Source of the DNA: a virus
Strand: one strand, 5' to 3'
Length of the DNA stretch: 64,000 bases
IMG/VR virus record: IMGVR_UViG_3300050821_018050
Span: 62,001 to 126,000 of that record
Made by a program: the position numbers and the translations under genes. Positions 1 through 64,000 of this stretch are shown piece by piece. The notes under the pieces were generated by a model. That model was not told where the DNA came from, did not search any database, and saw nothing but the letters and a program-made list of their open reading frames with translations. Position 1 is the first letter of the stretch; every line of letters starts with the position of its first letter.

Positions 1-489
1 TACCAAAATACAAATTTTCAGGCTCAGAACAATGCAGCTTCTCCAGTTACTACCGATCCTTTTGATGGTGAATTTATTATTTTGGATAAAGCTGCAGGAC
101 AGCTTTGGATCAACACTAATCAGTTTAAAGTCGTAGTAAATAAAAATGCTGATATACATGTTCGTGCGGACTCCAATGTTGTTCTTGATGGGGCTGCGAC
201 TATTACCGTTGGTAAAGATGCCAATGTAACCGTTAATGGAAACGCTAATGTAAACGTGGCTAAAGACTTACAAGCAAATGTAACTGGTGAATTAAAAGCA
301 ACAGTTGGAAAAGATGCCACGATCACCTCATCTGGCTCAGTGAAAGTTAGCGCCAAAGACATATCGCTGCAGGCGCAAGGTGCTAGTTTCCCTTTAGCCG
401 CATTATTAACAACTACTTCAGATCCCATAATCGACTATATTACAGGAATTCCCACCCAAGGCACACCAACTATTAAAGCAGGCGAATAA
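1..489 (+). CDS. Baseplate central spike protein, C-terminal part (partial)
   Basis: The frame is open from base 1, so the gene begins upstream of the window and about 162 codons remain. After a short linker it shows a long run of alternating residues with repeated V-x-V and G-x/N-x motifs (ITVGKDANVTVNGNANVNVA), then a short tail. This is the pattern of the triple-stranded beta-helix of phage puncturing devices (T4 gp5 C-terminal domain, VgrG/gpV spikes), which would pierce the host outer membrane at the tip of the tail. The TAA overlaps the ATG of the next gene (TAATG). Function is inferred from repeat pattern and baseplate neighbours; the N-terminal hub or lysozyme part is not visible. Confidence 0.75.
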   Translation, partial: YQNTNFQAQNNAASPVTTDPFDGEFIILDKAAGQLWINTNQFKVVVNKNADIHVRADSNVVLDGAATITVGKDANVTVNGNANVNVAKDLQANVTGELKATVGKDATITSSGSVKVSAKDISLQAQGASFPLAALLTTTSDPIIDYITGIPTQGTPTIKAGE

Positions 490-1229
490 TGGCTGTTCAA
501 CCGTCAGTACTCACACAATTATTCACGACAAAAGCCCACACATATATTTTGGCAGCGGATAATGCTCGTGTTCCGGGCAGAGCAAATTACAATGGCCCGC
601 TCGCTCAACCCAATCCCCAATATTTTATGAAGTACGCTCAAGGCGTGGCAACTGGTATCGCAATAGGAACTCCTTCAGTAAATTTCATAACAGCTGATAC
701 TGGAGTTATGGGAGCCCCACCAATTCCAGGCGCTGGTGCAGGAATCGGGATAATCGTCGATGCATTATATTTTGAAAAAACTTGTTATTCGTTAATTCAG
801 CAAGCTTTACAGGCAAAATATAATGGTACGTCAGTTATTGAGCCATACGCTTCATTAACGCCCACGAGCAATGGAGTTTATTTGAAGGCTATTTGCCAAG
901 CTCTTGGTGAAGCTATCAAAGAGCATTACGCAACTTGCTGGACATTAACTTCAGTTCACCCATTAATTTATATTGGAACAGGTCTTATAGTCGATGGCGC
1001 ATTTTCTGGAATCCAACAAAACCTAGTCTCTTCTTCAATAATGGGCCAATTATCTGGTTTTAATGGAGATTTTTTGCAAACCATGATAGATCAAATCGCC
1101 TTAGCTTATAAAATGACAATAGAAAAAATGTCCACCGGTCAAGTAGCCATCGTAGGAGTATGTGTTCCAAGTCCTGGACAAATATGCGGTATTGGATCTG
1201 TTGGAGCTGGTACCGGCGTAGCTACATAA
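489..1229 (+). CDS. Baseplate-region virion protein, unknown function
   Basis: 246 aa, start fixed by the TAATG overlap with the spike gene. Soluble, rich in Gly, Ala, Ile; GAGAGIGIIVDALYF near residue 80 and four or five Cys residues. It contains no domain I recognise. Its place between the spike and the LysM-like baseplate gene, in the same transcription unit, suggests a baseplate or tail-tip structural part. Followed by a small stem-loop and a CCTAATATT motif, so the next gene starts a new unit. Confidence 0.7.
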   Translation: MAVQPSVLTQLFTTKAHTYILAADNARVPGRANYNGPLAQPNPQYFMKYAQGVATGIAIGTPSVNFITADTGVMGAPPIPGAGAGIGIIVDALYFEKTCYSLIQQALQAKYNGTSVIEPYASLTPTSNGVYLKAICQALGEAIKEHYATCWTLTSVHPLIYIGTGLIVDGAFSGIQQNLVSSSIMGQLSGFNGDFLQTMIDQIALAYKMTIEKMSTGQVAIVGVCVPSPGQICGIGSVGAGTGVAT

Positions 1230-1232
1230 ACC

Positions 1233-1248
1233 TCCACTAGTTTGTGGA
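1233..1248 (+). other. Stem-loop between virion genes
   Basis: TCCAC at 1233-1237 pairs with GTGGA at 1244-1248 around a 6-nt loop, just after the stop codon. There is no T-run, so it is not a classical intrinsic terminator; it could stabilise the mRNA 3' end. Confidence 0.4.
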
Positions 1249-1264
1249 ACCTCTTATACAACCC

Positions 1265-1273
1265 CCTAATATT
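1265..1273 (+). promoter_or_regulatory. CCTAATATT motif, candidate late promoter
   Basis: Exact copy of a nonamer found at six plus-strand unit starts. It ends 11 nt before the ATG of the LysM-like baseplate gene. TAATAT could act as a -10 element; no -35 box is visible. Confidence 0.55.
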
Positions 1274-1284
1274 TAAGGTATCCC

Positions 1285-3906
1285 ATGGCAACTAATTCCC
1301 CTCTTACTAATGGTGCATTAAATTTTGATGCAGAGTCGCAACAAGCGCAATCCTCTATTGATCAACTTAGTTCCGATCTAAAGGATTACTCACATCCCCC
1401 CACTGCAACTCCGGCCAAAACCTATAGATATCAAAACTCTATATTTGATCCAGCTGTTGACTTGGTAACCCTTTCCTCTGCCAATTTCAACGAATTATTT
1501 GATGAATTAGATTTTACCAGACAATATGGGTACACTTTTTGTATTTATTCAAGTGACAATAAATTCCAAAAGGTAGCCTATTCCTTTCCATTGCCACCAC
1601 AAAGTATTTCCATTAGTGTGCCCGCAGCTGTTAGCGGTACCGTTACTATGAAAGGATACGTAGAAGACCACAATGGTGCTCCTATTCGTAGAATTAGTTT
1701 ACGTGGAACTACCGGTATTTACCAAGAAGTCAGCGCTCAAGATCCTGGCAGTACTGGACCAAATTCATTGCTCAGCTCTCTTTTAAAAAATACATTCCAG
1801 TCTGCTGTACGTGTAGCTAACCAAGCCACTGCTTTAGCTGGTACAGTTTCATCAATTTTCAGTGGATCTAGCCCGCTTTCTGCCCGTATTAATTGGAATA
1901 ATTCCGATGTATCTAGTAGAAAACTTCTTACTGGATACGAAGCTGCGCATACTTTGTACCGTTTTTTAGATGGTTATCTTGCGATGAAGAAACAAACAGC
2001 GAATTCAAAAGTTCGTTTGTGTTTCGAAATGCATAAAGATAAAATGTATTATGATTGTACTTTGAATAATTTTACTTTGAATAAAATTGCGGGCACATTG
2101 GAATACGAATACAGTATTGACCTTACCGCTTGGAGACGCCAACCACATCCACCAAGTGGTGATTACCCTGTACAGTCAAGCAATGGAAGCCAAGCAAACG
2201 CCATCAATAAGCTAGCTCAGATTACCCAAGCATTAATTCAAACTCGCGCTCTTCTTTCAGATTCATTTAACGTTTTGGCTGGTATAAGAGCTGATGTAAA
2301 TAGTGTATTTATTGAACCTCTTAGAGAGGCGATTTTATTAGGAGGTACTCTTGTTTCGGGGGTGCTATCACTTTCCAGTTTCCCTCAGTCTATCATTAAT
2401 TCATCCAAAGCGGGAATTATATCGGCCCTAAAGTCTTCTCAAGGAGATGTTAGATTAGCGACAATTAAGGCTTCTATGATTAAAGCTGGATATTATTCTA
2501 ATGACAATAATTCTCCCAACTATGGATTAGTAAATCCCACTACGTCTGTTTTAAATTCTGAATTCCGAGAAACAAATGATACTAACCAGGCAGAGCTAAA
2601 CGGAATTAATAATGATGGCTCTGGCTTCCAATTAGCCCTCAATGATCCTTCTGTGGCTATTCCCATGCTTGATCAATTCACAATTGATGAAATTCCCATG
2701 ACTTCAGCTCAACAAACGGCTGTACAAAATGAGATTAATCGGGTTCAATCATTAACGGCCACTGACCTTCGTAATCGAAGAACATCTATGGAATCTTTTG
2801 CGAATTCAATTGCGCAAGCCTTTGGTGGGGGTTCTACTACATTTAATAGAGTTAATAATTATACAAATTCTCCTACGACTAAAAAATTACAAATATCGGA
2901 CATTATTCTTATGTCTCAGATTAATGATGCTATTATGGCTTATGATTCATTGATTGCACAGATGGAAAGTAACGTGTCTGCAGGTAATGATGATTATTAT
3001 TCTTATTATGCGAACGTCGCTAGAGAAAACAATATCGCATTTACCCAAAGTCAATCAAAGTATTATGTACCTTTCCCATATGGCATGACCATGGAAGCGT
3101 TAGCTGTGCAATATTTGGGGGACGCTCAAAGATGGATTGAGATCGCGGCAATTAATGGACTTCAAGAACCATATATCGACGAATCTGGATTTAATATTTT
3201 ATTCCAAGGCAATGGCGCAGGCAACACATTGACTTTGCCAAATGCAGATGATCTTTTTATCGGCCAAACCATTCTCATTACTTCCAATACTCAATCAGCG
3301 ACTTCTCGCAAAATCACCGGGATCACTGTTGAATCTGCTGTTGAATCCATTGTCACGGTAGACGGTGATCCAACCATGTCTTTATATCGTACTGCTGACA
3401 GCGCTAGTCTAAAAGCTTTTTTGCCAAATACTTTGAATTCTTTAAAGATGGTAGCAATTCCTTCGAATGATCCAGTAGGTGTGCCTCAACAATTAAAAAT
3501 AACCCCCGGTGCTAATGATTTAGATCCAATCATGGTTGTGGCTCAGACTGATTTCTTGTTGTTATCTAGTGGAGATTTGGCTATTGATGCGGCGGGTAAT
3601 GTTGGGATAGCTACCGGAGTCCAAAATCTGACCCAAGCGGCTAAATTAAAACTTCTGACCAAAGCAGGATCGCTAGTGAATGATCCTAGTTGGGGTAACC
3701 CTGTAAGTGCCGGTCAATCGACTGCAGAAACTAATGCCCCAGATATTCTTTCAAAGATCTCTTCAATGTTTGCCCAAGATCCTAGATTTGGTAAGATCCT
3801 GGCTGGCTCAGTTTCAAAGTTTGGCCCGAGTGCGGAGATTAGCATTTTAGTGAAAATCGCCGGTACTAACCTCAATTTACCGCTCGTGGTACAAGCTCCA
3901 TTATAA
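1285..3906 (+). CDS. Baseplate protein with LysM-like domain
   Basis: 873 aa. The ATG follows TAAGGT, a weak ribosome site. Residues about 100-290 form a beta-rich region that opens with PLPPQSISISVP and ends with YSIDLTAWRRQP, the kind of N-terminal domain seen in tail proteins that hold a peptidoglycan-binding module. Around residues 605-635, YGMTMEALAVQYLGDAQRW matches the LysM or gp53-like pattern (P-x-G-D-T-L...A...GD...W). The C-terminal 200 residues are beta-rich. It probably belongs to the baseplate hub or inner wedge. The order spike, this gene, J protein resembles the baseplate operons of contractile phages. Assignment is by motif and order only. Confidence 0.65.
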   Translation: MATNSPLTNGALNFDAESQQAQSSIDQLSSDLKDYSHPPTATPAKTYRYQNSIFDPAVDLVTLSSANFNELFDELDFTRQYGYTFCIYSSDNKFQKVAYSFPLPPQSISISVPAAVSGTVTMKGYVEDHNGAPIRRISLRGTTGIYQEVSAQDPGSTGPNSLLSSLLKNTFQSAVRVANQATALAGTVSSIFSGSSPLSARINWNNSDVSSRKLLTGYEAAHTLYRFLDGYLAMKKQTANSKVRLCFEMHKDKMYYDCTLNNFTLNKIAGTLEYEYSIDLTAWRRQPHPPSGDYPVQSSNGSQANAINKLAQITQALIQTRALLSDSFNVLAGIRADVNSVFIEPLREAILLGGTLVSGVLSLSSFPQSIINSSKAGIISALKSSQGDVRLATIKASMIKAGYYSNDNNSPNYGLVNPTTSVLNSEFRETNDTNQAELNGINNDGSGFQLALNDPSVAIPMLDQFTIDEIPMTSAQQTAVQNEINRVQSLTATDLRNRRTSMESFANSIAQAFGGGSTTFNRVNNYTNSPTTKKLQISDIILMSQINDAIMAYDSLIAQMESNVSAGNDDYYSYYANVARENNIAFTQSQSKYYVPFPYGMTMEALAVQYLGDAQRWIEIAAINGLQEPYIDESGFNILFQGNGAGNTLTLPNADDLFIGQTILITSNTQSATSRKITGITVESAVESIVTVDGDPTMSLYRTADSASLKAFLPNTLNSLKMVAIPSNDPVGVPQQLKITPGANDLDPIMVVAQTDFLLLSSGDLAIDAAGNVGIATGVQNLTQAAKLKLLTKAGSLVNDPSWGNPVSAGQSTAETNAPDILSKISSMFAQDPRFGKILAGSVSKFGPSAEISILVKIAGTNLNLPLVVQAPL

Positions 3907-4065
3907 AATCCTTCGGCGTTGATTATTAACGCCTAAGAAAACTCGCCCACCGCAATAATGTTTCAAATATAAGAATAACATAAAAAATCTGCCAGGAACT
4001 GCTAGGGTACCACCTAGATCATGGTCGAGAATCTCTTCAAAAATACGCTTTTCAAATGGCGTCAT
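3901..4065 (-). CDS. Small protein MTxFEKR family, isolated between baseplate genes
   Basis: 54 aa, reading against its neighbours and convergent with the LysM-like gene by 6 nt. It starts MTPFEKRIFEEIL and has a hydrophobic middle (FFMLFLYLKHYCGG). It is clearly related to the 39-aa product at 48373-48492 (MTDFERRVYKEII ... LWAHLHRKNCAG). That match is the main reason to call it a gene, because its ribosome site is poor. Function unknown. Confidence 0.6.
   Translation of the reverse strand: MTPFEKRIFEEILDHDLGGTLAVPGRFFMLFLYLKHYCGGRVFLGVNNQRRRIL
3915..3933. other. Stem-loop after LysM-like gene
   Basis: GGCGTT (3915-3920) and AACGCC (3928-3933) form a perfect 6-bp stem with a 7-nt loop. There is no T-run on either side. 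It lies inside the 3' end of the small minus-strand gene and could end or protect either transcript. Confidence 0.45.
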
Positions 4066-4103
4066 ATACGTGAGTTTACAATACAATTAGGTTAAAGTCA
4101 AGA

Positions 4104-4112
4104 CCTAATATT
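4104..4112 (+). promoter_or_regulatory. CCTAATATT motif, candidate late promoter
   Basis: Exact copy of the shared nonamer, 17 nt before the ATG of the giant baseplate J gene. A ribosome site (GAGGG) lies between motif and ATG, as expected if transcription starts about 7 nt past the motif. Confidence 0.6.
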
Positions 4113-4129
4113 CCTTATGAGGGTTATCT

Positions 4130-7100
4130 ATGGCCGACCAGCCTGTTTTACGATCGCAACCACAAATCGCCGGGGATTTAACGGACGGCTTCTTAAGTCG
4201 GGCCACTTCAGTTACCGATTTATCACAACAATCTGTATTAAGTCAGTTTATCACTGCGATATCACAGTCAAATTTTCGTGCATCTGCAGCTATTATTCAG
4301 ATGCTTGATGCACTTTCGATAGACCGCGCAGTAGGGGGCGCTCTTCAGACTTTAGCCCGTGATCGCCAAGTACCCATTCTTTCAGGTAATGCTTCAACTG
4401 GTAATGTTGATATTACAGATAATACATTTTCTAAAATTGAAACAGGTATTTACGCTGGTCAGCCAGCTCCCGTAGCTGGATCTGCAACTATTTACGTAGT
4501 GGATGCGTCGGCCTTCAATCCTACAGGTCAAGTTTATATTGGTCGTACTACCCCCAATGTCGAGGGGCCATTAACTTACACGAGTGTGACGGCTCAAGCT
4601 GGTGGAGCATATTGGGCTATTAATTTGGCAGGGTCTTCTTTGACTACAAAATTCCATAATCTCGGTGAACGAGTGATCATGGCCCAAGGTGGAAATAGAC
4701 TAATTAGATCAGGCTCTTCAGTTCAAACTGCTTCTGGATCCAATTCATCTCCTATAGTTTTTAATACGACCTCTAACGCGACTATTCAAGATGGTGAGAC
4801 CACTGTTAGCGCTGTACCGATCGTGTGCGCTCAGTCGGGCACAGATGGAAATGTACCCAAATCTGCAATTGTTGAAACCGTATCTTTCCCATTTTCTTCT
4901 AGTTGTGTGAATAGTCAGCCATTTACCAATGGTAAAGCTCCAGATGATGACGATACTTTAAGGGAACGTATTAAGGCTTATGAGCAAGCTAAATCAAAAG
5001 GAACTGCTCAAGCGATCGAAACAGCTTCTATTGATGTTTTTTCGCCAGATGACCTTAAAAGAGTCAGTTCGGCTAATATCGTTACTTACGCGGATACTTC
5101 ATCGGCATTGGTATTTGATGATGGAACGGGCTATGAAGCAATTTTTACGGGAGTCGGCTTAGAAACGGTAGTTGATTCTGCATTGGGTGGAGAAATAAAT
5201 CTTCAACTAAGACAATATCCAATTCTCCAGGCCCGTGTTATAAATAATCTTGCCGGACCTTTTAATATTTTACAGAACGACGCTATTGATGTAGAAATCC
5301 AAGGTGATCGTAGGACACATTTTTTCAACTCTACAGACTTTTTAGTCCCAGGAGCTGGAACCGTTAGTGAAATCGCGAATTCAATCAATTCTGATCCTAA
5401 CTTTCATGCATATGCGACTACTGCGACTAATACCTCTCGTATTGCTTTATATCCTCGTAACCGTCTTCAGAATGAGATCACTGTTGTCGCTCGTGGTACA
5501 ACAGACGACGCCAGCGTCAAAATCGGATTCCCATTAAATACTGAATATACAATTCGTTTGTACAAAAATGATATTCCATTATTCCAAGATGGTCAATATG
5601 CGACAGTTGCAACTACTTCTAATGCTAACTGGTTAAACACCATTACTGATGGCGATACTCTAATTTATTCTGTAGATAAAGCTCCTCCAATCACTGCTAC
5701 ATTTACAACTGCATTATTTCAAACAATTGATATTACTGCCACGGTCAGTTCTCAAACTGCATTAAGTACTTGGGTAGCTGTAATGAATTTAATTATGTCA
5801 GGAGTTACGGCGTCTATCAATGGTGATACCATTAATTTGACTTCTAATTTAGGATTGAACAATAGAGCATCAATTGAAATCCAAGGCGGAACGCTACTTT
5901 CTAAAATGTTCCCAGTTAATGTTGATGTAATATCGACCGGTCGCGGATCTGATTACACTCTTAATCGTCAAACTGGTCAATTTGCATTAAACGTGGCACT
6001 AATTAAAGGTGATTCAGTTACTGCTGGATCTTCGTTTACTCGCGCAAACATAATCACATCTTCAATACCTTCTGGTCCAACCATTGATGGAAACACGTGG
6101 ATGGTAGTGGATGGCGCTGCTAAATTAATACCAAATGGTCTTAAGTTAAATACCCAAGTATTTTTTGAATCCTATGCTACAGGGAAAATGCGCATTCGAG
6201 GAGAGTCCGCTACGCTTACTCCAGAAGGTTTCGAAAATGTTGCTATCAACGATTGGATACTTATTTGGGGAGAAGCTAGCGACGCTACAGCATACCCAAT
6301 CATGTACGCTAATCGCGGATACTGGCGTGTAGAGTCTATCGATGGCGGATTGATTGTAAATATCGATGGAAACTTCAGTCCAACATTTGGATCTGAACCA
6401 TCTGTGCCTCTTGACAGAATAGTTGCTGTAGAAACCCTGGCTCCAATTCAACATTTAGGGTATACTGCGGCAAGCATTGGTGGGTTCATTACGCAAATTA
6501 CTACCGATTTACTTGGTGTAGATGCCGATGCAATAGGCTCATCTGTTCGCCTATCTTCTCAAACCTCTGGCGCTTATGGCGAGATTCTTATTGTAGCTGC
6601 AGACAGTGGTGCTAAGTCTATTGGCATTAATCCAGCAACTATATCAGATAACATCACCTCTCATTATGGATTTATTGTAACGGCTGATTCAGAGGCTGGA
6701 ACTCCTTTGTTTACTCATAGTGTTTTTGGTACTAAAACAGATGACCACACTTTTCAAGATTCCAATTACGAAACCTTTGGCGGTAAATTAGATAATTTTG
6801 CAGAAATACTAAATGATTATGAAGCAGATGTAAGTAATTTCCGAGAGTTGCCGGATTCAAATAAGTCTCGTCGGGTATACACGGAAGACTTTAATGAAAG
6901 CACCAATAATATTACATTAAAGATCCCTCCCTATATGACTAGCGCGGAAAGCCCTATTCAAACAGGTGATCGTTATTTTTTGCGTGAATCTTATCAGTTT
7001 GACTCTACAGATGATCTTACATTTATCGTAGATGGTGACGACACTACAAAAACATATACTGCCCCAGTAGCTCGAAATGTTATTGTGGACAATCATTCAA

Positions 7101-10100
7101 CTCCTAGTACGCAAGATTTTTCAGCTTCTGATGCTCAGTCCAGTTTAGCACTAGCTGATCCATCTTCGTTTTTTAACTTTGATTTCTCTGATTTCAAAGT
7201 TTGGCGTCAAGCAGGTGTTGAATTATTAAATGGCACTAATTCGATTAGAATAAAATTTGGTATTTTCGGTCCCGCAGGTAATAGTGTCAGGGTGGGTTAT
7301 GTTTATCCGTCTAATAATACTCAAACTTCATTGTCTTATACGACCCTTAATAATGAAGCTGGGGCAATTGGTATTGTGTTGCCGGTTACAACTCCAAGAA
7401 CACCTAACTGGGACGGAACTACTTCCTTCACTACCGATGTAGTTACTACTGGCGGAAAAGATACCGTCACATATACTTACAGAGTTGGCACACAGCCAAA
7501 TTTTGGTGTTGGCGGTGCTGCAATTAATAATGGTGATATTGCAATGATAGATCCTACTTCTGATCAGTTGAGCCAGAATAAAAATTTCTCTGCTCGCGTT
7601 TCAACTGTATCAGCCACTACATTTTCTATTCAACGCCCAACAGGTACCGCTATAAGCGATAATATCCCTATTGCATCGATGCAAAATATTAATGGAGTGG
7701 TAACAGCTGTCACGGCCCAACCTCACCTCATTCTTCAAGGCGACCGCATCGGTATTTGGGGAACCTCTTCGGTAGATGGATTCAATTATCCATTTCAAAC
7801 CACTTATTATCCTACTGTAGTAAATTCCACCACTTTTACATTTAGTGCGCCCGTTGGGACTCCTGGTGGGGCAATCATTTCGGCTACTCATGCGGCTAAC
7901 ATCGTCACCGTTACAGCATCTGCACATGGGCTACAGGTCGGTAATGTAATAATTGTTTCAGGAATATCTAATCCTAACTATAATGGTACACATACCGTAT
8001 CAGCAGTTTTATCTTCTAGTCAATTTCAATACATCGTAACTGGGTCGGACGCTTCAGTAGTTGGTGGTCGTTTTGACTTCCAAAGCTATGCATTAGATCC
8101 AGCTTCAACAACTTCCATCCAGTCAATCACAAAGACTGGCTATTCAGTAACTGTAAATAGTACCGGCGAAAGTATCGCTGTGGGTGAACTAGTTCAGATT
8201 GCTGGTGCGCAATGGTCAACTTATAATTCTGCTACAACTTATGGTACAAATGATACCGTTTTTTATAGCGGTATTAATTATGTTTCTTTAGTGTCCGGCA
8301 ATACCTCAAATCAGCCAGACATCTCTCCAGCGCAGTGGGCAATTACCTCTTTGACCCTCAATGGCAACTATGTTGTTACGTCCACTGTGCCTGGAGTAAG
8401 TTTAACCTTCGTCACAGATTTCTTAGGAAATGGATCTGCTACGACAGGTACGGCGACAGCCATTAGAACCGCTGCTAGAATTGCACGCTCATTGGGACCA
8501 AATGCTGCGATGTTGCAATTTGCGCAAGTTTCGACAACAGCTCAAGCAATTATAGACTATGCTACGACTCAAATTCCTGATTTACTTGGCGCTGCTTTAG
8601 ACGGCGGCACATCTTCTGATGTGATTAATCTTTCTACCGCCGATACGACTCTTTCTGGTAATTATTACACAGCTACCGTAACTGCGATGGCTGCGACTGA
8701 AGGATCTAGCTTATTGAATATCACCGTTAATGCAAACATACCTGCAGGTTCAGATATATCACTGACTACAGACGCAACTGGGTATAGCGACAGTTATGTG
8801 GTGCTTACCTCTACTCAAGTGGGATCTTCTTGGGTATTATCTATTAGAACTAGAATCGTTTCTCCTACCACTGGCCCAGTAACTTTTACTACGGGTAATA
8901 TCGTGGGCGCACCAAATTATTTAATGATGACTGATGGCGAAAACTTTGTTAAAAGTTCAAACCTTCAATCAGTTCCTACTTTACCTCAGTTTTCTTGCAA
9001 ACGTGCCTGGATTGAAGCGCCAGCTATTGGCGAAGAACTGAGATTGATTGCTTCTACTACTGAACAATTAACAAGATTTTGGAATGTTTTAACTGTAACT
9101 GGTTTGTCTAATGTCGCAACGATTGATAATTCTGATTATGGTCGTCAATTACAAGTCCGTACTCAAACATTCGGAGCTTCTGGATCAATCCAGGCGACTG
9201 GTGGAAATGCTTCTGGTGGCCAAATAGCTATCGTTGGTGCTGGGAATGAAATTGACAGTAAAACCGGTTCTTTGACAATCCCTTTTGCCGCGCACGATGG
9301 GTTGAATGGCGGGTCATGGATTCAAATTACTCAAAATACCAGACAAAACAAAATACTTGGATTTGACGGCACAACAGTAATTAATACTTCTTCAAATGGA
9401 TTGACTTTAGCCGGTGGTTCTGGATCATTTCAAACCGCTCGCGTAACAACTCAAGATTCTACAACTAAAATGAAAGTTGAACGCCAAGGTAATTATATGG
9501 CATTCATAGGTGTATATGGCACATCATTAGGACTCGCATCAGATCCTGTTCAGTATGTTCGTGAAGGTGATTGGGTAAGATTATCTAATACGGCAGCGGG
9601 ATCTGCCTGGTCTGCTTCAGTTACTTATAGTCCCGGCGCAAGAGTTGACTACATTGGTTATCAATGGCTACAAATTTCTGGTGGTCCAGTACTAGCAGAT
9701 ATCCCAGGCACTGACACTAGTTGGCAACGATTAGGTGTATCTTTTTCAAATGAAGGGATTTTCCAGGTAGTAAGAGTTTTCGGTCAAAACACTTTTTATA
9801 TTCAAAACACTTTAGGTATCGATGAAATGGTTCAACTGGGAGCAGGGTCGGAACTCAGCTTTTACAGTTATGACTCTGTTATGCCGGGAGATACCTTGGT
9901 AATCGCTGGCAATATTCTTAACAGCCTGAATGTTGGCAGATACACTGTTCTGGATCAAAATGCTGGTCCTGGCTATGCTTTCCCTACGGCAACCCGAATT
10001 TATACTCTTCCTATCCCAGTCGTTCAAGGTAATACAGTTTTGGGTGATAGCTTTATACAAGTAAACATTGAAGAAGCTAATCCGCTTCAATTACTGAAAC

Positions 10101-10675
10101 GCATTGTAACGATCGCTCCGTCTGATGTAGGCTACGCAAATGTAATTGTAGATTCTTTTAATCTCATCAATAAAGTTTCTTCTTCACTTGGAGCTGCGAT
10201 GGTATTCCAAAATAAAATTGCTTACAATAATGCAATTGCATTTGGAGTAGATTCTTACCGTTATTATGGCGGATTGGTTGAAGAGCTTAATCGAGTGATT
10301 TATGGCGATCCCACTGATCCATTGAATTTCCCAGGCATTCGTGCTGCGGGAACTAATGTAGATATTAAACCGGCATTAGTCAAACGCATCACCGTAGCAT
10401 TAGCAGTTAGGCTTAAGTCGGGTGTTCCGTTCATTGAACTCCGCGATCGTATCAAGGCATCAGTAGCAGGATATGTCAATAGCTTGGGTGTAGGTGATCA
10501 AGTATCTTTAAGTAGTATTGTAGATGCTGCCGGTAAGATCAATGGAGTTACGTCAGTCGTAATTACTTCACCTACCTACGACGTGACACAAGATCAAATC
10601 TTTGTGGGATCCGACATGAGAGCTGCCGTGGTTAATCCAACAAACGATGTTGTGGTTGCTTCCCTGACCTCTTGA
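4130..10675 (+). CDS. Giant baseplate J-like protein
   Basis: 2181 aa with a good ribosome site (GAGGG, 7 nt). The signature of the baseplate J / T4 gp6-like family is at residues about 269-300 (PDDDDTLRERIKAYEQAK, then KGT.QAIETA), and a matching C-terminal domain (RITVALAVRLKSGVPF, then LRDRIKASVAGYVN) closes the protein. Typical family members have 300-650 residues. Here about 1500 extra residues sit between the two parts: beta-sandwich stretches, an HGLQVGNVIIVSG-type motif near 1267, and two carbohydrate-binding-like modules (near 1361-1406 and 1825-1868, each W..Y..G..V.Y.G..Y...W). The wedge subunit probably also displays surface-exposed binding domains. Insertion into the wedge is inferred from sequence only. 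Confidence 0.85.
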   Translation: MADQPVLRSQPQIAGDLTDGFLSRATSVTDLSQQSVLSQFITAISQSNFRASAAIIQMLDALSIDRAVGGALQTLARDRQVPILSGNASTGNVDITDNTFSKIETGIYAGQPAPVAGSATIYVVDASAFNPTGQVYIGRTTPNVEGPLTYTSVTAQAGGAYWAINLAGSSLTTKFHNLGERVIMAQGGNRLIRSGSSVQTASGSNSSPIVFNTTSNATIQDGETTVSAVPIVCAQSGTDGNVPKSAIVETVSFPFSSSCVNSQPFTNGKAPDDDDTLRERIKAYEQAKSKGTAQAIETASIDVFSPDDLKRVSSANIVTYADTSSALVFDDGTGYEAIFTGVGLETVVDSALGGEINLQLRQYPILQARVINNLAGPFNILQNDAIDVEIQGDRRTHFFNSTDFLVPGAGTVSEIANSINSDPNFHAYATTATNTSRIALYPRNRLQNEITVVARGTTDDASVKIGFPLNTEYTIRLYKNDIPLFQDGQYATVATTSNANWLNTITDGDTLIYSVDKAPPITATFTTALFQTIDITATVSSQTALSTWVAVMNLIMSGVTASINGDTINLTSNLGLNNRASIEIQGGTLLSKMFPVNVDVISTGRGSDYTLNRQTGQFALNVALIKGDSVTAGSSFTRANIITSSIPSGPTIDGNTWMVVDGAAKLIPNGLKLNTQVFFESYATGKMRIRGESATLTPEGFENVAINDWILIWGEASDATAYPIMYANRGYWRVESIDGGLIVNIDGNFSPTFGSEPSVPLDRIVAVETLAPIQHLGYTAASIGGFITQITTDLLGVDADAIGSSVRLSSQTSGAYGEILIVAADSGAKSIGINPATISDNITSHYGFIVTADSEAGTPLFTHSVFGTKTDDHTFQDSNYETFGGKLDNFAEILNDYEADVSNFRELPDSNKSRRVYTEDFNESTNNITLKIPPYMTSAESPIQTGDRYFLRESYQFDSTDDLTFIVDGDDTTKTYTAPVARNVIVDNHSTPSTQDFSASDAQSSLALADPSSFFNFDFSDFKVWRQAGVELLNGTNSIRIKFGIFGPAGNSVRVGYVYPSNNTQTSLSYTTLNNEAGAIGIVLPVTTPRTPNWDGTTSFTTDVVTTGGKDTVTYTYRVGTQPNFGVGGAAINNGDIAMIDPTSDQLSQNKNFSARVSTVSATTFSIQRPTGTAISDNIPIASMQNINGVVTAVTAQPHLILQGDRIGIWGTSSVDGFNYPFQTTYYPTVVNSTTFTFSAPVGTPGGAIISATHAANIVTVTASAHGLQVGNVIIVSGISNPNYNGTHTVSAVLSSSQFQYIVTGSDASVVGGRFDFQSYALDPASTTSIQSITKTGYSVTVNSTGESIAVGELVQIAGAQWSTYNSATTYGTNDTVFYSGINYVSLVSGNTSNQPDISPAQWAITSLTLNGNYVVTSTVPGVSLTFVTDFLGNGSATTGTATAIRTAARIARSLGPNAAMLQFAQVSTTAQAIIDYATTQIPDLLGAALDGGTSSDVINLSTADTTLSGNYYTATVTAMAATEGSSLLNITVNANIPAGSDISLTTDATGYSDSYVVLTSTQVGSSWVLSIRTRIVSPTTGPVTFTTGNIVGAPNYLMMTDGENFVKSSNLQSVPTLPQFSCKRAWIEAPAIGEELRLIASTTEQLTRFWNVLTVTGLSNVATIDNSDYGRQLQVRTQTFGASGSIQATGGNASGGQIAIVGAGNEIDSKTGSLTIPFAAHDGLNGGSWIQITQNTRQNKILGFDGTTVINTSSNGLTLAGGSGSFQTARVTTQDSTTKMKVERQGNYMAFIGVYGTSLGLASDPVQYVREGDWVRLSNTAAGSAWSASVTYSPGARVDYIGYQWLQISGGPVLADIPGTDTSWQRLGVSFSNEGIFQVVRVFGQNTFYIQNTLGIDEMVQLGAGSELSFYSYDSVMPGDTLVIAGNILNSLNVGRYTVLDQNAGPGYAFPTATRIYTLPIPVVQGNTVLGDSFIQVNIEEANPLQLLKRIVTIAPSDVGYANVIVDSFNLINKVSSSLGAAMVFQNKIAYNNAIAFGVDSYRYYGGLVEELNRVIYGDPTDPLNFPGIRAAGTNVDIKPALVKRITVALAVRLKSGVPFIELRDRIKASVAGYVNSLGVGDQVSLSSIVDAAGKINGVTSVVITSPTYDVTQDQIFVGSDMRAAVVNPTNDVVVASLTS

Positions 10676-10678
10676 TTT

Positions 10679-10981
10679 TTATTCATAATCATACCATACT
10701 TGAACTTCTCGCCAGGATGTTTCAGAATATTCACCTAATTTCACTTCGATTCTTCTTTTGATTTTTACCCAATGTTCTTCGCTTTTATCCGTGAATTTAT
10801 ATGGATTAAAAATAATTGAGCCGCTGTCTAAAAGTTCGGCCTTTATTTTTTTTAGATTACCGTTTTTATCTAATCCTACCCATTTCACTTGTGCATAACA
10901 TGTGTCGAACCAGTAGGTGCTGCGGATCAAATCCCCCTTTTTCGGATTAATGCTTGAAAGTTTGTTATATTTAGGATTCAT
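10679..10981 (-). CDS. Array protein, 100 aa
   Basis: 100 aa, last gene of block A. Contains GDLIRSTYWFD and a charged C-terminus ending WREVQVWYDYE, the beta and aromatic pattern common to the arrays but longer than most. Start overlaps the upstream stop. Confidence 0.7.
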   Translation of the reverse strand: MNPKYNKLSSINPKKGDLIRSTYWFDTCYAQVKWVGLDKNGNLKKIKAELLDSGSIIFNPYKFTDKSEEHWVKIKRRIEVKLGEYSETSWREVQVWYDYE

Positions 10982-11154
10982 TTTAGTTGAATTATATAAT
11001 AATTAAAACGAGGCTGTTTGCCTTCACAATCGTATGACTCGTAACGGGATCGCCACGATTTCTTTGGTTTATGCCAATAATGACTTGATTCCCATTCTTT
11101 CTGCTCCTCCACTATAAAATACCCATCTGGAATTCGAATATTTATTTTTTCCAT
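10978..11154 (-). CDS. Array protein, 58 aa
   Basis: Start taken at the ATG of MEKINIRIPDGYF; an ATG three codons earlier is possible. Aromatic-rich (WESSHYWHKPKKSW), ends NYYIIQLK. Stop overlaps the next start. Confidence 0.65.
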   Translation of the reverse strand: MEKINIRIPDGYFIVEEQKEWESSHYWHKPKKSWRSRYESYDCEGKQPRFNYYIIQLK

Positions 11155-11348
11155 TTCTGGCATTCCTTTATGTATTGTATAGGTCGATAATCAATGACTA
11201 TACTATATACAGTTTTAGTGCGAGGTTTATATCCATCAAAATCAATTGAAAGCGGAGTAATGTTCTCTGTTTTGTAGGCGTGCGGAGGAATATAATAGTT
11301 ATACTTTTTGCTTACTCCCCAAAAGTGAACTCGCCAATATTTACTCAT
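11142..11348 (-). CDS. Array protein, 68 aa
   Basis: 68 aa beginning MSKYWRVHFWGVSKKYNYY, ending in a strand and basic tail (VYSIVIDYRPIQYI). Its ATG lies inside the stop of the upstream gene (ATGAGTAA). Confidence 0.65.
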   Translation of the reverse strand: MSKYWRVHFWGVSKKYNYYIPPHAYKTENITPLSIDFDGYKPRTKTVYSIVIDYRPIQYIKECQKWKK

Positions 11349-11490
11349 CGATAGTCTCTATTGTGAATAAATAATCCATGGTAATGGATACTCCCCATTT
11401 ATCTTCAAAACGAGTGTTAATACCGCCCCATTCTCCTATTAATACCCACCTCTGTACAGATTTTGGAGTATCCCAATAATAAACTTTCAT
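11341..11490 (-). CDS. Array protein, aromatic-start type, 49 aa
   Basis: 49 aa, starts MKVYYWDTPKSVQRW and ends with a strand and acidic tail (YLFTIETIDE). Its start resembles the MKNYYW product at 12862. Both ends overlap neighbours. Confidence 0.65.
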   Translation of the reverse strand: MKVYYWDTPKSVQRWVLIGEWGGINTRFEDKWGVSITMDYLFTIETIDE

Positions 11491-11744
11491 GGCGTCGGAG
11501 ATGGTGAGGGACTTGGAATTGGTTCTGCACTAGAAGCAGTTAAGATTGCCAAGAACTGATCGTAACATTGACTAGCGCAAGTAGTATTGCCGCTGCACTG
11601 CGAAGAACAAAATTGCTGTGCTAATGCATAGTTAATGGTGGTAGAGACCTGAACTTGCAGGGGATCTACTTTTACTGGATCTGAATGAACCTGTAATCCA
11701 CAACCAGAAGCTAACAAAAAACATAAGCTAGTGAAATATTTCAT
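11487..11744 (-). CDS. Small lipoprotein with proline-rich tail
   Basis: 85 aa. The N-terminus is a lipoprotein signal (MKYFTSLCFLLASGCG) with a lipobox LASGC, predicting an outer-membrane lipoprotein after cleavage at Cys14. Five further Cys lie in the middle, then a PSPSPSPTP tail. It could be an outer-membrane spanin subunit or an exclusion lipoprotein; no partner is adjacent. Unlike its neighbours it is not Trp-rich. ATGA overlap with the next gene. Confidence 0.75.
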   Translation of the reverse strand: MKYFTSLCFLLASGCGLQVHSDPVKVDPLQVQVSTTINYALAQQFCSSQCSGNTTCASQCYDQFLAILTASSAEPIPSPSPSPTP

Positions 11745-11748
11745 AATA

Positions 11749-11922
11749 TTAGCTATCCAATCTGGCAGGCTGCCAATTACGTAAAAAATTAGTCAAGATT
11801 TCACCAAATTTTTGTAGAGCTTCTTTTTTGGTTTTAGCTTCTGTCATAGGCAATACAGCGAATACGCGTCCAGCAGAGCTAATTTCATATTGTTTTTTGT
11901 CTTCATTTAATTTCACGTTCAT
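11749..11922 (-). CDS. Small basic protein, 57 aa
   Basis: 57 aa, starts MNVKLNEDKKQYEIS, helical second half (KKEALQKFGEILTNFL). Has a ribosome site (GAGG). Does not fit either array type. Function unknown. Confidence 0.65.
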   Translation of the reverse strand: MNVKLNEDKKQYEISSAGRVFAVLPMTEAKTKKEALQKFGEILTNFLRNWQPARLDS

Positions 11923-11937
11923 ATATTAACTCTAACC

Positions 11938-12093
11938 TCAATCTGTCGGACCGTCAAGGAAAATCTCGAAACAGTACTCGACTTTAGAATATTGATAAGG
12001 AATATCATAGGAAGTCATCCATGCCCAACCCCCAATGTCAAATACATCCAAGTAAAATGAACTATCATCAATTAACTCATCTATATATTTCAT
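11938..12093 (-). CDS. Array protein, 51 aa
   Basis: 51 aa, acidic, starts MKYIDELIDDSSFYLDV, centre GGWAWM, ends with the strand VEYCFEIFLDG. Start overlaps the upstream stop (ATGA). Confidence 0.65.
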   Translation of the reverse strand: MKYIDELIDDSSFYLDVFDIGGWAWMTSYDIPYQYSKVEYCFEIFLDGPTD

Positions 12094-12212
12094 TTAAAAT
12101 AAATCACGTATTGAAGTCTGAAACCAAGTACCTGGCCTCCGTATAAAGTAATCCACCTGTATGTTTTCGATCCCCGAAACTCTTCTACGATGTGATAAGT
12201 AGCATTATCCAT
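12090..12212 (-). CDS. Array protein, 40 aa
   Basis: 40 aa: MDNATYHIVEEFRG ... TYRWITLYGG ... LQYVIYFK. Two beta-like segments around a Trp. ATGA overlap with the next gene. Confidence 0.6.
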   Translation of the reverse strand: MDNATYHIVEEFRGSKTYRWITLYGGQVLGFRLQYVIYFK

Positions 12213-12435
12213 TTTCGGGCACCTCTTTGAAAGAGATTTCCATTCTGTAGGTCCAGGTAGCTAATGGTCCAAGTGCCCAGTCTCCATGGGTGCCTATATT
12301 TACGGTACCCCAGTCGTAAATACGATCACCAGGGACTTCGTAACAATGAATTCCGCGTTTATGTACAGAAGGATATAGGTCATTGACCCATTTGTCCCAT
12401 CCTGCCCAGCTTCCCGTGGTTTTAATTTTTTTCAT
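12205..12435 (-). CDS. Array protein, 76 aa
   Basis: 76 aa, starts MKKIKTTGSWAGWDKWV, six Trp residues, ends with the strand YRMEISFKEVPENG. No known domain. Confidence 0.65.
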   Translation of the reverse strand: MKKIKTTGSWAGWDKWVNDLYPSVHKRGIHCYEVPGDRIYDWGTVNIGTHGDWALGPLATWTYRMEISFKEVPENG

Positions 12436-12438
12436 TTC

Positions 12439-12594
12439 TTAAGCAGTTTCTTTTTGGTTTTGGCCAATTGATCCGCAGCACAAAATAGTGTGTATTTGAA
12501 AGTTAGAATCGTCGCAATAGAAGTCATCACGGTAGCTATTATGATTTGCGATGCCACAGAATTTAATTTCTTTTTCACTCTTATATAATACCAT
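12439..12594 (-). CDS. Array protein with cysteines, 51 aa
   Basis: Start chosen at MVLYKSEKEIKFCG because it gives a TAATG overlap with the upstream gene; an ATG 12 codons earlier is open. Four Cys including ILCCGS. Confidence 0.6.
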   Translation of the reverse strand: MVLYKSEKEIKFCGIANHNSYRDDFYCDDSNFQIHTILCCGSIGQNQKETA

Positions 12595-12731
12595 TATTTT
12601 AGATCGATTCTGATATAATTTGTTTGCCATTCGTTTTCATTCGCACAAACCACATACGCGATAGCAGTTACGCCCCCTCCGCGTCGAACAACTGGTAAAA
12701 CAATGTAGTCTATTTTCTTGCCCGCATCCAC
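12594..12731 (-). CDS. Array protein, 45 aa, GTG start
   Basis: 45 aa from a GTG preceded by AAAGGA. MDAGKKIDYIVLPVVRRGGG, ends TNYIRIDLK. TAATG overlap with the next gene. Confidence 0.6.
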   Translation of the reverse strand: MDAGKKIDYIVLPVVRRGGGVTAIAYVVCANENEWQTNYIRIDLK

Positions 12732-12874
12732 GCTTTGTTCCTTTCAACTTGGTGCATGACCCAAAATTCACCACAACCCATTTCAATTATAATAACGCCA
12801 ATAGGGGTGACCACAGATATTGAAGTCAACCCTACGTGAAAATAGTATGCTTTAAAGTTATCTAATTGGTCCAT
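12710..12874 (-). CDS. Array protein, 54 aa
   Basis: 54 aa: MDQLDNFKAYYFHVGL, a hydrophobic strand (VVTPIGVIIIEMG), then a basic Trp-containing end. Overlaps the next gene by 22 nt. Confidence 0.6.
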   Translation of the reverse strand: MDQLDNFKAYYFHVGLTSISVVTPIGVIIIEMGCGEFWVMHQVERNKAWMRARK

Positions 12875-12984
12875 ATTTCCCAAATTTCAAGATTATCGGT
12901 AGTCCAAAAAATAGTAGGAGTAGCATTTAGTAAAACTATTTTTTGAATTACGGGATTGACGGGAGCCCAATAGTAATTTTTCAC
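12862..12984 (-). CDS. Array protein, aromatic-start type, 40 aa, GTG start
   Basis: 40 aa: MKNYYWAPVNP ... TIFWTTDNLEIWEIW. GTG shares its first base with the upstream TAG (TAGTG). Confidence 0.6.
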   Translation of the reverse strand: MKNYYWAPVNPVIQKIVLLNATPTIFWTTDNLEIWEIWTN

Positions 12985-13178
12985 TATTCCGCAATTCTTT
13001 CAGCTTCCAGAGAGAACTCATTCATTTCATCTAAGAATTGAGCCATTGGATCAATGGTACATTTAAAATTAGGATTCGTATTATCGACGATAAGATAAAG
13101 CTTACCAGCGCGAGGAGACAATTCAGGAGCGTCATTGCAAACTACCAAAGTATTATTAACGTATTTATGAGTGATCAT
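12984..13178 (-). CDS. Small acidic protein, 64 aa
   Basis: 64 aa with a strong ribosome site (AAGAGGT). MITHKYVNNTLVVCND, then LYLIVDNT and an acidic helical end. Not Trp-rich. First gene after its own promoter at 13197-13225. Confidence 0.7.
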   Translation of the reverse strand: MITHKYVNNTLVVCNDAPELSPRAGKLYLIVDNTNPNFKCTIDPMAQFLDEMNEFSLEAERIAE

Positions 13179-13196
13179 GGGTTACCTCTTAATAAA

Positions 13197-13225
13197 AGAA
13201 TACCATACTAAAATAGGAATGTAAA
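13197..13225 (-). promoter_or_regulatory. Sigma-70-like promoter with leader
   Basis: On the minus strand: TTTACA, 17-bp spacer ending TGG (extended -10), TATTCT. An 18-nt leader with AAGAGGT follows before the ATG at 13178. It fills the only sizeable gap in block A (13179-13230). Confidence 0.6.
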
Positions 13226-13230
13226 GAAAA

Positions 13231-13443
13231 TTATCGCAGGACCGACATTTTTCTGGCATATGACATTAAACGAATTCTCACTACTATTTCACCCTCTTCT
13301 AAATACGTAGTATAACTGCATAATTTATTTTCTTTCCAATTTAAGCTAGAAGATTTTGCCATTTGATGATAGAAATCTGACGCCACTTCGTCTTCTTCCG
13401 GGCTCCGCTCGATGCGAATATAAATACCGGTATGATCAATCAT
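13231..13443 (-). CDS. Small protein, 70 aa
   Basis: Start at MIDHTGIYIRIERSP, chosen for the TAATG overlap. Second half has YLEEGEIVVRIRLMS. Weakly array-like. Confidence 0.65.
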   Translation of the reverse strand: MIDHTGIYIRIERSPEEDEVASDFYHQMAKSSSLNWKENKLCSYTTYLEEGEIVVRIRLMSYARKMSVLR

Positions 13444-13952
13444 TATAATAGATTCCAATCTAATTCGGGATTCTTGGGCTTTTTACTCAAAGGTTTAACT
13501 GAAAAGATTACATCACCATTATCTGGAGCCGCGACGATTAACTCATAGTTTGTGTTATGCTGAGCGAATATGTTTTTCAAATCACAGGCACTGATATAAA
13601 ATAGCATTTGCGACATTGGCCCTTCTACATAAATAGGCATAAGATCTGTGCCAAGGGCACCATTAATAGCGTAAACACTGCAATTCCACAATCCCTTAAC
13701 CTTTAGAGGATTGCCATGGCGATCTTCGAAGTCGAACTCGGTACCACCAAATCCATTTTCATTCTTAGCGTTATGGCCATAAATCTGTTTAAACGGATGG
13801 GAATCATGGCTACCGATGTAAATTGTTTCTAATTCATTGATCTTACTTGTTTCATAATGAAACGGCAAAGTTACTTGATCCACTTCTAAGGTGATTTTAG
13901 GTTCGGCCAACTGACCCTCCTGCATGTCGATCTCTATGTTTTTAATTATCAT
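13443..13952 (-). CDS. Conserved-looking protein, 169 aa, unknown
   Basis: 169 aa, the longest in block A. N-terminal strand MIIKNIEIDMQEG like the array type, then a soluble globular sequence (GFGGTEFDFEDRHGNPLKV, IYVEGPMSQMLF). No motif I recognise. Confidence 0.75.
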   Translation of the reverse strand: MIIKNIEIDMQEGQLAEPKITLEVDQVTLPFHYETSKINELETIYIGSHDSHPFKQIYGHNAKNENGFGGTEFDFEDRHGNPLKVKGLWNCSVYAINGALGTDLMPIYVEGPMSQMLFYISACDLKNIFAQHNTNYELIVAAPDNGDVIFSVKPLSKKPKNPELDWNLL

Positions 13953-14103
13953 TTTTTGCTTTCCAAAGAGATTCTCTTAATACTAATTTTGATCCAATTG
14001 AGAAACGCCAGGGAGCATTCCCTTGCCTAATATAATCGTCGGTCATTATCGAGTCCATAAACTGCATAAAAGAATTTTCATCAAGGTAAAAATGAAACCA
14101 CAT
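13942..14103 (-). CDS. Array protein, 53 aa
   Basis: 53 aa: MWFHFYLDENSFMQFMDSIM, then APWRFSIGSKLVL and a basic tail. TAATG with the upstream gene. Confidence 0.65.
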   Translation of the reverse strand: MWFHFYLDENSFMQFMDSIMTDDYIRQGNAPWRFSIGSKLVLRESLWKAKNDN

Positions 14104-14258
14104 TATTTTAACCCTCGAAGATATATTTTTGAGTTATTGGTGTCACCCTCTAAAAACCAGTCAATAGTATTATTTAGATGAGGTACATCCCCAGCACAAC
14201 AATCTTGGAATATGCCATAAAAGGCATTTTCTTCTACGCTAAATACATAAGTTTTCAT
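14103..14258 (-). CDS. Array protein, 51 aa
   Basis: 51 aa: MKTYVFSVEENAFYGIFQDC ... IDWFLEGDTNNSKIYL. Opens with the same Y/F-x-F-x-x-D/E-E-N pattern as its neighbour at 13942. Confidence 0.65.
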   Translation of the reverse strand: MKTYVFSVEENAFYGIFQDCCAGDVPHLNNTIDWFLEGDTNNSKIYLRGLK

Positions 14259-14434
14259 ACTGAAAGAATCTCGATAATCGGTTTTTCATCCAAACCAACT
14301 CTCCATTCGACTTTATAAACAGAAGACTTGCGAGATGTTTCTATAATTCCTTCTCTGATATAGTCTGTCACAGCAAAAGTCCATTTAACCGTAAACTGAT
14401 CTAAAGATACTTCGCCGTATTGCCATTCAACCAT
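14255..14434 (-). CDS. Array protein, aromatic-start type, first gene of block A
   Basis: 59 aa: MVEWQYGEVSLDQFTVKW ... SVYKVEWRVGLDEKPIIEIL. ATG is 7 nt after a strong -10, so its mRNA is probably leaderless. ATGA overlap with the next gene. Confidence 0.7.
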   Translation of the reverse strand: MVEWQYGEVSLDQFTVKWTFAVTDYIREGIIETSRKSSVYKVEWRVGLDEKPIIEILSV

Positions 14435-14441
14435 TCATTAA

Positions 14442-14470
14442 ATTCTAGCATAATTAAAATCAGAAGTCAA
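14442..14470 (-). promoter_or_regulatory. Strong sigma-70-like promoter, leaderless start
   Basis: Minus strand: TTGACT, 17 bp, TAGAAT with TG before the -10. The ATG at 14434 follows after 7 nt, near the expected first transcribed base. Confidence 0.75.
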
Positions 14471-14478
14471 GGAATTTA

Positions 14479-14487
14479 TGGTATACT
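14479..14487 (+). promoter_or_regulatory. Extended -10 promoter (TGGTATACT)
   Basis: Plus strand TGG-TATACT, 6 nt before the ATG at 14494, no good -35. It is back to back with the minus promoter at 14442-14470. Confidence 0.5.
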
Positions 14488-14493
14488 ACCATT

Positions 14494-14736
14494 ATGAAAC
14501 AAGTAACAGTTAATGCAGTACATTTTAAATCAAGTGGAGATGTAGAATCCACAAAATCAACCCGCCATCAATTGGGATACCGATTGGACGTAAGCGCAAC
14601 CAATGATTATCCTTATGATAAATATGAGTTGACTTACGGGGAAAAGCCTGGAACTACAACTCTTTTAGTTAAAAATAATAAAGAGCAGCTCCTGGCTAAA
14701 TACGAACTCGTCCCAGACGAAGATCAACCCGAATAA
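14494..14736 (+). CDS. Small acidic protein, 80 aa
   Basis: 80 aa: MKQVTVNAVHFKSSGDV ... LGYRLDVSATNDYPYDKYEL, acidic end. The only plus-strand gene with an early-type promoter; its ATG is 6 nt after the -10, so probably leaderless too. Beta-rich, no known domain. Lies between divergent block A and a late unit. Confidence 0.7.
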   Translation: MKQVTVNAVHFKSSGDVESTKSTRHQLGYRLDVSATNDYPYDKYELTYGEKPGTTTLLVKNNKEQLLAKYELVPDEDQPE

Positions 14737-14738
14737 CT

Positions 14739-14747
14739 CCTAATATT
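14739..14747 (+). promoter_or_regulatory. CCTAATATT motif, candidate late promoter
   Basis: Exact nonamer 45 nt before the ATG of the 811-aa virion gene. Confidence 0.55.
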
Positions 14748-14775
14748 ACCTATGCTGTTCTGGGGCAACTCTTAT

Positions 14776-14789
14776 CCCACATTTGTGGG
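14776..14789 (+). promoter_or_regulatory. Leader hairpin next to a start codon
   Basis: CCCAC (14776-14780) pairs with GTGGG (14785-14789), loop ATTT, 3 nt before the ATG at 14793. The GTGGG arm is the nearest thing to a ribosome site, so the hairpin may limit translation. Confidence 0.45.
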
Positions 14790-14792
14790 CAA

Positions 14793-17228
14793 ATGAATCC
14801 CCGGTTTTCACTCTATCATATGGTAATATCAGACACAAATTCAGACCAGTACAAATGGGTGCGCCAGTTTATCAGCGATTTCATCGGTGGTGAGAACGCT
14901 GACGCATTCCTATTGTCATTGGCGGACGAGCACCAAAATCTTTCCAACCTGTCTGTTGCTGTTAACAATTCCTTAACAATTTCAATGTCCGGTGGGGAAT
15001 ACCTCGATCGAGTATTAGCTGGCTATGGCATCACCCGTCCAGCAGACCTTGGTCTATCTGACGATGCCTTCCGCAAGATCGGTATCGCGATCAATGCACA
15101 AAAACAGATCACTGACGTAATTCACACGATCTTAGAGATCTTCTTCGGGGAAGAGTCAGTCCGCGCATACGCTCAGTCTACAGTGGCAGGCCCATATGCA
15201 TTCGAAGATGGCGACGAACTATTCGTCGAACTCGAAAACGGCACAATCTATAACATCCCATTTGACTTGACTAATTTTACCGACCCCAGCCAAGTTTCCG
15301 CGCAGGAAGCTAGCGATGTGATCACTAGGTTTTTCTCAAGCCAAAGCTTAAACGCATATTCCAAGGTTTACACCGATTCATCTACGCAGCTCCAATACGT
15401 TAGAATATTCGGATCAGCCAAGGGGCCATACTCGTTAGTGCAAATCCAGGGTGGTCGCGTGCAATCAGTAATGCAGTTCCCAGACATGCGCCCAACTGAA
15501 TTAGCGGTAAACACTACTGTGTGGCAAGTGACGAGAAACGTATCTTCCACGATCCGATTCAGATGGTATTCAGGTCCTAAGCCAGCGCTCGAATCTTTAT
15601 TCCCAAATGATATAGCTAATATATTTGGTCAACCATTCGTATTAGCAGGTATCGACGGATCATTCCCGATCACGAACGTCAGAGCAGCCGGGGTTTCACC
15701 AGAAGTTGACTCAGGCTATTTCGAAGTATCGATCCCGGAATTAAGCGGCCTAAATTCTATCCAAGTAGACACAATACCTCCACCTAATTCAGGCGGCAAT
15801 ATCTATTCTTTCCTCGTCAACCAAGGTGCCTACGAAGATCTAACCTTCTTCGCACCAAAGAAGAACGTACCTTACGGTCAAAGCCGATTCGCATTAGCAT
15901 TCGAAGCAGTGAGCGGTACCCTACAAATTTACTTACCAGCAACCACCCAAGTCGTAGAACGCGCTTTGACCGGTGGGATGCATATGCACATGAAATATAC
16001 CGAACAAGATCTCGACGGTACTTTCGGTTCAAGTTTAACGAACGATACCAAAAACCAAATTATTATCATCTCTGACATGGCGTTCAAATACCCAGCTTTG
16101 GGTTATGACATGGATTCAACAGGTGGGGAAGTGACTATCAATGCACCAAGCCCTTACACTATTCCAGTCAACTATTGTTTCAGAGAACAAGGCTACACCA
16201 CCGTAGTCTGCGCACAGCCACATGGTCTACCTGACCAATCGTGGAGCCCAAACACAAATTACTCAATCGGAAACATCGCCTACTACCAAGGAGCTACTTA
16301 TCAGGCGCTCCAAGCTACAGGTCCATTAAGTATGGTTGAACCTCCAGCAGACAATCCCGTCTTCTGGCAATTCCAGGAGTATAGCCAAAATTATTCGGAC
16401 TATACTATCACACTCGACGTAGATTTCGTTGAATCAGATGATCCTGCTAACCCATTTCTGGGGAGCTACATCGTAGACCCAGCAGCCGGTTACGCATTAA
16501 CATCTGATATGGTAACGACTAGAGAAGCATTAAGAGCTGGCCAAAGGAAGAGTACATTGTACTGCCAAGGCGAACTCCCAAATGCTGCAGGTATTTTGTT
16601 ATTCGGTTTAAACACTGACCAACAAGAAGGACCAGTCAATTACTTCGGTGCCCAAGTCGCGGGCGCTGCAACAGCTATCCCATTAACTTCAGCTTCCCAA
16701 GTCGGTACTACCATAACGGTGGTCACGACCCAAACCAATGGAGCAATCCCTGGTTCAACTGTAGTTATTGCCGGTACAGGAACACCTATCGACGGTACGT
16801 ATGTGGTTACTAACGTTATCAGTCCAACTGTATATCAATGCACAGCAGGAAGCCCAGGCATTTATTCATCGGTTGGAGTTGGTACGAGCACCACCCAAGT
16901 GAATGGGGTTACATCGACTTTACTGATCGACCCTTCATACTCATTTAAGTATGACCACGCAATCGCAACCGACGTTACGGTACTATCGAGCCAATTCGCT
17001 TATGTACCAGCCCCTGACGGTTCAGATTATTCACCTTATATCACAGGTTCACCAGACGGACGCATTTATTGCCAAAGCCTGATAGACCAGATTGTAGCGT
17101 GCGGCATTAATCTGAATATCACAGTGGTATATCCTGGATCAACGGGTGTAGGTAATGATACGGATGGCACATTGGCAACGTCTGTTCCACAAAACGACAT
17201 TGTTTGGATTTACGGTGGGGACACATAG
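14793..17228 (+). CDS. Large virion (baseplate or fibre) protein with carbohydrate-binding-like module
   Basis: 811 aa. ATG at 14793 or at 14820; neither has a good ribosome site. Soluble N-terminal helical region (QYKWVRQFISDFIGGENADAF), then mostly beta structure. At residues about 485-526 is a module NYSIGNIAYYQGATYQAL ... NPVFWQF that fits the W..Y..G..V.Y.G..Y....W pattern of CBM5/12-type carbohydrate-binding modules, also present in the J protein. Likely a baseplate or proximal fibre protein that touches surface glycans. Its TAG is followed directly by the next ATG. Codon use looks slightly more GC-rich than the J gene. Confidence 0.65.
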   Translation: MNPRFSLYHMVISDTNSDQYKWVRQFISDFIGGENADAFLLSLADEHQNLSNLSVAVNNSLTISMSGGEYLDRVLAGYGITRPADLGLSDDAFRKIGIAINAQKQITDVIHTILEIFFGEESVRAYAQSTVAGPYAFEDGDELFVELENGTIYNIPFDLTNFTDPSQVSAQEASDVITRFFSSQSLNAYSKVYTDSSTQLQYVRIFGSAKGPYSLVQIQGGRVQSVMQFPDMRPTELAVNTTVWQVTRNVSSTIRFRWYSGPKPALESLFPNDIANIFGQPFVLAGIDGSFPITNVRAAGVSPEVDSGYFEVSIPELSGLNSIQVDTIPPPNSGGNIYSFLVNQGAYEDLTFFAPKKNVPYGQSRFALAFEAVSGTLQIYLPATTQVVERALTGGMHMHMKYTEQDLDGTFGSSLTNDTKNQIIIISDMAFKYPALGYDMDSTGGEVTINAPSPYTIPVNYCFREQGYTTVVCAQPHGLPDQSWSPNTNYSIGNIAYYQGATYQALQATGPLSMVEPPADNPVFWQFQEYSQNYSDYTITLDVDFVESDDPANPFLGSYIVDPAAGYALTSDMVTTREALRAGQRKSTLYCQGELPNAAGILLFGLNTDQQEGPVNYFGAQVAGAATAIPLTSASQVGTTITVVTTQTNGAIPGSTVVIAGTGTPIDGTYVVTNVISPTVYQCTAGSPGIYSSVGVGTSTTQVNGVTSTLLIDPSYSFKYDHAIATDVTVLSSQFAYVPAPDGSDYSPYITGSPDGRIYCQSLIDQIVACGINLNITVVYPGSTGVGNDTDGTLATSVPQNDIVWIYGGDT

Positions 17229-17447
17229 ATGACTAGATTTGTATATCTTTCATTATACATGAGAACGATGTACAGCTTATACGATTTGTTAGAAAAGGTT
17301 TATATGTACGACACCACTTCAATGCTTATTACTCAGCGCAACATCACAGGAGTAACTAAGTTCTATGAAGCTTTGCGTTTAATCAACCTCAAAGGCGATC
17401 TAAGAAAGACTATGCCAATGATCGGTCAGACTATGGGGAGTTGCTAG
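17229..17447 (+). CDS. Small protein upstream of homing endonuclease, possibly truncated
   Basis: 72 aa, ATG directly after the preceding TAG. MTRFVYLSLYMRTMYSL ... NITGVTKFYEALRLIN, ending abruptly in MGSC. Might be intact, or the front of a gene cut by arrival of the endonuclease downstream. No domain recognised. Confidence 0.55.
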   Translation: MTRFVYLSLYMRTMYSLYDLLEKVYMYDTTSMLITQRNITGVTKFYEALRLINLKGDLRKTMPMIGQTMGSC

Positions 17448-17473
17448 ATTTACAGCGAATTTAGTGATAAGGT

Positions 17474-18277
17474 ATGAATATGAATAAATCTAAATGGACG
17501 TTAGAAGCATGCAAAGAAGATGCCCTTAAGTATACATCACGATGGGCATGGAATAAAGCTTCTAATAATCGGCCATACAAGACCGCTCGCGTTAATGGAT
17601 GGCTGGATATTTGCTGTGCGCATATGCCTCAAATTAATAAGCCACCAAATTACTGGACCATAAAAGAAAATTGTATTATTGATGCACATAAATTTAACGA
17701 TAGAACAATATGGCAAATTACTTCGCACTCAGCCTATAAAAGCGCATGCGATAACGGCTGGCTGAGTGAATGTACGATGCATATGATAGACAAGATTAAG
17801 CCAAAAGGGACATGGACTTTGCAGACTTGTAAGATCGATGCAAAGATATACAAAACTATTTCTGCATGGCAAGAGGGGTCTCCTTCTGGATATCAAACTG
17901 CGTTTAAAAGAGGATGGCTAGCAGAATGTTCTGAGCACATGACGAAGAGCTGTTTATCTAGGCCGGAACAAAGCCTTAGAGAAGAAATTAAAGCATTATA
18001 TCCTAATGCTGATTCCAAATTTTTCACCCAAAACGGTAAAAGAATGCAATTGGATATTTATATACCGGAACTTAATAAAGGTATTGAATTTAATGGGGAT
18101 TATTGGCATGGCGAAGGAATGATCAGACAAGGAATTAACCCTCATCAATATCATGCAAACAAGAAACAATTTTTCCAGTCAATTAATATTAGTTACATAG
18201 AAATTTGGGAATCCGAATGGAATACCAATAAAGATCTTTGCTTAAGCAAAGCGAAGGAGTTTTTATTCAATCCGTAA
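17474..18277 (+). CDS. Free-standing homing endonuclease, Vsr/PD-(D/E)XK-like
   Basis: 267 aa. Three tandem repeats of about 50 residues (starting near 7, 62 and 117) follow W-T-x-E-x-C-x-x-D-A-x-K-Y...W......Y..A...GWL.EC..HM; these look like DNA-binding repeats of phage homing endonucleases. The C-terminal third (SRPEQSLREEIKALYP, then QLDIYIPE, GIEFNGDYWHGE, YIEIWESEW) matches the Vsr-like / EDxHD nuclease fold, with D, E and H candidates for the active site. The gene overlaps the start of the next virion gene. It shares a 23-nt identity with the GIY-YIG gene at 39968. Specificity unknown. Confidence 0.8.
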   Translation: MNMNKSKWTLEACKEDALKYTSRWAWNKASNNRPYKTARVNGWLDICCAHMPQINKPPNYWTIKENCIIDAHKFNDRTIWQITSHSAYKSACDNGWLSECTMHMIDKIKPKGTWTLQTCKIDAKIYKTISAWQEGSPSGYQTAFKRGWLAECSEHMTKSCLSRPEQSLREEIKALYPNADSKFFTQNGKRMQLDIYIPELNKGIEFNGDYWHGEGMIRQGINPHQYHANKKQFFQSINISYIEIWESEWNTNKDLCLSKAKEFLFNP

Positions 18278-18756
18278 TACGCACAGGTGCCCGATTGCAG
18301 TTAAAGGTGTATGATGGCAATGAAGAACGACTAATAGGTTATTGCACGGCTATTAACTATACAGTAAGTTCCGGCCAGAAATCCATTTATGTGGTCGACA
18401 GTCCATTCCCAGCAGAAATCGCGCAGGGGGCTGGCCCATCGCAGGTACGTGGCTCGATGACCATCTACATGCTTCAGAACACAACGCCTGAGATCTTAGG
18501 CTTAGTTCCATTCCGCACATCAGGCACTGCCGCTTCAGGTGACCTGTCGCCTAGCCCAGGTGACTCAACCAATATGTTCAACATGGCATATTCGAAATCA
18601 ATTTTCTTACGTTTGTATGACCGCAATAGTGGGACTCTATTTACTTCACTCGATTACCTAAAAGTCGGATCATACTCCGTAGCAGTGACTGCCAAAGGGA
18701 TCGTAAAGGCTGATTTAGCTTTTGAGGCTCGTTACGCGACTCCTGGCCAAGGATAA
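18265..18756 (+). CDS. Virion structural protein, possible ATT start
   Basis: About 163 aa if started at ATT 18265 (MQSVIRTGARLQLKVYDG); the first canonical start in frame is TTG 18238, with no ribosome site. AAGGAG at 18254-18259 is 5 nt from the ATT. The sequence (QKSIYVVDSPFPAEIAQGAG, GSMTIYMLQNTTPE) looks like a small tail-tube or tail-completion type subunit. The original ATG may have been lost when the endonuclease inserted. The 3' end is overlapped on the other strand by the membrane protein at 18641. Confidence 0.7.
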   Translation: MQSVIRTGARLQLKVYDGNEERLIGYCTAINYTVSSGQKSIYVVDSPFPAEIAQGAGPSQVRGSMTIYMLQNTTPEILGLVPFRTSGTAASGDLSPSPGDSTNMFNMAYSKSIFLRLYDRNSGTLFTSLDYLKVGSYSVAVTAKGIVKADLAFEARYATPGQG

Positions 18757-18952
18757 TAGCAAAACAAAGTTCGTTAGTTGAATAACTCATGCCTTGACCA
18801 ATTGAATAAATAAATAGAATTACTGCAGTAATCAAAACTTGACCAACTTCTCCAATACCTTTGGATTCAATAAATTTAAAACTTATGAAATACACTGGTA
18901 ATTGCAATGATAATCCTACAATCCATCTTAAAACTTTTTGGAATTTGCTCAT
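18641..18952 (-). CDS. Small membrane protein (holin-like)
   Basis: 103 aa. Two hydrophobic segments (IVGLSLQLPVYFISF, about 10-28; VGQVLITAVILFIYSIG, about 36-53), short basic N-terminus, then a polar end that overlaps antisense the last 116 nt of the virion gene. Small size and two spans allow a holin, but nothing else supports a lysis role. ATG 6 nt after its -10: probably leaderless. Confidence 0.65.
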   Translation of the reverse strand: MSKFQKVLRWIVGLSLQLPVYFISFKFIESKGIGEVGQVLITAVILFIYSIGQGMSYSTNELCFAIILGQESRNEPQKLNQPLRSLWQSLLRSMIRLLGNRVK

Positions 18953-18958
18953 ACCCTA

Positions 18959-18987
18959 ATCCTATCATCGCCAAGCGTTTTTGTCAA
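18959..18987 (-). promoter_or_regulatory. Sigma-70-like promoter, leaderless start
   Basis: Minus strand: TTGACA, 17 bp ending TGA, TAGGAT, then exactly 6 nt to the ATG at 18952. Confidence 0.75.
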
Positions 18988-19012
18988 TAATTCTTTCTTC
19001 GACGGAAAAGCA

Positions 19013-19180
19013 TCAACGTGATGGCCCACTATTCAATAAGTTACGGTACGAAGACTGAGCAGCGTCCTCAACTCGCAAACGACTCCAGTAATGTAATTGA
19101 TAATTGGGATAAATTTCGTCGTCCCATTGCTGTTCCCAATCTATCTCTATGTAATAATTAGTGTAATAAATATTATCCAA
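19013..19180 (-). CDS. Array protein, 55 aa, TTG start
   Basis: TTG start after GGAGG. MDNIYYTNYYIEIDWEQQW, then YPNYQLHYWSRL. Aromatic-rich. Confidence 0.6.
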   Translation of the reverse strand: MDNIYYTNYYIEIDWEQQWDDEIYPNYQLHYWSRLRVEDAAQSSYRNLLNSGPSR

Positions 19181-19286
19181 TGCCGTAATCCTCCACCGTA
19201 AATGTGTAAACGTGCCACGGGCGAATGCCAATGCGCGGATAGCACAAAAGACCTGACCTATCTTGAATCCAGAAGTGTGTTATCAT
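19173..19286 (-). CDS. Array protein, 37 aa
   Basis: 37 aa: MITHFWIQDRSGLLCY ... PWHVYTFTVEDYGIG. ATGA overlap with the upstream gene. Confidence 0.6.
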   Translation of the reverse strand: MITHFWIQDRSGLLCYPRIGIRPWHVYTFTVEDYGIG

Positions 19287-19435
19287 TTGTACCCATTATT
19301 CATTATAACTTGCAGCCAGTTAGTGTTCCAATAAAATTCGCCCACTTGAAATACTTTGAGGTATTCCAAAGATCCGGTGGCCCGCTCTCCACGACGATTG
19401 ATCAAGTCAATTTTAAATGTGTATTTAATCACCAT
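19283..19435 (-). CDS. Array protein, strand-start type, 50 aa
   Basis: ATG then GTG: MVIKYTFKIDLINRRGE ... FYWNTNWLQVIM. The start repeats the DNA motif GTGATTAAATA seen at 22940. ATGA overlap downstream. Confidence 0.65.
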   Translation of the reverse strand: MVIKYTFKIDLINRRGERATGSLEYLKVFQVGEFYWNTNWLQVIMNNGYK

Positions 19436-19584
19436 TCTTTACATCGCAATCTACTATAAACTATAACCATATCAACACTACTGTATTCATATACACGCCA
19501 TTGTCGGTTAGCCCATTCATGGCACCACTTACGATATTCACGCAGTTCCTGGTGCGATTGAAATAACAAGAAAAATTCGATCAT
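19429..19584 (-). CDS. Array protein, 51 aa
   Basis: MIEFFLLFQSHQELREYRKW, then HEWANRQWRVYEY. Basic, Trp-rich. Confidence 0.65.
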   Translation of the reverse strand: MIEFFLLFQSHQELREYRKWCHEWANRQWRVYEYSSVDMVIVYSRLRCKEW

Positions 19585-19715
19585 AAATTATAACTCAAGA
19601 AATAACGGCCATACGTGGACGCGCCCATAGTCCAACTCATTCTATTAGATAACCACACTTTGCGGAAGCTTTCGAACTCGTGCTCACTATCGAATTGCAC
19701 ATAAATTAAGATCAT
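19581..19715 (-). CDS. Array protein, strand-start type, 44 aa
   Basis: MILIYVQFDSEHEFESFRKV, W at 21, ends YFLSYNL. ATGA overlap. Confidence 0.65.
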   Translation of the reverse strand: MILIYVQFDSEHEFESFRKVWLSNRMSWTMGASTYGRYFLSYNL

Positions 19716-19876
19716 TAATAAATCCTGTTAGCAAATGAAATATACTTAAATGGCACTATGACTATGTGTTTCCCCAAATATTCTTCTGATGCCGCTGAAA
19801 TACTCCAGCCATGATCAGGTAAACTCAATAAAAAATCCGCATCATGGGCTTTATAGTCCATCAAAATATAAATCAC
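19715..19876 (-). CDS. Array protein, strand-start type, 53 aa, GTG start
   Basis: MIYILMDYKAHDADFLLSLP, HGWSIS, ends FANRIY. TAATG overlap downstream, GTGA upstream. Confidence 0.65.
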   Translation of the reverse strand: MIYILMDYKAHDADFLLSLPDHGWSISAASEEYLGKHIVIVPFKYISFANRIY

Positions 19877-20037
19877 AAAACCACCAAAAAGCAATAGCGA
19901 TTTCTAGTAACAAGAAGCATTTTTTCATAAGACTCTAGCGCCGCCAGAACATTTTTAGTGGCAGACCAATAATTTAAGTCACATGGGTGCAGAAAATCTG
20001 AGTCAATGTAATAGCAAGCATATTTGAATTCAGTCAT
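19873..20037 (-). CDS. Array protein, 54 aa
   Basis: MTEFKYACYYIDSDFLHP, LNYWSATKNVLAALES, ends YCFLVVL. Confidence 0.65.
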   Translation of the reverse strand: MTEFKYACYYIDSDFLHPCDLNYWSATKNVLAALESYEKMLLVTRNRYCFLVVL

Positions 20038-20156
20038 TTGCCGTTTACCACTATGCTATAATGGCTATCGGTCAGGAAAAAGTAATTGATATTGCTGTAG
20101 ATTATATAAAGCAGATCGCTACTGACCATATAACTGTCGACCCTATAATTGTTCAT
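20034..20156 (-). CDS. Array protein, Tyr-rich, 40 aa
   Basis: MNNYRVDSYMVSSDLLYIIY, ends HYSIVVNGK; no Trp. ATGA both sides. A 41-codon plus-strand frame opposite was rejected. Confidence 0.6.
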   Translation of the reverse strand: MNNYRVDSYMVSSDLLYIIYSNINYFFLTDSHYSIVVNGK

Positions 20157-20389
20157 TCATCCACCATTACGACGACCGGCTGGTAGCCTACGAAACAAAA
20201 ATGGATTGCTCTTTCAATATCATTTGGCGTGCCGCTAGGGACTTTCGCAATCCAATCCAAATACTCTTTCTTATCGTCAAAAGCCTTTTTACATTCTTCA
20301 AACGTTGAATACATGTTTTCGTCAGCGAGTTTAGCGTGAGACCACCGATCGTCCATGTATACGAATTTCAAGAACGTTTTGGCTTTCAT
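20153..20389 (-). CDS. Small protein, 78 aa
   Basis: MKAKTFLKFVYMDDRWSH, helical charged middle (FEECKKAFDDKKEYLDWI), ends PVVVMVDE. More helical than array members. Confidence 0.7.
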   Translation of the reverse strand: MKAKTFLKFVYMDDRWSHAKLADENMYSTFEECKKAFDDKKEYLDWIAKVPSGTPNDIERAIHFCFVGYQPVVVMVDE

Positions 20390-20466
20390 TTTAAAGCTTC
20401 CGCAACCGCTAAGATGCTCATTATCACTACAAACACAATTACGTGGTTTACCATATTTTTATTCAT
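20386..20466 (-). CDS. Membrane micropeptide, 26 aa
   Basis: MNKNMVNHVIVFVVIMSILA: one membrane span or signal-like segment. ATGA overlap with the next gene. Confidence 0.55.
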   Translation of the reverse strand: MNKNMVNHVIVFVVIMSILAVAEALK

Positions 20467-20467
20467 T

Positions 20468-20635
20468 TTATTGCTCCAATTCAAATATATACCTGGTTCT
20501 GTGAGAAAATCCACTAAAATCGAAAAATAATTCTATGCGAGAGAAATTCTTCCAGTTCTCGGGTTTCATGTGGACTTTCCAGAAGTCATGGTCCCACGCT
20601 GCATACAAATACATTTCACCGTTAAGAGCTTTCAT
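20468..20635 (-). CDS. Array protein, 55 aa
   Basis: MKALNGEMYLYAAWDHDFW, IELFFDFSGFSHRTRY. Start chosen near the upstream stop. Confidence 0.6.
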   Translation of the reverse strand: MKALNGEMYLYAAWDHDFWKVHMKPENWKNFSRIELFFDFSGFSHRTRYIFELEQ

Positions 20636-20771
20636 CGTAAATATCCGCGATATCCATATAATCTTCTTCATTGAAAAAAATATTATATTCTGTCCATGTA
20701 CTTCCATTGTAACTGTTTACGGTAATGGAGCAGCTAATTCGATCTGGCGTGAATTGATGTTCGTTACCCAT
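20622..20771 (-). CDS. Array protein, 49 aa
   Basis: MGNEHQFTPDRISCSITVNS, TWTEYNIFFNEEDY; acidic end. Confidence 0.6.
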   Translation of the reverse strand: MGNEHQFTPDRISCSITVNSYNGSTWTEYNIFFNEEDYMDIADIYDESS

Positions 20772-20892
20772 AAGCTATCTCAATCTGATATCTAATGATT
20801 GGATATTGGAGTAGTCGAGCTGGCACTTCGTAAAGATTATACCTGTGTCGCATCCACGGAGCACTTGTAATAGTGATATATTTAACTTTCAT
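20764..20892 (-). CDS. Array protein, strand-start type, 42 aa
   Basis: MKVKYITITSAPWMRHRYN, ends IIRYQIEIAYG. Confidence 0.65.
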   Translation of the reverse strand: MKVKYITITSAPWMRHRYNLYEVPARLLQYPIIRYQIEIAYG

Positions 20893-21034
20893 ATTGTACC
20901 ACTATTTCAAATTTAAGTCGCCACCCATCTTTTTCCCTCATTTTGTCGAAAAACTCATAGTACCTGCGCGATAGATAAGGACGAGTAAAATAGTCTGACC
21001 AGTAGTTTTCCTTTTGCCTGACATTTTTAAACAT
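20882..21034 (-). CDS. Array protein, basic, 50 aa
   Basis: MFKNVRQKENYWSDYFTRP, RRYYEFFDKMREK, ends LKFEIVVQYES. Confidence 0.65.
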   Translation of the reverse strand: MFKNVRQKENYWSDYFTRPYLSRRYYEFFDKMREKDGWRLKFEIVVQYES

Positions 21035-21290
21035 TATCGCCCCAACCTAATCGAAACCACCAATTACCCAACCGCTCAAATAAATTAAGTTTGCCAGCAG
21101 TGTAAAATATAAGCACGGCATATCCGCTATAAAATCGGTTGCCGAAAGTAAGTTTCAATTCTATGTGAGCCCACTTGCTGTCGAAACGCTGCAGTGAGCG
21201 TACTTCGTTCCGATCCGCTAGAATGATGATCCGGCAATATTCCTCTCGCTTTGGAGTGTATTGGAAAACTTGTTCTGGTCCGCCCTTCAT
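21027..21290 (-). CDS. Array protein, 87 aa
   Basis: MKGGPEQVFQYTPKREEYCR, KWAHIELKLTFGNRFYSGY, Trp-rich end (LGNWWFRLGW). Confidence 0.65.
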   Translation of the reverse strand: MKGGPEQVFQYTPKREEYCRIIILADRNEVRSLQRFDSKWAHIELKLTFGNRFYSGYAVLIFYTAGKLNLFERLGNWWFRLGWGDNV

Positions 21291-21415
21291 TTGTCCTTCT
21301 TTTGACAGTCATCACACTTTTTGACGCGCTTGCCTTTACGCCAAGCCTTGCCTTGGCTACCTTTAATGTAAGTGACAATTACTTTCTTCCATTCGTATTC
21401 GCATTTGCAATTCAT
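21287..21415 (-). CDS. Zinc-ribbon mini-protein, 42 aa
   Basis: MNCKCEYEWKKV at the N-terminus and KKCDDCQKK near the end give a C-x-C plus C-x-x-C set, enough for one zinc site. Very basic; may bind nucleic acid. Confidence 0.65.
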   Translation of the reverse strand: MNCKCEYEWKKVIVTYIKGSQGKAWRKGKRVKKCDDCQKKDK

Positions 21416-21585
21416 TTGACTCTCGCCACAGTCATATTGTTTTTATAATCCTCTGTCAGGTTGCTCATACCATCATATTTGCCAAACCACCAAGCTATTT
21501 GTCCAATTTTGTATCGAGTATTCCAGGTTTGCCTGAAAAAGAAATCCCATCCTGATTTATCCATTTTTATGGTAAAATATTTCAT
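21412..21585 (-). CDS. Array protein, strand-start type, 57 aa
   Basis: MKYFTIKMDKSGWDFFFRQT, W-N-T-R-Y motif, then IAWWFGKYDG. The W-N-T motif is shared with its neighbour at 21582. Confidence 0.65.
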   Translation of the reverse strand: MKYFTIKMDKSGWDFFFRQTWNTRYKIGQIAWWFGKYDGMSNLTEDYKNNMTVARVK

Positions 21586-21719
21586 TTTGTATCCCATTTA
21601 GTCCATAGGAGTGTGCCAGCACGCCATCGATAGGTATTGTATGCCTCAGAAAATTCATACCTGAATGGCGATGTTCTGCGATCCCAACTAATGGTAAATT
21701 CCCAAGTGATGTTATTCAT
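21582..21719 (-). CDS. Array protein, 45 aa
   Basis: MNNITWEFTISWDRRTSPF, AYNTYRWRAGTLLWTKW. Aligns by eye with the 21412 product. Confidence 0.65.
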   Translation of the reverse strand: MNNITWEFTISWDRRTSPFRYEFSEAYNTYRWRAGTLLWTKWDTK

Positions 21720-21886
21720 TTGGCCACCACAAATGTGTACGCATTACTCATTAACCCCTGCACGAATTGAGTATTAACCAAGTCAGCATCATGCATAGAT
21801 TGTTCCAAAGACCAGCGCTGAAGCAATCCTTCGTCAAAGCGAATATAGAGACAGTAAAAGAAATTATTTAGGTTGCTATCTATCAT
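21716..21886 (-). CDS. Array protein, 56 aa
   Basis: MIDSNLNNFFYCLYIRFDEG, LQRWSLEQSMHDADL. ATGA overlap. Confidence 0.65.
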   Translation of the reverse strand: MIDSNLNNFFYCLYIRFDEGLLQRWSLEQSMHDADLVNTQFVQGLMSNAYTFVVAK

Positions 21887-22032
21887 ACTTCCACCATAAA
21901 TGCGATTCTAACCTCAACAGATCGGGATAATTGCCTATAATCTACTTCGTCGGCAGTATGCCATGACCAAGGTGAATAGTCTATTATTTTATTGTAAAGA
22001 TCATTAAAATGGATATAATAAAGTTTAATCAT
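21883..22032 (-). CDS. Array protein, strand-start type, 49 aa
   Basis: MIKLYYIHFNDLYNKIIDYS, PWSWHTADEVDY, ends VRIAFMVEV. Confidence 0.65.
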   Translation of the reverse strand: MIKLYYIHFNDLYNKIIDYSPWSWHTADEVDYRQLSRSVEVRIAFMVEV

Positions 22033-22207
22033 GATCGTCCTTATCAAGTATATCACCAAATTGCAACATGTACAAGCCCGTTTTCATATTTCTACGGATC
22101 CCCCATGGAGTGCCATTCATAACTTCAAGAAGCTCCCTCAATTCTCTTAGGTGGGTTGGGCATGACCACTCGCCGCCTTCGGGGATGTCTAAATGAATGA
22201 CTATCAT
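22025..22207 (-). CDS. Array protein, strand-start type, 60 aa
   Basis: MIVIHLDIPEGGEWSCPTHL, helix LRELRELLEVM, acidic tail DKDDHD. Start set by ATGA overlap; an open frame extends 22 codons upstream. Confidence 0.65.
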   Translation of the reverse strand: MIVIHLDIPEGGEWSCPTHLRELRELLEVMNGTPWGIRRNMKTGLYMLQFGDILDKDDHD

Positions 22208-22335
22208 AGTTTCCAGAGCCCCAGGGCCACGCGAGAAGCTAGTGAGTGTGACCACCTCTTTTCTTTCGACCATAAACCCAATTGGAACATGCCTCTACCA
22301 TCTGCTATCAATAAGAATTGGTATCGCACGATCAT
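22204..22335 (-). CDS. Array protein, strand-start type, 43 aa
   Basis: MIVRYQFLLIADGRGMFQLG, basic Trp-containing end. ATGA both sides. Confidence 0.65.
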   Translation of the reverse strand: MIVRYQFLLIADGRGMFQLGLWSKEKRWSHSLASRVALGLWKL

Positions 22336-22499
22336 GCGGACCACCATGTAAGGAATATTTCATTCCCATGCCCTAAATGATAATCCCAATGCATAAAATA
22401 ATCTTTAGTTTCAACATCATACACTTTAAGTCCTGCCCGATAAAGTGTGGGTGTGTCATATGCGAGATAAAGTATAATTCTGATCGGTTCACGTTTCAT
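22332..22499 (-). CDS. Array protein, 55 aa
   Basis: MKREPIRIILYLAYDTPTLY, KDYFMHWDYHLG, ends IFLTWWSA. Confidence 0.65.
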   Translation of the reverse strand: MKREPIRIILYLAYDTPTLYRAGLKVYDVETKDYFMHWDYHLGHGNEIFLTWWSA

Positions 22500-22659
22500 A
22501 AATTTGTAAATAAACTACGTTGGCCGCATTTACCAGCCGTTGAGAAGTGTAATTCCATTTCTTCTCGAAGTCCCATGCATTCTTACCTTCGAAGAACCAT
22601 TCAACGTAATGAGCTTCTTCATCATCCTTGCATGCGATTTTAAATATGAAATTAATCAT
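22489..22659 (-). CDS. Array protein, strand-start type, 56 aa
   Basis: MINFIFKIACKDDEEAHYVE, NAWDFEKKWNYTS, ends VVYLQIYET. Confidence 0.65.
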   Translation of the reverse strand: MINFIFKIACKDDEEAHYVEWFFEGKNAWDFEKKWNYTSQRLVNAANVVYLQIYET

Positions 22660-22799
22660 TTTGCCCGTGCCCAATCTCTGATCAAAGCGGCTGATCGCAC
22701 GCATTTATTATTTAGCGCTTCCTGGGTGGTAACCATGCCTATTACTCCCGTATCTCCCTGAATACTATAAGTTAATGTAATGATCCAGTAATAACACAT
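22656..22799 (-). CDS. Array protein, 47 aa
   Basis: MCYYWIITLTYSIQGDTGVI, then TTQEALNNK and IRDWARAK. ATGA overlap. Confidence 0.6.
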   Translation of the reverse strand: MCYYWIITLTYSIQGDTGVIGMVTTQEALNNKCVRSAALIRDWARAK

Positions 22800-22940
22800 T
22801 TATTGCATCCCCAATGCTATCCAGCCTAATGTGAAGGCATACCATTGAAAACCTAAATCTTCTCGCTTCGCCATATTGTGATAACGATACTCTGTTTGCA
22901 GGCCATTGTCCAGCAGACAAACGAAGATATATTTAATCAC
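22800..22940 (-). CDS. Array protein, strand-start type, 46 aa, GTG start
   Basis: MIKYIFVCLLDNGLQTEYRY, ends FTLGWIALGMQ. An ATG lies directly before the GTG; start DNA matches that at 19432. Confidence 0.65.
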   Translation of the reverse strand: MIKYIFVCLLDNGLQTEYRYHNMAKREDLGFQWYAFTLGWIALGMQ

Positions 22941-23109
22941 CATACATACCGCCACCGATGTATTTTTTGCTCATTGGTCGGTCGACACAAATGATGAATT
23001 TAATAGTGAATGGAAGCGGTGGGGGTGAATTCCAAATGATAAAATTATAAGCACCTTGGCCTATTTGGTAGTTCTTTTTATAGTTGTGTAGTGCTGAATC
23101 TCCGGCCAC
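22933..23109 (-). CDS. Array protein, 58 aa, GTG start
   Basis: MAGDSALHNYKKNYQIGQGA, YNFIIWN, LPFTIKFIICVD, then PMSKKYI. The PMSKKYI segment and its DNA recur at 31892. Overlaps the upstream gene by 49 nt, unusually long. Confidence 0.55.
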   Translation of the reverse strand: MAGDSALHNYKKNYQIGQGAYNFIIWNSPPPLPFTIKFIICVDRPMSKKYIGGGMYGD

Positions 23110-23219
23110 ATTCCACCCCTTTCTATTTTATATTTAGAATATCCCAATGCATATATTCTAAACATTTGGTACCAGACTCCCAGACCGACTCCCTGGCGCA
23201 TCTCGAATGTAAATTTCAT
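23061..23219 (-). CDS. Array protein, 52 aa
   Basis: MKFTFEMRQGVGLGVWYQMF, YKIERGGMWPE. ATGA overlap with upstream gene. Confidence 0.6.
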   Translation of the reverse strand: MKFTFEMRQGVGLGVWYQMFRIYALGYSKYKIERGGMWPEIQHYTTIKRTTK

Positions 23220-23470
23220 GTATATTTAACAGCCTCTCGGATCAACCAGCCAACAGCACCCCAGATGCAGAACGGAATGAATCTTTCAAAGAAAAACTTA
23301 GTCCACTTAGATTGTATCACTTTTTCGAAGGTTGTCAATGGTGGGGGATTGAATTCGTAATATTGCTTGTAGGGGGAATGCTCGTATACATATATGACAG
23401 CTAATGGTATTTGTCTGCCCTCCCAAGGAGTGTCTCTAAATTCAGGGCTCACCCACCAACCGTATTTCAC
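23216..23470 (-). CDS. Array protein with hydrophobic C-terminus, 84 aa
   Basis: MKYGWWVSPEFRDTPWEG, YVYEHSPYKQYYEF, then a possible membrane span (FIPFCIWGAVGWLI). Confidence 0.6.
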   Translation of the reverse strand: MKYGWWVSPEFRDTPWEGRQIPLAVIYVYEHSPYKQYYEFNPPPLTTFEKVIQSKWTKFFFERFIPFCIWGAVGWLIREAVKYT

Positions 23471-23682
23471 AAGACTTGCTCTCCCATTTTTATCATAAAT
23501 CTGTCCTTACTTAACCTGAAATTAGACCCGCTCCCTGTCCAGAAATGACCTTTAGCATCCAAAACGCCCTTAAGCGCAAATAACCTCGCTGAATCGAATG
23601 CATAATAAGCCCAAATCTCTTCTTTTTCGTTTTCAAAGTCTAATTCAAAGTTCCAAATTATTATACTACGGGGCGCATTCAT
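23467..23682 (-). CDS. Array protein, 71 aa
   Basis: MNAPRSIIIWNFELDFENEK, IWAYYAFDSARLF, ends FMIKMGEQVL. Confidence 0.65.
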   Translation of the reverse strand: MNAPRSIIIWNFELDFENEKEEIWAYYAFDSARLFALKGVLDAKGHFWTGSGSNFRLSKDRFMIKMGEQVL

Positions 23683-23822
23683 TTAGTCCTCTTGATATCC
23701 AAGCCAAGCGCCCGTAAAGATGAAGTCGAATGGCTCCATGCATTATCTAGGATGAGATAATCCAGGCCAAAGGGGCCATAATTTTTGTGCATTAAAGTGA
23801 ATTTGTATCGAAAAATTGTCAT
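23679..23822 (-). CDS. Array protein, 47 aa
   Basis: MTIFRYKFTLMHKNYGPFGL, DYLILDNAWSHS. ATGA both sides. Confidence 0.65.
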   Translation of the reverse strand: MTIFRYKFTLMHKNYGPFGLDYLILDNAWSHSTSSLRALGLDIKRTK

Positions 23823-23959
23823 TTAACAAATATCTCCCATTTGGGATAGGTCAGAGATCCGATACCTATAGGCTCAATACGGTGTATAGAAATTAATCCG
23901 AACCTCATACTAGGCCACACGACGTGATTGTAATTATTGGGCCAATGGCTTTTAATCAC
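23819..23959 (-). CDS. Array protein, 46 aa, GTG start
   Basis: MIKSHWPNNYNHVVWPSMRF, ends TYPKWEIFVK. Confidence 0.6.
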   Translation of the reverse strand: MIKSHWPNNYNHVVWPSMRFGLISIHRIEPIGIGSLTYPKWEIFVK

Positions 23960-24080
23960 AGTAATTCCTTATTAATTTAGATAGCCAAATAGGAACCAAA
24001 AAACAAACAGTGCTTCCACCTGTGCCAGGCTTAGCGACAAAATATTGAAAATGAGTAGGACTTGAGCACCAGGTTTTCAT
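23952..24080 (-). CDS. Array protein, aromatic-start type, 42 aa
   Basis: MKTWCSSPTHFQYFVAKPG, then hydrophobic TVCFLVPIWLSKLI. Confidence 0.6.
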   Translation of the reverse strand: MKTWCSSPTHFQYFVAKPGTGGSTVCFLVPIWLSKLIRNYCD

Positions 24081-24247
24081 TTTCTGGGCATTTCCTTTTT
24101 AATAGTTACAATTGCTTCGCCTTCTTCATCTTCCATAATACTGCCATCGTAACTGATCCCATTGGTAGGTAGCCCAAGGCTTGGCCTATTACCGCTCTCA
24201 AAATCTTCCGGCGTTATTTTGCTTATTAAAATTATGAAAGTCTTCAT
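24077..24247 (-). CDS. Small acidic protein, 56 aa
   Basis: MKTFIILISKITPEDFESG, SYDGSIMEDEEGEAIVTI. Strand-type start but no Trp. Confidence 0.65.
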   Translation of the reverse strand: MKTFIILISKITPEDFESGNRPSLGLPTNGISYDGSIMEDEEGEAIVTIKKEMPRK

Positions 24248-24450
24248 TTTCTAAACATTTCCTTAAACCAACGCCAGTGAGCCGCTTTGAATAATTCGGG
24301 ATGAAACATGTCGGAGCCCGAAGGGGGGAAACTTAGGGGGTTACTTTTAATCAATGAATCTACATGAGATTTATATTTGTCCCACCAATCATTAGCCTTT
24401 TGCTTGATTTCTTGCTGCTCGGAGAATTCTAAGTCTGACCATTGTTTCAT
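24244..24450 (-). CDS. Small helical protein, 68 aa
   Basis: MKQWSDLEFSEQQEIKQKAN, WWDKYKSHVDSLI, WRWFKEMFRK. ATG 6 nt after a near-consensus promoter, so probably leaderless. Confidence 0.7.
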   Translation of the reverse strand: MKQWSDLEFSEQQEIKQKANDWWDKYKSHVDSLIKSNPLSFPPSGSDMFHPELFKAAHWRWFKEMFRK

Positions 24451-24456
24451 AAGTTA

Positions 24457-24485
24457 ATCATATCATACACTACGATCGTTGTCAA
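24457..24485 (-). promoter_or_regulatory. Near-consensus sigma-70 promoter, leaderless start
   Basis: Minus strand: TTGACA, 17 bp ending TGA, TATGAT, 6 nt, ATG (24450). Fills the gap 24451-24488. Confidence 0.8.
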
Positions 24486-24488
24486 GAT

Positions 24489-24650
24489 TTAAGTGTGCTT
24501 TTCAATTCTTATCTGGTAATTGCCAATATAAATGAACATCTTAGGGCGAGCCCATACGTATCCATCAAGCGCTTCTAAAGTGGAGGGCGTAAAGTTCCAA
24601 TCCCTTTCTCTCTCAGTGAATCCCCACAAGAATTTATATTTGCACTTCAT
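24489..24650 (-). CDS. Array protein, aromatic-start type, 53 aa
   Basis: MKCKYKFLWGFTERERDWNF, ALDGYVWARP, ends YQIRIEKHT. Confidence 0.65.
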   Translation of the reverse strand: MKCKYKFLWGFTERERDWNFTPSTLEALDGYVWARPKMFIYIGNYQIRIEKHT

Positions 24651-24826
24651 TTATACCTAACGATCGACAGCAGCCCAAATGGCAGCCTAGTGACATTTTT
24701 ACCATCGTCATCCAAGTACCAGGCAGCTTTCCTCGGCCCTAATGTACCACCATCCCACCGTTCGAGTCTCCTGATCATTGGGATGTCTTTTTTGCTATTA
24801 AATAAGATTAATATAGTAATTCTCAT
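24647..24826 (-). CDS. Array protein, strand-start type, 59 aa
   Basis: MRITILILFNSKKDIPMIRR, ERWDGGTLGPRKAAW, ends LLSIVRYK. Confidence 0.65.
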   Translation of the reverse strand: MRITILILFNSKKDIPMIRRLERWDGGTLGPRKAAWYLDDDGKNVTRLPFGLLSIVRYK

Positions 24827-24975
24827 CGTTTAATGCCCATCCAATGTCTGAGTATGACTGACATGACCCAAGAGTATTTCCCCGATAAACGCCTACTTAA
24901 ATGGATTGTGGCGTTGCGTGGTACGCTATATCTATTAACGAATGCGAGCTTGAAAGTGTATTCATTATCTGACAT
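24823..24975 (-). CDS. Array protein, basic, 50 aa
   Basis: MSDNEYTFKLAFVNRYSVP, SRRLSGKYSWVMSV. ATGA downstream. Confidence 0.65.
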   Translation of the reverse strand: MSDNEYTFKLAFVNRYSVPRNATIHLSRRLSGKYSWVMSVILRHWMGIKR

Positions 24976-25123
24976 ATTTCCCCAGCAATGTCGAGACATA
25001 TGGCCCACTGACCCGCCATTCGTACTCTTTAAATGTATGGGAATACGAATAAGTGGCTGATGAATAGTTGCCATCGGAATCAGTGGCAACGAAATAAATA
25101 GTGTAATCCGGGTATTGTTTCAT
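24965..25123 (-). CDS. Array protein, Tyr-rich, 52 aa
   Basis: MKQYPDYTIYFVATDSDGNY, SYSHTFKEYEWRV; ten Tyr. Confidence 0.65.
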   Translation of the reverse strand: MKQYPDYTIYFVATDSDGNYSSATYSYSHTFKEYEWRVSGPYVSTLLGKYVR

Positions 25124-25266
25124 TTGATGCGGAACCTTCGCATTGTGCCTTTTGTGCTCATGGCGATTAAATCCCAAGCGTGAAAGGCATTAACCCACCT
25201 ACCTTTAGGAAATAAAAAGTCTTCTTCAGGAGTAAGATATACCTCGAATGCGAATGATTTAGTCAT
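25120..25266 (-). CDS. Array protein, 48 aa
   Basis: MTKSFAFEVYLTPEEDFLFP, KGRWVNAFHAWDL, ends RRFRIK. Confidence 0.65.
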   Translation of the reverse strand: MTKSFAFEVYLTPEEDFLFPKGRWVNAFHAWDLIAMSTKGTMRRFRIK

Positions 25267-25433
25267 TTTTTATTCTTGGGAAGATTAGAAGTTTTTTGAA
25301 TAAATTTTGAATTATCGGCAGCTTTTTGTTTTTTAGCTATTAATTCATCAATACAATCTAGGCATGTTCCAGGCCCTTTGTACGTTACTTTGTCGCACTT
25401 ATCACAGCGAGATCTTTTTTCAAAAAACATCAT
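25263..25433 (-). CDS. Zinc-ribbon mini-protein, 56 aa
   Basis: RCDKCDKVTY and TCLDCIDELI give two C-x-x-C knuckles; the rest is a basic tail (AKKQKAADNSK). Probably nucleic-acid or protein binding. Confidence 0.7.
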   Translation of the reverse strand: MMFFEKRSRCDKCDKVTYKGPGTCLDCIDELIAKKQKAADNSKFIQKTSNLPKNKK

Positions 25434-25436
25434 ATT

Positions 25437-25505
25437 TTATCCTCGGCAAAACCAACATTTACATGCATGATCGTGATCATAATCTTCGGAGACTTGTTTA
25501 CCCAT
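25437..25505 (-). CDS. Cys/His mini-protein, 22 aa
   Basis: MGKQVSEDYDHDHACKCWFC: D-H-D-H and C-x-C-x-x-C in 22 residues, a minimal metal site. Its last codons carry the ribosome site of the next gene; TAATG with the upstream gene. Confidence 0.55.
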   Translation of the reverse strand: MGKQVSEDYDHDHACKCWFCRG

Positions 25506-25948
25506 TAAAATCCCGCTTTCTTGAGATCACCGATAAGTTTTTTGATGGCGTTCTTAAAACGAACTCCCTTACCTTTGTATTCAGGCATTTCGCGGTTAAA
25601 CCTGTCGCTGCCACTCAATCTGTACAAGTCATCATGGATGCCGAGATACTCAAAAGCGGTATCGCATTCACCCATGCGAAATAAATCAATGGCTCTTAAG
25701 GCATAATGATTGTGATCACCAAAAACTTCTGGGTGTACAGTTTTTGTCTTGGGAGTTTTCAGGGTGCGAGCCATAACGGCTCCTGCCAGACAGACCGAGC
25801 AAGTGTCAGAGCTACTGTAAGATGCCTGATGGTAGTCCCACATATCAATCCTATAATCTTTCTTGAGTTTCTCAACCTTTTGAAGGTCTTTAAGAGCGAT
25901 TGTTAATAATTTAGACGGTTTATACGGAAGTTTTACTTTTTTAGCCAT
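25505..25948 (-). CDS. Conserved-type phage protein with CSVCLAGAVMA motif
   Basis: 147 aa, basic N-terminus MAKKVKLPYKPSKLLT. CSVCLAGAVMARTL near 50-63 recalls a motif I associate with uncharacterised phage proteins; DLYRLSGSDRFNREMPEYKG follows. Soluble, helical. Its own promoter lies 6 nt upstream of the ATG, so it may be controlled apart from the array. Function unknown. Confidence 0.75.
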   Translation of the reverse strand: MAKKVKLPYKPSKLLTIALKDLQKVEKLKKDYRIDMWDYHQASYSSSDTCSVCLAGAVMARTLKTPKTKTVHPEVFGDHNHYALRAIDLFRMGECDTAFEYLGIHDDLYRLSGSDRFNREMPEYKGKGVRFKNAIKKLIGDLKKAGF

Positions 25949-25954
25949 ACCAAT

Positions 25955-25983
25955 ATTCTACTTCAATCTACGTATTTTGTCAA
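25955..25983 (-). promoter_or_regulatory. Sigma-70-like promoter, leaderless start
   Basis: Minus strand: TTGACA, 17 bp, TAGAAT, 6 nt, ATG (25948). It overlaps the 3' end of the upstream gene. Confidence 0.8.
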
Positions 25984-26224
25984 GGATTTTCTGTACCCAA
26001 TTTTGTGTTGCAGCCTGCCAGTCGGCTTCCCAATCGGTGACCGCGTATTCGACTTCATATTTAGGTGGATTGTTTGGGTGAGTTATATTACCAATAGAAT
26101 TGGCGTACCAGCCACCCCCGGCTCCAGTCCCGACCCATTTAAACCATTTTCCGCGCTCCCAATATCGAGCCTGTCGTTCATCCCATACATCAACCTCAAG
26201 ATAAACTATAGCGTAGTACTTCAT
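25958..26224 (-). CDS. Array protein, 88 aa
   Basis: MKYYAIVYLEVDVWDERQAR, GKWFKWVGTGAGGGW, then WEADWQAATQNWV and a basic helix. Eight Trp. Confidence 0.7.
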   Translation of the reverse strand: MKYYAIVYLEVDVWDERQARYWERGKWFKWVGTGAGGGWYANSIGNITHPNNPPKYEVEYAVTDWEADWQAATQNWVQKILDKIRRLK

Positions 26225-26415
26225 TTGTTGTTGCTTTCTAAAAACGCTTGGTAAATAGTGTACTTGACCATTACTTTTATAAGGTGACTGGGTGATGTTG
26301 TTAAATATGGCACACTAAGCCAATCTTTTACGAACCACCGGCTAAGTAAAGGAATCATGAATCTTTCCTCATTGCGAGTACACTCTATAGAGATTCTAAT
26401 TATTTCGACGTTCAT
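26221..26415 (-). CDS. Array protein, strand-start type, 64 aa
   Basis: MNVEIIRISIECTRNEERF, SRWFVKDWLSVPY, ends VKYTIYQAFLESNNK. Confidence 0.65.
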   Translation of the reverse strand: MNVEIIRISIECTRNEERFMIPLLSRWFVKDWLSVPYLTTSPSHLIKVMVKYTIYQAFLESNNK

Positions 26416-26528
26416 AGTTCTATGTACCAATCTGGTCCTTCGAATTCATCGCTATAGTAACGTATAGCATATACACGATCTTTATTGTCGGCGTAATAAC
26501 ATGCTCGTAGTTTAAATGGATAGATCAT
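26412..26528 (-). CDS. Array protein, 38 aa
   Basis: MIYPFKLRACYYADNKDRVY, EFEGPDWYIEL. ATGA both sides. Confidence 0.65.
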   Translation of the reverse strand: MIYPFKLRACYYADNKDRVYAIRYYSDEFEGPDWYIEL

Positions 26529-26692
26529 TGTTTCACCATGAAAATAAAACTTACATCCCAAGATTGAAGATTTTTAAAATGCATTTCCGCAACAGGAAAC
26601 TGTCCTTTATCGGTCGGCACCTCTGATAATGTTGTGTACATCTTTATCCTATTCCTCATATGGCTATTATGAATGAAATACAGCACTATCAT
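26525..26692 (-). CDS. Array protein, strand-start type, 55 aa
   Basis: MIVLYFIHNSHMRNRIKMY, LQSWDVSFIFMVKQ. Long start supported by ATGA overlap. Confidence 0.65.
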   Translation of the reverse strand: MIVLYFIHNSHMRNRIKMYTTLSEVPTDKGQFPVAEMHFKNLQSWDVSFIFMVKQ

Positions 26693-26856
26693 ACATTTTT
26701 CCCCATCAGGAAATATACTTCGGTTGAGAAATCATTCGATTGCACAGCGATTACTTCTACAATGGTAGCACTACTAAATGTCGTATTGAAAGTAAATTCG
26801 TCCATGGGATGGAAAAATTTACCGGAGCGGTATTGGCAGACCCATTCATAATTCAT
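26689..26856 (-). CDS. Array protein, aromatic-start type, 55 aa
   Basis: MNYEWVCQYRSGKFFHPMDE, FTFNTTFSS, ends TEVYFLMGKNV. Confidence 0.65.
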   Translation of the reverse strand: MNYEWVCQYRSGKFFHPMDEFTFNTTFSSATIVEVIAVQSNDFSTEVYFLMGKNV

Positions 26857-27034
26857 GAAATGATGCTCCTGGTGAACGCGGAACATTTACCCATTTAAAA
26901 ATTATACGACGGTTTAAGTTCGGTAACATGCCAGCGAACTGCCAATAGGAATGATAAATTCCTAGCTTAAATGGCCAATTGCAATTGTAGTAAGGCGATC
27001 CTTCGGCTTCGATACAGATTCTAACGTATTTCAC
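26846..27034 (-). CDS. Array protein, strand-start type, 62 aa, GTG start
   Basis: MKYVRICIEAEGSPYYNCNW, IYHSYWQFAGM, RRIIFKWVNV. GTGA with the upstream stop. Confidence 0.65.
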   Translation of the reverse strand: MKYVRICIEAEGSPYYNCNWPFKLGIYHSYWQFAGMLPNLNRRIIFKWVNVPRSPGASFHEL

Positions 27035-27189
27035 GACAGGTGCTCCCAATAGGTTTGATAATGGAGGGTAATTATTCCAGCTAAATGGTCAGCTTGTACC
27101 CCACAAAATAGATCTGAAGATTGTTTATTAAAAAACTCAGAGCCTTCTTCGTCAGAAACACTAATATCCAAATAATATTTAATCATCAT
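27031..27189 (-). CDS. Array protein, strand-start type, 52 aa
   Basis: MMIKYYLDISVSDEEGSEFF, ends HYQTYWEHLS. Same MIKY start as 19283 and 22800. Confidence 0.65.
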   Translation of the reverse strand: MMIKYYLDISVSDEEGSEFFNKQSSDLFCGVQADHLAGIITLHYQTYWEHLS

Positions 27190-27329
27190 CGAGCCTGCTC
27201 CCAACTAAAAAAGCAATGAAGGGTGCTCACGCCAGATCCTACCCTACTCGAAACAGCTAAACTCATCCAACGGCTCCTCTTAAGAAAAAACATGTTAATT
27301 GTTTTTCTGTCATATTCAGCTTCAATCAT
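27186..27329 (-). CDS. Array protein, 47 aa
   Basis: MIEAEYDRKTINMFFLKRSR, WMSLAVSSRVGSG, ends HCFFSWEQAR. Confidence 0.6.
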   Translation of the reverse strand: MIEAEYDRKTINMFFLKRSRWMSLAVSSRVGSGVSTLHCFFSWEQAR

Positions 27330-27343
27330 ATATCGTTTTTCAA

Positions 27344-27511
27344 TCACAGTTTTACTCGATCCCAATGAAAAAAGTATTCTATCAGTCTGATATCCTGCCA
27401 AGAATTGCCCTTACCTTTACATTTCATCCATTGGCTTTCCTTATGGAAAAATTGTATGACTTCTGGCCGATTTACTCCCACATGAATTTCGTAACGCCTC
27501 ACACAAGTCAT
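27344..27511 (-). CDS. Array protein, 55 aa
   Basis: MTCVRRYEIHVGVNRPEVIQ, QWMKCKGKGNSWQDI, ends EYFFHWDRVKL. Confidence 0.65.
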   Translation of the reverse strand: MTCVRRYEIHVGVNRPEVIQFFHKESQWMKCKGKGNSWQDIRLIEYFFHWDRVKL

Positions 27512-27666
27512 CGGATGCCCCAAATATATTCGAATCCCATACTGCACGTGTGATGGTAATTTAGTCCGCTTTGTGGATATGGTGTATGAAAACGAATATC
27601 ACCAGCAATACGAGAAGAATTCCATTCCCGTCGCTTGACGGTGATGATAAACATCGCATCTTTCAT
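27508..27666 (-). CDS. Array protein, strand-start type, 52 aa
   Basis: MKDAMFIITVKRREWNSSRI, FHTPYPQSG, ends GFEYIWGIR. Confidence 0.65.
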   Translation of the reverse strand: MKDAMFIITVKRREWNSSRIAGDIRFHTPYPQSGLNYHHTCSMGFEYIWGIR

Positions 27667-27809
27667 AATAAGCCCAATCTTTTCTTCGCAGCTTGCCCAA
27701 TGTGCCAATCGTAGTTCCTTCTCCCGATCCGTACACGGCAATCCAGCCAGGTTGTTCCCCAAGCGTCTTGGTAGGCTACTTCGAATTGCCATACTAATTT
27801 TTTACCCAT
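27663..27809 (-). CDS. Array protein, aromatic-start type, 48 aa
   Basis: MGKKLVWQFEVAYQDAWGTT, WLDCRVRIGRRNYDW. Confidence 0.65.
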   Translation of the reverse strand: MGKKLVWQFEVAYQDAWGTTWLDCRVRIGRRNYDWHIGQAAKKRLGLL

Positions 27810-27812
27810 AAA

Positions 27813-27995
27813 TTACCCTACCCCTAAAAAGTTCCAAAGTCTACTCGGAGCCATAAATTTGTGTTTGGATGCACGAGTGTGCCATTGGAGCCTCATCCAT
27901 GGTTCATTCCAAATCCCGTACATATCTTCCGTGATGGGATTAAATTCAAACGTCCAACAAAGATCTTTATCTTTTTCAATATTAATTGCGATCAT
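27813..27995 (-). CDS. Array protein, strand-start type, 60 aa
   Basis: MIAINIEKDKDLCWTFEFNP, GIWNEPWMRLQWH. TGATG with the upstream gene. Confidence 0.65.
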   Translation of the reverse strand: MIAINIEKDKDLCWTFEFNPITEDMYGIWNEPWMRLQWHTRASKHKFMAPSRLWNFLGVG

Positions 27996-28147
27996 CAATA
28001 TGATGCCCCCAAATAATCAGCCATCATATGGCTCATGGTCCAACCCCAGTCTTGTTCAATTGTGCCATATTGGTTGCCCATATGGATCCAACCTCTGTAT
28101 TTATGTTCTGGCAACAGAATATGAAATTCAAATAGCGTGAGCTTCAT
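27995..28147 (-). CDS. Array protein, 50 aa
   Basis: MKLTLFEFHILLPEHKYRGW, QDWGWTMSHMM. Confidence 0.65.
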   Translation of the reverse strand: MKLTLFEFHILLPEHKYRGWIHMGNQYGTIEQDWGWTMSHMMADYLGASY

Positions 28148-28305
28148 TATTTATTCCCTATAATACGCAGAAAATTAGTGGAAGTATACATTCGATATGC
28201 ATAACCGATCGGGATATAATTGCTGAAGTAAGAAAGGTGGCCAACAAAGTCTCGGTGAATGTATTCTCCACCGACTACGAAATCAAATTGAATGGAATTA
28301 ACCAT
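28147..28305 (-). CDS. Array protein, 52 aa
   Basis: MVNSIQFDFVVGGEYIHRDF, then YIPIGYAYRMYTS. TAATG downstream. Confidence 0.65.
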   Translation of the reverse strand: MVNSIQFDFVVGGEYIHRDFVGHLSYFSNYIPIGYAYRMYTSTNFLRIIGNK

Positions 28306-28465
28306 AAGACCCCATTATATGGGAGGCGTAGCCTGTGTGTGCAACTCGGTACTGGCGCTTAAAGAGTGGGTGTGGGTACACGATAAATGTAATTTCACCA
28401 TGAGCAAGGTAGTTATGCTTCAAAACTCCTGATATAGTGATGGTGATTGAGTCGAAAAAGTTCAT
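28298..28465 (-). CDS. Array protein, 55 aa
   Basis: MNFFDSITITISGVLKHNYL, GEITFIVYPHPLF, ends YASHIMGSYG. Confidence 0.65.
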   Translation of the reverse strand: MNFFDSITITISGVLKHNYLAHGEITFIVYPHPLFKRQYRVAHTGYASHIMGSYG

Positions 28466-28623
28466 TTTGTAGCCTGCCATAATCTAGTAAATGATCTGCT
28501 AGTGAAACGTTGATATTTTTTACCAAACACAGCAGGATGCCATGCAAAAGTAAGTGTTGTTCTCACCCAATGGCGCTCACTGATATTGCCTTCGAATGTA
28601 AAAGTATATGTTTGACGTTTCAT
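28462..28623 (-). CDS. Array protein, 53 aa
   Basis: MKRQTYTFTFEGNISERHWV, TTLTFAWHPAVFG. Aligns by eye with 28298. Confidence 0.65.
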   Translation of the reverse strand: MKRQTYTFTFEGNISERHWVRTTLTFAWHPAVFGKKYQRFTSRSFTRLWQATK

Positions 28624-28826
28624 CTCTTGCGTTTCCCTGACCACGCTTTTCGGATTAGACGACTCATATTGTCTGGGTGTATCGGATAAAACATGATGTG
28701 AGGATCTTTTTGGTGAGCCTTAAACGCATCGCCCACATGCCAAAACAATGACAAGGCCATGCGATTAATGGCAGGCCAGTCTTCCGTTTTAACGCACACT
28801 TCTATGGCGATAGACTCAATTTGCAT
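28620..28826 (-). CDS. Array protein, strand-start type, 68 aa
   Basis: MQIESIAIEVCVKTEDWPAI, LFWHVGDAFKAHQ, basic tail. Confidence 0.65.
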   Translation of the reverse strand: MQIESIAIEVCVKTEDWPAINRMALSLFWHVGDAFKAHQKDPHIMFYPIHPDNMSRLIRKAWSGKRKR

Positions 28827-28959
28827 GATACTCCAGACAGAACGTACTTTTTTGCCAATCTATATAAACTCCCCATGGATCATTACGCCACCCCAAATCT
28901 GGTAACCACTCCAGATCATTCGTACCACGAATGTAATTTAGGGTGATTTTGATGATCAT
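28816..28959 (-). CDS. Array protein, strand-start type, 47 aa
   Basis: MIIKITLNYIRGTNDLEWLP, LGWRNDPWGVYIDW. Confidence 0.65.
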   Translation of the reverse strand: MIIKITLNYIRGTNDLEWLPDLGWRNDPWGVYIDWQKSTFCLEYHAN

Positions 28960-29201
28960 TATTTAATTTTAAAAGTAGATTTATGGAGTTTTGCTAGTGA
29001 CTTTTCAAGGCTCGCAATTTTATTGGCTTTCATTTTGTTGTAGATCGCTTCAGCCTCTTCTAAACTTTGAGTCCATTGGCCTTTATGGTAATAGCTATAT
29101 GGTCCAACTTTGATCATGTTATCGAAACCTGGCCCGCAATGCTCAGCATTAGTCGAGTAAATACCTTTTGTAAGAGCAAATTTCAGAATATAAACTTTCA
29201 T
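28959..29201 (-). CDS. Small protein, 80 aa, own promoter
   Basis: MKVYILKFALTKGIYSTNAE, SYYHKGQWTQSLEEAEAIYN, basic helix. ATG 6 nt after a -10: probably leaderless. Confidence 0.7.
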   Translation of the reverse strand: MKVYILKFALTKGIYSTNAEHCGPGFDNMIKVGPYSYYHKGQWTQSLEEAEAIYNKMKANKIASLEKSLAKLHKSTFKIK

Positions 29202-29207
29202 ATATAA

Positions 29208-29236
29208 ACTTTACCATACTAATTCGATTAAGTCAA
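29208..29236 (-). promoter_or_regulatory. Sigma-70-like promoter, leaderless start
   Basis: Minus strand: TTGACT, 17 bp ending TGG, TAAAGT, 6 nt, ATG (29201). Confidence 0.75.
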
Positions 29237-29239
29237 TAT

Positions 29240-29377
29240 TTAATATCTGTAAGTTAAAACAAAGTGATATGGACTAATTACAATGGGGATCGACCATTTG
29301 CTGCGGGCCTGATGAGCCACGCTCCAGAAGTCGCCGTAGTTTTTTAATTTTTCTACGGCTATCTCAATCTTAATCAT
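29240..29377 (-). CDS. Array protein, strand-start type, 45 aa
   Basis: MIKIEIAVEKLKNYGDFWSV, ends SPYHFVLTYRY. Confidence 0.65.
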   Translation of the reverse strand: MIKIEIAVEKLKNYGDFWSVAHQARSKWSIPIVISPYHFVLTYRY

Positions 29378-29510
29378 GAGTAGAATATTCCCAATAACTG
29401 TCCATAAAATTCCAATAAAGAGTCCATCGACCATAAGATTGTGAGATAGCCGTCATTGATACGTTTTGGGTCCAATACGGGAATGCTCGGACTTGTATGG
29501 TGAATTTCAT
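29370..29510 (-). CDS. Array protein, 46 aa
   Basis: MKFTIQVRAFPYWTQNVSMT, GRWTLYWNFMDSYWEY. Confidence 0.65.
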   Translation of the reverse strand: MKFTIQVRAFPYWTQNVSMTAISQSYGRWTLYWNFMDSYWEYSTHD

Positions 29511-29659
29511 ACGGTATAATAAGTCCAAATTCTAGCCACTGTGTCCCATCGGCTAATGAAGTTGGGGCTCACTTTGTGACCATCAGGCATAATCTCTGCC
29601 ATAGTTATCTTGCTAGAATGATGGTGAGTAACAAATATTTTAAAAATGGAATTTCGCAA
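29507..29659 (-). CDS. Array protein, 50 aa, TTG start
   Basis: TTG after GAGG. MRNSIFKIFVTHHHSSKITM, ISRWDTVARIWTYY. Confidence 0.6.
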   Translation of the reverse strand: MRNSIFKIFVTHHHSSKITMAEIMPDGHKVSPNFISRWDTVARIWTYYTV

Positions 29660-29813
29660 TTACGGCCTCATCCCCAGCTACAAAATGATAGCCATTATAA
29701 TCCATCCATTTGCATAACACGGGTTTATCATCGATTACTATGTCACTAAACCATTCCCAATCTTTTCGGTCAACGATTACATAAATGATGCCGTGACTCA
29801 ATACTTCGCCCAT
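29640..29813 (-). CDS. Array protein, 57 aa
   Basis: MGEVLSHGIIYVIVDRKDWE, WMDYNGYHFVAGDEAVIAKF. Confidence 0.65.
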   Translation of the reverse strand: MGEVLSHGIIYVIVDRKDWEWFSDIVIDDKPVLCKWMDYNGYHFVAGDEAVIAKFHF

Positions 29814-29980
29814 TTTTTATAGTCCTTTACATCGATCTGATAAATGTTCCCACGCTTGGTCGTATACCAGCCTTTGTAAACATGGCGGTACCGTCTTTTG
29901 GTTTCAGGTTTAGTGCGCTCATGGCGACCAAACATGTTAAATTCTTTTGGGGTTGCATAAACTTTGATTACGAATGTCAT
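29798..29980 (-). CDS. Array protein, basic, 60 aa
   Basis: MTFVIKVYATPKEFNMFGRH, RRYRHVYKGWYTTKRG, ends DYKKWAKY. Confidence 0.65.
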   Translation of the reverse strand: MTFVIKVYATPKEFNMFGRHERTKPETKRRYRHVYKGWYTTKRGNIYQIDVKDYKKWAKY

Positions 29981-30129
29981 GTGAGGTAAAATTCCCAGTT
30001 TTCACTTTCGTGATTGTATTTGATTTCCCAATATTTGGCTAGAAAATTGGGTGAAAATACCAAAAGTTTCCCCTGCAAAGATGGTTCCCACGATATTGAC
30101 TTCATAGTAATAAGTATTTCTATTTTCAT
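29977..30129 (-). CDS. Array protein, strand-start type, 50 aa
   Basis: MKIEILITMKSISWEPSLQG, NFLAKYWEIKYN, ends WEFYLT. Confidence 0.65.
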   Translation of the reverse strand: MKIEILITMKSISWEPSLQGKLLVFSPNFLAKYWEIKYNHESENWEFYLT

Positions 30130-30281
30130 CCTCTAAACACAATCCCTAAATGCCGCGCTGCATCGCCGCTAAAATACCATCCAGAATAGGTCCCGTGGTA
30201 TTTTGGGTAAAGTCGACCAAAACCCCAACCAACAGTACCCCATTCAACCTTAAAATCCCAAACCGTCAAATAATCTTTCAC
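30126..30281 (-). CDS. Array protein, 51 aa, GTG start
   Basis: MKDYLTVWDFKVEWGTVGW, YHGTYSGWYFSGDA. Confidence 0.65.
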   Translation of the reverse strand: MKDYLTVWDFKVEWGTVGWGFGRLYPKYHGTYSGWYFSGDAARHLGIVFRG

Positions 30282-30472
30282 TTAAACCTCATCTCGATGA
30301 TAATTTTAGTGTATCCGTGATTGCCCCACAGTTGATAACCTACAATTGGTATTTTCAAGGCTTTGCAGCGTTGAAGCGTGACGCTATCTGCCCTTCGATA
30401 GTAATCATCGCGGTGGCCCCTGAATTCCCATTCGTATGGCTTAGATTTGAGGATGACCATTTTGATCCTCAT
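30278..30472 (-). CDS. Array protein, strand-start type, 64 aa
   Basis: MRIKMVILKSKPYEWEFRGH, RDDYYRRADS, ends YTKIIIEMRFK. Confidence 0.65.
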   Translation of the reverse strand: MRIKMVILKSKPYEWEFRGHRDDYYRRADSVTLQRCKALKIPIVGYQLWGNHGYTKIIIEMRFK

Positions 30473-30596
30473 ATATGGCCAAAATATATATTCCACTTCG
30501 ATACTTTACGATTCTGGTCTTTACGATTCTGGTATAGTAAAGGAACGGAAAACATGCGGAGATCTCATTATAAAATTCAAATGACCAGGTTTTCAT
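30441..30596 (-). CDS. Array protein, 51 aa, internal duplication
   Basis: MKTWSFEFYNEISACFPFLY; contains RIVKTRIVK from a tandem 14-15-nt DNA duplication. Confidence 0.6.
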   Translation of the reverse strand: MKTWSFEFYNEISACFPFLYYTRIVKTRIVKYRSGIYILAIYEDQNGHPQI

Positions 30597-30739
30597 AATT
30601 TATCTCGGGTATAAGCGTCTATCGTATAAACAATGGAGGAATCATGCATAAATTCATTCTTAGTAATGGTTATACTATAAAAGTAATCCCTTACCCATTC
30701 CCTGCACCAATAATTACCGTGATCAACTCCTCTCGCCAT
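30593..30739 (-). CDS. Array protein, 48 aa
   Basis: MARGVDHGNYWCREWVRDYF, SITITKNEF. Confidence 0.6.
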   Translation of the reverse strand: MARGVDHGNYWCREWVRDYFYSITITKNEFMHDSSIVYTIDAYTRDKL

Positions 30740-30899
30740 CGGAATACCTTACTGCATCACTGGTGATGCTCATAATATACATACCAAAATAATAAATAGC
30801 AACCCGGTTATGTGGACGAACAATGCCAGGGAATTCCGGCCCTAAACAATCATTAAATTCAATTAGGTAATTATATCTGGCATACCTCCTACATTTCAT
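30723..30899 (-). CDS. Array protein, 58 aa
   Basis: MKCRRYARYNYLIEFNDCLG, NRVAIYYFGMYIMSI. Confidence 0.6.
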   Translation of the reverse strand: MKCRRYARYNYLIEFNDCLGPEFPGIVRPHNRVAIYYFGMYIMSITSDAVRYSDGERS

Positions 30900-31057
30900 T
30901 CGCTCACCTCAAACCACCAATGCGCCCCAACATTAAAATCGGGCAATGACGGATAAGTATGAAAAACAATACTGATCACGCCTTCGTCAAATGGTTCGCA
31001 AACAAAACCCAATTTATCATAGAAAGTGTATTCTCCGACAGTTCCATTAAATCTCAT
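30896..31057 (-). CDS. Array protein, 53 aa
   Basis: MRFNGTVGEYTFYDKLGFVC, GVISIVFHTYPSL, HWWFEVSE. Confidence 0.65.
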   Translation of the reverse strand: MRFNGTVGEYTFYDKLGFVCEPFDEGVISIVFHTYPSLPDFNVGAHWWFEVSE

Positions 31058-31241
31058 ATACTGGATCCCTTTTTAACTCTATCACAAAAAAGTATTCTGG
31101 TAAACGACCAAACTTAACGTGCAGAAACATCTCAAGATATTTATCATTGCTGAATGTACAGGCTTCAATATCGTCACCATCGAAAAATGCTATAGTCGTA
31201 GTGTACTTATTCACTTTGGCATTCTCCCTAAGAATTGCCAT
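31047..31241 (-). CDS. Array protein, 64 aa
   Basis: MAILRENAKVNKYTTTIAFF, DGDDIEACTF, ends YFFVIELKRDPVYEI. Confidence 0.65.
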   Translation of the reverse strand: MAILRENAKVNKYTTTIAFFDGDDIEACTFSNDKYLEMFLHVKFGRLPEYFFVIELKRDPVYEI

Positions 31242-31345
31242 ATTTCGATAGATGCAAAGCCCCAAGCCCATCCCTCGCGACATTGATCTACTTCTATACT
31301 TCCAGATCCAAATGGTTCAAAATATATCCTGATTTTGTATTTCAT
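31211..31345 (-). CDS. Array protein, strand-start type, 44 aa
   Basis: MKYKIRIYFEPFGSGSIEVD, EGWAWGFASIEIWQF. Overlaps the next gene by 31 nt. Confidence 0.6.
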   Translation of the reverse strand: MKYKIRIYFEPFGSGSIEVDQCREGWAWGFASIEIWQFLGRMPK

Positions 31346-31491
31346 TGGCCAATCTCTATTTCGTAGCAAGGATCCTTCCAATTATCTTTACTGGTTTTAA
31401 TGTAAATCTTACTTGTTAAACTGAGCATGTCTAGGTTCCACAGAGTATAATAGCCTGCTAGCCAAGGATAGGTGTACAGCCATTTGGTCAT
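31342..31491 (-). CDS. Array protein, aromatic-start type, 49 aa
   Basis: MTKWLYTYPWLAGYYTLWN, then KIYIKTSKDNW, ends CYEIEIGQ. Confidence 0.65.
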   Translation of the reverse strand: MTKWLYTYPWLAGYYTLWNLDMLSLTSKIYIKTSKDNWKDPCYEIEIGQ

Positions 31492-31649
31492 ATTACCTCG
31501 AAATCAAAATGCATCCAATTGTCGTTTTGCCATACCCTATATTCGACGATTCTTTTGTTCATTATGGTTTTATAAAGGAATGCGCGGTCGCTTTTAACGT
31601 GATCGAATGCCATTTCATTTTCAAACCTGACTAGCCACTGATAGATCAT
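31488..31649 (-). CDS. Array protein, 53 aa
   Basis: MIYQWLVRFENEMAFDHVKS, RIVEYRVWQNDNW, ends FDFEVI. Confidence 0.65.
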   Translation of the reverse strand: MIYQWLVRFENEMAFDHVKSDRAFLYKTIMNKRIVEYRVWQNDNWMHFDFEVI

Positions 31650-31798
31650 TGCTTCACCTTAATTTGGCAATACCCACCATAATAAGTATACTTAAACGTT
31701 CCATCGTATTCGTGAAAAGTGTGCATAAATGCCGGTCTATCGCAGCGATAAAAATTAACACTACCAGCTGGTTTAAATGACCACCCATGGAATCTCAT
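31646..31798 (-). CDS. Array protein, 50 aa
   Basis: MRFHGWSFKPAGSVNFYRCD, FKYTYYGGYCQIKVKQ. Start by TAATG. Confidence 0.65.
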   Translation of the reverse strand: MRFHGWSFKPAGSVNFYRCDRPAFMHTFHEYDGTFKYTYYGGYCQIKVKQ

Positions 31799-31941
31799 TA
31801 GAATGACTTCCATTCGATGGTAATATAACGCCATCGATTGAAATATGGGTAAAATCTTACTTCAATAGTGTTCATAAACGGGTCAGCCCAAATGTATTTT
31901 TTGCTCATTGGCCCGTTACTCCAAAGATTCCGACTATCCAT
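31798..31941 (-). CDS. Array protein, 47 aa
   Basis: MDSRNLWSNGPMSKKYIWAD, IEVRFYPYFNRWRYITIEW. Shares PMSKKYI and 20 nt of DNA with 22933-23109. Confidence 0.65.
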   Translation of the reverse strand: MDSRNLWSNGPMSKKYIWADPFMNTIEVRFYPYFNRWRYITIEWKSF

Positions 31942-32098
31942 TTCTTACCTCGATTATATAATATCCGTTCCAAGGATTACTTGTTTTGTCAAACTTGATC
32001 TGATATTCGTACATTTTAGGCCAGCGGACCTGACCTCCCCAAACAAGATCTCCAAAATAACCACTAGACATTCTAAAAATTCTGTAGATTCTTTTCAT
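31934..32098 (-). CDS. Array protein, 54 aa
   Basis: MKRIYRIFRMSSGYFGDLVW, WPKMYEYQIKFD, ends YYIIEVRNG. Confidence 0.65.
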   Translation of the reverse strand: MKRIYRIFRMSSGYFGDLVWGGQVRWPKMYEYQIKFDKTSNPWNGYYIIEVRNG

Positions 32099-32214
32099 TT
32101 TAACTCAATTTTAAAAGACATCGGATATGGATTATCTTGGTTCCACATAAAATATGACCAATCTCCACTTTTATACCAAAAATATTTTTCTTTTACCAAT
32201 CCCATACTTCCCAT
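32095..32214 (-). CDS. Array protein, 39 aa
   Basis: MGSMGLVKEKYFWYKSGDWS, ends PMSFKIELK. Confidence 0.65.
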   Translation of the reverse strand: MGSMGLVKEKYFWYKSGDWSYFMWNQDNPYPMSFKIELK

Positions 32215-32348
32215 ACTGTTCTGAAAATCGGATTCGGTCTTACGCGGTACGAAGTACACCTAGCCCTATATTCGTAACATTTTTTAAAACTGTAGGTTTG
32301 TGACGGCTTTCCCTCGTCAAATTCAATAGAAAATTTCTTAAAAATCAT
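32193..32348 (-). CDS. Array protein, 51 aa
   Basis: MIFKKFSIEFDEGKPSQTYS, CYEYRARCTSY, ends VWEVWDW. Confidence 0.65.
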   Translation of the reverse strand: MIFKKFSIEFDEGKPSQTYSFKKCYEYRARCTSYRVRPNPIFRTVWEVWDW

Positions 32349-32529
32349 TGATACCAATCCAACCTACCGAACTTATTTCAAATGTTATCCATGTATCCCA
32401 ATGACCCACATATAAAGAGTACTCTGCTCGCGCCCATGTGTCAAAGTGTTTTTCATCAAGGGTGTATCTACCTAGCTGGGGCTTTGGCGTAAATTCCCAA
32501 AGATAATAGGAATATCTCATGTGGGTCAT
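32338..32529 (-). CDS. Array protein, aromatic-start type, 63 aa
   Basis: MTHMRYSYYLWEFTPKPQLG, YSLYVGHWDTWITFEI. Confidence 0.65.
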   Translation of the reverse strand: MTHMRYSYYLWEFTPKPQLGRYTLDEKHFDTWARAEYSLYVGHWDTWITFEISSVGWIGINDF

Positions 32530-32678
32530 GTTGGCTCCATGTCAAAGCTCCAGAGTTTTTCGGAAGCTTTCCCGATAACTATTATATGGTATATGTTAGC
32601 AAAATCATCAAAATGCGTCGAAGAAACAAAATAAGTTCTAGGATCGTAAGGGAACTTCATCCAAGTGGCGTACCTCAT
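32526..32678 (-). CDS. Array protein, 50 aa
   Basis: MRYATWMKFPYDPRTYFVSS, FANIYHIIVIGKA. Confidence 0.65.
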   Translation of the reverse strand: MRYATWMKFPYDPRTYFVSSTHFDDFANIYHIIVIGKASEKLWSFDMEPT

Positions 32679-32815
32679 AATTCCCTTTCAAGTGTTAAGA
32701 TAATATAATTTTTCAAATAACTTTCTAGTGATGATTTCCAATACCGATCAACCCAAGCTCTGTTCAGGAAATCATAGTCTTCTTTATTGGTGCAAATAAT
32801 ATCAATTCTGATCAT
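32675..32815 (-). CDS. Array protein, strand-start type, 46 aa
   Basis: MIRIDIICTNKEDYDFLNRA, WVDRYWKSSLESY, ends YIILTLEREL. Confidence 0.7.
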   Translation of the reverse strand: MIRIDIICTNKEDYDFLNRAWVDRYWKSSLESYLKNYIILTLEREL

Positions 32816-32945
32816 GAAATGCCTTTTTTAGCCGTACCATTATGCCATCTGTGTGTCCGTATTCTAAAGTTCTGTCCCACTCCATTACAGTCAATGCGGT
32901 TAAGAAAACTGTGTGATTGATGCCAAAAGGTAAAAATACGATCAT
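32802..32945 (-). CDS. Array protein, 47 aa
   Basis: MIVFLPFGINHTVFLTALTV, MEWDRTLEYGH. Hydrophobic N-terminal half. Confidence 0.6.
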   Translation of the reverse strand: MIVFLPFGINHTVFLTALTVMEWDRTLEYGHTDGIMVRLKKAFHDQN

Positions 32946-32950
32946 TGTTA

Positions 32951-33097
32951 TTATTTTGTCCATATCGTCACGTCGTACCCCAGTCCCCAAGAATTGGCTC
33001 CGCTCCATTTGTGATTTCCGATAACATTATTCACCATGAAAAAATCATCTGCGCCGTCTGAAGACAAGATTAACTGTATTTCAAACCAATGCCTCAT
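32951..33097 (-). CDS. Array protein, 48 aa
   Basis: MRHWFEIQLILSSDGADDFF, NSWGLGYDVTIWTK. Confidence 0.65.
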   Translation of the reverse strand: MRHWFEIQLILSSDGADDFFMVNNVIGNHKWSGANSWGLGYDVTIWTK

Positions 33098-33255
33098 TTG
33101 CGCTTTGTCCATATGATGACCTCGCTCTCATCACTCCACCTGCGAGTCCCGGCCCATAGGTCATCTTTCCCGTACATAAGAATGTCCATGAAATCTCTAC
33201 CGACAGGCGGAATGCCAATTTGGATGATTATGGTAAAGCGCAAATCTTTCAGCAT
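33094..33255 (-). CDS. Array protein, 53 aa
   Basis: MLKDLRFTIIIQIGIPPVGR, MYGKDDLWAGTRRW, VIIWTKRK. Confidence 0.65.
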   Translation of the reverse strand: MLKDLRFTIIIQIGIPPVGRDFMDILMYGKDDLWAGTRRWSDESEVIIWTKRK

Positions 33256-33259
33256 TTCA

Positions 33260-33400
33260 TCACCCATGAGTCTCCAATAGCAACCAATAAAATCCAGTAT
33301 ACATGAACCATTTCGAGCTGCGAGCATTTTTGCCATGCCACTCTCGCCCATCATGTCCATAATCTATATAAATTTGGTATCGACGTTTGAATTTATCCAC
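33260..33400 (-). CDS. Array protein, strand-start type, 46 aa, GTG start
   Basis: MDKFKRRYQIYIDYGHDGRE, SSKWFMYTGFYWLLL. Confidence 0.6.
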   Translation of the reverse strand: MDKFKRRYQIYIDYGHDGREWHGKNARSSKWFMYTGFYWLLLETHG

Positions 33401-33533
33401 GATACCCCGCAATGTGATCTTGTGGATAAAGAAAAATCGTAGCCGTTACATGAGAGAATTCCCATATGTACGTAGCATTTATGCACCGACTCGACAGTCC
33501 CATTTCATCGTCGTCAAGCTCTATTATTATCAT
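33393..33533 (-). CDS. Array protein, strand-start type, 46 aa
   Basis: MIIIELDDDEMGLSSRCINA, TYIWEFSHVTATIF. Confidence 0.65.
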   Translation of the reverse strand: MIIIELDDDEMGLSSRCINATYIWEFSHVTATIFLYPQDHIAGYRG

Positions 33534-33660
33534 AAACCATAAAAATATACATTTCTGGATGGTCAACCGTAGTACTCCACCTGGAATATATGGGAGGGAG
33601 ATCCAGTATCAGTTCAAACATGCTTTCATCTAGCGTAACATCAAATTTGTAATAAGTCAT
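33514..33660 (-). CDS. Array protein, strand-start type, 48 aa
   Basis: MTYYKFDVTLDESMFELILD, ends MYIFMVYDNNRA. Confidence 0.65.
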   Translation of the reverse strand: MTYYKFDVTLDESMFELILDLPPIYSRWSTTVDHPEMYIFMVYDNNRA

Positions 33661-33785
33661 TAGCGATACCATTCCAATACTAAATAATCTTTAGTGCCAC
33701 ATGCGTGCCATCGCTCAGACTCTAAAACGGCCTCAACAAATGGATCGTCACTTCTCTTAAGAATGACGAAGATTTCAATTTTCAT
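33660..33785 (-). CDS. Array protein, strand-start type, 41 aa
   Basis: MKIEIFVILKRSDDPFVEAV, SERWHACGTKDYLVLEW. A clear example of the type. TAATG downstream. Confidence 0.7.
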   Translation of the reverse strand: MKIEIFVILKRSDDPFVEAVLESERWHACGTKDYLVLEWYR

Positions 33786-33952
33786 TCACCCACCTTACCA
33801 TAATAATTGCTATGACTTATATGCGGGTAAAATGCGAAATGATCTGGGCGACCGTGGATGCTCCACAGATCGCTATTAAACTGGTCCAGTATGAAATGGA
33901 GTTCATCTCGATCTTTCCACATCACAATGATAACGATTTTAGAAACGTTCAC
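33782..33952 (-). CDS. Array protein, strand-start type, 56 aa, GTG start
   Basis: GTG after GGAGAG. MNVSKIVIIVMWKDRDELHF, NSDLWSIHGR. Confidence 0.65.
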   Translation of the reverse strand: MNVSKIVIIVMWKDRDELHFILDQFNSDLWSIHGRPDHFAFYPHISHSNYYGKVGE

Positions 33953-34076
33953 CAACTCTCCTAACGTGGAAAAGCAGCCAGTGTAAAGTTTGATTTGGTT
34001 TTTGATCTCGCATCAGTAAGCTTCGATAAAATGAATCATCGAGGTTGTCGTCAAGTTCTATGTCGATTTTAATCAT
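33939..34076 (-). CDS. Array protein, strand-start type, 45 aa
   Basis: MIKIDIELDDNLDDSFYRSL, TLHWLLFHVRRV. Strongly acidic first half. Confidence 0.7.
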   Translation of the reverse strand: MIKIDIELDDNLDDSFYRSLLMRDQKPNQTLHWLLFHVRRVGERF

Positions 34077-34201
34077 TCATACTCCACTATAAAATAACCT
34101 TTGGTTAAGACGGCAGAATTAAATATATTTTGAATAATTTTTGTATCATCGTATCGTGCGCTGTACGCCCAATACCTATTACTATTCCACGCGTAAACCA
34201 T
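34073..34201 (-). CDS. Array protein, aromatic-start type, 42 aa
   Basis: MVYAWNSNRYWAYSARYDDT, ends KGYFIVEYE. Confidence 0.65.
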   Translation of the reverse strand: MVYAWNSNRYWAYSARYDDTKIIQNIFNSAVLTKGYFIVEYE

Positions 34202-34350
34202 TACCATGGGTCAAAATGTCCATAATAAGCCTTACTTAACTTTACTTCATTGCCCCACCAATGAAAAGGATGTATTCGCCGCCATGTTTTATAAATAGTT
34301 GCCAGCCAAACATGCTCTGATTCTTTGCCGTCTACTAATATTTCGATCAT
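34201..34350 (-). CDS. Array protein, strand-start type, 49 aa
   Basis: MIEILVDGKESEHVWLATIY, HPFHWWGNEVKLS. Confidence 0.65.
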   Translation of the reverse strand: MIEILVDGKESEHVWLATIYKTWRRIHPFHWWGNEVKLSKAYYGHFDPW

Positions 34351-34583
34351 CGTACCGCCAGCAATTGCCTTTGTGCTTCAGCCAGCTCCTCGCGCAGGAT
34401 TTGATTTTCTTGCAATAATATAATCACTTCTTGCTCTGCGGTGCTTAATTCCTTAGCCATCATTGGGCTTAAGCCCTCGAAGCTCAGTGGGGTAGGGAAT
34501 ACGATATTCCAGTTTCCCTCTTTGGTGGACCCTGTAGCGATTAAGCGGAACAGTTTTTCAGCGAATGTTTGTAGTTTTTTCAT
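34347..34583 (-). CDS. Coiled-coil protein, 78 aa
   Basis: MKKLQTFAEKLFRLIATGS; residues about 48-78 form a heptad helix (VIILLQENQILREELAEAQR) suited to dimerisation. Not array-like; ribosome site GGAAAAG. Confidence 0.7.
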   Translation of the reverse strand: MKKLQTFAEKLFRLIATGSTKEGNWNIVFPTPLSFEGLSPMMAKELSTAEQEVIILLQENQILREELAEAQRQLLAVR

Positions 34584-34597
34584 AAATTACTTTTCCT

Positions 34598-34825
34598 TCA
34601 AAATGGGATCATAGTGCCATCGCCATACTCTTCATATGATTCTGGGCTATCTGACAACCATACAACTAATTCCGTATAACGCATCGAATCTTTCATAACT
34701 GGCGTTTGCCATTGATGACTATAATAGTGTAGCATACCATTATACCCTTTGTCAATTAATTTCCACCCGATATCGACTTCATTCTCTGGGAATCGGAATT
34801 CCATCGTCAATCGCTGCTTAGCCAT
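34598..34825 (-). CDS. Array protein, 75 aa
   Basis: MAKQRLTMEFRFPENEVDIG, MLHYYSHQWQTP, ELVVWLSDSPES. Confidence 0.65.
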   Translation of the reverse strand: MAKQRLTMEFRFPENEVDIGWKLIDKGYNGMLHYYSHQWQTPVMKDSMRYTELVVWLSDSPESYEEYGDGTMIPF

Positions 34826-35022
34826 AGGTCCACCGTTCCATATTCGTATCCCAGCTTTACCTCACCTATAGTGTACCATGCTTTCTTTGGTCGATGAATA
34901 GATTCTCTGGCCCAAGACAAAAATCCATATACAGAATTCTCTTTTCCGGCATCATACCGTAATTGAATTAATATTGTGAGATTGGGTTCAAATTCTCCGA
35001 CAATCGGTGGGGCTTTAATCAT
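34807..35022 (-). CDS. Array protein, 71 aa
   Basis: MIKAPPIVGEFEPNLTILIQ, YGFLSWARESI, ends TVDLWLSSD. Confidence 0.65.
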   Translation of the reverse strand: MIKAPPIVGEFEPNLTILIQLRYDAGKENSVYGFLSWARESIHRPKKAWYTIGEVKLGYEYGTVDLWLSSD

Positions 35023-35177
35023 ATGATAGAAAACCAAGCCTTTGTCCAATTAATATTCCACCCGAAACCGCAAAGCGTATATTTGCGTTTATTTTTGGCC
35101 CATTCTTCAATAATTTTATAGTCGATATCATTTATCTCGCCTCTTGAAATTCCTATTATGGTTATTTCAAATGTCAT
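35019..35177 (-). CDS. Array protein, strand-start type, 52 aa
   Basis: MTFEITIIGISRGEINDIDY, IIEEWAKNKRKYTL, TKAWFSII. Confidence 0.65.
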   Translation of the reverse strand: MTFEITIIGISRGEINDIDYKIIEEWAKNKRKYTLCGFGWNINWTKAWFSII

Positions 35178-35365
35178 TTTTGAAAGATCTTTCCAGCTGT
35201 TGGGGTAGGGGTATTGGGCCAGCGAATACGTCTATAAGCGAAGCATTGGGTCAATGAGTCACTAAAAAATACGTCCTTGCCAGGTTTAAATGCAAAGAAA
35301 ATTTTGTTGTCTTCGCTGTATAGGTAAATATATCGTTGATTAGGAGCCATGCGCCAGTCACTCAT
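35174..35365 (-). CDS. Array protein, 63 aa
   Basis: MSDWRMAPNQRYIYLYSEDN, KIFFAFKPGKDVFF. ATGA upstream fixes the start. Confidence 0.65.
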   Translation of the reverse strand: MSDWRMAPNQRYIYLYSEDNKIFFAFKPGKDVFFSDSLTQCFAYRRIRWPNTPTPTAGKIFQK

Positions 35366-35535
35366 GGGCCTTCCCATTCATCCCAATTTTGTATGCCTAG
35401 CCAGTCATCTTCCATAGCTGTATCCATGTCATTTACCCATTTACGGTCATCGACCCTAATTTCATAATTAGCATGATGCTCTTCCTTACCGTGGAAAAAC
35501 ACCGACTCTGCGAAGAACCCATAAGAATATTTCAC
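35362..35535 (-). CDS. Array protein, 57 aa, GTG start
   Basis: MKYSYGFFAESVFFHGKEEH, YEIRVDDRKWV, acidic Trp-rich end. Confidence 0.65.
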   Translation of the reverse strand: MKYSYGFFAESVFFHGKEEHHANYEIRVDDRKWVNDMDTAMEDDWLGIQNWDEWEGP

Positions 35536-35723
35536 CGCGAGATCCTTTTTAGGACCACCATCCTAATTTCCATGGTAGCGTAAATCTTATGCTCCTGGTA
35601 AGTATAACCGCTATAAGTATAGTTTTTGGGGACCTTGGTTCGGTCACCCACATAATTAGATACGGCTTTACCCACAGTGGAATCTCCGTCTCCTTTATGT
35701 GTTTGTAACTTTATCGTGATCAT
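35532..35723 (-). CDS. Array protein, strand-start type, 63 aa
   Basis: MITIKLQTHKGDGDSTVGKA, NYTYSGYTYQEHKIYATMEI. Confidence 0.65.
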   Translation of the reverse strand: MITIKLQTHKGDGDSTVGKAVSNYVGDRTKVPKNYTYSGYTYQEHKIYATMEIRMVVLKRISR

Positions 35724-35725
35724 GA

Positions 35726-35896
35726 TCAAGGGAAAGACTTAGAAATCATAAATCCTAACCCGACGGTGGACATAAATAACATCACAGGAATAAACACCTG
35801 AACATCACCTGTTTTATTAAAAACAATGTGCCCGCTTACTAATGCTCCAACTTCCAAAAAGCCCACTAACCATTCTCCGAATGTCCAATTTTTCAT
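35726..35896 (-). CDS. Two-span membrane protein, 56 aa
   Basis: MKNWTFGEWLVGFLEVGALV and VFIPVMLFMSTVGLGFMI: two hydrophobic spans with a polar NKTGD turn. Class II holin-like topology, but equally a small membrane effector. Confidence 0.6.
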   Translation of the reverse strand: MKNWTFGEWLVGFLEVGALVSGHIVFNKTGDVQVFIPVMLFMSTVGLGFMISKSFP

Positions 35897-36007
35897 ATTT
35901 TTTCTTTCCTTGTTTCTACTTCAAAAGCTATCAAATTATCGCAACAATTAACATACTCGCTGCCCCACCATATGCGCAAAGAGTTCGAACCCCAAAAAAT
36001 ATTTCAT
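35893..36007 (-). pseudogene. Array gene with T-run frameshift
   Basis: ATG at 36007 opens MKYFLGFEL and stops early, while the +1 frame continues (GSNSLRIWWGSEYVNCC) to a TGA that overlaps the next ATG. Removing one T from the six-T run would give MKYFWGSNSLRIWWGSEY, a normal aromatic-start member. Either a mutation, an assembly indel, or slippage. Confidence 0.55.
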
Positions 36008-36159
36008 CTAAACTCCGAAAATACATCTAAATGACCCATCAGTTGTTTATCGCAATTAAATCTAAAATGGTTTTCTGGATTCTTTCTGTCAAGTATCCAT
36101 ATGGTATGCCGACCAAATTCAAATTGATAATTTAAGTAAATAAAGTTGTGTCTTGCCAT
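36004..36159 (-). CDS. Array protein, 51 aa
   Basis: MARHNFIYLNYQFEFGRHTI, WILDRKNPENHF. Confidence 0.65.
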   Translation of the reverse strand: MARHNFIYLNYQFEFGRHTIWILDRKNPENHFRFNCDKQLMGHLDVFSEFR

Positions 36160-36365
36160 AGTGGTTCCAGTGTATCACACATTATTACAATTTGCGAGCC
36201 GTAAATATTGCTGGGGTGAAAATAAAACGATAAGCTCACACCGCCCAATCCCCAGCTGTAAATTTCGCTCACAGGCCCTCCGTAACGCGGCTCAAAGAAA
36301 CCTTTAAGTTCAACTCCATTGATCTTTACTTTACATCTCTTACCGGTAATTATTTGACTAGCCAT
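36132..36365 (-). CDS. Small protein, 77 aa
   Basis: MASQIITGKRCKVKINGVEL, EPRYGGPVSEIYSWGLGG, ends EPLWQDTTLFT. Less Trp-rich. Confidence 0.65.
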   Translation of the reverse strand: MASQIITGKRCKVKINGVELKGFFEPRYGGPVSEIYSWGLGGVSLSFYFHPSNIYGSQIVIMCDTLEPLWQDTTLFT

Positions 36366-36366
36366 T

Positions 36367-36525
36367 TTAATCCCCCAGGCGAGACCATCCGGGTCCACGG
36401 ATAAGCCATATATCGCATCTAATCGTTATAAATGATTCGTCTTCAGGTGCTTGACCATATATGTCGCAATCATAAAATTGAATTGCCGACCATCCAGTAA
36501 CCCAATTATAGGTGGTCAAAGCCAT
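36367..36525 (-). CDS. Array protein, aromatic-start type, 52 aa
   Basis: MALTTYNWVTGWSAIQFYDC, SFITIRCDIWLIRG. Confidence 0.65.
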   Translation of the reverse strand: MALTTYNWVTGWSAIQFYDCDIYGQAPEDESFITIRCDIWLIRGPGWSRLGD

Positions 36526-36650
36526 TCGATGCTCCATTGTTGAGTAAAGTAATCTACTTTGCTATCTGCAGTCTTATTGTAAATGATTATCCCGTTAGCC
36601 CAAGTGAATGCGCTGAAGTTTTTGGTAAAAAGTTTATAGCCGTGGTTCAT
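36516..36650 (-). CDS. Array protein, 44 aa
   Basis: MNHGYKLFTKNFSAFTWANG, ends QQWSIEWL. Confidence 0.65.
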   Translation of the reverse strand: MNHGYKLFTKNFSAFTWANGIIIYNKTADSKVDYFTQQWSIEWL

Positions 36651-36772
36651 AAACCTACCCAAATATGGAAGAATGGTTTCCCCAAATAAAAATTATTTTC
36701 CCAGTTTAGCAATCGGCCCACGGATAATTTACAGTCACGGGATGAAATGTAATATTGACGTTCATTAACCAT
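36647..36772 (-). CDS. Array protein, 41 aa
   Basis: MVNERQYYISSRDCKLSVGR, NWENNFYLGKPFFHIW. Confidence 0.65.
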   Translation of the reverse strand: MVNERQYYISSRDCKLSVGRLLNWENNFYLGKPFFHIWVGL

Positions 36773-36935
36773 CACTAATTACCTCTATACATATTCCATA
36801 ATCATGCCGATAATTATTAATAGAATCTATGACAAACATTGGCAAATATAACTTAAAGTCATCATCAATCATATAACGACTAACCCAAAAACTTTTTGTG
36901 GTGCCGGTAGTTGTTAGGTGCGCATTGGTAATCAT
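36765..36935 (-). CDS. Array protein, 56 aa
   Basis: MITNAHLTTTGTTKSFWVSR, FKLYLPMFVIDS. Confidence 0.65.
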   Translation of the reverse strand: MITNAHLTTTGTTKSFWVSRYMIDDDFKLYLPMFVIDSINNYRHDYGICIEVISDG

Positions 36936-37093
36936 ACGTTCTCCATTTCAAATGAAAAATAAATTTCTATGTCAGGATTGTTTATATAATGATACATCAT
37001 CATTTGAGCAATTACGCCACCGTAATCGCGACGCCAATGCATGGGTACGCCCTTGCCTTGCACTAAATACCAAACTGTTGGACTAGTTCCCAT
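36932..37093 (-). CDS. Array protein, 53 aa
   Basis: MGTSPTVWYLVQGKGVPMHW, ends IEIYFSFEMENV. Confidence 0.65.
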   Translation of the reverse strand: MGTSPTVWYLVQGKGVPMHWRRDYGGVIAQMMMYHYINNPDIEIYFSFEMENV

Positions 37094-37217
37094 ATTCTAC
37101 CACAATCCAATACTCATACCAAGGGCACCCTTTAACTAATTTACCGAAACTACCCCAGTGTGATATGCCAGATTGTGAAGTAGGCTGGATAAAACTTATC
37201 GAATCAAAAATTTTCAT
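37083..37217 (-). CDS. Array protein, 44 aa
   Basis: MKIFDSISFIQPTSQSGISH, WYEYWIVVEYGN. Confidence 0.65.
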   Translation of the reverse strand: MKIFDSISFIQPTSQSGISHWGSFGKLVKGCPWYEYWIVVEYGN

Positions 37218-37576
37218 TTAGGGTCTTCGAAGACTTTCAAAATATCATATAATGCGATATGTTGCTCATCAGTGAGACCGACAACTTTCTCAAAGGTAAC
37301 TTTTTGAGCGTTTTTCAATATTTTTAAAACCCGAAGCTCGGTGGCAAGTTCTGGAGACCAATATTCAAGTGAGGTTGAATAGTGCGCCCAACGTTCGTAC
37401 TTTGCAGGCGATCCATCTAATGTAAATTCTTTAGAAGATTCTGTTAATTTTACGACTCCACGCTTAGGTGTAATATTTTTTATGATATCTGCACTAACTG
37501 ATTCAAGTTTAATGCCACCGCCATATGATCGAACGACTACGTAAACTTTATCGCCGACCTTAAAATCTTTACTCAT
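37214..37576 (-). CDS. Soluble protein, 120 aa, unknown
   Basis: MSKDFKVGDKVYVVVRSYGG suggests a small beta-barrel; C-terminal helical half (ATELRVLKILKNAQKV, EQHIALYDILKVFEDPK). Not array-like. No known family recognised. Confidence 0.75.
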   Translation of the reverse strand: MSKDFKVGDKVYVVVRSYGGGIKLESVSADIIKNITPKRGVVKLTESSKEFTLDGSPAKYERWAHYSTSLEYWSPELATELRVLKILKNAQKVTFEKVVGLTDEQHIALYDILKVFEDPK

Positions 37577-37715
37577 AATAGACTCCAGTCATTTCAAAAT
37601 TAAACGCGATAGTGGTTACACTACCTAAAGGTGACCAATGAAATGCATGCCACCCATACTCATACAGTCTGTAGCAATTATTCGTTACCGACCAATATGC
37701 GCTACTTCTACCCAT
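37569..37715 (-). CDS. Array protein, 48 aa
   Basis: MGRSSAYWSVTNNCYRLYEY, HAFHWSPLG, ends IAFNFEMTGVYYE. Confidence 0.65.
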   Translation of the reverse strand: MGRSSAYWSVTNNCYRLYEYGWHAFHWSPLGSVTTIAFNFEMTGVYYE

Positions 37716-37732
37716 ACCTTACTATACCACTA

Positions 37733-37993
37733 TTAATCAAATTGGTCAATACCAAAACGGAACCCTTCGTGATATTTATCCCCATAGTGAATTCGAATGT
37801 GGATATAAAGCTTTTGTGCATATTCTATGCCATATTTTACTTTAACCCATTCGTAAAGGATGTGCTGAGTGCGATGATATTTTTCTTTTTCGGTTAATGG
37901 CCGCGCCATATATTTAATATGAGCCCACTCTTTTAGGAAAGTTATTAGGCCCAAAATAAAGACAAAACCGATGACAATATAGACTCCAAGCAT
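37733..37993 (-). CDS. Membrane-anchored small protein, 86 aa
   Basis: N-terminal span MLGVYIVIGFVFILGLITFL, then a basic soluble domain with WVKVKYGIEYAQKLYIHI. TAATG with the upstream gene. Confidence 0.7.
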   Translation of the reverse strand: MLGVYIVIGFVFILGLITFLKEWAHIKYMARPLTEKEKYHRTQHILYEWVKVKYGIEYAQKLYIHIRIHYGDKYHEGFRFGIDQFD

Positions 37994-38211
37994 TATGGGA
38001 GTCCCAATCCGGTATCGACTTCCAGTGTGTACACTGGGTTTCCGTAACCTTTGAATTGACTATCGTAATCATTTTTTGTCATTTGTCGCATCAAAGATAA
38101 GATTGAAATTGTGCGAGGATTTAGTGAATGACAATTAAGTTTACCATTTTCCCCAACCCAATAATAGTATTTCATTAGGCCGAATTGTACGTCATCTCCG
38201 CTAAAAGTCAT
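37993..38211 (-). CDS. Array protein, 72 aa
   Basis: MTFSGDDVQFGLMKYYYWVG; an internal MKYYYW suggests an aromatic-start protein with an added N-terminus. Confidence 0.6.
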   Translation of the reverse strand: MTFSGDDVQFGLMKYYYWVGENGKLNCHSLNPRTISILSLMRQMTKNDYDSQFKGYGNPVYTLEVDTGLGLP

Positions 38212-38411
38212 ACCGTACCTTTTTTAATTATAATTACCACTACCGGAGTACCCAGGCGATATCGATCTACAAGCGGGTATTCTTTTTGGTGACTTATATA
38301 ATTTTTCACGCTAGATGGTATCCCAGGATTGGCGGTATATGCGCGAGCCACTGTCTGATAAAAGTGGATATAACGATGCTTTTCTGTAATTTCTGGGTGT
38401 CCTTGGGTCAT
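38208..38411 (-). CDS. Small protein, 67 aa
   Basis: MTQGHPEITEKHRYIHFYQT, VDRYRLGTPVVVIIIKKG. Confidence 0.65.
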   Translation of the reverse strand: MTQGHPEITEKHRYIHFYQTVARAYTANPGIPSSVKNYISHQKEYPLVDRYRLGTPVVVIIIKKGTV

Positions 38412-38464
38412 GCTCTTGTTATCCTTAATCTCCAAATGTTAAAAGCATTCCATTTTATATTCAT
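38408..38464 (-). CDS. Possible 18-aa peptide
   Basis: MNIKWNAFNIWRLRITRA; ATGA at both ends argues for translation, but it is very short. Confidence 0.4.
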   Translation of the reverse strand: MNIKWNAFNIWRLRITRA

Positions 38465-38601
38465 TTTATGCCAAATACAAAAAGTTGGGTAATATGTGCC
38501 TGATTGCGGAATAGCCACCGTTCCAATGTAGGGTCACGCCTACTGTACCATTTCATTTTCCCGCGATGTAATACTAAGTAGTATGCTTCATTTACATTCA
38601 T
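38461..38601 (-). CDS. Array protein, 46 aa
   Basis: MNVNEAYYLVLHRGKMKWYS, ERWLFRNQAHITQLFVF. Confidence 0.65.
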   Translation of the reverse strand: MNVNEAYYLVLHRGKMKWYSRRDPTLERWLFRNQAHITQLFVFGIK

Positions 38602-38732
38602 TTGTGATGATCCATTTCCCAAAGCCATTCCGGTATTGCCGGTTCGAAGTGAATTTTGAACCGCGCCCCACCCCAATTCCAAAAAGTAAAGCTCCACGAG
38701 TCAAAACTTTTTCCGTAAAATCTTCTTTTCAT
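38598..38732 (-). CDS. Array protein, 44 aa
   Basis: MKRRFYGKSFDSWSFTFWNW, GGARFKIHFEPAIP. Confidence 0.65.
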   Translation of the reverse strand: MKRRFYGKSFDSWSFTFWNWGGARFKIHFEPAIPEWLWEMDHHK

Positions 38733-38902
38733 TCGCCAAACCTTATTGTGTACATTCGACTCTGATTAATGCGTTTTAGGTTGTTGATGCGGTCGATGTA
38801 GTTCCTAATCCAGCGACCATTAGGCCGGTTCCAAATTTCGAGAACATGTCTTTTAACTCTATAAGTCTGGTAATAGTGAATTTCATTATTAATGTCAAAC
38901 AT
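38729..38902 (-). CDS. Array protein, basic, 57 aa
   Basis: MFDINNEIHYYQTYRVKRHV, NRPNGRWIRNYIDRIN, ends YTIRFGE. Confidence 0.65.
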   Translation of the reverse strand: MFDINNEIHYYQTYRVKRHVLEIWNRPNGRWIRNYIDRINNLKRINQSRMYTIRFGE

Positions 38903-39152
38903 CTAAATTCTCTATTGAAATAATAATGTGAGTATTATCACATTGAGATTGAATACAATTGACTAATTTAAGGTAATTGCTTTGGTAGATTATGCCCGGA
39001 CCTTCTATGGGAGAACTGTCAAGAGCAATCACTATGTGCAAGTCCCCATGAATTTCACAATAATGGATATTCATATAATTGGAGTTTGCATGCTCGTGAT
39101 CGTTTAGGAATTGGATTTTGAGCTTTTCGAAATCCAATTTTTTGGTTAACAT
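38895..39152 (-). CDS. Small protein, 85 aa
   Basis: MLTKKLDFEKLKIQFLNDHE, GDLHIVIALDSSPIEG, ends THIIISIENLDV. Beta-rich, no Trp. Confidence 0.65.
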   Translation of the reverse strand: MLTKKLDFEKLKIQFLNDHEHANSNYMNIHYCEIHGDLHIVIALDSSPIEGPGIIYQSNYLKLVNCIQSQCDNTHIIISIENLDV

Positions 39153-39328
39153 TGTTTAACCTCAAATACGTAAATTGATGGTGCAGCATGTAAGTATCCG
39201 TAAATATTAGATATATGTAAATGGCTCAAGATTAATTCGCGGGAAAATCCAGCTTGCCATTGATTACTAATCTTATCCGTGTAAATATAAATGACCTCCA
39301 CGCCGGTTGCCATATGAAAACCATTCAT
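39146..39328 (-). CDS. Array protein, 60 aa
   Basis: MNGFHMATGVEVIYIYTDKI, NQWQAGFSREL, ends SIYVFEVKQC. Confidence 0.65.
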   Translation of the reverse strand: MNGFHMATGVEVIYIYTDKISNQWQAGFSRELILSHLHISNIYGYLHAAPSIYVFEVKQC

Positions 39329-39519
39329 ACTTTTACATCGATTCTGTAAACTGGACCCGTTTCAGTCCCGGAATCTGATTTGTAAATGTATTTTAGATCA
39401 CTACTTAAATTATTGGTTTCACTGGTATAATCCCAATGCCAATCAAAACCTCTTTTTTGGTAGAAGTATAAAGCCTTGACATTTTTCAAGAAATATTCTT
39501 TATCTACTATATCCATCAT
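39325..39519 (-). CDS. Array protein, 64 aa
   Basis: MMDIVDKEYFLKNVKALYFY, GFDWHWDYTSE, ends GPVYRIDVKV. Confidence 0.65.
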   Translation of the reverse strand: MMDIVDKEYFLKNVKALYFYQKRGFDWHWDYTSETNNLSSDLKYIYKSDSGTETGPVYRIDVKV

Positions 39520-39701
39520 TCGTAAAACACCTTAAAAATCAACTTATGGCCACGAAATGCATACTGGTGATCCCACGTTTCCTGACTCACACTTATGGAA
39601 CTAAACCATTGATTTTTGACTTCATATTGTCTGATAATACGCCAAAATGGTTGCACATTAACTCGGTCCATGATATAGAAAATACCGTAATCATGCCTCA
39701 T
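39516..39701 (-). CDS. Array protein, 61 aa
   Basis: MRHDYGIFYIMDRVNVQPFW, QYEVKNQWFSSIS, ends KLIFKVFYE. Confidence 0.65.
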   Translation of the reverse strand: MRHDYGIFYIMDRVNVQPFWRIIRQYEVKNQWFSSISVSQETWDHQYAFRGHKLIFKVFYE

Positions 39702-39877
39702 GGCGTCCATCCGACGTTTCTGCGATAATTTAAGAAATTGGCACTATAAATCCATTGTAATTTCGCTTTGGGCGGGGTTCTGCCAAAAGCCGACTTATCA
39801 AAAATTAAAATAGATACCTTGTAGTCTTCGCTTAAGATATGCAAACGGTCAGGCATAGGGATATAATTATACCGCAT
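39698..39877 (-). CDS. Array protein, first gene of block B
   Basis: 59 aa: MRYNYIPMPDRLHILSEDYK, KVSILIFDKSAFG. ATG 6 nt after a consensus -10: probably leaderless. Confidence 0.7.
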   Translation of the reverse strand: MRYNYIPMPDRLHILSEDYKVSILIFDKSAFGRTPPKAKLQWIYSANFLNYRRNVGWTP

Positions 39878-39883
39878 ACCTCA

Positions 39884-39912
39884 ATTATATCACATATAAG
39901 CCCAAAGGTCAA
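39884..39912 (-). promoter_or_regulatory. Consensus sigma-70 promoter for block B
   Basis: Minus strand: TTGACC, 17 bp ending TGA, TATAAT, 6 nt (TGAGGT), ATG at 39877. Back to back with the CCTAATATT motif at 39915. Confidence 0.8.
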
Positions 39913-39914
39913 TA

Positions 39915-39923
39915 CCTAATATT
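39915..39923 (+). promoter_or_regulatory. CCTAATATT motif, candidate late promoter
   Basis: Exact nonamer 44 nt before the GIY-YIG gene and upstream of the 1588-aa virion gene. It probably served the virion gene before the endonuclease arrived. Confidence 0.55.
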
Positions 39924-39967
39924 CTCAATGAAGGTTCTCTCCTCTCAGTCGCACAAGGAAAAATAAA

Positions 39968-40699
39968 ATGTCTCAGGGATATGGTGTTATATACAAATAC
40001 ACTAACAAAATCAATGGTAAAGTTTATATCGGTCAAACGGTACAAACTATGGCCCGACGCCATAATGACCATTTGCAAGATGCTCGCAAAAAACGTCATT
40101 CGATGCCATTCCACAACGCTATTAGAAAATATGGCATTAAATCATTTGATAAAGAAATTTTGTTCACGGCTTTTGATAATGAATCATTATCGGAGTCCGA
40201 AGCATATTTTATCCAACTTTATAAATCACAAAATAAATTGCTAGGGTACAATATTAAAAACGGTGGGGGAAACGGGAAACATGCTGCCGAAACCGTAGAT
40301 AAAATCAAAACAGCTTCGTTTAATATGTGGGCGCAGTCAGGATTTAAGGAAAAATTCATTGTTAAACACAGATATTGGACTAAAGAACGTTGCAAAGAAG
40401 AAGCATTAAAATATACATGTGTTAGAGATTGGAAACAAAAATCTCCCGGTAGTTATGTTCGTGCAGGGGATGAGGGCATTATTAAGGAATGTACCGGCCA
40501 TATGATTCAATTAATTAAACCAGCTGGCACCTGGAATACATTAGAAGCATGCAAAGAAGATGCGTTAAAATATCTGGCTAGAAAAGTTTGGTCAATTAAA
40601 TCTTCTGGGGCTTATCAATCTGCAGTTCGGAATAAGTGGCTAAAAGAATGTTGTGCGCATATGCCAAAGTATGCGCCAAGGAGTAAAAAATGTCAGTAA
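39968..40699 (+). CDS. GIY-YIG homing endonuclease
   Basis: 243 aa, ribosome site AAGGAAAAA. Residues 4-95 form a GIY-YIG nuclease domain (GVIYKYTNKINGKVYIGQTV; R30/H31; ESLSESEAYFIQLYK with the metal-binding Glu; GYNIKNGGGNG). The C-terminus has two DNA-binding-type repeats (near 132-177 and 183-232) like those of the Vsr-type endonuclease at 17474, with 23 identical nucleotides (17501-17523 and 40541-40563). Its last 10 nt overlap the next gene, whose AAGGAG lies inside this frame. Confidence 0.88.
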   Translation: MSQGYGVIYKYTNKINGKVYIGQTVQTMARRHNDHLQDARKKRHSMPFHNAIRKYGIKSFDKEILFTAFDNESLSESEAYFIQLYKSQNKLLGYNIKNGGGNGKHAAETVDKIKTASFNMWAQSGFKEKFIVKHRYWTKERCKEEALKYTCVRDWKQKSPGSYVRAGDEGIIKECTGHMIQLIKPAGTWNTLEACKEDALKYLARKVWSIKSSGAYQSAVRNKWLKECCAHMPKYAPRSKKCQ

Positions 40700-43600
40700 A
40701 ACGCAGACTTAAGGTCATTTCGGGCCAAAGATTGGACACACCGCACCTACGCTCAGTTGAGTCTAGCGTAGCAAACGATTTCGATTCAGCCATGCGCGGC
40801 CTAGTCACCGGTCTCAATACTCCTTACCTTATTCGTGGGTTCAATATCATCATCCCGACTTCCGCAATCCCTGCCTCAAGCCTACAAGTGCAGGTTTCTG
40901 ATAGTGCAATCCTTCATTCAACTGCTGCCGAAGCAGGTACAATTTTATCGGTTCCAGCCGGTACTGTAAACGATATTCTTTCATCTTCTAGCGCAAATGT
41001 TTTAGGTGCATTCCAAAACGGCGTACCAAATTATGTGTCACTTGCTTACGTTCGCCAAACGGATCAAAGCACTGTAGATAATGTGCAAGTTTGGTCACAA
41101 TCACAACAATCCGAATTTTCTCGTATCGCCCCTATCGGAGATGTACTTTCTTATCAGTACGTAATTAGTACGAGCGGGTTTTCCACAAATTTACCGCTCT
41201 ACATTGTAGGCACTACTAACACTGGTGCGGTTTCTTACATCACTAAAGCAGTTCCTTCTTTGTTTCGTTTAGGTCGAGGTGGCGCAGTACCTGATCCATA
41301 TTATTCTTTTGATTATCACAGCCAAGAAAATACTACGCAATCTCCTACCGACCCGCGTCGCGAGTGGATTAATGGTAACACTTCGGTTACTCCAAACCCA
41401 GTAACTGTATCTCCTGGTGATCCACCAGCGGCCTTCCTGTATGGTGATTTTAACATCAGCTCCATGAAAGAGTGGATGGATGCGATGATGACCCGTTTCA
41501 AAGAAATTACGGGTTCAACTTACTGGTATACAGATGCCGCGCTCCCAGCATCTTCTCCTAGTCTTTTTAATACTTGGTATGATTCTGTTGGTTCAGTTTT
41601 AACTGGTACAGGGAACATGTCATACAATTTGGTACTAGAAACTTCCGCACCATCTTACGGTGAATACGAATCTTCTTTCACAGACCCAGAAATTAACGTA
41701 GGCGATTCGTACATTACGGGGGTTACTTCTGGTAACCAAGCTACAATTTCTGCATTTAATGGTAATCAACTGATCATCAATTCTTTATTGAAATCAGGAT
41801 TTATTCCTAACGAAGTTTTATATAATCGTCGTATTTATCGCCCAGATTTAACGAAATATTCTCTTACTTCTACCGCTCAAGGGTCTAACACGATCGCTAT
41901 TTTGCAGCGCACGGCATTGAACTCTAATCCAGATATTCCAATTAGTTCTTGGTCATTTGCACCTTTAGGCGCTTCTGCGACAGCTACGGATATCACTGTC
42001 AATTTTACATCTGCCCATGGACTTTCTGTAGGAAATTACGTTGAATTCCGTTCGATGGATATCGCTAGTGAAGCGCCGAACGGCGTTTACATGATCAAAT
42101 CCGTTCCTTCTACAACACAAGTAATTTATTCTACTTCTTATCGCCCATCTGGTACGCCTGGGGTTATTGGTGGTTCAACTGTTGCTCGTTTAGATATCAA
42201 AGTTAAACACCCATACATGCCTGAGTTTTCGGTTGAGTCATGGTCTTACACTGGTACCGCTATTAGTTTGATCGCTCCCGGCCATTCTTTAACAACAGGA
42301 GAAACAGTTGTCGTTTATGGATTAGTTTCTACCACTAATGCACCAAATGGTCGTTTCACCATTACTGTGAATCCTGATCAGTCAATTAATTTTACCGCTG
42401 GTGCAACCCCAACTGGTCCTGCAACCGTAAGCGGTGCAACTGTTCTTCCAGACCTCGTAACTTTTTTACTCACAGTCGATGGCGCGACACCAACCGATTA
42501 TAATTTGGTGAATACACTTGCGACCGCTGCTTCTGACACCGATTTGGTCTATACCATCGGGCCTTCAAGTTTACCTTCTATCCCAGCCGCATCCGGTGCA
42601 ATTACATTAGACGGTGTAGTAGCGATTAGCTCGGTCATTGACCCTGCAATCGTAAACTCTATCGCTTATGATGCTGCTCCAGTCACTGCGACAGGATCGA
42701 TCGTAATTAACACTACAACTGTAACTATTCCATCTACGGCAATTATTGCCCCAAATATGACAGTATCCGGTACAGGTATCCAAGCCGGATCAATTGTCGC
42801 TAATATCATTGACTCAACTCATTTCGCTCTTAACCTAAACGCTACAGCTACTAATGCATCCGTCGCACTTACTTTCACATCACCTTCATTACTAGTAACC
42901 ACCGCATCACCTCATGGATACAATACAATTGCTGGACCTATTGATTTCACAATCTATGGTAATCCAGCATTAAGCCCATATATCACGACCTATACAAATG
43001 TGTCGATCATTTACGATTCTCCGACTACTTTCCAAATCGTCGGTAACTCAATTACCAATCAAGGTACATACACTAATTCCGGGTTTGACCAAACTTACGC
43101 CCGTTTCCCAAATAATCCATACGCTGGTCCACTACAATGGACCAGCGATATGATCGTAAAGGGAATTATCGGTGATAAATATATCAAGATTCCACAAAGC
43201 GCTACAGCTACCGGAACTCCTTTAGCGAACAAATTTAATATTAATGGCTTAACCGGCACGGCATATTTACAAAATGGTGAAGTTGCTTATGTTCTAATGG
43301 AACGTAACCAGTTACTTTCTGCCGGTGCAACTTATACTACTATCGGCGGATCGGCTGCCGTAGTTGGTTCTACTGTTCCGACTTATGTCGGAGGAACTGT
43401 TTTGTGTGTGGGTGACTTCGTTAAGTGGGAAGATGAATCCGAAACACAATGGTTACGAGTTTCTAATGAAGGATATCCTTCATTAAATGATGGCGATCAG
43501 CTTCCGTCCAATGCGACAACCTTCTACCTGATCACCGACAGCGGTCAGCCACCGACTCTAGCACAAAGACCCGCCAAGGCTGGCCGCATGGTTTATACGA

Positions 43601-45456
43601 AAGGTTTCTACGACGTAGTAACCGTAGCGCCTCATTGGCTAGTTGATGCTAGTGCGGATATTTATTGGATCGCGATACGTCGTGATAATGGTTCATCCAA
43701 GTCGCGCATTTATACCCGCGCCTTAGAATTAGACTTAGGTGAAGTTCGGGTGATCGATAGTCCAGAACCAGCGAATCTTTTAGTGTACACTGGTGCAGGA
43801 TCAGATGCTGCGGTTAATCCAAATTATTCTGTAATCGATCAAACCGGCCAATACCAAGCCACTCAATCTGTACAAGTTGGATCTAATTCTACTGACATCG
43901 ACGTATTTAGCCGCCAAGTAACATTTATTTCCTCGCCTGATTTGGGATTCCAAGCAGGTGATTTGATCACAAAAACTGTAGGTTCTTCGAGCTACACTTA
44001 TGTAATCGATCATCTCGTGACTAATCTTACTGTTGTGATGTCTACTGACGTGTCCACTCTTTCACCAGGCGATTCCGTAGTTTATTCTCGTGTAGATTAT
44101 GTGGTTAGAGATCCTGACAATTTGACTTTAGGTATTCGCAAAGAAGATCGCGAATTAGCAAAAGTAAATACGGCTTTAACTAGACCGATCTACGACGAAA
44201 ATGTTTATTTGCAACAAATTAATTTAAATGCAGGTGGCGGAGCTGTTTTTATCAAGTCCGGCTCTTTCATTTATAAAGGCACTCAATCTTCTCCAACTGC
44301 TTTGGCTTGGGTACTTCATGGTACTTCGAACCAAACAGAGACGATCGAAGGCTTCAACATCGGCATGCCGGGAGGTAAATTCGGTGCCACTTCGATATTA
44401 GTTAATATCATCACAGGTTCATTTTTAGATGGCGACACAATTTTTCAAAACGGCGCTAGTTCGCTCTATACCGTTAATAATCCAGGTAACCCAGCTTTTG
44501 TATCTCCTGCTATCTTAGCCACAAGTAACGTAGAAATTGTTCTACCGCCAAATAAGCGCACACAAACAGTTGGCTCTAGTTATGTGGTATGGCCTACAAA
44601 TGCATCATACAAGGCATCTCTGGACAGTAACTTGGCCGGTGAAGAGCTTTTAGTAATTGCAAATGATTCAATTCGCCAAGCTAATTTAGATTATATTGAA
44701 ACTTACGGTGGACCTAAAGGTAAAATTGAGTTTGCTCGTGACTTACCAGCAAATACTCGCATGCGTTTTCGTTGTTTGCCTTCCTACGGTTCTGCTCTGA
44801 TTAAAACTTCCGGTGCGATCACTATGCAGTTAGCTTATGATGGCGGAAATATCGTATCAGTATTACCAGGCCGCCCCGCTTCTTATATCAGTGGCGATGG
44901 AATTACTACTTTCAATGTGACTGGCGATTTCCAAATGTCATCTTCTAATGTTGGTGGCGTTTCACTAAAAGGTTCTATCGACAGAGCTTTCAATGTGGGC
45001 ACGTCTGCATTACGAGCTAATCAAGTATGGGCTGCGATGCAAAACATCAAAACCAATACTGGATATACTGGATCACAAGCTACGCAATTCACTGCAGCAG
45101 GTACTTCGACCACAACCGCAGCCTTCATTATTCCTAACTCAAACATTACTCTTGTAACTGGTCAAGCCGCCAATATTGTAATAACAGGCGTCGCTCGCAG
45201 ATCTGAAGGAGTCACGCTTCCAACCACACCAGGCGCAGCTTCCTTCCGACTGGAAGGGTGTTTTTATAATAACGGGGCTACCGCAGCAGCCGGTTCTCCA
45301 TACAGTTTGATCGGTGGTGCATACGGCGATGGTATAAGCTATGCACTTACGTTCGGAGTCTCCGGTAACGATGTAGTCGCGGTTGCTTTCGGTGAGAATG
45401 CCGCTGTCGAATGGGCCATTAATATCGAAGTTCAGATGGTTTCTCTCCCTACTTAG
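40690..45456 (+). CDS. Giant tail fibre or baseplate appendage protein
   Basis: 1588 aa; AAGGAG 6 nt before ATG. N-terminus LKVISGQRLDTPHLRSVESS and a helical segment suggest a baseplate attachment domain; the rest is beta-rich with many Ser/Thr and repeated motifs of the type TSAHGLSVGNYVEF (near 435) as in the J protein. No enzymatic motif seen. Likely a long fibre base or a wedge-attached appendage. The 3' end overlaps the opposing block C gene by 8 nt. Confidence 0.65.
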   Translation: MSVKRRLKVISGQRLDTPHLRSVESSVANDFDSAMRGLVTGLNTPYLIRGFNIIIPTSAIPASSLQVQVSDSAILHSTAAEAGTILSVPAGTVNDILSSSSANVLGAFQNGVPNYVSLAYVRQTDQSTVDNVQVWSQSQQSEFSRIAPIGDVLSYQYVISTSGFSTNLPLYIVGTTNTGAVSYITKAVPSLFRLGRGGAVPDPYYSFDYHSQENTTQSPTDPRREWINGNTSVTPNPVTVSPGDPPAAFLYGDFNISSMKEWMDAMMTRFKEITGSTYWYTDAALPASSPSLFNTWYDSVGSVLTGTGNMSYNLVLETSAPSYGEYESSFTDPEINVGDSYITGVTSGNQATISAFNGNQLIINSLLKSGFIPNEVLYNRRIYRPDLTKYSLTSTAQGSNTIAILQRTALNSNPDIPISSWSFAPLGASATATDITVNFTSAHGLSVGNYVEFRSMDIASEAPNGVYMIKSVPSTTQVIYSTSYRPSGTPGVIGGSTVARLDIKVKHPYMPEFSVESWSYTGTAISLIAPGHSLTTGETVVVYGLVSTTNAPNGRFTITVNPDQSINFTAGATPTGPATVSGATVLPDLVTFLLTVDGATPTDYNLVNTLATAASDTDLVYTIGPSSLPSIPAASGAITLDGVVAISSVIDPAIVNSIAYDAAPVTATGSIVINTTTVTIPSTAIIAPNMTVSGTGIQAGSIVANIIDSTHFALNLNATATNASVALTFTSPSLLVTTASPHGYNTIAGPIDFTIYGNPALSPYITTYTNVSIIYDSPTTFQIVGNSITNQGTYTNSGFDQTYARFPNNPYAGPLQWTSDMIVKGIIGDKYIKIPQSATATGTPLANKFNINGLTGTAYLQNGEVAYVLMERNQLLSAGATYTTIGGSAAVVGSTVPTYVGGTVLCVGDFVKWEDESETQWLRVSNEGYPSLNDGDQLPSNATTFYLITDSGQPPTLAQRPAKAGRMVYTKGFYDVVTVAPHWLVDASADIYWIAIRRDNGSSKSRIYTRALELDLGEVRVIDSPEPANLLVYTGAGSDAAVNPNYSVIDQTGQYQATQSVQVGSNSTDIDVFSRQVTFISSPDLGFQAGDLITKTVGSSSYTYVIDHLVTNLTVVMSTDVSTLSPGDSVVYSRVDYVVRDPDNLTLGIRKEDRELAKVNTALTRPIYDENVYLQQINLNAGGGAVFIKSGSFIYKGTQSSPTALAWVLHGTSNQTETIEGFNIGMPGGKFGATSILVNIITGSFLDGDTIFQNGASSLYTVNNPGNPAFVSPAILATSNVEIVLPPNKRTQTVGSSYVVWPTNASYKASLDSNLAGEELLVIANDSIRQANLDYIETYGGPKGKIEFARDLPANTRMRFRCLPSYGSALIKTSGAITMQLAYDGGNIVSVLPGRPASYISGDGITTFNVTGDFQMSSSNVGGVSLKGSIDRAFNVGTSALRANQVWAAMQNIKTNTGYTGSQATQFTAAGTSTTTAAFIIPNSNITLVTGQAANIVITGVARRSEGVTLPTTPGAASFRLEGCFYNNGATAAAGSPYSLIGGAYGDGISYALTFGVSGNDVVAVAFGENAAVEWAINIEVQMVSLPT

Positions 45457-45586
45457 TATCAATTTCAAACTTCCAACTGTAGCGCCCTATAATTCCGTTT
45501 GCTTTTTGCCAAACAATTAAATTCCACCACTTTACGTACTCGAATAGATCCCCGGATCGTTTATTCCACTCATAATTACTTATCAT
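45449..45586 (-). CDS. Array protein, aromatic-start type, 45 aa
   Basis: MISNYEWNKRSGDLFEYVKW, LIVWQKANG, ends YSWKFEIDTK. Last gene of block C. Confidence 0.65.
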   Translation of the reverse strand: MISNYEWNKRSGDLFEYVKWWNLIVWQKANGIIGRYSWKFEIDTK

Positions 45587-45755
45587 ATAATCCAAAATTC
45601 GCCGTTGCTGGTGGTCTGATTTCACGTAAACTTACGATTATTTTAATGGTACCATTGTAAAACTCAAGCCAATTAAAATCTGTTTTATCGAAATTAATAT
45701 TACCAGTTCGTTGTGACCATTTTACTGTATGTCCGACTATAGAGTATTTTTTCAT
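45576..45755 (-). CDS. Array protein, 59 aa
   Basis: MKKYSIVGHTVKWSQRTGNI, FNWLEFYNGTIKIIVSL. Confidence 0.65.
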   Translation of the reverse strand: MKKYSIVGHTVKWSQRTGNINFDKTDFNWLEFYNGTIKIIVSLREIRPPATANFGLYDK

Positions 45756-45883
45756 TTCGTAAAATTTATATAAATTGTTCGACACCAGTCATCGATTACA
45801 TGTGGCCTTAATTTGTGTTTATCCCAGACACTCGGGCCATGCTGTAACCAACGATATGTAGCTCTGCCATTATAGATGATCAT
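45752..45883 (-). CDS. Array protein, 43 aa
   Basis: MIIYNGRATYRWLQHGPSVW, WCRTIYINFTK. Confidence 0.65.
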   Translation of the reverse strand: MIIYNGRATYRWLQHGPSVWDKHKLRPHVIDDWCRTIYINFTK

Positions 45884-46034
45884 TTTTTGAATGCCACTCG
45901 ATTACAGATGCTGCGTAAAACATCACCGAAGCCAGAGCTGATAGCCAACCCGTAAGTCCACCGGAAATAATTCCACAAGCGCACCAAATCATGCAGGCCG
46001 TTAATCTGATTCGTAAAATATTAATTGGCCGCAT
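45870..46034 (-). CDS. Membrane protein, 54 aa
   Basis: MRPINILRIRLTACMIWCAC, then GGLTGWLSALASVMFYAA: one or two hydrophobic spans, basic N-terminus. Confidence 0.6.
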   Translation of the reverse strand: MRPINILRIRLTACMIWCACGIISGGLTGWLSALASVMFYAASVIEWHSKNDHL

Positions 46035-46242
46035 ATTTTTTTACCCTTGTATTTTCTTTAGTAGACAAATAATTTAAATTTTTATCCCACAATTCAATTC
46101 TGTATAATCGTGCAGTCCCAGACCGTGATTTTGTTAAACTTCCTGGTGCATGCGAGCAATAGAGCATGTCAGCATACTGGAATTTAATATCCATTTCGTC
46201 TGTAGGGGCATCTAATTGTGAATAATATTTGGGTCTTTTCAT
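46021..46242 (-). CDS. Array protein, 73 aa
   Basis: MKRPKYYSQLDAPTDEMDIK, FQYADMLYCSH, TARLYRIELWDKN. Confidence 0.65.
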   Translation of the reverse strand: MKRPKYYSQLDAPTDEMDIKFQYADMLYCSHAPGSLTKSRSGTARLYRIELWDKNLNYLSTKENTRVKKYAAN

Positions 46243-46487
46243 TTTTTAATACCCAGAACTTTTAAAAATTCTTCAATTCCATCTCCACTAAATTTAGTCT
46301 TCATGTGAATAAAAGTTCCGGTTGAAGGCCAGTAATCATACTGTCTGCACCGAATATGGTAATCATTTATCCATCGAAATTTAATATTATTTTTTTCAAG
46401 CTGCGCAACTGCATTAGCTTTTCGTTTTTCGTTTTTATTGCGCAAATATTGTTTATGTTCTCTCCATTCATCGCCAATATCAGTCAT
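46239..46487 (-). CDS. Conserved-type small protein, 82 aa
   Basis: MTDIGDEWREHKQYLRNKNE, helical basic half, then NIKFRWINDYHIRC and YDYWPSTGTF. This second half resembles a small domain I have seen in uncharacterised phage proteins. Start set by ATGA. Confidence 0.7.
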   Translation of the reverse strand: MTDIGDEWREHKQYLRNKNEKRKANAVAQLEKNNIKFRWINDYHIRCRQYDYWPSTGTFIHMKTKFSGDGIEEFLKVLGIKK

Positions 46488-46573
46488 TTCCACTCCAATT
46501 CAAACGATACTGTATAAATACCGTCATCTATATGCCAATGCATGTAATGCCATTGATGCCATCTATAAAACAT
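46484..46573 (-). CDS. Array micropeptide, 29 aa
   Basis: MFYRWHQWHYMHWHIDDGIY, ends TVSFELEWK: aromatic-start type reduced to 29 residues. ATGA and TAATG at its ends. Confidence 0.6.
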   Translation of the reverse strand: MFYRWHQWHYMHWHIDDGIYTVSFELEWK

Positions 46574-46740
46574 TATTTATGTAACCAGTGCCTATACAAA
46601 AGATTATCGTCCGCTCGCCATGACCATGGACTATATTGACCACTGGTGATACCATTTTCCTCATAGAATTGCGACAAAAAGTGTCTATAGTGTTTTCCAG
46701 ATGGATCTTTGTTTAAACTAAAAACAAATTCAACTTTCAT
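46573..46740 (-). CDS. Array protein, strand-start type, 55 aa
   Basis: MKVEFVFSLNKDPSGKHYRH, YSPWSWRADDNLLYRHW. Confidence 0.65.
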   Translation of the reverse strand: MKVEFVFSLNKDPSGKHYRHFLSQFYEENGITSGQYSPWSWRADDNLLYRHWLHK

Positions 46741-46741
46741 A

Positions 46742-46828
46742 TTATGGTTGAATGAAAATTCCAATTAGTAGAGAGATCCCAACAACCAAAATGATACCTA
46801 AAACGAATAAACTTGCCTTTTTCAGCAT
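46742..46828 (-). CDS. Membrane micropeptide, 28 aa
   Basis: MLKKASLFVLGIILVVGISL: single span with Lys-Lys at the N-terminus. Confidence 0.6.
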   Translation of the reverse strand: MLKKASLFVLGIILVVGISLLIGIFIQP

Positions 46829-46829
46829 A

Positions 46830-47165
46830 TTACACCACTGTTTCGCGATAAGCCGCAATCAATCGTTCTTTTAAAGCGATTTCAGAAGGTGATCCAACAA
46901 GCTCATTCGAAGTTAAATCTCGACCTAACGCTTGAGAGACCGCGAAGGTGCTGGTAACGCCCAGATAAGCATATCCGCCTCCTGGCCCCCGCTTAACGAG
47001 TACCAGATTGGCAACCTTAAGCTTGCGCATCGTTTGTTCAACGAATGCCACGGTAGAGTCAACGCCCTTAGCCAGTTGCTCGCAGGTTAAATACCCGGCA
47101 CCTTCAGCTTGTTTTAAGATTTGTAACGATCGTACTGCAATTTCGAACTGTCTATTTAATTTCAT
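46830..47165 (-). CDS. Rrf2-family transcription regulator
   Basis: 111 aa. MKLNRQFEIAVRSLQILKQA, LTCEQLAKGVDSTVAFVEQT and KVANLVLVKRGPGGGYAYLG match the Rrf2/IscR winged helix in order: first helix, recognition helix, and the R-G-P-G-G-G-Y wing. The Cys ligands for an Fe-S cluster found in IscR and NsrR are absent, so it should not sense via a cluster. Own promoter with the ATG 6 nt after the -10. Candidate regulator of phage early genes or of host genes. Confidence 0.85.
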   Translation of the reverse strand: MKLNRQFEIAVRSLQILKQAEGAGYLTCEQLAKGVDSTVAFVEQTMRKLKVANLVLVKRGPGGGYAYLGVTSTFAVSQALGRDLTSNELVGSPSEIALKERLIAAYRETVV

Positions 47166-47171
47166 ATTACC

Positions 47172-47200
47172 AGCATCTCATGGTTTTTGGGGATAGTCAA
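47172..47200 (-). promoter_or_regulatory. Promoter of the Rrf2 gene, leaderless start
   Basis: Minus strand: TTGACT, 17 bp ending TGA, weak -10 GATGCT, 6 nt, ATG. A weak -10 suits a regulated promoter. Confidence 0.6.
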
Positions 47201-47208
47201 CTACTTTT

Positions 47209-47379
47209 TTAAAACTCAAACGTAAAATATTGTCCAAAGGCTTGTTTAGGGAGAGTCCATAATAGTAAGTGCCTAATTTTAAATCGATTAAATTCAAGTA
47301 CTGGATAATAGTCGAGGTATGAACAATATTTGTTTAATCCAACACTATCAGTACCGATATATTCGTATTTAAAATCCAT
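47209..47379 (-). CDS. Array protein, 56 aa
   Basis: MDFKYEYIGTDSVGLNKYCS, FKIRHLLLWTLP, ends YFTFEF. Confidence 0.65.
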   Translation of the reverse strand: MDFKYEYIGTDSVGLNKYCSYLDYYPVLEFNRFKIRHLLLWTLPKQAFGQYFTFEF

Positions 47380-47381
47380 GA

Positions 47382-47555
47382 TTAATAATTTATCCAAAAC
47401 GTGATATACGCATTACTATGCTGTGGTTCCATAGCTTTGCTACCAATATACATAATAGGCCATTTTTTAACTTCTGGGTATTTAGAGATTTCACGGCCAA
47501 TTCCCGAGCCCAACTCTTTGACCCCGTGCCACCTATAAAGTATTTTAATGTTCAT
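47382..47555 (-). CDS. Array protein, 57 aa
   Basis: MNIKILYRWHGVKELGSGIG, KKWPIMYIGSK, ends YITFWINY. Confidence 0.65.
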   Translation of the reverse strand: MNIKILYRWHGVKELGSGIGREISKYPEVKKWPIMYIGSKAMEPQHSNAYITFWINY

Positions 47556-47707
47556 TTATATCTCAACATACTCGGACGCCAAAAATCGGTAAGGGTGGTA
47601 ATATAAATGGATACCCCATCCCCAAAATTATTAACTCTAATTCTGTAGAAGAAATCTTGACGATCATCGGCAAGAAAATATGCGGGCACCCAATAATGTT
47701 TTTTCAT
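47552..47707 (-). CDS. Array protein, aromatic-start type, 51 aa
   Basis: MKKHYWVPAYFLADDRQDFF, YRIRVNNFGDGVSIYI. Confidence 0.65.
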   Translation of the reverse strand: MKKHYWVPAYFLADDRQDFFYRIRVNNFGDGVSIYITTLTDFWRPSMLRYK

Positions 47708-47799
47708 AGTTTAAGTTCAAACATGTAACTGTGGGACCAATGCTCAGTCGCCGGTCCCACATGGTAAATTGCCACTAATCGAATCCATTCATAATTCAT
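47704..47799 (-). CDS. Array micropeptide, 31 aa
   Basis: MNYEWIRLVAIYHVGPATEH, ends YMFELKL: aromatic-start type. Confidence 0.65.
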   Translation of the reverse strand: MNYEWIRLVAIYHVGPATEHWSHSYMFELKL

Positions 47800-48041
47800 T
47801 AATAATCTTTAGTTACTTGCCAAAAGATGCCAATTAAAAATGTAGTCAAAAGTGCCGTTAGATAAAAACTGTATGGGTGAGCGATAGAGGGAAGCAAATA
47901 AGTCACAATTAAGACACTTAAGGCAATCGAAAGACCCAAAAACGCTACAAATAATACAGAAGTGAGCAATAGTATGCCTATATATAAAAGCATAATAAAG
48001 CCACTATAGAAAATATTCTGAACAAAGCGTAATATTGACAT
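47799..48041 (-). CDS. Membrane protein with three spans, 80 aa
   Basis: Hydrophobic throughout: FIMLLYIGILLLTSVLF, AFLGLSIALSVLIVTYLL and YLTALLTTFLIGIFW. Small three-span protein, holin-sized, role unknown. Confidence 0.7.
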   Translation of the reverse strand: MSILRFVQNIFYSGFIMLLYIGILLLTSVLFVAFLGLSIALSVLIVTYLLPSIAHPYSFYLTALLTTFLIGIFWQVTKDY

Positions 48042-48044
48042 TCT

Positions 48045-48224
48045 TTAATAGTAATATAATTTTTGCATGAAGTCAAATGTTTTCGAATGACAAATAGCGC
48101 ACCGGTCGAAATAAAAGGTTACTTTTAAATCTTTTTCATCAACTATATGTAATACTTGTTCAAATATGCTACATTTTGAGCAGTGCTGGTGGGTTATTGA
48201 ACCTCGCCGAAATGTATATTTCAT
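48045..48224 (-). CDS. Zinc-ribbon mini-protein, 59 aa
   Basis: MKYTFRRGSITHQHCSKCSI and RCAICHSKTF: two C-x-x-C pairs about 30 residues apart with flanking His, a one-zinc ribbon. Confidence 0.65.
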   Translation of the reverse strand: MKYTFRRGSITHQHCSKCSIFEQVLHIVDEKDLKVTFYFDRCAICHSKTFDFMQKLYYY

Positions 48225-48373
48225 TTCCAGTCCCGATCATCGATATAGTCCATTTGAAAATCCCAAGTAAGCATTACTCCATCCTTGGTGGGTCCCATTA
48301 CCCATTTATATGGTGACCCAATGCCATAACCCCAAACATACTGGGCTCCAGTAATGGTCGTGATTTTGTTCAT
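48221..48373 (-). CDS. Array protein, 50 aa
   Basis: MNKITTITGAQYVWGYGIGS, KWVMGPTKDGVMLTWDF. Confidence 0.65.
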   Translation of the reverse strand: MNKITTITGAQYVWGYGIGSPYKWVMGPTKDGVMLTWDFQMDYIDDRDWK

Positions 48374-48492
48374 TATCCGAATCCCGCGCAGTTCTTGCGG
48401 TGGAGATGCGCCCATAAGGCAAACATATACAGATTTCCCTTGCCTTGGATTTCAATTATTTCTTTGTAAACTCTTCTTTCAAAATCCGTCAT
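48373..48492 (-). CDS. Small protein, MTxFEKR family, 39 aa
   Basis: MTDFERRVYKEIIEIQGKGN, LWAHLHRKNCAG. Homologous by eye to the isolated gene at 3901-4065. Confidence 0.65.
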   Translation of the reverse strand: MTDFERRVYKEIIEIQGKGNLYMFALWAHLHRKNCAGFG

Positions 48493-48644
48493 GGCTCCCA
48501 CACAATTAGTATTTTTACTTTGTCAATATGCTTGCCGCCGCTTTGCACATATTTATAACAGTTCCCTAGTGGTCGTCCAGTCATGATAATGTCAATTATA
48601 CTATCTACGGTATTTTCCGTAGTCCACAAATAAATCTGCTTCAC
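48489..48644 (-). CDS. Small protein, 51 aa, GTG start
   Basis: MKQIYLWTTENTVDSIIDII, KVKILIVWEP. Confidence 0.65.
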   Translation of the reverse strand: MKQIYLWTTENTVDSIIDIIMTGRPLGNCYKYVQSGGKHIDKVKILIVWEP

Positions 48645-48781
48645 GACAAAAATTCCATCGTAAACCAATTATGTGATTTAATATTATTTTGATCAAAATA
48701 AATCAATTGAGTCCAATGGTTATAACCATTTTTATTTTGCTGAACCATAGTCACAAATACTGGGCTAAATGCGTATTTCAT
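48641..48781 (-). CDS. Array protein, 46 aa
   Basis: MKYAFSPVFVTMVQQNKNGY, HWTQLIYFDQN. Confidence 0.65.
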   Translation of the reverse strand: MKYAFSPVFVTMVQQNKNGYNHWTQLIYFDQNNIKSHNWFTMEFLS

Positions 48782-48924
48782 TCGTCCTTTCCTCCAAAAT
48801 AAACAAAATCAAAAATCACTTTCTTTTTAGAAGATTCGTACACTCTAATGTAGGCATGTCGTCCATATTGATTGGCCCCAGCCCTTTGAGAAAATACTAT
48901 GCTCCAGGCGTAATTGTCACTCAT
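48778..48924 (-). CDS. Array protein, 48 aa
   Basis: MSDNYAWSIVFSQRAGANQY, KKKVIFDFVYFGGKDE. Confidence 0.65.
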   Translation of the reverse strand: MSDNYAWSIVFSQRAGANQYGRHAYIRVYESSKKKVIFDFVYFGGKDE

Positions 48925-49051
48925 CGAACGATTCCTCGCTAAATGATTCTGTAAGGGTAAGCCTACAAGCACTGTAAAATCCGCCTGATCTGTAAATCTC
49001 TAATACAAATCCCTGTATTGTCCATCCATATTCATACCATTTATAATTCAT
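48917..49051 (-). CDS. Array protein, aromatic-start type, 44 aa
   Basis: MNYKWYEYGWTIQGFVLEIY, acidic Ser-rich end. ATGAGTGA overlap downstream. Confidence 0.65.
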   Translation of the reverse strand: MNYKWYEYGWTIQGFVLEIYRSGGFYSACRLTLTESFSEESFDE

Positions 49052-49053
49052 AA

Positions 49054-49200
49054 TTACGGCAGATCCATGCTATCTATATAAACTTCCCACTGCGTACCGA
49101 ATTTTTCTATGGGGTAAATTACTGACCGAAACCTATAAACATAATAATAATGCCCAATAATATTACCATATTGCCACGTACCTTCTCTAACCCAATTCAT
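49054..49200 (-). CDS. Array protein, aromatic-start type, 48 aa
   Basis: MNWVREGTWQYGNIIGHYYY, YRFRSVIYP, WEVYIDSM. Confidence 0.65.
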   Translation of the reverse strand: MNWVREGTWQYGNIIGHYYYVYRFRSVIYPIEKFGTQWEVYIDSMDLP

Positions 49201-49325
49201 TTTTTATCCTCATTGGCAATTTTGTCCAAATAATTTAATCTGCTGGAAGTTAAACGTTGGTACCGCCACCACCAAAGCCTTAGACGAGTATAGAAACTGA
49301 TTTTCATTTTGATTAATTGGCCCAT
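49197..49325 (-). CDS. Small basic protein, 42 aa
   Basis: MGQLIKMKISFYTRLRLWWW, RYQRLTSSRLNYL. Confidence 0.6.
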   Translation of the reverse strand: MGQLIKMKISFYTRLRLWWWRYQRLTSSRLNYLDKIANEDKK

Positions 49326-49326
49326 T

Positions 49327-49491
49327 TTAATGAATATCTATCTGAATTACATTTGTTTTAACGTTATCATATACTCTGAAACTTGTCCAGTTGTTTATAT
49401 TTAATATGGGGTTCCGCTGCCAGACTTCATAGCCTTGATGCGCATTTATAAGTTTACCGTATACCGTCATTCCATCCCAATTAATTTGCAT
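49327..49491 (-). CDS. Array protein, 54 aa
   Basis: MQINWDGMTVYGKLINAHQG, WTSFRVYDNVK, ends VIQIDIH. Confidence 0.65.
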   Translation of the reverse strand: MQINWDGMTVYGKLINAHQGYEVWQRNPILNINNWTSFRVYDNVKTNVIQIDIH

Positions 49492-49600
49492 AATTAACCA
49501 AAATCCTAATGTAGAGCTTGGCTAATGTATAAGTAAACGGGATATATTCTCCGCTTACTAAATCCAGATATGGTCCATTTGGCATCCAAGTGTATTTCAT
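49481..49600 (-). CDS. Array protein, 39 aa
   Basis: MKYTWMPNGPYLDLVSGEYI, ends LYIRILVNYAN. Confidence 0.65.
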   Translation of the reverse strand: MKYTWMPNGPYLDLVSGEYIPFTYTLAKLYIRILVNYAN

Positions 49601-49788
49601 CGGAATAATAACCAAGTAAAAAATATCGCTAAAATACCAAAAATTACTGCCAAAATAACTGCTGCATAAAAAAGATGGTCAAAATCGTGATCAAAATTTG
49701 GAAGTTCACGATGAACAAATCTAATCAAGCATTTTTTGTCGCTAACAAAAGATTGATGATAACCTCTTTCCCATTCATAATTTTTCAC
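49597..49788 (-). CDS. Array protein fused to a membrane anchor, 63 aa
   Basis: Array-type start MKNYEWERGYHQSF, then about 20 residues with His/Asp, then one span (AAVILAVIFGILAIFFTWLL). It puts an array domain on the inner membrane. Confidence 0.7.
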   Translation of the reverse strand: MKNYEWERGYHQSFVSDKKCLIRFVHRELPNFDHDFDHLFYAAVILAVIFGILAIFFTWLLFR

Positions 49789-50018
49789 GCCAGGGTACCC
49801 ATGCCTTTAATCATAGCATGCACTTTAGGAAACTTTTCGGCATACAGCTTTAAGTCCGCCAAGAGATGTTTATAGTTCTTTTCAGCCCTAGCTAGCTGAA
49901 CTATTTGCATCAACAAAATAAACCCGTCATCCTCATTAAGCGGCTTTGTCGTATCCGTAGAAGATAAAGGTGAATCTAAGGCTGGAGGTCCAATCAGAGA
50001 TAACGTAAGTGTCTTCAT
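49785..50018 (-). CDS. Small helical protein, 77 aa
   Basis: MKTLTLSLIGPPALDSPLSS, then helix LLMQIVQLARAEKNYKHLLA. Shares 83 nt with the gene at 49936 in another frame. Confidence 0.65.
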   Translation of the reverse strand: MKTLTLSLIGPPALDSPLSSTDTTKPLNEDDGFILLMQIVQLARAEKNYKHLLADLKLYAEKFPKVHAMIKGMGTLA

Positions 50019-50067
50019 AGTGGTATAAGTCCCATTCATAATTTTTATTTTTAACTAATCTAACCAT
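49936..50067 (-). CDS. Array protein in overlapping frame, 43 aa
   Basis: MVRLVKNKNYEWDLYHYEDT, SSLRFTFIFYGYDKAA: full array features although two-thirds of it is overprinted by the next gene. Confidence 0.6.
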   Translation of the reverse strand: MVRLVKNKNYEWDLYHYEDTYVISDWTSSLRFTFIFYGYDKAA

Positions 50068-50165
50068 TTAAATACCCAATAATTGCAATACAATAAAGGA
50101 GAGCGCCTACAAAAAAGAACTACTGATTCCTTTTGGACGCTACTCCATGCATAATCTTTATTCAA
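50055..50165 (-). CDS. Array protein, 36 aa, TTG start
   Basis: MNKDYAWSSVQKESVVLFCR, ends NYWVFKWLD. Confidence 0.55.
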   Translation of the reverse strand: MNKDYAWSSVQKESVVLFCRRSPLLYCNYWVFKWLD

Positions 50166-50304
50166 AATATTTCACCATAAACTCAATACCATCAAATATT
50201 GTTGATCGAACAAAAATCACACGGACGGTTTGCACATCTGCAGCATAAACCTTAGACCAATAGTATTGGGCATCTAAATGGAAAAAATTATCATTCGTCT
50301 TCAA
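50158..50304 (-). CDS. Array protein, 48 aa, TTG start
   Basis: TTG 7 nt after GGAG. MKTNDNFFHLDAQYYWSKVY, VRVIFVRSTIFDG. Confidence 0.6.
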   Translation of the reverse strand: MKTNDNFFHLDAQYYWSKVYAADVQTVRVIFVRSTIFDGIEFMVKYFE

Positions 50305-50449
50305 TTTCGAACTCCACTATATATAGGCCATCAAATTCCGTGACCTGCAATGCGCGAAAATCTTCCATGTGATCGGCGATAATTTTTACTTCACTATTAT
50401 CAAACGGCATGCAATCGTAAAAATGAGTCCCTGACCATAAAAATTTCAT
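50291..50449 (-). CDS. Array protein, 52 aa
   Basis: MKFLWSGTHFYDCMPFDNSE, ends LYIVEFEIEDE. TAATG upstream. Confidence 0.65.
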   Translation of the reverse strand: MKFLWSGTHFYDCMPFDNSEVKIIADHMEDFRALQVTEFDGLYIVEFEIEDE

Positions 50450-50676
50450 TAGTATCCCAAATAGCCATCTTCCATGGCGCACGTCAAGGAATACCACTCG
50501 TCCATCGCATTCGCGGAAGTCTTCCCCGGCACTATGATCAATTCAATGACATAACCAGAAACCCATAAGTCGCCCCGCATATACTCCTGATACGAATTAC
50601 AGAAATCCACGGTAAATGACCCATCATTAAAAGGTATTGTGTTGTGGTAATACTTGAGTTTTTTAAGCGCCGCCAT
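50449..50676 (-). CDS. Array protein, 75 aa
   Basis: MAALKKLKYYHNTIPFNDGS, FTVDFCNSYQEYM, YVIELIIVPGK. Confidence 0.65.
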   Translation of the reverse strand: MAALKKLKYYHNTIPFNDGSFTVDFCNSYQEYMRGDLWVSGYVIELIIVPGKTSANAMDEWYSLTCAMEDGYLGY

Positions 50677-51259
50677 ATTTACTTAATTTTTTAAGCGTCT
50701 TTTCGTAGTGCTTAATTTTTGTTTCAATTGCTAAGATTTTGCTGCACTCATATTCTGATAATTCATCCTGCAGACCTTTTGGAGATTTTTTAAAATTCAC
50801 CATCATTAAACCGCTAAAATCCAGATCATGTTTGGCACGCCATAATTTCTCTCGAACGCGATCGTATTTAATGTTTTCCACATTATCGTATTTTCCTAGT
50901 TTGCGATCCCATTTTGTTCCTCCCCACCCTTGATTGGGGTCCCTGGCAGAAACGGTTTTGGGCACACTTTTAAAGCATTTTCGATGTACGGCTGCGATAC
51001 CAGTATTGATTTTCTCCCGAAACATTAAATCGCAGACCTTACTCCAGTCAAGCTTCCACTCACGACTTTGGCGTAAATCTTTTCGACCATCTTCGCGAGT
51101 ACCGTTGATAAATACTCGGCCATAACTATTGTATGGGCCGTGCATCTCATCGATAACTTTGCCAGCTTTGAGTAGGTACAGGCTTACATTTTGTCCGCTA
51201 AATGAGCTAGATTCAATTCCATCACCACACTCCACGCACTTAAAACTAAAACAACCCAT
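50663..51259 (-). CDS. Zinc-ribbon protein, 198 aa
   Basis: MGCFSFKCVECGDGIESSSF and HRKCF supply Cys/His metal ligands; FSGQNVSLYLLKAGKVIDEM and GPYNSYGRVF follow, a domain I recognise from uncharacterised bacterial and phage proteins. The last third is a charged helix (KILAIETKIKHYEKTLKKLS). Ribosome site AAGGAG. Function unknown. Confidence 0.8.
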   Translation of the reverse strand: MGCFSFKCVECGDGIESSSFSGQNVSLYLLKAGKVIDEMHGPYNSYGRVFINGTREDGRKDLRQSREWKLDWSKVCDLMFREKINTGIAAVHRKCFKSVPKTVSARDPNQGWGGTKWDRKLGKYDNVENIKYDRVREKLWRAKHDLDFSGLMMVNFKKSPKGLQDELSEYECSKILAIETKIKHYEKTLKKLSKYGGA

Positions 51260-51268
51260 AAATTCTCC

Positions 51269-51352
51269 TTATCCGATTAATTTGAGGAACCCGATTACGG
51301 CGATCACAACTAACGCTACACTCACAATGAATTTAGTATCAAAACCAAACAT
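51269..51352 (-). CDS. Membrane micropeptide, 27 aa
   Basis: MFGFDTKFIVSVALVVIAVI: single span; ribosome site AGAGGT, promoter just upstream. Confidence 0.65.
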   Translation of the reverse strand: MFGFDTKFIVSVALVVIAVIGFLKLIG

Positions 51353-51361
51353 AATTTACCT

Positions 51362-51541
51362 CTAAGCTAGTATAGGCCATTCGGCACTTATTGTAAAGTA
51401 AATAGTGATAATTTTTGTTTCCAAATGATTACCTACGGTTATAACGCTATAATAACCGGACATGTCAATGTCTTTTTCCCAATAATTACGAAAATATTGG
51501 TAGTTATGAAATTGTGTCTTACATGGAGTAAATGACCTCAC
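51362..51541 (-). CDS. Array protein, 59 aa, GTG start
   Basis: MRSFTPCKTQFHNYQYFRNY, LETKIITIYFTIS. Its 3' end carries the promoter of the next unit. Confidence 0.6.
   Translation of the reverse strand: MRSFTPCKTQFHNYQYFRNYWEKDIDMSGYYSVITVGNHLETKIITIYFTISAEWPILA
51369..51397 (-). promoter_or_regulatory. Sigma-70-like promoter with leader
   Basis: Minus strand: TTTACA, 17 bp, TATACT, then 16 nt with AGAGGT before the ATG at 51352. Confidence 0.6.
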
Positions 51542-51669
51542 AAAAAACCTACCGTAGATTCAAACTCAAACGAGTAAACGGTCTGATAATTAAAAATATT
51601 TCCATTGTAGACATACAATTCGCCGCTAAACCCATAGTCCCAATTATAAATCCATTTATTATCTTTCAA
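51538..51669 (-). CDS. Array protein, aromatic-start type, 43 aa, TTG start
   Basis: MKDNKWIYNWDYGFSGELYV, TVYSFEFESTVGFL. GTGA downstream. Confidence 0.6.
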   Translation of the reverse strand: MKDNKWIYNWDYGFSGELYVYNGNIFNYQTVYSFEFESTVGFL

Positions 51670-51817
51670 GGGTAAATCCCCATTCTATAAGCTTGTAGCA
51701 ATCCCAACATGTCACATAGCATACATCGCCATAAAATTCATCCGAAAGCTCCTCTAAATGAAAAAGTTCCCAGGCAGTCCCGCTATCAGCAATTTCCCAC
51801 AAATAATCATTATTCAC
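51659..51817 (-). CDS. Array protein, 52 aa, GTG start
   Basis: MNNDYLWEIADSGTAWELFH, VCYVTCWDCYKLIEW; three clustered Cys. Confidence 0.6.
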   Translation of the reverse strand: MNNDYLWEIADSGTAWELFHLEELSDEFYGDVCYVTCWDCYKLIEWGFTLER

Positions 51818-52022
51818 GACGATTAATCTCTACGTTGACAGTTATCCATTGTAACTTAATCAAATGAGCTGTATACTGATGGGTGGCATCATTGATGTAA
51901 TCAAAATAGCGGTACTCGATTTCATCTTTAACGTGTTTATTATAAAGATATCCGTTTTCCTCATCTCGCACGTAAATACTATTTTGATGCATGACGAGGC
52001 GATCATAATTTTTATTTAACAT
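51810..52022 (-). CDS. Array protein, 70 aa
   Basis: MLNKNYDRLVMHQNSIYVRD, IEYRYFDYIND, ends WITVNVEINRRE. Start lies inside the upstream stop (ATGTTAAATAA). Confidence 0.65.
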   Translation of the reverse strand: MLNKNYDRLVMHQNSIYVRDEENGYLYNKHVKDEIEYRYFDYINDATHQYTAHLIKLQWITVNVEINRRE

Positions 52023-52164
52023 CAATCTTCCATTTCCGCCATCGCGCATGCTCCTGATCAGATACATGCCATTCCACTATGCGATATTTTCTATCAGGCC
52101 ACCACGTAACGTTTCTCATATTAAAATGATCGGACCAGGCGCAGCCCCATTTATAAATAAGCAC
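52012..52164 (-). CDS. Array protein, 50 aa, GTG start
   Basis: MLIYKWGCAWSDHFNMRNVT, WWPDRKYRIVEWHV; eight Trp. Confidence 0.65.
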   Translation of the reverse strand: MLIYKWGCAWSDHFNMRNVTWWPDRKYRIVEWHVSDQEHARWRKWKIDVK

Positions 52165-52309
52165 TTTTTTCTCGATTTAAATAATATGCAGCTTTGTGAT
52201 CATAAAAAATGAAATTAAATCTAACTACGTAATCCGCTGCCATAGAAATCTGTTTAGAGTCCCACTCTGTCCAGTAAATTCTATTCCCGTAATATCTTTT
52301 AAATTTCAT
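52151..52309 (-). CDS. Array protein, 52 aa
   Basis: MKFKRYYGNRIYWTEWDSKQ, YVVRFNFIFYDH. Confidence 0.65.
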   Translation of the reverse strand: MKFKRYYGNRIYWTEWDSKQISMAADYVVRFNFIFYDHKAAYYLNREKSAYL

Positions 52310-52424
52310 TTTTTATAAATTCTCCATTATCGAGAATAAATACCCATTTACTTTTATAGGGTTCATATTCCACAAGTAAACAAAAGTTCAATGACCATTG
52401 GTTCCAATAGTATTTGTTTTTCAT
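52299..52424 (-). CDS. Array protein, aromatic-start type, 41 aa
   Basis: MKNKYYWNQWSLNFCLLVEY, KWVFILDNGEF. Confidence 0.65.
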   Translation of the reverse strand: MKNKYYWNQWSLNFCLLVEYEPYKSKWVFILDNGEFIKNEI

Positions 52425-52567
52425 ATTTTTGTCAACTCGAACGCATAAAAGTAATCACTGCCACTTTGATCCATAACTAGGCCATCGTATACCCATGGCA
52501 TATTTTTCGGGAATTTCCAGGTATTGACATGCGTTAAAGTAAACAGCCCCTTCCATTGATAATTCAT
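52421..52567 (-). CDS. Array protein, aromatic-start type, 48 aa
   Basis: MNYQWKGLFTLTHVNTWKFP, YFYAFELTKI. Confidence 0.65.
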   Translation of the reverse strand: MNYQWKGLFTLTHVNTWKFPKNMPWVYDGLVMDQSGSDYFYAFELTKI

Positions 52568-52571
52568 TTGA

Positions 52572-52709
52572 TTAATTTTCGTCCTCTACGTATCCTTCTA
52601 ATGGTTCTACAAATTCAAAATGATACCAATATTTAGTGTTACCCCAGACAGGCGATTTTTCGAATACATACCAGAAACTTGGACTAAAGTCTTGCCACCA
52701 GTATTCCAT
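52572..52709 (-). CDS. Array protein, aromatic-start type, 45 aa
   Basis: MEYWWQDFSPSFWYVFEKSP, KYWYHFEFVEP, acidic tail. Confidence 0.65.
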   Translation of the reverse strand: MEYWWQDFSPSFWYVFEKSPVWGNTKYWYHFEFVEPLEGYVEDEN

Positions 52710-52840
52710 TATTGCTCCCAAGGCTCGCTCATCGTAAATTGAAAAGCGATATCGGACATCATTGTGTCTTCATCTATTTTGTATAAATCTGAGTGAAGGT
52801 ATATTACTAGGTACCCAGGGAACCAGCCATAATTTTTCAT
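52709..52840 (-). CDS. Array protein, aromatic-start type, 43 aa
   Basis: MKNYGWFPGYLVIYLHSDLY, IAFQFTMSEPWEQ. TAATG downstream. Confidence 0.65.
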   Translation of the reverse strand: MKNYGWFPGYLVIYLHSDLYKIDEDTMMSDIAFQFTMSEPWEQ

Positions 52841-52971
52841 AGAGTTTCCGCTACAATCACCTGAATATCTATATAAACGCTATGCCCATCGTAATGTTCT
52901 GATGCTTGATAAAACCAACCATAAGGAATTCTATCGATGTACCAAGTATATTCGCTAAGCAGTGAATTCAT
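52837..52971 (-). CDS. Array protein, 44 aa
   Basis: MNSLLSEYTWYIDRIPYGWF, VYIDIQVIVAETL. Confidence 0.65.
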   Translation of the reverse strand: MNSLLSEYTWYIDRIPYGWFYQASEHYDGHSVYIDIQVIVAETL

Positions 52972-53116
52972 CGATTTGAACTCTTTCTACGAACACAGTT
53001 AAATAAATCCCAATACCATAGAATTCTAGTACGCGCCATACCCCATGTTCTTTTGGAGAACTCGGGGAGTAACCACTATAAGTTTTGTATGACCAAGCAC
53101 TACGATAATTATTCAC
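52955..53116 (-). CDS. Array protein, aromatic-start type, 53 aa, GTG start
   Basis: MNNYRSAWSYKTYSGYSPSS, GVWRVLEFYGIGIYLTVFVE. Confidence 0.65.
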   Translation of the reverse strand: MNNYRSAWSYKTYSGYSPSSPKEHGVWRVLEFYGIGIYLTVFVERVQIDEFTA

Positions 53117-53251
53117 TTATAACCATATTTCGAATTTACCCGAACAGTGGCACCATTCACTGATAACCCATACCCTTACCCATTCTGAATTATCTTTTAA
53201 TTCGCCAGGCGGCCATAATCTGATTTCTCCGTTAATTTTCCAATTATTCAT
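53117..53251 (-). CDS. Array protein, aromatic-start type, 44 aa
   Basis: MNNWKINGEIRLWPPGELKD, EWVRVWVISEW, ends KFEIWL. Confidence 0.65.
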   Translation of the reverse strand: MNNWKINGEIRLWPPGELKDNSEWVRVWVISEWCHCSGKFEIWL

Positions 53252-53442
53252 TTGCCGTAACCCACCTCAAACCTGAATTCACGATCTCCAGGCCTGAGAG
53301 CATTAAGCGGTGATTCGGTTATGGCAACCCAATCACAAGACATAAAGGTTGGTAATCTAGTTTGGCTCAGCCACCCACTAATCTTATTATCTGCCCCGCT
53401 TGGACCATCACACCATCCGGCCAAATAAGAATAAGGTTTCAT
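53248..53442 (-). CDS. Array protein, aromatic-start type, 64 aa
   Basis: MKPYSYLAGWCDGPSGADNK, SCDWVAITESPLNA, ends FRFEVGYGK. Confidence 0.65.
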   Translation of the reverse strand: MKPYSYLAGWCDGPSGADNKISGWLSQTRLPTFMSCDWVAITESPLNALRPGDREFRFEVGYGK

Positions 53443-53444
53443 AC

Positions 53445-53669
53445 TTAACAATCATCGCCATCTATAAAATTTTGAATCAAATCATGCAAATATTTTTTCC
53501 AGCTACCTAAAACTCCAGAAATACCTAAAATACTAACTCCCGCTGTCGAGATGGCTATTCCAATAAAAGTTAATGACAGATAAGTTAAAAATAGGGGCAG
53601 CCCTACCAACAAAGCCACTAAGATCCCGATCGTTGCTCTCACATAAATTTTGATGTTTTTAAGAAGCAT
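53445..53669 (-). CDS. Two-span membrane protein, 74 aa
   Basis: MLLKNIKIYVRATIGILVAL: spans about 11-35 and 38-58, then a polar acidic tail (FIDGDDC). Holin-sized. Confidence 0.65.
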   Translation of the reverse strand: MLLKNIKIYVRATIGILVALLVGLPLFLTYLSLTFIGIAISTAGVSILGISGVLGSWKKYLHDLIQNFIDGDDC

Positions 53670-53917
53670 TATTTTCTCCACCAAGGCAGTTTTGCTTGGA
53701 GATCCCGAATTTGATCTTGTGCTTCCCTAAGCTGTTTCGTTAGCCACATATTTTGTGACGCCAATTCGTGGCACCGAATTTCCCATCGTTTAATGGCATG
53801 AGCCATTTTTCTCAAATGACTTCTACGACTCAAAGCCCGCTGTTCTTTGTGCTTTTTATTAAGCTCTGCGTGAGTAAGCTTATCTTCAGATTTTTCATTA
53901 GGTTTTGGCTTTAGCAT
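53669..53917 (-). CDS. Basic coiled-coil protein, 82 aa
   Basis: MLKPKPNEKSEDKLTHAELN; two long helices with heptads (ASQNMWLTKQLREAQDQIRD). TAATG with the membrane protein downstream, possibly its partner. Confidence 0.65.
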   Translation of the reverse strand: MLKPKPNEKSEDKLTHAELNKKHKEQRALSRRSHLRKMAHAIKRWEIRCHELASQNMWLTKQLREAQDQIRDLQAKLPWWRK

Positions 53918-54329
53918 TGATCGGAACCTTCTTCTCTACTAGAGACTGTTTATTCGTATCTTGTAATTGGATGACAATATTTTTAACATACTCTGGAGAA
54001 TCGAGATTTTCATAAAGATCTGGAATATTAACGCCAAATCGTTTTAATGCATAATATGCACCTCTATCTGCACGCATAAATTTTGAAGCGGTCTCATGTG
54101 TAAAAACCTTCATTAGTGCAGTAGAATAATCCAAAGTTTTAATAATATAGGTGTTTTTTTTACTGGAAGGAACCATGTGTTGACAAAATTCATCAAGCTT
54201 TCCCCTAGAATAGGCTGCTGTGTAACTATTAACATGTTTTTTCTGCCATTCGCTTCGACTATTATATTTTAATGCTATCTTATGTATTTCGGCATCCGGC
54301 CAACATTTATACTGTTGTCTTTTTTTCAT
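53898..54329 (-). CDS. Homing-endonuclease-type DNA-binding repeat protein without nuclease
   Basis: 143 aa. Residues 8-53 form one copy of the repeat found in the two endonucleases (CWPDAEIHKIALKYNSRSEW, YTAAYSRGKLDEFCQHM). The rest (STALMKVFTHETASKFMRA, RGAYYALKRFG) looks like another helical DNA-binding part. No GIY-YIG or Vsr catalytic motifs, so either an endonuclease remnant or a domesticated DNA-binding protein. Confidence 0.7.
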   Translation of the reverse strand: MKKRQQYKCWPDAEIHKIALKYNSRSEWQKKHVNSYTAAYSRGKLDEFCQHMVPSSKKNTYIIKTLDYSTALMKVFTHETASKFMRADRGAYYALKRFGVNIPDLYENLDSPEYVKNIVIQLQDTNKQSLVEKKVPINAKAKT

Positions 54330-54586
54330 TTTTTAGCGCCCTTCTTTTTGGATTTTTTCGCTAATGTTAATTTTCTTTTTAATTCTAAGTTTTCGTTAAA
54401 AAGTCGATCGACTTCATTCGTTAAGTCATAACGTATTCGACGTAAGGCGGAGGTGCGTAAACGATAATATAATTTCCAATCAGTGTTATACTGAACCGAT
54501 TTTTCTAATTTTTTAAATTCACTAAATAATAAGTGAATTACGTAAGCCCCCGATAACCCCAGCAATGTATATAAAACGATTTCCAT
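54326..54586 (-). CDS. Membrane-anchored coiled-coil protein, 86 aa
   Basis: N-terminal span (VLYTLLGLSGAYVIHLLF) then a long charged helix ending in KKSKKKGAKK. Inner-membrane-spanin-like topology. Confidence 0.65.
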   Translation of the reverse strand: MEIVLYTLLGLSGAYVIHLLFSEFKKLEKSVQYNTDWKLYYRLRTSALRRIRYDLTNEVDRLFNENLELKRKLTLAKKSKKKGAKK

Positions 54587-54608
54587 ATTTTCTCCATTTA
54601 TAATGCGG

Positions 54609-54851
54609 TTAATTCCGCAAGACTGTTAAAATTTCTCTTGCAAAAATACCCACGCCGAAGCCAAATATGCCTATCATCCAAAAAGCAATAATGACTATAC
54701 CCGCAGCTCTTTGCCGAGTCGGACTTTTAATAAATGATGTTTGTCCATCGCTTGATGGTCGAAGAGGTTGCGGCCTTCCATTTGTTTGCAATTTACGAGT
54801 GGGACAGCTCGTTTTATGGTAATCTTCGGTGCATCCACAAGGAAAAATCAT
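54609..54851 (-). CDS. C-terminally anchored Cys-rich protein, 80 aa
   Basis: MIFPCGCTEDYHKTSCPTRK gives C-x-C...H...C, a metal site; a basic linker leads to one span (GIVIIAFWMIGIFGFGVGIF). Confidence 0.65.
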   Translation of the reverse strand: MIFPCGCTEDYHKTSCPTRKLQTNGRPQPLRPSSDGQTSFIKSPTRQRAAGIVIIAFWMIGIFGFGVGIFAREILTVLRN

Positions 54852-55195
54852 TTTTTGCCTTTCTTTTTAGGCTGTTTGATTTTTCTCTCTAACCGTTTAA
54901 TGCGGCGTTCATAAATTTCTTCATTTCCGTTAGCTACTTTAACTTGGAGATCTAAAAAATCTATCTTTTGTGTCAATTCGTAATTCATTTTATTGCTTTC
55001 AACCAAAGATTTATTCAACTCTTCGATATTATAATAAAGCTGTTTCATGATCAAATGTTGTTTTGAACCACTTTCCTTCCAAAATTCCGCATCTGTAAGT
55101 CTTTGAACACTAAGCTCTTGTGTATCTATAATTTTAGAGTATTGAATCAAACATATACCAAATAAAGCTGCTGATAAAATTAATAAAAAAGTCAT
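54848..55195 (-). CDS. Membrane-anchored coiled-coil protein, 115 aa (spanin-like)
   Basis: MTFLLILSAALFGICLIQYS anchors a coiled coil (YYNIEELNKSLVESNKMNYE, LTQKIDFLDLQ) with a Lys-rich end. Size and layout fit an inner-membrane spanin, though a paired lipoprotein is not adjacent. Confidence 0.65.
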   Translation of the reverse strand: MTFLLILSAALFGICLIQYSKIIDTQELSVQRLTDAEFWKESGSKQHLIMKQLYYNIEELNKSLVESNKMNYELTQKIDFLDLQVKVANGNEEIYERRIKRLERKIKQPKKKGKK

Positions 55196-55452
55196 TTTCG
55201 TTCTCCATACGTAGCCATTAGTTCACCAAAATTCATAGTTTTTACAAATTCATTGGTGCGAGTATCAAACCATTTGCCATCACGCTTGACTAAATAACTC
55301 GGCCATTCACCGTAGGTAGCGCGATGGCACCCACTTCTGGGTCGATGGCCGCCCATGGCAATAGATCTTTCGAAGCCGCCCAGCATTGCAATGAGAATAA
55401 ATGGAGACAGTCCCAACGTCACAAGACCAGCGATAAATAAGATTTCATGCAT
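55192..55452 (-). CDS. Membrane-anchored small protein, 86 aa
   Basis: N-terminal spans (MHEILFIAGLVTLGLSPFIL), then a soluble part with YLVKRDGKWFDTRTNEFV. Coupled with the coiled-coil gene downstream. Confidence 0.65.
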   Translation of the reverse strand: MHEILFIAGLVTLGLSPFILIAMLGGFERSIAMGGHRPRSGCHRATYGEWPSYLVKRDGKWFDTRTNEFVKTMNFGELMATYGERK

Positions 55453-55555
55453 AATAATTATCGTATCCTATTGTAAATAAAAATGCAACATCTTTATTCT
55501 GGAATAATTTGATGTGCAATCCGTTACGATTTCGCCATGTATAACTTATGGACAT
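55445..55555 (-). CDS. Array protein, 36 aa
   Basis: MSISYTWRNRNGLHIKLFQN, DVAFLFTIGYDNYYA. Confidence 0.6.
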   Translation of the reverse strand: MSISYTWRNRNGLHIKLFQNKDVAFLFTIGYDNYYA

Positions 55556-55716
55556 TTTAAAGTACTCAATTCTTCATCCAGCTCTATTTTATAGATAGGC
55601 TCATAATATTTTTTCCAAACGCCATTCTCTGCGCTAAATATTTTCCACAATGCCGCAATATCTCTAAGTCTACGATCCGGTAGATAATAAGGTCCATCGA
55701 TACAAAAACTTTTCAT
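55546..55716 (-). CDS. Array protein, 56 aa
   Basis: MKSFCIDGPYYLPDRRLRDI, VWKKYYEPIYKIELDEE. Confidence 0.6.
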   Translation of the reverse strand: MKSFCIDGPYYLPDRRLRDIAALWKIFSAENGVWKKYYEPIYKIELDEELSTLKCP

Positions 55717-55889
55717 TCACCGCTGGCCTGTAGGCAACCTGTGCCAAAAGTTTTAAAAAGTTTCTTTAATTCTTTATCTTCTGTGATTTTAGCTTTTTGG
55801 CATGCAGCCAAAGTAGGATATCTGTGATAACCTGATTGATAGCCGCCCCCAGACAAAGTAATAAAAACGTAAAGAATCCAAGGAGTCAT
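55713..55889 (-). CDS. Small secreted-type protein with two Cys, 58 aa
   Basis: MTPWILYVFITLSGGGYQSG: short hydrophobic N-terminus, then AACQKAKI and GTGCLQASGE. One disulfide possible. Ribosome site AAGAA is weak. Confidence 0.6.
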   Translation of the reverse strand: MTPWILYVFITLSGGGYQSGYHRYPTLAACQKAKITEDKELKKLFKTFGTGCLQASGE

Positions 55890-56062
55890 TTCTTTTTCAC
55901 TTTCAGTAACTTAATGCAAGTTTTACAAGTGACATATTTTTTAGTTTTGCGGCAACAGGCAGCGCGGTCAGGGTTCTTTTCTTCTAAAACGATATTTGGA
56001 TTACCGCAAAGATGTTCGGTAGGTGTGTCTTCGATAAAAAAGTGACGTACTGGTTTTTTCAT
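55886..56062 (-). CDS. Zinc-binding mini-protein, 58 aa
   Basis: MKKPVRHFFIEDTPTEHLCG, AACCRKTKKYVTCKTCIKLL: H, C, CC, C-x-x-C arranged as a one-zinc ribbon; basic tail. Confidence 0.7.
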   Translation of the reverse strand: MKKPVRHFFIEDTPTEHLCGNPNIVLEEKNPDRAACCRKTKKYVTCKTCIKLLKVKKK

Positions 56063-56271
56063 TTTAGTCCTTTAATCGGATCTTTATACCCGATGAATTT
56101 GAGTTTATTTTTAACGGCGAACTTGTATGGGAAACAATTTAAGATTTTAAAGGTAGGTTTACCGTAATGCAATTGCGAATGCATGACCGTTTCACCGCCA
56201 CAATAGCATTTTTGGACTAAAAAGAATTGTTTGGTCTTAAGGTTCTGATAATAACGATTTTTGTTGGCCAT
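56059..56271 (-). CDS. Small basic protein, 70 aa
   Basis: MANKNRYYQNLKTKQFFLVQ, KCYCGGETVMHS, YKFAVKNKLKFIG. Possible C-x-C metal ligand. Confidence 0.65.
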   Translation of the reverse strand: MANKNRYYQNLKTKQFFLVQKCYCGGETVMHSQLHYGKPTFKILNCFPYKFAVKNKLKFIGYKDPIKGLK

Positions 56272-56272
56272 A

Positions 56273-56635
56273 TTAATAATCCTCTTCGAGAAATGTGTTG
56301 ATCCAAATCTGATTATCCTGGTAGGTTAATCCGGTAACTTTAAGCTGAGATGCGTTTCCCCATTTAGATGCCCAAACTGGTGTTTTTGAATTATAAGTAA
56401 ATTCTCCACCTTTATATCCAGTAAATTCTTTACCATTTAATGCTTCTTCAAGTTGTGCAATTAATGTACCAACCGTATTAAAATCGTTTGTTGTGGGTAC
56501 CAGAGCCACATGGTCGTAATAGCCTCTATAACTGCTAATGTCGCCTAAATTAACGGTTTCACCGTAATATTTGGTAACTACTGGATAATTAAGATTAAAT
56601 TTTTTGAGTTCATCTACAAGTTGTCCTAATCTCAT
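56273..56635 (-). CDS. Conserved-type protein, 120 aa
   Basis: MRLGQLVDELKKFNLNYPVV, DISSYRGYYDHVALVP, TVGTLIAQLEEALNGKEFTG, YKGGEFTYNSKTPVWASKWG. I recall the S-x-R-G-Y-Y-D and G-Y-K-G-G-E-F-x-M/Y motifs from a widespread uncharacterised phage family. Function unknown. TAATG with the upstream micropeptide. Confidence 0.8.
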   Translation of the reverse strand: MRLGQLVDELKKFNLNYPVVTKYYGETVNLGDISSYRGYYDHVALVPTTNDFNTVGTLIAQLEEALNGKEFTGYKGGEFTYNSKTPVWASKWGNASQLKVTGLTYQDNQIWINTFLEEDY

Positions 56636-56748
56636 TATTTTTCCTTCCTGCCCCGAATTCTATATGAGGCGTCCATGGCAGCTAATACAACATTAGATCC
56701 TATTAACAGGAAAATAGAAAGACCGGGGTGCTGTAAAAAGAATTCCAA
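56635..56748 (-). CDS. Membrane micropeptide, 37 aa, TTG start
   Basis: TTG after AAAGG. MEFFLQHPGLSIFLLIGSNV: one span, basic end RGRKEK. First gene of block C, behind the structured leader. Confidence 0.6.
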   Translation of the reverse strand: MEFFLQHPGLSIFLLIGSNVVLAAMDASYRIRGRKEK

Positions 56749-56767
56749 TGGCTACCTTTCAAAAGTT

Positions 56768-56858
56768 AGGCGCTAGAGTCCGCTTGGATTGGTCTGCCAC
56801 CCAATAACTTCGAAAGGGGGATTAAGAGGTGAGGTAGCAGACTTGCACTCCAGCGCCT
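56768..56858 (-). ncRNA. Structured RNA or leader with anti-Shine-Dalgarno-like loop
   Basis: Read on the minus strand, 91 nt. Nt 1-12 pair with 80-91 and nt 17-26 pair with 58-67; each helix needs one G-U pair on this strand but an A-C mismatch on the other, so the minus strand is the folding one. The 31-nt terminal loop holds UCACCUCUUA, close to the 16S rRNA end UCACCUCCUUA. The predicted start of transcription from 56865 falls on nt 1. Could be a 5' leader of block C or a free small RNA. No tRNA fold. Confidence 0.6.
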
Positions 56859-56864
56859 ACAATA

Positions 56865-56893
56865 AGAATACCATGGATTTGGCAGAAAAGCAA
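56865..56893 (-). promoter_or_regulatory. Sigma-70-like promoter for the RNA and block C
   Basis: Minus strand: TTGCTT, 17 bp ending TGG (extended -10), TATTCT, 6 nt, then the first base of the structured RNA (56858). Confidence 0.65.
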
Positions 56894-56905
56894 GAACAAA
56901 ATTTA

Positions 56906-56914
56906 CCTAATATT
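56906..56914 (+). promoter_or_regulatory. CCTAATATT motif, candidate late promoter for the fibre operon
   Basis: Exact nonamer only 7 nt before the ATG at 56922 (5 nt with TTG 56919), so this mRNA would be nearly leaderless. Confidence 0.6.
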
Positions 56915-56921
56915 TCAATTG

Positions 56922-57566
56922 ATGTCTGTTCAAAAAGTGGATTCCCTTATCATCGGTAAAGGGGCGATTAATTCTAATGCCCAATCAGCTCAAATCTTCG
57001 CTTCAACGCTGGCTGTAGGCGTTTATAGCGCTTCTACGTCGTATGTGGATCAGGCATGTGTTGAATATTCCGGTGCTATTTATCGTTCTATAGGCGGCTC
57101 TAATCTGGGCAATACACCTTCTTCGAGCCCTACTGTTTGGGAAGTCATAATCAAAACGATTCAAGACGGAGATGCGTGTTTTGTCGTAAATAGTGGGAAT
57201 TCTGATTTACAGATCCGATTAAACGGCGTTTGGTCATCCTTTGGCGGCAAACCATACAGTCTCTCTTTAAACGATAATCAGACATCACCGATTGCGGCCT
57301 TTAGTTATCCAGGGTCTGCGATGCCATATGCCATTTTAGAGGTTCGCGTCCGAAGAAACAACGGATTCTCTTCAGCAAAAGTTTACACATACAATGTTGT
57401 GACCGATGGGTCTAACGTGCAATATTCCTCATCTGGTGTTGACCTTGGAGTTGATACGGGAGTTACTTTTACCGTCGCCATAGTTACCGGTCAAGTTCAA
57501 TTCCAATATACATCCACTAACTTAGGTCAAAGCATTCAACTTGACTATAGCATAAAAGGATTTTAA
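56922..57566 (+). CDS. Tail fibre or fibre-attachment protein
   Basis: 214 aa from ATG 56922 (a TTG precedes it). Residues about 35-78 hold a carbohydrate-binding-like module (GVYSASTSYVDQACVEYSGA, then YRSIG and W). From about 110 to the end is a beta-sandwich that recurs in the next fibres (LSLNDNQTS, DLGVDTGVTF, VQFQYTST). First gene of the fibre operon. Confidence 0.7.
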   Translation: MSVQKVDSLIIGKGAINSNAQSAQIFASTLAVGVYSASTSYVDQACVEYSGAIYRSIGGSNLGNTPSSSPTVWEVIIKTIQDGDACFVVNSGNSDLQIRLNGVWSSFGGKPYSLSLNDNQTSPIAAFSYPGSAMPYAILEVRVRRNNGFSSAKVYTYNVVTDGSNVQYSSSGVDLGVDTGVTFTVAIVTGQVQFQYTSTNLGQSIQLDYSIKGF

Positions 57567-57568
57567 GT

Positions 57569-58873
57569 ATGTCTCAAATACCACCAAATCAAGGAGCAAT
57601 TAAGTCGTCAGAAATAGCTACTGATTCTGCGATCTCGGCCATTGGCTCTACTTCTGGGACCGATCTATTTTCTGTTGTTGGACAAATACAACAATTAGCT
57701 CTTGATGCTTTCTTTAAACAAAGTCTTTCGCCTTTTTCTTTGGGTGAGCTTTTTTGGGACGGCACGCAGGTTTTCTTTAATCAAAATGGTCGCGGCAATA
57801 ATTTAATGGTTCGGGTTTTACAGACTCAAGATGCTTCGCTAAGAACGATCGATCTAATGATGACCGGAAGTAATTCTGGAAACACTGCAACAACTTTTTT
57901 CAATATTCCTCTAAATAATAATGATCTAATGTATCTTGAAATTGATAGAGCTACACTATTATCAGCGCCAGGTGGGATCTTAACGATTCAAAATAACGCT
58001 TCGGGTGGATCTTTGGTGGCCGGAAAAACTTTAAAAGTTATTAATATGACTTCTTCCACCGGATTGCCTCAATTAACTTCTATGCTGGACGGCACGGGCA
58101 CTTCTTTGTATATTCCTATCGCTTATCGTTATGATTGGACTGACGGAGTTACAAATTTTCAAGATTTAAATTGGGCCATTAATCGTGAACGCTGGCCAAT
58201 GAATACAATTTCTTATCTGGGTACTCCTGTTGCAGGAGGAATTGAGCCGACCGGAACAGGATTAGATTTCTGGGGTCCAACTGCTCCGGTGGGTTACGTT
58301 ATGGCGTCTGGAAGAACAATTGGTAATGCTGGTACTAATGCATCCGAACGTGCAAATTCTGATACTGCCGCTTTATTTACTTTATTTTGGACTAATTATT
58401 CTGATGCTACATTACCGATGTACACAAATTCAGGATTCCCTCAAGCTCGCGGAGCCAGCGCGGCTGCTGATTTTGCAGCTAGTATGTTAATGACCATTCC
58501 TGATAAGCGCGGCAGAGTTTCTGTCGGAAAAGATGACATGGGCGGAACTGCAGCAAATAGAATTACTGCTGGCGGATCTGGCGTTCCGGGCACAACTCTT
58601 GGCGGCGCTGGTGGTGAAGAAACGCACACTCTATCACAAGGGGAGATGCCCGTTCACGCACATTCAGTTAACGATCCATCTCACGCTCATAATCTTCAAT
58701 CTCAAAATGGTGGTGGCGGTAATCCTGGAAGCAATTATGGTACTGGCGCTAACGCATTAACTTGGCATACCGCTGCTGCAGTAACAGGCATATCGCTTAA
58801 TAATGCTGGTGGTGGTGCCCCACACAATAATACTCAGCCAACAATAATTTGTAATTACATTATCAAGCTTTAA
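57569..58873 (+). CDS. Short tail fibre with phage collar domain
   Basis: 434 aa. N-terminal half beta-rich; residues about 228-434 form a tail-collar / T4 gp12-like receptor-binding tip: FWGPTAPVGYVMASGRTIG, IPDKRGRVSVGKDDMGG, then H-x-H motifs (MPVHAHSVND, SHAHN) and the closing HNNTQPTIICNYIIKL. The His pairs would bind metal along the trimer axis as in T4 gp12. Probably the irreversible receptor-binding fibre. 2 nt after the previous stop. Confidence 0.88.
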   Translation: MSQIPPNQGAIKSSEIATDSAISAIGSTSGTDLFSVVGQIQQLALDAFFKQSLSPFSLGELFWDGTQVFFNQNGRGNNLMVRVLQTQDASLRTIDLMMTGSNSGNTATTFFNIPLNNNDLMYLEIDRATLLSAPGGILTIQNNASGGSLVAGKTLKVINMTSSTGLPQLTSMLDGTGTSLYIPIAYRYDWTDGVTNFQDLNWAINRERWPMNTISYLGTPVAGGIEPTGTGLDFWGPTAPVGYVMASGRTIGNAGTNASERANSDTAALFTLFWTNYSDATLPMYTNSGFPQARGASAAADFAASMLMTIPDKRGRVSVGKDDMGGTAANRITAGGSGVPGTTLGGAGGEETHTLSQGEMPVHAHSVNDPSHAHNLQSQNGGGGNPGSNYGTGANALTWHTAAAVTGISLNNAGGGAPHNNTQPTIICNYIIKL

Positions 58874-58882
58874 AGGTTAACT

Positions 58883-60181
58883 ATGGAAAATAATTTTCGC
58901 CGGTTTGAGGGCGGCTTCAGCGTAAAAGGAACTTTTTCAAGCGATCCGGCACAAGGAACGTCTGGAGACGTATATTATAACACCACCTTAAATACTTTTA
59001 AATATTATAATGGAACGCATTGGGCACCAATGGGTGGCGGATCTGGTGGAGTAATTAAAGTAACTTTAATTGATCAAGTTACTTCAAGTCTGCCTTCTTC
59101 TACGCCTTACACTATTGACTCAGTGGCATTAGCTGATCAAGATACTGTTCTTTTCACTAATTTAACGAGTGGAGCAAATGAAATTTATCAAGCAAGTATT
59201 TCTGGGTCCACGATTACTTGGACTCTTACTACTCCATTTGCCGGAGGATTGAACGCGGCTCCTGCAGCAAGCGATCAGGTTATTATTGCTCAGGGTACTG
59301 CATTTGCCCAACAAGTCGGCACATTCAATGGCACTAATTGGGCATTTAATCAATACGTAAGATATTTTAATGGATTAGATTATTGGGAGCAATCTGCTAC
59401 ACAAACATCAAATTTAATTGACAATAATCAAAATGATGTTTTTACGATGAACGTAAGTGGATCTGAAAATCTTAAAGTAGATTATTCTGTTTCAAGGGGT
59501 GGCACTAAATCTGTCGGTACTCTTCATATTACTTCAGATGATACCAATGTAAGTTTGGCTGATACCGGAACCGATCTTGGTGATACCGGAGTAAGCTTCT
59601 CTGCGTTAGTTATTTCTGGTGTTTTACACGTACAATATACCACAACGTCTACCGGTTTTGCTGGTGTAATGAAATATGACATCAAGCGCTGGTCGGACGC
59701 CCCTGGTGGGCCTGCGGGAGTGCCTTCTTATACAGGTGGAACATCTGGGATCGGCGCAGCCGGTACCAATACACAAGTTCAATACAATGATTCTGGTGAT
59801 CTAGGAGCTGACGCAAATTTTACATGGGATAAAACTACACAAATGCTTCAAGTAGGCGGTCAAGTGGTAAGTTCTGTTAACAGTTTGACATTACTAGATA
59901 ATCAACCGACAGATCAACCGCTTTTCTCATATAATGCAGCAGCTTATCCTAATATGATAGTCAACTACAGCATCGCTCGTGGGGGAGATGTAGAAGTAGG
60001 CCGCATGTTACTTCCAAACAATGGTACGACAGTTGTAATTACTACTGAATCATCATTTACAGGAGTTGTGGGCATAAATTTTTCGGCAATAATTTCAGGG
60101 GGCAACGTACAGGTACAGTACACAAGCTCATCAACAGGTTCCGGGGGAACTTTTCAGTACTACATCAACGCGTGGGCGTAA
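58883..60181 (+). CDS. Tail fibre with two copies of a beta-sandwich domain
   Basis: 432 aa. N-terminal module (GTSGDVYYNTTLNTFKYYNG, HWAPM) shared with the next two fibres. Two tandem copies of a domain at about 185-275 and 330-432 (LIDNNQ/LLDNQ, VDYSVSRGG/VNYSIARGG, GVSFSA/GINFSA, VQYT). Its ribosome site is AAAGG. Confidence 0.75.
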   Translation: MENNFRRFEGGFSVKGTFSSDPAQGTSGDVYYNTTLNTFKYYNGTHWAPMGGGSGGVIKVTLIDQVTSSLPSSTPYTIDSVALADQDTVLFTNLTSGANEIYQASISGSTITWTLTTPFAGGLNAAPAASDQVIIAQGTAFAQQVGTFNGTNWAFNQYVRYFNGLDYWEQSATQTSNLIDNNQNDVFTMNVSGSENLKVDYSVSRGGTKSVGTLHITSDDTNVSLADTGTDLGDTGVSFSALVISGVLHVQYTTTSTGFAGVMKYDIKRWSDAPGGPAGVPSYTGGTSGIGAAGTNTQVQYNDSGDLGADANFTWDKTTQMLQVGGQVVSSVNSLTLLDNQPTDQPLFSYNAAAYPNMIVNYSIARGGDVEVGRMLLPNNGTTVVITTESSFTGVVGINFSAIISGGNVQVQYTSSSTGSGGTFQYYINAWA

Positions 60182-60190
60182 GGAATTTTT

Positions 60191-62350
60191 ATGGCAAATA
60201 ACATTTTCAAATTATCGGGTATTTTACAAGTAGCAGTTTTAACTGCAGATCCATCGGGCGGAGCAGCCGGTTCTATTTATTACAATAGCACTAGTGGCAC
60301 CTTCCGTATGTATAACGGAAGCGGCTGGAATGATACTGCGATCGGAACATTGAGTCTCACTGGGCAACCTTTGGCGACTTCTGATGTGATCGTCGGGAAT
60401 GGTTCTGGAAATTCTGCCGCTGTGGCAACTTCTGGAGTCGGCGATATCCTTGCTGATGCTACGAACGGTTTAACCATTAAATCTGGTGTGATCGTAAACG
60501 CTGAAATTAATGCCAGCGCAGCGATCGATTTCTCAAAATTAGCTTCTTTAACTAGTGGATCAATTTTGGTTGGTAATGGTTCTAATGTTCCGACTGCTGT
60601 TGCGATGTCTGGTGACGTAGCAATCGTTGCTTCTGGTGCAACTACAATTCAACCTGCGGTTGTTTCAAATTCAAAATTGGCTAATATGGCCACTCAAACA
60701 TTCAAAGGTCGTAATACTGCGGGTACAGGATCTCCAGAAGATCTTTCTGCTGCTACTGCTGCCGCAATTCTTCCAGCATTCGTTGGAGCTTCTGGTGGAA
60801 CTACTGCCGGAACAAAAGGTTCGGTCCCAGCTCCAGCAATCGGCGATGATACTGCCGGTAAATTTTTGAAAGCTGATGGTACATGGACGACTCCTTCTAG
60901 CACAGCAACTACTGCACTCGATGGAACTTTCGTAATCGAAAATTCTAGTGACAATACTAAAAAATTAGCTTTTAGCGCTGCTGGTATTGCAACCGGAACA
61001 ACTCATACTATCACGATGCCAAATGCTGATGTTGACTTAGGCAATTTGACTAATAGTAATATTAGTTCATCTGCTGCCATCGCTGTTAGCAAACTCGCTG
61101 CCCAAACCGCCAGTAAAGCGTTGGCAAGCGATGCATCTGGATTTATTACACCATCAACCACCACTTCTACAGAACTTGGTTATGTATCTGGTGTTACTTC
61201 AGCAATCCAAACGCAATTAAATGCTACAGAAAAAACAGCAAATAAAGGCGCTGCAAATGGTTATGCTGGACTAGATGGTGGTGGTAAGGTCCCGGCTGCT
61301 CAATTACCTAGCACGTTAATGAATTTCAGAGGAGCATGGAATGCTTCTACTAATAGTCCGACTCTCGCAGACGGTACAGGTGCCAACGGTGACGTTTGGC
61401 GTGCATCAGTAGCAGGTACTCAAAACTTAGGTTCGGGTTCACAAACTTGGGCGGTCGGCGATTTCGCGATTTACAATGGCACCATTTGGCAGCATTCTCC
61501 AGCCGCTGACGGTGTATCTTCTGTAAATGGAAATACCGGTGCAGTAACCGTAAATGCAATTAATCAATTGTCTGGTGATGTTACTACTTCTGCCGCTTCT
61601 GGATCACAATCTGAAGCTGCTACAATTTCTGCAGGCGCAGTAACTGCCGCAAAACTCGGTACTGTAACTGACGGAGTGACCCTCGACCAATCAGGGGCGG
61701 GCGGAACTTTAGAAGTAAAAACTGGTGGTATCGCGAATGCTCAAATTGCTTCTGCTGCTGCTATCGCAGTAAATAAATTAGCGGCTCAAACCGCCAGTAA
61801 AGCGTTAGCGAGTGATGCATCTGGATTTATTACACCATCAACCACCACTTCTACAGAACTTGGTTATGTATCTGGTGTTACTTCAGCAATCCAAACACAA
61901 ATTAATGGCAAGATTGCTTCAGTTAGTGCAGATACCACACCTTCTTTGGGTGGGGATTTGAATGCTAACGGTCATGCAATTTACGGCAATTTAAAAATTG
62001 CTGCTACTTCAGGTGCAACGGATTTCTTAACCGAATTCTATATGCCTGCTACCACTTTAACTGGTGGAACTACTGCAGCATTGACTACTTTCGCTTCAGG
62101 AACTTATTCGGCCATGGAATTCACTTATACTATCGAAGACACTTCGGCTTCTCCTTCAAATATGCGCGTGGGTAAACTTCGCGTGATTTGTAATGGTACA
62201 GCTATCGGATTAAGTGATGATTATGCTGAAACTGCTGATTGCGGTACTACCTGGAATGCTGCGGTAGCTACTGGGACTGTCACGATCAGTTACACGACCA
62301 CTGCCAGCAATAAAACGTTCAGAGCTTCCGTTAAGCAATTCTTAGCGTAA
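60191..62350 (+). CDS. Long tail fibre with internal repeat
   Basis: 719 aa. Shared N-terminal module (GGAAGSIYYNSTSGTFRMYN, W). Rich in Ser/Ala/Thr with heptad-like AAIAVSKLAAQTASKALASD segments typical of trimeric fibre shafts. A 124-bp direct repeat encodes two copies of DASGFITPSTTTSTELGYVS. Residues about 380-440 (MNFRGAWNASTNSPTLADG, VGDFAIYNGTIWQ) are a module common in fibres. C-terminal beta domain related to the neighbours. Confidence 0.8.
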   Translation: MANNIFKLSGILQVAVLTADPSGGAAGSIYYNSTSGTFRMYNGSGWNDTAIGTLSLTGQPLATSDVIVGNGSGNSAAVATSGVGDILADATNGLTIKSGVIVNAEINASAAIDFSKLASLTSGSILVGNGSNVPTAVAMSGDVAIVASGATTIQPAVVSNSKLANMATQTFKGRNTAGTGSPEDLSAATAAAILPAFVGASGGTTAGTKGSVPAPAIGDDTAGKFLKADGTWTTPSSTATTALDGTFVIENSSDNTKKLAFSAAGIATGTTHTITMPNADVDLGNLTNSNISSSAAIAVSKLAAQTASKALASDASGFITPSTTTSTELGYVSGVTSAIQTQLNATEKTANKGAANGYAGLDGGGKVPAAQLPSTLMNFRGAWNASTNSPTLADGTGANGDVWRASVAGTQNLGSGSQTWAVGDFAIYNGTIWQHSPAADGVSSVNGNTGAVTVNAINQLSGDVTTSAASGSQSEAATISAGAVTAAKLGTVTDGVTLDQSGAGGTLEVKTGGIANAQIASAAAIAVNKLAAQTASKALASDASGFITPSTTTSTELGYVSGVTSAIQTQINGKIASVSADTTPSLGGDLNANGHAIYGNLKIAATSGATDFLTEFYMPATTLTGGTTAALTTFASGTYSAMEFTYTIEDTSASPSNMRVGKLRVICNGTAIGLSDDYAETADCGTTWNAAVATGTVTISYTTTASNKTFRASVKQFLA
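61091..61214 (+). repeat. 124-bp direct repeat, copy 1
   Basis: Near-identical to 61775-61898, 684 bp apart and in frame (228 codons). Differences are mostly synonymous in the first 45 nt; the following 74 nt look identical. Recombination would delete or multiply 228 codons. Confidence 0.8.
61775..61898 (+). repeat. 124-bp direct repeat, copy 2
   Basis: Second copy of the in-frame repeat in the long fibre gene. Confidence 0.8.
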
Positions 62351-62351
62351 T

Positions 62352-62360
62352 CCTAATATT
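62352..62360 (+). promoter_or_regulatory. CCTAATATT motif, candidate late promoter
   Basis: Exact nonamer right after the fibre stop codon, 78 nt before the next ATG. Confidence 0.55.
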
Positions 62361-62368
62361 TTAGTTAC

Positions 62369-62398
62369 TTAGGGAAATTACTTAGGTGGTCTCCCTAA
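62369..62398 (+). promoter_or_regulatory. Leader stem-loop
   Basis: TTAGGGA (62369-62375) pairs perfectly with TCCCTAA (62392-62398) around 16 nt. It lies in the predicted leader of the next gene and has no T-run. Confidence 0.5.
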
Positions 62399-62438
62399 AT
62401 ATAATTTACAAAAAACTCTTCAAGGAAAGTGATTTGAA

Positions 62439-63191
62439 ATGAGTCAAAATAGTTTTAAGATAGATAAAAGTTTAGTTCTTAAGCCGCAAGGCACTGCGCC
62501 AACCAGCCCTGAAAAGGGGCAGATGTATGTTAATTCGTCTACCAATTTACTCAATTATTATGACGGCACGAATTGGAATCCAGTTGGATATGCCGTTGGT
62601 ATTTTTGCTCCCACTATTGCCACTGATGCAACTACCGGGACTGCAGTCGCCCTAGCCCAGCCAGCTACTGGTGTCGTAGAAATAACGAGCGGTACGCTCG
62701 TTTCTGTTAATAACATCCCAGCACCTACAAGTGGATCTTTAGAATTTATTCTCGTTAATCGCACAGGAGTAACAGTCACCATTACTAATAATAGTGGAGG
62801 AACTGCGGCTAACCGTATTCAAACTGGTACTGGCGCGGATATTCCGCTTCTTAATCGTGCGTCCTTATTTTTAACTTATAGTACAAATGAATCTCGCTGG
62901 ATGGTTGTCGGTGGAACGGGCGCTGCTCCGACCCTTAGTTCTTTAGGAATCAGAGCTGGGTCACAATCGGTTAGTTCTGGCGCTACGAGCGTTAGTGTTA
63001 CTTTCAGTACAACCTTGGGCTCTACCAGTTACGCATTGAATCCTATTTTTATTAATACTGTAGATGCTAGTCCACAATATCAACCAATAACAGTTTCTGC
63101 CCAAAGTGCTACAGGTGCAACCTTTTCATGGAATGCTCCAACCGGGTCTGCAAACTATTCAATCCAATATACGGCAATTTTAAATAGTTAG
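62439..63191 (+). CDS. Tail fibre protein
   Basis: 250 aa, ribosome site AAGGAAAG. Shared N-terminal module (EKGQMYVNSSTNLLNYYDGT, W). Then beta-rich with RIQTGTGADIPL (about 128) and a C-terminal SVSVTFSTTLGSTSYALNPI domain seen at fibre tips. One of several alternative or stacked fibres. Confidence 0.7.
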   Translation: MSQNSFKIDKSLVLKPQGTAPTSPEKGQMYVNSSTNLLNYYDGTNWNPVGYAVGIFAPTIATDATTGTAVALAQPATGVVEITSGTLVSVNNIPAPTSGSLEFILVNRTGVTVTITNNSGGTAANRIQTGTGADIPLLNRASLFLTYSTNESRWMVVGGTGAAPTLSSLGIRAGSQSVSSGATSVSVTFSTTLGSTSYALNPIFINTVDASPQYQPITVSAQSATGATFSWNAPTGSANYSIQYTAILNS

Positions 63192-63199
63192 GAACTAAT

Positions 63200-64000
63200 A
63201 TGGCAAATTTTATAAATGGCGGACTTCAAGAACAGATTAATGTCACGGCAACTGCAGGTGGTACGACCACATTAGTAGGCAGCACGGCCACTAGCGCAAC
63301 TCTTGGCAAACAGATGCAAGTTTTCACCGGTACTCTCGGGCAGACCGTTGTATTGCCAGATGCAACTACGATGAAAGTTGGCCAAAAATTTGAATTTTAT
63401 AATCAATCAACTGGAATTTTAACATTACAATTTAATGGGGCAACTCCATTTACTGATGCAAGCGGTTTGCCGTATGGCAGTATTCCTGCTCATGGATGTT
63501 TGATAGTTAAATTACAAACCAATGGAACCACTGCAGGCACATGGACTGTAATTTCTGCTTCTGCAGGGGCTGGTCCTTATGCTCCTACGGTTAGTACTCT
63601 TGCTTACGGAAGTGGGCCAGGGAGTTATACTCATACTGGGAATTTTAATGCTTCTGGAACTTATACTACTCCATCTAACTGTTTATTTATTGAAGTAAAA
63701 ATGGTCGGTGGTGGAGCCGGAGGCGTCGGTGGTGGTACTGGTACTGCGGGCAATGGTACTGCGGGATCTGCAACTACGTTCGGAACTTCTTTATTGGTTG
63801 CTAATGGTGGTAATGCCGGTACGAATCAAAGTGTTCCCGGAACTGGTGGTACTGCATCTTTAGGCAGCGGCCCGAGTGGTATAGCTCTTACTGGTAACAA
63901 TGGAACTATGGGCCAATACGAAGGTGCTGGGATGGCCATAGCTTCTATTGGCGGTCAAGGTGGGTCTACTTATTTTGGTGGCCCTGGTTTACAAAATCAA
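63200..64000 (+). CDS. Glycine-rich tail fibre, partial at window end
   Basis: 267 codons with no stop; the gene runs past the window. Start MANFINGGLQEQINVTATAG, then QTVVLPDATTMKVGQKFEFY, common in fibres. From about 165, GTYTTPSNCLFIEVKMVGGG opens a glycine-rich domain (GGGAGGVGGGTGTAGNGTAG) of the type that forms receptor-binding polyglycine helices in phage fibre tips. Confidence 0.75.
   Translation, partial: MANFINGGLQEQINVTATAGGTTTLVGSTATSATLGKQMQVFTGTLGQTVVLPDATTMKVGQKFEFYNQSTGILTLQFNGATPFTDASGLPYGSIPAHGCLIVKLQTNGTTAGTWTVISASAGAGPYAPTVSTLAYGSGPGSYTHTGNFNASGTYTTPSNCLFIEVKMVGGGAGGVGGGTGTAGNGTAGSATTFGTSLLVANGGNAGTNQSVPGTGGTASLGSGPSGIALTGNNGTMGQYEGAGMAIASIGGQGGSTYFGGPGLQNQ

What the first reader, a model, noticed from the sequence alone, without database searches (positions are those of the whole stretch)
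56768..56893. Structured RNA that starts at a predicted +1 and shows a 16S-tail-like loop
Seen: a 12-bp plus 10-bp imperfect hairpin whose wobble pairs only work on the minus strand, beginning exactly at the +1 of the 56865 promoter. The loop sequence UCACCUCUUA differs by one missing C from the 16S 3' end. Inference: a leader or small RNA that could bind purine-rich ribosome sites as a decoy anti-SD; since many array genes lack such sites, this could favour them.
Basis: partly seen in the sequence, partly recalled or inferred. Interest (0 to 1): 0.7.

Follow-up and report, generated by a model that had tools for sequence, protein, structure and literature searches.

The report
Leader hairpin of a phage operon
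A strong RNA hairpin sits between a putative start of transcription and the first small gene of a minus-strand operon in an uncultured phage; it is most likely an ordinary messenger leader structure, and nothing found supports the idea that it is a decoy for ribosome-binding sites.

Summary
The hairpin is real. Minus strand 56862-56765 folds at -40.9 kcal/mol (z -4.8; 1 of 12,000 shuffles as good), 24 pairs in two helices, 55% G+C in a 40% G+C genome. Three wobble pairs work on the minus strand only. A sigma70-like site (TTGCTT-17-TGG-TATTCT, 56893-56865) puts +1 at about 56858, the hairpin's base, but sites that good occur about once per 0.8 kb.

On the plus strand a recurrent late-promoter-like motif, CCTAATATT (18 plus, 0 minus copies), lies at 56906, downstream of the hairpin and just before the tail-region gene at 56922. 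So the hairpin should be transcribed only leftward, as a roughly 110-nt leader of a 37-aa membrane ORF and a 120-aa accessory gene.

The nearest relative with this junction (55% amino-acid identity) has the divergent promoters but neither hairpin nor accessory gene. No homologue was found in Rfam, phages, plasmids, IMG/VR or GTDB genomes, so covariation cannot be tested. The 16S-tail resemblance is one 10-mer match, binds canonical Shine-Dalgarno sequences more weakly than 16S does, and is partly paired.

Best reading: a lineage-specific 5' leader hairpin affecting mRNA stability or translation. Ordinary. The late motif and leaderless array promoters are more interesting by-catch.

The parts
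56765..56862 (-). imperfect two-helix hairpin (24 pairs, internal loop 4 x 12 nt, apical loop 29 nt)
   Evidence: MFE -40.9 kcal/mol, z -4.78
56865..56893 (-). sigma70-like promoter TTGCTT-17-TGG-TATTCT (extended -10), expected +1 near 56858
   Evidence: consensus only; relative G003 has TTGACT-17-TGG-TATAGT in the corresponding gap
56823..56832 (-). apical-loop string UCACCUCUUA resembling the 16S 3' tail (its complement on + reads TAAGAGGTGA, SD-like)
56753..56758 (-). Shine-Dalgarno-like GAAAGG shortly before the TTG start
   Evidence: sequence
56635..56748 (-). 37-aa ORF (TTG start, hydrophobic stretch then basic tail), stop overlaps next ATG
   Evidence: no Pfam match
56273..56635 (-). 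120-aa accessory gene, phrog_12889 (unknown function), SD AAGGA
   Evidence: absent from G002, G003, G004 and Mx1
56906..56915 (+). late-promoter-like motif CCTAATATTT, 6 bases before the ATG of the 56922 gene
   Evidence: the same motif before the orthologous gene in G003
56922..57566 (+). 214-aa tail-region protein, orthologues in G002, G003, G004

Best explanation
The element is the structured 5' leader of a leftward (minus-strand) accessory operon. Host-type RNA polymerase starts near 56858; the first ~90 nt fold at once into a long two-helix hairpin whose base lies at the 5' end; an SD-like GAAAGG and a TTG start follow about 20 nt later. The hairpin most likely protects the 5' end from 5'-end-dependent decay and/or sets the translation level of the first ORF. 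Shown: the hairpin's predicted stability and position, strand bias in wobble pairs, gene layout, the late motif downstream of it on the other strand, absence in relatives. Inferred: that the minus promoter fires, and the stabilising or translational role.
For: Fold far below shuffles on the minus strand, weaker on plus. G+C 55% against 39% and 29% in its flanks. The best minus promoter-like site of the region ends seven bases from the hairpin base. The promoter position corresponds to a stronger minus promoter in the same divergent gap of G003, next to a shared AAATATTAGG block. The plus-strand late motif lies downstream of the hairpin, so plus transcripts from it exclude it. Stabilisation of bacterial mRNA by 5' secondary structure through blocked RppH/RNase E access is established (PMC3997798).
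Against: No transcript data; promoter score of a kind found about once per 0.8 kb. No homologue, hence no covariation test. Most strong array promoters of this phage look leaderless, so a structured leader is the exception. The host and its RNA decay enzymes are unknown.
Confidence: 0.45

Rival explanations
1. The inverted repeat has no RNA role: it is a neutral or DNA-level feature (remnant of the insertion that brought the accessory genes, or a protein-binding or recombination site in a divergent promoter region).
For: Both strands fold; wobble bias could be chance (1 in 8); whole-contig significance is modest; no relative has it and the neighbouring gene is lineage-specific.
Against: The minus-strand fold is clearly the better one; the position at a promoter-like +1 and just ahead of an SD-like site fits a leader. 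The outer repeat orientation does not fit integron attC sites (my reading of the sequence, from general knowledge).
Confidence: 0.3
2. A cis-acting translational operator or attenuator: a phage protein or ligand binds the hairpin and controls the 37-aa ORF and the 120-aa gene, as T4 gp43 and gp32 bind leaders of their own mRNAs.
For: Large structured leader directly before an SD-like site; such operators are known in T4 (PMC3014915). In the predicted leader fold the GAAAGG is mostly paired.
Against: No Rfam match even at E up to 10; no conservation in relatives; no candidate binder.
Confidence: 0.17
3. A discrete small RNA of about 100 nt ending at the hairpin, with the loop acting in trans as a decoy anti-SD.
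For: UCACCUCUUA in the loop; a weak T-rich stretch (UAACUUUU) follows the stem.
Against: The T stretch is poor and the terminator scan found nothing there; weaker pairing to canonical SD than 16S, and part of the string is paired; no conservation; array genes without SD are explained by leaderless starts.
Confidence: 0.03

Closest known systems
5'-terminal stem-loops that stabilise bacterial mRNAs (ompA, papA type; reviewed in PMC3997798)
   Same: stem begins at the presumed 5' end, followed by the ribosome-binding site
   Different: longer (about 90 nt) with a large apical loop; no transcript or stability data; phage of an unknown host
Leader and translation-initiation-region hairpins of T4 mRNAs (genes e, soc, 43, 25, 38; PMC3014915)
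   Same: phage RNA structure next to a start codon
   Different: here the main hairpin lies upstream of, and does not contain, the SD and start; no known ligand; the opposite strand carries the late-promoter-like motif
Promoter-early stem-loop cassettes of T4-type phages (recalled; not found in the paper library)
   Same: promoter directly followed by a stem-loop at an accessory-gene site
   Different: no terminator-like short loop and U tract; a single copy in this genome

Membership tests
5'-terminal mRNA-stabilising stem-loop | helix within a few nt of the 5' end | tested here: inconclusive
   predicted +1 about 56858 at the helix base, consensus-based only
5'-terminal mRNA-stabilising stem-loop | transcript half-life falls when the stem is opened | not testable with these tools
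   needs an infected host or a reporter
Known Rfam family (tRNA, riboswitch, ribozyme) | covariance-model match | tested here: not met
   no match at gathering score or at E up to 10; ARAGORN none
Conserved structured RNA | homologues with compensatory changes | tested here: inconclusive
   no homologue in G001-G004 or Mx1, phages, plasmids, viral or genome contig patterns
Decoy anti-Shine-Dalgarno RNA | accessible loop that pairs with SD at least as well as 16S | tested here: not met
   -7.4 versus -10.7 kcal/mol on AAGGAGG; -13.1 versus -17.3 on UAAGGAGGUGA; loop partly paired
Intrinsic terminator / discrete sRNA | G+C-rich stem with short loop followed by U tract | tested here: not met
   one search lists none here; the loop is too large for that scan, and the tail is only UAACUUUU

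The most novel reading that the evidence does not exclude
A phage small RNA whose loop imitates the 16S 3' tail and sequesters SD-led mRNAs during infection, favouring the phage's own leaderless array genes.
Probability: 0.02. Interest if true: 0.75.

Novelty: new member of a known kind. Interest (0 to 1): 0.18.

Why it matters
As a leader hairpin it adds one more orphan phage 5' structure. It would matter only if shown to act in trans on translation. The surroundings matter more: a strand-specific late-promoter-like motif and apparently leaderless array genes give a testable picture of transcription classes in a poorly known phage group distantly related to Myxococcus phage Mx1.

Tried and rejected
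tRNA, tmRNA, riboswitch or ribozyme: no match. Repeat elsewhere in the genome: none. Integron attC site: the GTTAGGC/GCCTAC ends sit the wrong way round for attC (reading of the sequence). Plus-strand leader of the tail gene: the late motif at 56906 lies downstream of it. SD on the plus strand (TAAGAGGTGA) for the 38-aa TTG ORF at 56843: possible but unsupported. Hairpin travelling with the phrog_12889 gene: in the annotated regions around homologues in five other phages the gene lies next to another gene, within about 110 nt at most, so no comparable leader gap. Single-sequence covariance model: only itself at a significant E-value. My first promoter score for the site (4.7) scanned the wrong offset; the right value is 6.3. 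More relatives by protein profile: only the three already known.

Full report
What the window is. The window is bases 62001-126000 of a 159.8-kb IMG/VR tailed-phage record. Its baseplate J-like protein finds only Myxococcus phage Mx1 in the named phage collection (34% identity). In IMG/VR it finds one identical fragment (G001) and three relatives (G003, 160.6 kb, 62%; G002 and G004, 48%).

The observation. Minus strand 56862-56765 folds into a two-helix hairpin at -40.9 kcal/mol, z -4.78, matched by 1 of 12,000 dinucleotide shuffles; the plus strand is weaker (z -2.39, 175 of 12,000). All three non-Watson-Crick pairs are G-U on the minus strand and A-C on the plus strand. In my rough gene map it is the most stable minus-strand window outside genes for its G+C content. 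The hairpin is 55% G+C against 39% and 29% in its flanks. Shuffles of the whole 286-nt gap reached its energy 3 times in 720. I take it as probably selected, with the caution that a 160-kb contig offers many chances.

The promoter. The best sigma70-like site on the minus strand between 56640 and 57500 is TTGCTT-17-TGG-TATTCT at 56893-56865, which puts +1 at the hairpin base. Alone this is weak: 82 sites score as well on that strand of the window, about 53 in shuffles. The relative G003 has the same divergent gap, with a shared AAATATTAGG block and a strong TTGACT-17-TGG-TATAGT site pointing left, which supports a leftward promoter here by position. G003 has no hairpin there; its first leftward gene starts a few bases after the promoter.

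The other strand. CCTAATATT occurs 18 times on the plus strand and never on the minus strand of the contig pieces held. Most copies lie 5-26 nt before a start codon on the plus strand, mainly of structural genes, and the motif also stands before the orthologous gene in G003. I read it as the phage's late promoter (inference). The copy at 56906 is 6 nt before ATG 56922, so late transcripts should start downstream of the hairpin and not contain it.

What follows the hairpin. Leftward come GAAAGG (56758-56753), a TTG-started 37-aa ORF with a hydrophobic stretch, and, overlapping its stop, a 120-aa gene of phrog_12889. The 120-aa gene is absent from G002, G003, G004 and Mx1 but has weak homologues in unrelated phages, so this end of the array is a lineage-specific acquisition. 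In the annotated regions around five of those homologues there is no comparable long leader gap.

Search for kin. Rfam found nothing at gathering scores or at E up to 10, ARAGORN nothing. BLAST against phages and plasmids gave only short chance matches. Pattern scans of IMG/VR and of 84,980 GTDB genomes gave nothing. A covariance model from the single sequence found only itself at a significant score in G000-G004, Mx1 and 30 loci. Covariation therefore cannot be assessed.

The anti-SD idea. UCACCUCUUA is in the apical loop, one C short of the 16S tail. Strings within one edit of UCACCUCCUUA number two on both strands of the contig pieces, no more than a rough chance count of about five. It pairs less well than 16S with canonical SD sequences (AAGGAGG -7.4 versus -10.7; UAAGGAGGUGA -13.1 versus -17.3), better only with its own exact complement, and part of it is paired. 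The fact it was meant to explain, array genes without SD, has a simpler cause: six of the eight best array promoters (score at least 7.5) have ATG 5-6 nt after the -10, which predicts leaderless mRNAs; at a threshold of 7.0 there are six of ten, against a mean of 0.3 in shuffles.

Conclusion. The hairpin is best read as a lineage-specific 5' leader structure of a leftward accessory operon, protecting the mRNA's 5' end or tuning translation, as 5'-terminal stem-loops do in E. coli (PMC3997798) and leader structures do in T4 (PMC3014915). Transcription and function are inferred, not shown.

Noticed in passing
window + strand 1265, 4104, 14739, 39915, 56906, 62352; also L020, L021, L022, L024, and L028/L040 of relative G003: CCTAATATT occurs 18 times on the plus strand and 0 on the minus strand of the contig pieces, mostly 5-26 nt before a start codon: a probable late promoter unlike T4's TATAAATA.
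   Followed up: partly
window - strand, -10 boxes ending at 39884, 37721, 29208, 25955, 24457, 18959: Strong sigma70-like promoters, most with extended -10, in the small-gene array place ATG 5-6 nt after the -10, predicting leaderless mRNAs for individual array genes.
   Followed up: partly
L033 79-1440, minus strand (relative G003): Leftward array of 45-60-aa ORFs whose C termini share a pattern such as WVVKYV, YVVRYD, YGITYE, FEFTYE: looks like a tandem family of small paralogues.
   Followed up: no
L035 1415-1490 (relative G002; same in G004): A different, plus-strand structured leader precedes the SD AGGAGG of the orthologue of the 56922 gene; no Rfam match.
   Followed up: partly
L022 14760-14854, minus strand: Single tRNA-like gene with a long variable arm; ARAGORN calls Ala (TGC), the loop could also be read as Ser (GCT); not an Rfam gathering match.
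   Followed up: no
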